10,798 bases of DNA from Selenomonadaceae bacterium. Lineage in GTDB: Bacteria > Bacillota > Negativicutes > Selenomonadales > Selenomonadaceae. The DNA is taken from NCBI GenBank assembly GCA_017453765.1, contig JAFTEG010000044.1, positions 1 through 10,798 on the forward strand, given 5' to 3'. Positions 1-10,798 of the stretch are shown here, one piece after another (within the stretch, counting starts at the first letter, position 1; every line of letters begins with the position of its first letter). The position numbers were made by a program, and so were the translations under genes. Under the pieces are notes generated by a model. It had not been told where the DNA came from, searched no databases, and saw nothing but the letters and a program-made list of their open reading frames with translations.

Positions 1-789
1 AAAAATTTTTCTGCCGCTAATTTTAATTTCACCTGCGGCAAGTTGCAACTGCTCTGAAATTTTCGTACGCCAAATTTTAAATTTCTGTTCATTTATAAAT
101 GCGTAAGCGCCGCCGTACAAACCGCGTACAAGATTATGAATGTCCCGCGCAGAGTTATTCCAATCAATCTTGCCGGTATCCTTAGTAAGCATAGGCGCGT
201 AGTTCGACAAAGAATCATCCTGCTTAATCGGCGTCACTGCGTCAAGGCGGTTAATCGTTTCAATTAAAAGTTTTGCGCCTTCCGTGCTTAAAATTTCTTT
301 CAGCTCCGGCAAAATCATTTCGTCCGATATTTCAATGCGCTTAGACGCCAGCATATCGCCGGTATCAAGTCCCGCGTCCATTTTCATTATCGTGACGCCG
401 GTAAATTTTTCGCCGTTTATGATTGACCATTCAATAGGCGCCGCGCCGCGATATCTCGGTAAAAGTGACGCGTGTACGTTTATGCAACCGAATTTCGGCA
501 AGTCTAAAATTGCTTGCGGCAAAATTTTTCCGTACGCCGTGACTACGATTAAATCTGCGTGAAAACTTTCAAGCTTAGCGATAACTTCAGGCGGTTTTAA
601 TTTTTGCGGCTGAAGTACGGGGATATTATTTTTTTCGGCAAAAATTTTTACCGGCGGCGGTTGAAGTTTGTGACCGCGACCTTTCGGCTTATCTGGCTGT
701 GTTACGACGCATAAAACTTCGGCTGATTCGATTAATGCCTGCAAACTCGGTACGGCAAATTCCGGCGTTCCCATAAAAATTATTCGCAT
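1..789 (-). CDS. fmt: Methionyl-tRNA formyltransferase, 3' end outside window
   Basis: Transfers a formyl group from 10-formyl-tetrahydrofolate to initiator Met-tRNA in the cytoplasm. 263 of an expected ~310-320 codons are present; the frame runs open to the left edge, so the C-terminal tRNA-contacting domain is cut. The protein starts MRIIFMGTPEFAVPSL, the family N-terminus. The basic loop reads KPKGRGHKLQPPPVK (about residues 35-48). The catalytic triad of the formyltransferase fold is visible: N104 and H106 in GCINVHASLLPRYRGAAPIE, and D142 in MDAGLDTGDML. The 36-residue H-to-D spacing matches E. coli H110/D146. The ATG at 787-789 is preceded by GGAGG (798-802), which fixes the start. It is divergent from the FtsA-like gene. 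Identification is secure; only the 3' end is unknown. Confidence 0.95.
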   Translation of the reverse strand, partial: MRIIFMGTPEFAVPSLQALIESAEVLCVVTQPDKPKGRGHKLQPPPVKIFAEKNNIPVLQPQKLKPPEVIAKLESFHADLIVVTAYGKILPQAILDLPKFGCINVHASLLPRYRGAAPIEWSIINGEKFTGVTIMKMDAGLDTGDMLASKRIEISDEMILPELKEILSTEGAKLLIETINRLDAVTPIKQDDSLSNYAPMLTKDTGKIDWNNSARDIHNLVRGLYGGAYAFINEQKFKIWRTKISEQLQLAAGEIKISGRKIF

Positions 790-970
790 AAAAAATTCCT
801 CCGTGTCAGCTGTTAGCCGTTATGAATTAATTCCTAATTCTTAATCCTTAATCCTTAATTCTTAATTAATTCTATTCCCTCTTCCCTAATCCCTAATCCC
901 TAAATAAAGGAATATTTTAAGTGATTCGCGAAATAAACCGCATAACCTTTTTGAGTGGGAGGAAAAGTTC
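790..970. other. Divergent intergenic spacer
   Basis: 181 bp separate the divergent fmt and FtsA-like starts, so both promoters would be expected here. It contains the fmt Shine-Dalgarno, a degenerate 7-bp tandem repeat (835-904) and the GGGAGG site (957-962) of the plus-strand gene, 8 bases before its ATG. I see no convincing -35/-10 pair on either strand; the AT-rich repeat makes weak matches meaningless. Confidence 0.7.
835..904. repeat. Degenerate 7-bp tandem repeat (TAATYCY)
   Basis: Heptamers run as TAATTCT (835-841), TAATCCT (842-848), TAATCCT (849-855) and TAATTCT (856-862). After an irregular middle come CCCTAAT (884-890), CCCTAAT (891-897) and CCCTAAA (898-904). The constant period of 7 with drift from TTC to TCC to CCC looks like replication slippage of a short intergenic repeat. 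A related heptamer array occurs at the end of the FakA-like gene (6404-6450). Confidence 0.7.
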
Positions 971-3748
971 ATGCCCGATATTGAAGTCGAGGATAAAATA
1001 AAAAATTCGGACGAAGTTGCAGAACAATCCGACGTTGCAACTGTTTCCGCCGATAAAAATACCGTTGAACAAGAAAATATCACTTCCGCCGATAAAAATC
1101 CAAACGCGGAAGAAAAACCTAAACGCGGGCGCAGAAAAAAAGTTGCTGACGATACTGCGACTAAAAAGAAGGCTAAAAAACCTGCCGCCGCCGATAAAAA
1201 TTCAAACGCCGATAAAACTTCCGCGACGCAGGAAAAACCTAAACGCACGCGCAGAAAAAAAGTTGTTGATGACACTGCGGCTACTGAAACACCTGCGGCT
1301 AAAGATAAAACTGCTAATAAAACGGCGGCTAAAGATAAAGCGGCTGATAAACCTACAACTAACAATAAAACTGCGACTAAGAATAAAGCTGATGAAAAGC
1401 CGGTTGAAGAGCCGGTCACCGTTTCAATGCCGGAAAAAAAATCCCTACGCCCCACGTATAAAAATGATGAACGCGAAAAAGTTTTTGCACTTGATATCGG
1501 TACGCGCAGTGTTATCGGCATTGTAGCGTTGCGTGACAAGAAAGGCAATTTGGAAGTTATCGCCACGACGCGCGAAGAACATAAAACCCGCGCCATGCTT
1601 GACGGTCAAATACACGACGTGCCGCAGGTTGCTGAGGTCATTGAAAAAGATCGCGACGAACTTTCAAAGCACGTAGGCAAACTTACCAATGCCGCCGTTG
1701 CCGCCGCAGGACGCGCACTTTTCACTATGACTGCCGATGTTGAAATGGATATGCACGGCGTCATTACTGAGGAGCAGCAGAGCAATTTAAATTTCACCGG
1801 CGTACAAATTGCGCAGTCAAAGCTTGTCGAATCAAATTTAATCGACGACAGGACGAGTTATTGTTGCGTAGGATTCAGCGTGATAAGCTACGAATTGGAC
1901 GGCGTTCCGCTGAAAATTTTGGTTGGACAGCGCGGCAGGCGTGCGCAGGCTAAAATTATTGCAACATTTCTGCCGCGTCAAGTTATCGACTCCATGCAAA
2001 CGGCGCTGAATTACACGGGGCTTGAAATGCGTGCGCTGACGCTTGAACCTATCGCCGCGATAAACGTTTTAATTCCGCAGACAATGCGTCACCTAAATTT
2101 AGTGCTGGTCGACATAGGCGCGGGGACTTCCGACGTTGCAATTACTAAAAACGGCGCGGTGGTTGCTTACGGCATGGTACCCATTGCAGGCGACGAAATT
2201 ACAGAGGCGCTGTCACAAAAATTTTTGCTGGACTTCAACGTTGCCGAAGCGGTCAAGCGTAAGGCGTCGAACGGTGAAAGTGCGACGTTTTTTGACATTC
2301 TCGGCGAAGAATATAATTTGACGGCGGACGAAATTGTAGCGCCGATTTCTGAAACGATTTCAAACCTTGCAAACGCTATTTCCGCGTCGATTTTGGAATT
2401 GAACAGCGGCGAACTTCCGCAAGCGGTAATTTTGGTAGGCGGCGGATCCCTTACGCCGAAACTTGCCGAATATGTTTCCGACGCGCTGAAAATTCCCGCG
2501 CAGAGGGTTAAAGTTCGCACGCCGGTAAATGTCGAAGGCATGACAGGCATACCGAAGGAACTTTGTCGCCCCGACGCCGTGACGCCGCTCGGCATTTTGA
2601 AAATTGCGTCAAGCAACACGTTGCACTTTTTAACTGTCTACGTCAACGACGAAGAATACAGCCTTTTCCATTTCCGCGAATTGAACGTAAGCGACGCGCT
2701 TTTAACTGCAGGCATTCAACTTCGCAAATTGAACGGCAAACCCGGTCTCGGCTTAATGGTTATGATAAACGGCGAAAAAAAGATTTTTCCCGGCAGTATG
2801 GGGACGCTGGCAAGGTTGACTGTCAACGGCGAACCGGCTACGCTTGAATCGCAGATTAAAAATGACAGCAGGATTAAAGTTGAACGCGGCATTGACGGTC
2901 GCACGCCGAAACTTAGAGTTGCCGACGTTGTAATTGTTTCGCCAAATTTCTACGTGAAAATCAACGGCTCGGAAGAACCCGTCACGCCGAAAATTTTGGT
3001 GAACAACGAAGACAGCCTGCCCAATCGCCTTTTGCATGACGGCGACGAAATTAATACCACGACACTGCGCACGGTCGGCGAAGTGCTTAACATTGCCAGC
3101 TATCCTGCCGAAGGTCGACAAATTCATTACACGTTGAATGAACAGAAATTTTTATATTCCTGCTCGCCGAAAATTACGCTGAATGATTTGGAAGTGCCGC
3201 TGTCAGAGCCGGTACGTCCCAACGATCGCATTGAGTACATTGATTCGCCCAGTCCGAAAGTTGCCGACATTATCAGCTACATTGGCATTAACGCCTACAT
3301 AAAAATTATGTATGAAGGGCAGGAAGTCAGCATTCCGACAATGGCAAGCCTTGAATTGAAAGTCAATGGGCGTCCTTCAAATTTAAATACCATTGTCGAC
3401 GACGGCGCGGAAATTATTTGTAAGAAAACCTCACGCAAATCCGTTACCGTCAGTGACGCGTTGCTTGCCGTGAAATTTAATCCGCCCAATCCCAAAAGCC
3501 GCTTGAGTTTTGAAATTAAGGTGAACGGTCACCCCGTTGACTTCACCGACTCCATAACCGAAGGCGACAGGTTGGAAGTGGTTTTGCGTACTCCCGACGG
3601 CAAGGAAATTTCCTCTTCAAACAGCTTGAAAGCCGCGCTGAAAGAGTTCGACGAGTTGTCCTCTTCACTGCCTTCAACCAGTACGCCAATGCGCGAAATG
3701 AAGACGCAACGCAAGCTCACCATTCAAGATTTTATTCGCAACGATTAA
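971..3748 (+). CDS. FtsA/PilM-fold cell-division-type ATPase with basic N-terminal tail and C-terminal repeat domains
   Basis: 925 residues, about twice the usual FtsA (~420). Residues 1-165 are low-complexity (Lys/Ala/Asp/Thr) with a 40-residue repeat carrying KPKRGRRKK (49-57) and KPKRTRRKK (89-97). The actin-like ATPase domain spans about 172-530. It has phosphate-1 LDIGTRS (D175), an FtsA-like 1C region containing VPQVAEVIEKDRDE and GVITEEQ, phosphate-2 LVDIGAGTSD (D381), and adenosine motif VILVGGGSLTPKL (G490-492). Residues ~555-880 hold four or five diverged small domains of pattern VNGxPxxL...DGDxIEV...TVxDAL (near 617, 664, 736, 797, 850). A Ser/Pro linker and the terminal peptide RKLTIQDFIRND follow. 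No membrane segment is seen. ATG 971 follows GGGAGG (957-962). FtsA normally tethers FtsZ to the membrane; a role here in division or envelope assembly is inference. A PilM-like scaffold is the alternative. Confidence 0.85.
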   Translation: MPDIEVEDKIKNSDEVAEQSDVATVSADKNTVEQENITSADKNPNAEEKPKRGRRKKVADDTATKKKAKKPAAADKNSNADKTSATQEKPKRTRRKKVVDDTAATETPAAKDKTANKTAAKDKAADKPTTNNKTATKNKADEKPVEEPVTVSMPEKKSLRPTYKNDEREKVFALDIGTRSVIGIVALRDKKGNLEVIATTREEHKTRAMLDGQIHDVPQVAEVIEKDRDELSKHVGKLTNAAVAAAGRALFTMTADVEMDMHGVITEEQQSNLNFTGVQIAQSKLVESNLIDDRTSYCCVGFSVISYELDGVPLKILVGQRGRRAQAKIIATFLPRQVIDSMQTALNYTGLEMRALTLEPIAAINVLIPQTMRHLNLVLVDIGAGTSDVAITKNGAVVAYGMVPIAGDEITEALSQKFLLDFNVAEAVKRKASNGESATFFDILGEEYNLTADEIVAPISETISNLANAISASILELNSGELPQAVILVGGGSLTPKLAEYVSDALKIPAQRVKVRTPVNVEGMTGIPKELCRPDAVTPLGILKIASSNTLHFLTVYVNDEEYSLFHFRELNVSDALLTAGIQLRKLNGKPGLGLMVMINGEKKIFPGSMGTLARLTVNGEPATLESQIKNDSRIKVERGIDGRTPKLRVADVVIVSPNFYVKINGSEEPVTPKILVNNEDSLPNRLLHDGDEINTTTLRTVGEVLNIASYPAEGRQIHYTLNEQKFLYSCSPKITLNDLEVPLSEPVRPNDRIEYIDSPSPKVADIISYIGINAYIKIMYEGQEVSIPTMASLELKVNGRPSNLNTIVDDGAEIICKKTSRKSVTVSDALLAVKFNPPNPKSRLSFEIKVNGHPVDFTDSITEGDRLEVVLRTPDGKEISSSNSLKAALKEFDELSSSLPSTSTPMREMKTQRKLTIQDFIRND
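1111..1285 (+). repeat. Internal 120-bp-period repeat in FtsA-like N-terminus
   Basis: About 50 bases beginning at 1112 recur at 1232 with few substitutions, an exact 120-bp (40-codon) offset. Each copy encodes EKPKR-x-RRKKV followed by an Asp-Asp-Thr-Ala stretch, and contains an A7 run. In-frame duplication would lengthen or shorten the basic tail without disrupting the ATPase. Confidence 0.75.
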
Positions 3749-3758
3749 CTTCGCCGAC

Positions 3759-3814
3759 ATTAACTTTACACCGAAATTAATCTTATCTCAAAATTAACTT
3801 TACACTGAAATTAA
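3759..3814 (+). repeat. 22-bp direct repeat in the gap before the GT8 gene
   Basis: ATTAACTTTACAC followed by CGAAATTAA at 3759-3780 recurs at 3793-3814 with one change (C to T), at a spacing of 34 bp. The two copies fill most of the 88-bp gap. They form no hairpin, so no terminator is evident here and read-through from the FtsA-like gene is possible. Confidence 0.65.
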
Positions 3815-3836
3815 CCATACATTAAAAGGAGCTTTT

Positions 3837-5066
3837 ATGATACACGTTTGCTACGGGCTTTACGACGGCACAGGGCGCTACTCAAAATTTACCGGCACGT
3901 CCATACTGTCAATGTTTGAAAACGTCTCCACCCCCCCCCGTTCGGTTACCGTGCACCTTTTGCACGATGACACTTTGACTGACGATAACCGCGATAAATT
4001 TTCATACATTGCCGGTCAGTACAATCAGCTGATAAAATTCTACAACGTGGAAAAAATCTGCGCGGACGAACTTGCGGCGCTAAAAGAAATACTTACCGAT
4101 TTTTCCAAAAGAAATTTTACAATAGGTACCATGTTCAGATTGCTTATGACAAAAATTTTTTCAGATGACATTGGAAAAGTTATTTACCTTGATTCGGACA
4201 CGGTAGTAAATCTTGACATAGGAGAACTTTGGAAAATTCCGCTTGACGATAAAACTATAGCTGCCGTTCCCGAATCGACAAACGGAATAGACGGAATGGG
4301 ATTTCCACTTTGCAAAGACGGGCTTGTAAGGGCAGCGGATTATTTTAACGCAGGCGTCATTATCATAAATCTTGATAAACTGCGCGGCAGTGAGTTTGAA
4401 AATTTTCAAGCAGAAATAAAGTTTATCGCTGAAAATCCTAAATATATTTGGATGGATCAAGACATTTTTAACTACTGCTTTTCAAAAAATATGGTTAAAT
4501 TGTCGAGCAGATTTAATTTTTCAGTAAGAAATCGCGGCGAACAGAATGTAAAAAATAAAATCTGCCATTATCTGGGCAAAACTTTGAATTTAGGCAGGGA
4601 CGACAAATTTAACAGGCTGTGGTTCAAATATTTTAAGAAGACGCGCTGGTTTGATGAAGACGTTATTTTTAATTTCTACGACGAATTTAAACAACGTGAT
4701 GCCGAGCTGAAAAATTTTGCCGCGCAGGTTTCGGCGCTTATGTCGGGCAAGAGTCGCACATTTTTTGTAGAGGCAATGAACATTGAATTTATAAAAAGAG
4801 TTTTCTACGTGCAGGCAGGCGAAGAAATAATTCCGGCGGTCAATCAAGAATCCGTGCAGGCTTTGAAAGAGTCAATGAAGTCGACGGCAGGCAGTAAGCT
4901 TTACTTCATATTAATCGGCATCGGCTACGAAATTGTACGCGCCGAACTTATGAAAGAAGGCTTTGCGGAAGGCAGGGACTTTATCAACGCGGTAGAATTT
5001 TTGTCGCCGATACACGGCATTCCGATGAATATGTACTATGAAAATTCTTTGATAAAAATGCTGTAA
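3837..5066 (+). CDS. Family GT8 glycosyltransferase with extra C-terminal domain
   Basis: 409 residues. Family GT8 retaining enzymes move a sugar from a nucleotide-sugar donor, typically galactose or glucose in lipopolysaccharide outer core or surface glycans; the true donor and acceptor cannot be read here. Visible motifs are VIYLDSDTVV with the metal-binding D119-x-D121, FNAGVIIINLDKL (170-182), WMDQDIFNYCF (205-215), and the late metal/phosphate motif HYLG (H244-G247). No signal peptide or membrane segment is seen, as expected for a cytoplasmic-face enzyme. About 125 residues follow the catalytic domain, including YFILIGIGYEIV and a GFAEGRDFINAVEF stretch that looks like a small Rossmann-like module. 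ATG 3837 follows AAAAGGAG (3824-3831) at 5 bases. Arginine codons in the middle favour AGA/AGG more than in the neighbours. Codons 32-35 contain a C9 run (3931-3939). Confidence 0.9.
   Translation: MIHVCYGLYDGTGRYSKFTGTSILSMFENVSTPPRSVTVHLLHDDTLTDDNRDKFSYIAGQYNQLIKFYNVEKICADELAALKEILTDFSKRNFTIGTMFRLLMTKIFSDDIGKVIYLDSDTVVNLDIGELWKIPLDDKTIAAVPESTNGIDGMGFPLCKDGLVRAADYFNAGVIIINLDKLRGSEFENFQAEIKFIAENPKYIWMDQDIFNYCFSKNMVKLSSRFNFSVRNRGEQNVKNKICHYLGKTLNLGRDDKFNRLWFKYFKKTRWFDEDVIFNFYDEFKQRDAELKNFAAQVSALMSGKSRTFFVEAMNIEFIKRVFYVQAGEEIIPAVNQESVQALKESMKSTAGSKLYFILIGIGYEIVRAELMKEGFAEGRDFINAVEFLSPIHGIPMNMYYENSLIKML
3931..3939 (+). repeat. C9 homopolymer inside the GT8 coding sequence
   Basis: Nine consecutive C's encode Thr-Pro-Pro-Arg (codons 32-35). 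One extra C brings TGA at 3968-3970 into frame; one fewer brings TGA at 3976-3978 into frame. Such a run is unexpected in this moderately AT-rich region and resembles the slippage tracts of phase-variable surface glycosyltransferase genes. Confidence 0.8.
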
Positions 5067-5168
5067 AAATTTGGTAAAAGCATTATGAAAATTTGATTAA
5101 GCATCACTTAAATCTTTCGACGCGAAAAAATTTTGTCGATAACATTTAGGATTAAATTTTGCATTAAG

Positions 5169-5175
5169 GGCGGTG
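5169..5175 (+). promoter_or_regulatory. Ribosome binding site deciding the FakA-like start
   Basis: GGCGGTG, one change from GGAGGTG, ends 6 bases before ATG 5182. An in-frame GTG at 5173 lies inside this site, and its own nearest purine run (AAGGG) is only 2 bases away, so ATG 5182 is preferred. Confidence 0.65.
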
Positions 5176-5181
5176 AAAATT

Positions 5182-6420
5182 ATGGGTGGCAGCAGAGAAG
5201 TTATAACAGGCGGAGATTTTAGGCGAATGGTATCCGGCGCGTACAGTGAATTTTTATTGGAATATGCGACGATAAACGCGCAGGAAGGCGCGGGGACGTT
5301 GCCGGGTACGCATATACTTAGGACGATGGGCGCGGCTGTCATGCCGCTGACTGATGCAAAAGATGACGGCATAGGCGGCTTAAGCAGGCGTGTTGCAACG
5401 GCGGCTGTATTCGGTGCGCGTGGAAATGCGGGTGTGGTTTTGGCGCAAATGTTTCGCGGCATTGCTACGGGCTTAATCGGCAAGTACGACGCTACCGGCT
5501 CGGAATTTGGCAAGGCGTTTCAATACGGCATTTTGTACGCGCAGAGGGTAATGCCTGAAAAGCCGGAAAGCCCGTTCATATACGTGGCGAAGGCGGTTGC
5601 AAAGGGAGCTTATCGCGCAGTTCGTGACGGCATGCCCATTGCCGAAATTTTGGAAAAGGCGATAAAGACGGGTGAAGACGCCGTAGAACAGACGGGACAC
5701 AATGACGCGGGCGCGCACATAATGTTCAGCTTTTTGAAAGGGTGTTTGAAAGGGCTTGACGGCAATTTTGTATCACCGGCAGTAAGTCTTTCACTCGGCT
5801 TGGGTACGCATAAAAATATGCCGGACCCGCGAAATGACAGAGTGCGACCATACTGCATACGTCTTCGCGTGAAAAATGCAAAGGCGAATATTTCGGAGCT
5901 TGAACAGCAGATGAAAGACTTAAGCAGTTTTTCAATCGTCGAAAGAGCTGGCGGAATGATTGATGTTCACCTGCATACGGATCACGTCGGCAAGGCGCTG
6001 GATCAAGCGTTGGGCTGGGGACCGTTGCGCGACGTGAAAATTACGAATATGAGTGAAAGTCACGTCCTGCCCGCGCACGATGCATTGATGACGGTGGCGG
6101 CGCTTGCAGTAGCGAAAAATTCGGACGAGGCGCAGAAATTACAAAATGCCGGCGCGTCAATTTTGGTTTCCGGCAGTGCGGACTCTTCGCCTTCGGTATC
6201 AGAAATTGTCGGCGCGGCACATTCGGACTTGGCGTCAAGTTACGTCTTGGTGTCGTCAAGTGACGATTACAGATTGGTCTTTCAACAGGCTAAAAAACTT
6301 TTAGGCAACCGCGTCGAATTGGTTTTGACTGATTCATTTGAAGGCGCCGTAGCCGCATTAAAAAAATTTTCAGCAGGTTTTTCTGCCACTGAAAATGCCA
6401 AAGTAATGCGTAATGCGTAA
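5182..6420 (+). CDS. FakA-like DAK2-domain protein, probable pseudokinase
   Basis: 412 residues against ~550 for FakA, the ATP-dependent kinase that phosphorylates FakB-bound fatty acids. Family features are clear: EVITGGDFRRMVSGA at the start, GARGNAGVVLAQMFRG (~residues 75-90), NDAGAHIMFSFLKGCLKGL closing the DAK2 domain, then a middle domain with YCIRLRV, IDVHLHTDHVGKALDQAL and LRDVKITNMSESH. The segment where FakA has its nucleotide/Mg motif (FPVPDGDTGTNM) reads INAQEGAGTLPGTHI, so both Asp ligands are missing. The C-terminal region stops soon after a DSFEGAVAALKKF segment, losing roughly 100 residues of the usual domain. The 3' end runs into a heptamer repeat. Fatty-acid kinase activity is therefore doubtful; a regulatory or lipid-binding role is inference. 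The gene ends at the convergent terminator. Confidence 0.85.
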   Translation: MGGSREVITGGDFRRMVSGAYSEFLLEYATINAQEGAGTLPGTHILRTMGAAVMPLTDAKDDGIGGLSRRVATAAVFGARGNAGVVLAQMFRGIATGLIGKYDATGSEFGKAFQYGILYAQRVMPEKPESPFIYVAKAVAKGAYRAVRDGMPIAEILEKAIKTGEDAVEQTGHNDAGAHIMFSFLKGCLKGLDGNFVSPAVSLSLGLGTHKNMPDPRNDRVRPYCIRLRVKNAKANISELEQQMKDLSSFSIVERAGGMIDVHLHTDHVGKALDQALGWGPLRDVKITNMSESHVLPAHDALMTVAALAVAKNSDEAQKLQNAGASILVSGSADSSPSVSEIVGAAHSDLASSYVLVSSSDDYRLVFQQAKKLLGNRVELVLTDSFEGAVAALKKFSAGFSATENAKVMRNA

Positions 6421-6453
6421 TGAAAATTAGCGGCAGATTCTTAATTCTTAATT
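6404..6453 (+). repeat. Heptamer repeats at the 3' end of the FakA-like gene
   Basis: GTAATGC, GTAATGC and GTAATGA (6404-6424) form a 7-bp tandem array that encodes the last residues and contains the stop codon. ATTCTTA heptamers follow at about 6438-6451, the same sequence type as the 835-904 array. The protein end has apparently been shaped by the repeat. Confidence 0.65.
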
Positions 6454-6454
6454 A

Positions 6455-6492
6455 AAAAAAGCGCTGACTCAATAACGAGCTGGCGCTTTTTT
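6455..6492. terminator. Bidirectional Rho-independent terminator
   Basis: GCGC (6461-6464) pairs with GCGC (6483-6486), two G-T wobbles and one mismatch follow, then CTC (6468-6470) pairs with GAG (6477-6479) around the loop AATAAC. An A7 run lies on the left and a T6 run on the right, so it can stop transcription from both strands. This fits its place between converging genes. Confidence 0.85.
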
Positions 6493-6532
6493 GCACTCAA
6501 AATATTTTAACTTAGTGTCGGTAAATTCTAAT

Positions 6533-6941
6533 CTATTGACTTGTCAACCATTCGCCGCTTGCATGATTAAAGGCGTAAGTCGTCTCTTCAACCTTGTAAC
6601 CTACCATTGAAGTGCTTTCAACATGCAAACTGCCGCCGTCCGCAAATTGCAAACTTACCGAAGACTCATCATAGCTGTAGCCTGTAAGGTATATCGGCAG
6701 GTTTAACTGTCGGCGTAGTTGCCGTCTCAGCCTCATCAACCTTAATAGTCTCTGCATATTCTGCCGTGTCTTCGCCAAGAAGTTCAAGACCGTTTTCCGT
6801 TACAAGATAGAACAAATTGTCTTTAAAAATGATTGAACCTACGTCGGCGCCTTCCAATTCGGCGTCTGTCAAGTCGGCAGATTCAGCAGTATTCGCTCCG
6901 AAAATAGTCATACTGCCTGTAAAAAAATTATCTGCGTCCAC
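6533..6941 (-). pseudogene. Small RTX-tail protein gene with a one-base frameshift
   Basis: Two overlapping minus-strand frames make one protein if one base is skipped near 6705-6712 (GTTAAACCTG). The first begins at a GTG (6939-6941) behind AGGGGG, runs MDADNFFTGSMTIFGAN to an acidic linker ending ATTPTV, and would stop at 6669-6671. The second supplies NLPIYLTGYSYDESSVSLQF and ends ASGEWLTSQ. The total is 409 bases, exactly one over 136 codons. The second half matches the tail of the three upstream RTX proteins: GYSYDESSVSLQFADGGSLHV resembles GYGYENNNLILNMAGGESLTV, and TYAFNHASGEWLTS resembles AYNYNRQTNTWTQT. It lacks the RTX repeats and the VGNRNGYL core. It may be a recent pseudogene, a sequencing error or a decoded frameshift. 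It lies 50 bp after the preceding gene, so is probably its cotranscript. Confidence 0.65.
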
Positions 6942-6991
6942 AAAATTTCCCCCTGTTATGTTGAACGTGTTACAAAAGAGAAACTTAATTT

Positions 6992-8257
6992 CTACTCATT
7001 CTGCGTCCAAGTATTATTTTCGCGATTGTAAGTGTACGATGAACCGTCGCTGAAGGTGAAATTAGATGCGCCATTTTCTCCTACAATTCTAAGGGTCTCT
7101 CCGCCGCTCATTTCGATTAAGAGGTTGTCGCCGATTTCCTTAGCCGAAACGATATCGGTCAATGAAACATTGTACAGATTAATTTTGTCGGTCAAGGCGC
7201 TGTTATAAATAACGTCATTGCCTTCATTTAAGCCGTAAAAAAAAGTATTGGTACCGGCGCCGCCGAAAAGCGTATCATTGCCGCCTTGTCCCCAAAGTAA
7301 ATTGTTGCCGCTGCCTGCGCGAATTTCATTGTCATTGGCATTACCTGCCAGCTGATTGTCGCCGGTTGATTCTGTAGCGTCAATACTGTTTATATTGCCG
7401 TATGAAACACCTTGTGAGCCGTCAAGCCAAATATTTTCTGCACTGCTTTCAATTACTTTCAGCACGTCTTCAAAATTTCCGCCGCCGTAAAAATTTACGC
7501 CCTTTTCATAAATGAAAGTATTAATAGCGTCTTGATAACCTAATTTGGCGTAGGAAACATTTTCGCCGTCAGTCGAATACTGCAATATGTCGTTGGCAGA
7601 TTCGCCGGTCTGTGCTTGAAAAGAGGTACCGTTTGCCATATTAAAACTTACGTAGTCACTTTGGCGAAGGTAAGAGCTGACAGCGTTGTCGACAAAGTTA
7701 ATTACGCCGCTGTTTTTAACAAAATCCGTGAGATAGCCGTTGCGGTTGCCGACGTCATAAAAAAGGCTTGAAAGGTACGAGTCAGAATTTTTAGCGTCAA
7801 AATGTTGCTCAGAATTGCCGTTGCGACCGGTTATAGCGTAGTCGACATTTTCAGTAGGCAGTGAACTGTACTGCTCAATGATATCAGAAAAATTCATATC
7901 GGGACTAAGTACAATGGTACGGGTTTCAGTAGTCGAGCTTTCACTGGTAACGCCGTCAACGGTAGTAATCTGCGTAGTGGTAGTGACTTCATTTAAAACG
8001 CCGTCTTCAACCGTAATTTGACTTACGGTGCTTTGTTGTTCACTGGATTCCGTCGTAACGTCATTGACAGTTTCGCTTCTGCTTTCTGACATATTTGAAT
8101 AGATTTTAGTTTTTAAGCTGAGGTCTTCGACCGATACCGGCAAAGAACTAATATCTACTTCAGATGTACCGGCGGAAAAAATATCTGTCAGATTAACGGC
8201 AGTAAAATCATTTTCATTGGAAGAATCATTAGTGGAATTAACTTTGACATTATCCAT
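6992..8257 (-). CDS. RTX-type calcium-binding-repeat secreted protein (copy 1)
   Basis: 421 residues. The N-terminal third (~1-125) is Ser/Thr/Glu-rich, with a short imperfect repeat around VEDGVLNEVTTTTQ and VDGVTSESSTTET. The core begins at DVGNRNGYL, followed by SDYVSFNMANGTSFQAQT, YSTDGENVSYAKLGY and NINSI segments shared with the two genes to its right. RTX-like turns lie at about residues 304-340: NDNEIRAGSGNNLLWG, GGNDTLFGGAG. The tail is NVSLTDIVSAKEIGDNLLIE, GGETLRIVG, then SYTYNRENNTWTQNE. RTX turns bind Ca2+ in the family, and such proteins leave by type I secretion with a C-terminal signal; no N-terminal signal peptide is seen here. ATG 8257 is chosen over the upstream in-frame ATG 8278 because GAGGT (8265-8269) sits 7 bases before it. 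Its substrate or function is not recognisable. Confidence 0.88.
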   Translation of the reverse strand: MDNVKVNSTNDSSNENDFTAVNLTDIFSAGTSEVDISSLPVSVEDLSLKTKIYSNMSESRSETVNDVTTESSEQQSTVSQITVEDGVLNEVTTTTQITTVDGVTSESSTTETRTIVLSPDMNFSDIIEQYSSLPTENVDYAITGRNGNSEQHFDAKNSDSYLSSLFYDVGNRNGYLTDFVKNSGVINFVDNAVSSYLRQSDYVSFNMANGTSFQAQTGESANDILQYSTDGENVSYAKLGYQDAINTFIYEKGVNFYGGGNFEDVLKVIESSAENIWLDGSQGVSYGNINSIDATESTGDNQLAGNANDNEIRAGSGNNLLWGQGGNDTLFGGAGTNTFFYGLNEGNDVIYNSALTDKINLYNVSLTDIVSAKEIGDNLLIEMSGGETLRIVGENGASNFTFSDGSSYTYNRENNTWTQNE

Positions 8258-8264
8258 AATTATT

Positions 8265-8269
8265 ACCTC
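8265..8269 (-). promoter_or_regulatory. Ribosome binding site deciding the RTX copy 1 start
   Basis: GAGGT on the minus strand, 7 bases upstream of ATG 8257. It lies downstream of the alternative ATG at 8278, which has no comparable site, so the longer form is unlikely. Confidence 0.7.
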
Positions 8270-8304
8270 ATGAAACATTTTAGAATTTTATCGGCTGAAA
8301 AATG

Positions 8305-9516
8305 TTATGCCGTCTTAGTCCAGCTGTGCGATTGGCGATTGTAGTTATAAGCGGAGCGATCTGACAGCACGAAGTTGGACGCGCCGTTTTGACCGACTAC
8401 AGTAAGGGATTCGCCGCCTTGCATTTGAATAACCAAATCTTGACCGACTTCATTTGCCGAAACAATATCGGTAAGAGAGACATTGTACAAATCAACTTTA
8501 TCCGTCGCAACGCTGTTGTAAATAACGTCACTGCCTTCATTCACGCCGTAAAGATAAGTATCTTGAGCGCCGCCGCCGCCATAAAGTACGTCATTACCGG
8601 CGCCGCCCCAAAGTTCATTACTTCCTGCACCGGCACGAATCTCATTGTTGCCGGCGTTGCCGTAAAGCGTATTGTTGCCTGTCGAGCCGGCGGCATTTAT
8701 ATTATTAATGTTGTCGTAAATTATACCTGTCGAGCCGTCAAGCGCGATATTTTTTGACTCGTAGGTATTGACATTCAAAACGTCAGTGTGTTCACTGCTG
8801 CCGAGATAATGCACGCCGTCAACGTATTCAAAGCTGTTGTCTCTGTCGCTGTAGCCGATTTTTGCGTAGGAAATATTTGTGCCGTCCGTCGTATATTGGA
8901 AAATGTCATTTTCCGAACTGCTTGTCTGCGCTTGAAATGAAGTACCGTTGCCCATATTGAAACTTACATAGTCATTCGTTCTCTTGTACGAAGAAATATT
9001 AACGTCGACAAAATTCATGACGCCGGTGTTATTGTTAAAGCCGTTAAGGTAGCCGTTGCGGTTGCCGACGTTGTAGAAAGTGCTTGCCGTGTAACTGCTT
9101 GAGTAACTGCCGCTACTTATAGTTTTTGTCTGCACGGACGTGTTGCCGTTGTTGTAACCGCTGATGTTGTAGTTGTAAAACGAACTGTCAGTATTATTCT
9201 GTACGAAAGTGTAACCCGTCACAAGGTCCGTAAAGCTGAAATTGACGCCTGTCGTCATTGCGCTTAAAGTGCTGAAATTATATGAGCCGTCCGCCGAAGG
9301 AGTGAAAGCATTGTTGAAAACGGAGAAAATATCCGATGACGCAGTTAAAGTCATAGCCGGATTGTTGATATTGGCAAGTTCATTGTGATTGTTTACAGTC
9401 GGCGTCGTAGAAGAATTTGTGTAGCCGGAAGGCAGGTATTGGCTGATATCAAAATTATCAGCGCTGATATCTGCCGAAAAGCTTTTTTCAGGGATTATAT
9501 TTTCGTTTGTGTCCAT
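8305..9516 (-). CDS. RTX-type calcium-binding-repeat secreted protein (copy 2)
   Basis: 403 residues, rich in Asn, Ser, Tyr and Gly, with no Cys-rich or membrane segment. The N-terminus (MDTNENIIPEKSF...) is unrelated to those of copies 1 and 3. The shared core starts at NVGNRNGYLNGF, then NDYVSFNMGNGTSFQAQT, YTTDGTNISYAKIGY and LDGSTGIIYDNIN. RTX-like turns at about residues 285-318 read GNAGNNEIRAGAGSNELWG and GGAGNDVLYGGGG. The tail has LYNVSLTDIVSANEVGQDLV, GGESLTVVGQNGASNF and AYNYNRQSHSWTKTA. ATG 9516 follows GGGAGG (9526-9531) at 9 bases. It is 47 bp upstream of copy 1 and probably cotranscribed with it. A surface-layer, adhesin or secreted matrix role would fit, but that is a guess. 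Confidence 0.88.
   Translation of the reverse strand: MDTNENIIPEKSFSADISADNFDISQYLPSGYTNSSTTPTVNNHNELANINNPAMTLTASSDIFSVFNNAFTPSADGSYNFSTLSAMTTGVNFSFTDLVTGYTFVQNNTDSSFYNYNISGYNNGNTSVQTKTISSGSYSSSYTASTFYNVGNRNGYLNGFNNNTGVMNFVDVNISSYKRTNDYVSFNMGNGTSFQAQTSSSENDIFQYTTDGTNISYAKIGYSDRDNSFEYVDGVHYLGSSEHTDVLNVNTYESKNIALDGSTGIIYDNINNINAAGSTGNNTLYGNAGNNEIRAGAGSNELWGGAGNDVLYGGGGAQDTYLYGVNEGSDVIYNSVATDKVDLYNVSLTDIVSANEVGQDLVIQMQGGESLTVVGQNGASNFVLSDRSAYNYNRQSHSWTKTA
8516..8662 (-). repeat. 147-bp near-identical block, member A
   Basis: Matches 9916-10062 at an exact 1400-bp offset with a single difference (8623 T against 10023 G). The block encodes the RTX turns and the following YGVNEGSDVIYNS segment. 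Confidence 0.9.
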
Positions 9517-9561
9517 TTTAAATATCCTCCCATTCTGTCATTAAATTTTAAAATAAAAGAA

Positions 9562-9598
9562 GTCGACAGGCTTAACTTAATTTGAAAAACCTGCCGAC
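9562..9598 (-). terminator. Hairpin in the gap between RTX copies 3 and 2 (terminator or leader structure)
   Basis: On the minus strand GTCGGCAGG (9598-9590) pairs with CCTGTCGAC (9570-9562) over 9 bp with one G-U pair and a 19-base loop. TTCTTTTATTTT follows. The interrupted T-run and large loop make it a modest terminator. It lies 46 bases before the copy 2 start, so it could equally be a 5' leader element. Confidence 0.45.
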
Positions 9599-9605
9599 CG
9601 TAATT

Positions 9606-9634
9606 AAAATATATATCGCTCGGCGTCTATTCAA
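9606..9634 (-). promoter_or_regulatory. Possible promoter for RTX copy 2
   Basis: TTGAAT (9634-9629) and TATTTT (9611-9606) are separated by 17 bases on the minus strand, each matching four of six consensus positions. If real, the hairpin at 9562-9598 would lie in the leader of the copy 2 transcript. The region is AT-rich, so chance matches are likely. Confidence 0.25.
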
Positions 9635-9692
9635 AATGCCTTTAACGCCTTACTTATTTATTTGCTAATTTTTTAATTTAACTTTGGGTTTT

Positions 9693-10793
9693 TTATACAG
9701 ATGCCGGAGCCGTCTGAGTCCAAGTGTTGGTCTGACGATTGTAGTTATATGCGGAGCGATCTGCAAGTACGAAGTTGGACGCGCCGTCTTGACCGACTAC
9801 AGTAAGGGATTCGCCGCCTGCCATGTTAAGAATCAAATTGTTATTTTCATAGCCGTAGCCGCTAATCTGTTCGAGCGAAACATTGTACAAATCAACTTTA
9901 TCAGTGGAGACGCTATTGTAAATAACGTCACTGCCTTCATTCACGCCGTAAAGATAAGTATCTTGAGCGCCGCCGCCGCCATAAAGTACGTCATTACCGG
10001 CGCCGCCCCAAAGTTCATTACTGCCTGCACCGGCACGAATCTCATTGTTGCCGGCGTTGCCGATGAGTTGACGCGCGTAATAGGTGCTGTTCGCATTGCT
10101 TGCATTAATGTTATCAATGCTGATATACTGACCTCCGCGCAGATCGATATTTCTGTCGTACGTCGAAACGTTCAAAGTATCTACATGATCATTACTGCCG
10201 ATAAAAAGGACACCGTCTTGATAAGCAAAACTGTTATCTTGGCTGGTAAATCCGATTTTTGCGTAGTAAGTATTTACGCCGTCCGTCGTGTAGCGGAAAA
10301 TGTCGTCAGTCGAACTGTTTGTCTGTGCTACGAATGTAGTGTCGTTACCCATATTGAAATTGACATAATCGTTTTCGCGAGTCCAAGATTGAATATCGGC
10401 ATTGACAAAATTCAATGTATCCGTGTTGACATTGTAGCCGTTAAGGTAGCCGTTGCGGTTGCCGACGTTGTACACTGTGCTTTGCGAAAGGGTGCTGGTA
10501 GAATTAATGCTGCTGTAGTTAGAACGGTATACAGAAACGTCGCCGTTCGTATAACCGCCGTTATAGTACGTGGATGCGGAATACTGATTCGTAAAGATAC
10601 TGCCGGCGATATTCAAAGCGCCAACAAGCTGATTGTACGAAACACTGGCTCTGGTACCGCTTTCACTGCCGCCGCCAATTTCCCAGTCCGTCGCAGTCTC
10701 CATAAGCGCCGGAGAGTTGGAAACAACGCTTGCAAGTCCGCGTGCGCCAATGCTGTTGAAAATGTTGCTCAAATTAAATCCGAGAGCTGCCAT
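9693..10793 (-). CDS. RTX-type calcium-binding-repeat secreted protein (copy 3), start near window edge
   Basis: 366 residues from the ATG at 10791-10793. Only five bases lie upstream and the frame is still open, so neither the Shine-Dalgarno nor the true start can be judged; the protein may be longer. The N-terminus (MAALGFNLSNIFNSIGARG...) differs from copies 1 and 2. The core resumes at NVGNRNGYLNGYNVNTD, then ENDYVNFNMGNDTTFVAQT, YTTDGVNTYYAKIGF and VDTLNVSTYD. RTX-like turns at about residues 244-277 are GNAGNNEIRAGAGSNELWG and GGAGNDVLYGGGG, identical to copy 2. The tail differs in one patch (ISGYGYENNNLILNMA in place of IVSANEVGQDLVIQMQ), then rejoins at GGESLTVVGQDGASNF and AYNYNRQTNTWTQTAPASV. 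It lies 176 bp upstream of copy 2. The role is unknown. Confidence 0.85.
   Translation of the reverse strand: MAALGFNLSNIFNSIGARGLASVVSNSPALMETATDWEIGGGSESGTRASVSYNQLVGALNIAGSIFTNQYSASTYYNGGYTNGDVSVYRSNYSSINSTSTLSQSTVYNVGNRNGYLNGYNVNTDTLNFVNADIQSWTRENDYVNFNMGNDTTFVAQTNSSTDDIFRYTTDGVNTYYAKIGFTSQDNSFAYQDGVLFIGSNDHVDTLNVSTYDRNIDLRGGQYISIDNINASNANSTYYARQLIGNAGNNEIRAGAGSNELWGGAGNDVLYGGGGAQDTYLYGVNEGSDVIYNSVSTDKVDLYNVSLEQISGYGYENNNLILNMAGGESLTVVGQDGASNFVLADRSAYNYNRQTNTWTQTAPASV
9916..10062 (-). repeat. 147-bp near-identical block, member B
   Basis: Partner of 8516-8662, differing at one base. Similarity continues in patches through the tail-coding part (about 9730-9820 against 8330-8420) at the same 1400-bp offset, interrupted by a diverged stretch at about 9820-9890. 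Confidence 0.9.
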
Positions 10794-10798
10794 GAAAA

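Follow-up and report, generated by a model that had tools for sequence, protein, structure and literature searches.

Phase variation through SSRs is best known in host-adapted Proteobacteria and in the relatives of Campylobacter. In Neisseria, poly-G tracts are found in the LOS glycosyltransferase genes lgtA, lgtC and lgtD, and a poly-C tract in lgtG (PMC6400993). A GT8 gene from an uncultured rumen bacterium shares with these lgt genes a G/C homopolymer inside a glycosyltransferase gene, slippage of which truncates the enzyme in Neisseria (PMC6400993) and would do so here. LgtC (1g9r) is also among the nearest solved structures (profile E 5.8e-18; Foldseek E 1.8e-13), yet it is only about 21% identical in the fold alignment, has a chain of 311 residues instead of 409 and comes from a different phylum; with homology this distant, the product is only a candidate for an LPS enzyme of the LgtC type. 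Regarding whole phasomes, 29 loci with G/C tracts of 7 or more have been described in C. jejuni NCTC11168 (PMC4965091). The genome studied here harbors a similar number (31 tracts of at least 8, in a draft that is 69% complete), in both cases mostly of 8-11 nucleotides and mostly in surface-modification genes, together with a few restriction enzymes in C. jejuni (PMC4965091, PMC6321876). However, switching has been measured in C. jejuni whereas it is deduced from sequence here and, unlike in C. jejuni, the present set includes four tracts in promoter-like spacers, and the genes that follow two of these spacers belong to defence families. The three classes of tract position described in Helicobacter canadensis, namely promoter, 5' and C-terminal (PMC2823697), all occur in the present genome as well; in H. 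canadensis, tract-length variability was detected in read data (PMC2823697).

The window, i.e., the whole stretch of 10,798 nucleotides under analysis, corresponds to contig C325 in a draft genome of 2.09 Mb that consists of 431 contigs. Its named homologues belong to Quinella sp. and to MAGs of Selenomonadaceae or Selenomonadales, apart from one locus labelled Synergistaceae (L170), and the window is on that basis assigned to Quinella, a genus of Negativicutes from the rumen without cultured members. The GT8 gene matches Glyco_transf_8 (PF01501, E 1.8e-32) and encodes the conserved pair D119/D121, invariant in alignments A1 and A2; the DSD to which both residues belong is presumably the DxD motif, with a metal role. 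Among the nearest solved folds is also WbbM (6u4b), an O-antigen enzyme and the top structural match. Flanked by A on its 5' side and by G on its 3' side, the C9 tract spans codons 32-35 (ACC CCC CCC CGT, T-P-P-R). In the AlphaFold model of the protein (mean pLDDT 83), the residues that it encodes form the loop leading from the first long helix (14-28) to the second strand (37-43), and the length of this loop varies across homologues (alignment A1). The preliminary description had placed the tract at these codons of a GT8 gene and had predicted that slippage by one unit in either direction leads to a TGA and to truncation at about 45 residues; direct reading and frame computation bear out the coordinates and codon phase of the tract, both stop codons and the truncation, the 409-residue protein being reduced to 44 or 46 residues. 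Lengths of C6, C9 and C12 all preserve the frame, a step of three being harmless. Tracts of 7-8 or more G/C inside an ORF have served as the threshold for phase-variable genes (PMC6321876), and the C9 lies inside the ORF at that length or above.

The C9 tract can be read, with a probability of roughly 0.87, as a translational phase-variation switch and as one of the poly-C/G contingency loci of Quinella. Slipped-strand mispairing during replication would alter the number of C, presumably in a reversible manner. With C9, or with a length differing by three, the full-length GT8 enzyme would be made, while with any other length translation would end at about residue 45, upstream of the catalytic-core DSD, and the enzyme would be absent. 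The gene would be one among the poly-C/G contingency loci that occur throughout Quinella, over half of which are of surface-sugar type in the present genome, and each cell lineage would thereby differ in which genes are ON and which are OFF, and probably have its own surface, with phage, protozoa or the host as the likely selective agent. The features concerned are collected in Table 1.

Table 1. Positions of the tract, of the GT8 gene and of selected tracts elsewhere in the same genome (unprefixed positions refer to the window, the others to the locus named).
Feature	Position	Strand	Basis or remark
C9 homopolymer, proposed slipped-strand switch	3931..3939	+	direct reading, frame computation, relatives
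GT8 gene, 409 aa, in frame now (ON)	3837..5066	+	ORF, Pfam PF01501
AAGGAG, likely ribosome-binding site, 5 nt 5' of ATG	3826..3831	+	direct reading; inference
TGA reached after +1 tract change, 44-residue product	3968..3970	+	computed
TGA reached after -1 tract change, 46-residue product	3976..3978	+	computed
DSD, residues 119-121, absent from shifted product	4191..4199	+	alignments A1, A2
G9 in 19-nt spacer of sigma70-like promoter, 5' of IetA-like AAA ATPase gene	L106:2134-2142	-	PADLOC IetA 3.3e-40
G9 in 19-nt spacer of sigma70-like promoter, 5' of JukA-like gene	L107:2991-2999	+	JukA 2.6e-46
Tract in middle of flagellin lysine-N-methylase gene (FliB), open through now	L103:6155-6163	-	NF038110, 1.5e-69
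G8 tract splitting DNA methyltransferase into two frames	L112:2913-2920 (G000:C227)		adjoins phage tail gene (phrog_52)
Junction tract, FdtA/FdtA	L114:869-878
Junction tract, pyruvyltransferase/FrhB-like	L116:6687-6695

Considered alone, the tract is only moderately surprising, since codon usage in 159 ORFs of the same genome gives ACC-CCC-CCC for those residues in about 1% of cases. In the window, three C7 words are observed, all inside the C9, against a shuffle mean of 0.24 (0 of 200 shuffles reach three), and no second C/G run of at least 7 was found there. At the scale of the genome, 63 C8 words resolve into 31 distinct poly-C/G runs of at least 8, where about one would be expected by extrapolating the fall from C6 (20 runs) to C7 (4 runs). 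The run spectrum is bimodal, with C8, C9, C10 and C11 represented by 5, 21, 4 and 1 runs, respectively; the counts of C6 and C7 are exact for the whole genome, those of at least 8 were measured in 28 contigs (the window and 27 others), and short contigs may be absent from the counts, as 8 contigs under 3 kb are all N in the sequence examined. A/T runs decay steadily in the same contigs (45 A8, 6 A9 and 1 A10 in 201 kb), and the dip from C6 to C8 followed by a peak at 9 is unlike a simple decay. The tracts are thus commoner in this genome than expected by chance. Regarding codon choice, no glycine codon is rarer than GGG (4.7%), and GGGGGG nevertheless encodes 11 of 335 Gly-Gly pairs against 0.74 expected; for CCCCCC the excess is slight (6 of 81 Pro-Pro pairs against 4.0). 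Chance coding of Pro-Pro as the origin of the tract is ruled out by the genome-wide spectrum.

The number of tracts is not special to the genus. With counts uncorrected for G+C content or genome size, tracts of at least 8 have a median of 18.5 per genome (range 2-90) in 60 Quinella genomes and of 9.5 (maximum 42) in 26 genomes from other genera of the family, while several of 121 genomes from other families of the class reach 30-41 (e.g., 41 in G135, 36 in G142, and 35 in G056); these raised numbers elsewhere in the class indicate that the trait may be wider than Quinella. A lack of mismatch repair was considered as the cause of slippage and ruled out, mutS1 scoring over the cut-off in 52 of the 60 genomes of the genus and giving some match in all 60; the present genome has only a fragment at a contig edge together with a relative below the cut-off.

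The genes in which the 31 tracts are found were assigned by Pfam, NCBIfam and PADLOC scans of the open frames at or just 3' of the tracts, apart from L032 and the second L102 copy, which were placed by paralogue homology outside the domain scans. Eighteen of the 31 belong to glycosyltransferase families or to families of sugar, methyl or acyl transfer. Eleven of them are glycosyltransferases (two GT8, GT92, GT-D, GT1-like, two GT11/GT2, two GT2, GT9, and GT61); the seven others are FdtA, GNAT (PseH-like, below the cut-off of that model), UDP-glucose dehydrogenase, polysaccharide pyruvyltransferase, Methyltransf_24, FkbM, and a hexapeptide acetyltransferase for which all models are below cut-off. 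The whole genome gives 17 matches to the GT2 family (16 over cut-off), 5 of which fall in tract genes, a rough indication of enrichment. The remaining tracts are associated with FliB, two radical-SAM paralogues, DUF1919, DUF4422, a DNA methyltransferase, four promoter-like sequences and three genes without clear family (L108, L122, L125). Each half of the DNA methyltransferase (L112) is below the Pfam cut-off, PADLOC and PHROGs being in agreement on it, and the enzyme is possibly phase-variable and prophage-borne.

For the 27 coding tracts, the coding strand was chosen and the open frames upstream and downstream were compared. An automatic rule gave 13 tracts with the same frame on both sides and 14 with different frames; in the author's classing, 11 are open through, the frame continuing for at least 500 nt beyond the tract, 12 show a frame change at the tract, the upstream frame stopping at most 71 nt past it and another frame running for at least 200 nt, and 4 near C-termini (two in L111 and one in each of L114 and L125), where the frame runs on for under 100 nt, are ambiguous. 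The cleanest splits are those of the UDP-glucose dehydrogenase and the DNA methyltransferase, where successive parts of one family lie in different frames. Two of the 12 frame-changing tracts are junctions of two complete domains (L114 and L116), and slippage there could fuse or separate both proteins.

Variation at the site itself can be followed in relatives. GT8 N-termini were taken from loci L001-L070 and L141-L214 (171 unique by their first 150 nt, once 4 starts too close to contig ends had been dropped); the 170 N-termini with a downstream match, from 92 loci, were compared, each gene being counted once. With a run of at least 7 at the site, 9 copies are in frame and 15 are shifted (n = 24), whereas with a shorter run 141 are in frame and only 5 are shifted (n = 146; Fisher P 1.3e-11 for tract versus frame break, a value that overstates certainty because the copies are paralogues or come from related species). 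The contrast between copies with and without a tract is large despite this non-independence. Runs in frame are C7 (2) and C9 (7), and shifted runs are C7 (4), C8 (2), C9 (2), C10 (4), C11 (2), and C12 (1). In 4 of the 5 broken copies without a tract, C3-C5 is found at the site, perhaps as the remains of eroded tracts. Length and frame also differ between close gene copies, among relatives as well as paralogues: C8 and C10 in paralogues at L004 (60-nt flanks 98% identical upstream and 87% downstream), C9 and C10 in paralogues at L205 (93 and 90%), C8 and C9 in the GT11/GT2 paralogues of L096 and L097 (95 and 85%), and C7 in L174 against C8 in L177, which belong to two species (88 and 80%). The phase-variation reading of the preliminary description gains from both observations. 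The comparison of orthologues that it had proposed is in its favor, frame breaks being linked to the tract. The pattern that it had named as refuting, Pro-Pro encoded without a tract, is present in 3 of the 12 in-frame copies whose loop contains Pro-Pro; this counts against the reading but does not refute it, since these three copies indicate that the GT8 protein does not need the tract, which fits a dispensable switch.

If the frame breaks were sequencing or assembly errors, the genes would always be ON and the tracts inert. The named copies do come from draft MAGs, where errors would fall at homopolymers, and some single tract lengths may be wrong in such records, which weighs against the switch. 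However, the named loci come, by their titles, from several MAG projects, the run is no longer than C7 in 4 of the 15 shifted copies, and errors would leave unexplained the bimodal excess of runs and their location in glycan-type genes and promoter-like spacers, so that this explanation appears very improbable.

Homologous proteins offer another view of the switch at this site. Considering the best 120 of 774, the alignment starts at residue 1 in 108 and further along in the other 12. Five of the 120 listed (P0057, P0086, P0101, P0104, and P0113, with an identical start in P0101 and P0113) have 15-36 unmatched N-terminal residues and join the family from the tract onward; when compared with the three frames of the 170 N-termini, these residues find a match (E <0.01) solely in the frame displaced by one base, as would be expected if a gene caller had processed an OFF allele. 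The remaining seven begin downstream at a methionine and may correspond to OFF alleles, to other start choices or to partial genes. In the relative G003, which has 90 tracts of at least 8, GT8 genes carry C12-C13 near residue 185 (loci L048, L049, and L050), 3 of the 7 such tracts in the loci examined being in frame and 4 at a frame change, and the presence of what looks like a second switch site in the family suggests that switching itself is under selection. The tract of the window is capable of switching and is part of a family that does vary, and it probably switches itself.

The sole orthologous locus compared is L154 from a reindeer MAG, where positions 1082-6404 correspond to 971-6414 of the window and the C9 is kept. 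Identity between the two amounts to 91% for the flanking FtsA-like protein and 95% for the FakA-like one, against 61-74%, over two segments, for the GT8 that they enclose. For this one pair, the GT8 gene seems to have diverged faster than its flanking genes, as would be expected if its product faces phages or predators. No second contig of the same species was found among the matches listed in the protein search, the query protein being a singleton with the next protein 81% identical.

The GT8 copy of L154 is in frame at the tract and has another frameshift beyond it, as might be anticipated if the GT8 families were expanding, with shifted copies as pseudogenes in decay and with the tracts as debris left by mutation where selection is relaxed. 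GT8 copies are often in tandem (42 of the 92 loci gave 2 to 7 sites) and 5 of the 146 tractless copies are broken, which agrees with such decay. Nevertheless, breaks cluster at the tract where decay would scatter them, and downstream frames are often open for hundreds of nucleotides, making decay a poor candidate for the whole pattern, hardly to be expected. Lastly, homopolymers can make a polymerase or a ribosome slip, and transcriptional or ribosomal slippage at the tract would give some full-length enzyme at any length, a dimmer and not a switch, but this alone would not yield DNA length differences between similar copies and is the least probable explanation.

With regards to the literature, the mechanism is already known from Neisseria lgtC and Campylobacter, and it is for the lineage and the large scale that no description was found. 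In agreement with the preliminary description, which knew of none for GT8 genes of Negativicutes, the titles and abstract starts of the matches listed include no account of phase variation by homopolymers, be it for Negativicutes, for Selenomonas or for bacteria of the rumen. A paper on gut invertons, a different mechanism, reportedly mentions Negativicutes once. The main text of a 2010 survey of homopolymeric tracts contains neither Selenomonas nor Veillonella (PMC2831843), and neither "phase vari" nor "homopolymer" occurs in the Quinella genome paper. Judging by sequence, SSR phase variation at about the scale of C. jejuni would exist in an uncultured, outer-membrane-bearing member of the Firmicutes. 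Quinella abundance is raised in some low-methane sheep (PMC9585023). By SEM and TEM of one sample, Kumar et al., in the Quinella genome paper, distinguished cells bearing a granular or electron-dense coat from cells that lacked it. They proposed that the cells differed in growth stage or in species, or that the surface structures were an artefact of preparation. Phase variation could be a further explanation for the two surface types, one that is testable from metagenome reads without culture; if the switch is real, sister cells could wear different coats, and switching would complicate rumen strain tracking and work on phage receptors.

Besides the coding tracts, four tracts (L104, L106, L107, and L118) lie in spacers of 19-20 nt between TTGACA- and TATAAT-like hexamers with 11 of 12 positions matched; among random sites with C9 inserted as a control, 29 of 3000 reach 10 of 12. 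The usual -35/-10 spacer is 17 nt. All four spacers being longer, the promoters may be weak in their present state. The gene downstream of the L104 tract encodes a peptidase of the clostripain family and that downstream of L118 has no family match, while the JukA-like gene at L107 is followed by an LRAT-domain gene. It is possible that the L106 and L107 tracts represent phase-variable promoters of anti-phage-family genes; the partners IetS and JukB were absent from the few neighbouring ORFs tested, so these two loci are considered as leads and not as demonstrated defence systems. A wider proposal, which we hold tentatively and with far less confidence than the switch at the GT8 gene, is that Quinella possesses a genome-wide, phage-facing contingency system in which about 30 hypermutable poly-C/G switches (90 in one relative) would randomise surface glycans, flagellin and DNA methylation and, through -35/-10 spacing, at least two promoters of anti-phage families (IetA-like and JukA-like). 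If so, the cells of a given rumen would spread their risk with respect to receptors as well as immunity, a form of bet-hedging, and the two surface types seen by EM would be accounted for.

Two other features of the window can be mentioned. Just 5' of the GT8 gene, the intergenic region contains two near-identical direct repeats of 22 nt (attaactttacac-gaaattaa) at 3759-3780 and 3793-3814. On the minus strand, positions 6992-10793 encode three adjoining proteins of 366-428 aa that are similar to one another and have RTX-type nonapeptide matches, and RTX-like ORFs, judged by eye, are found on further contigs of the same genome.
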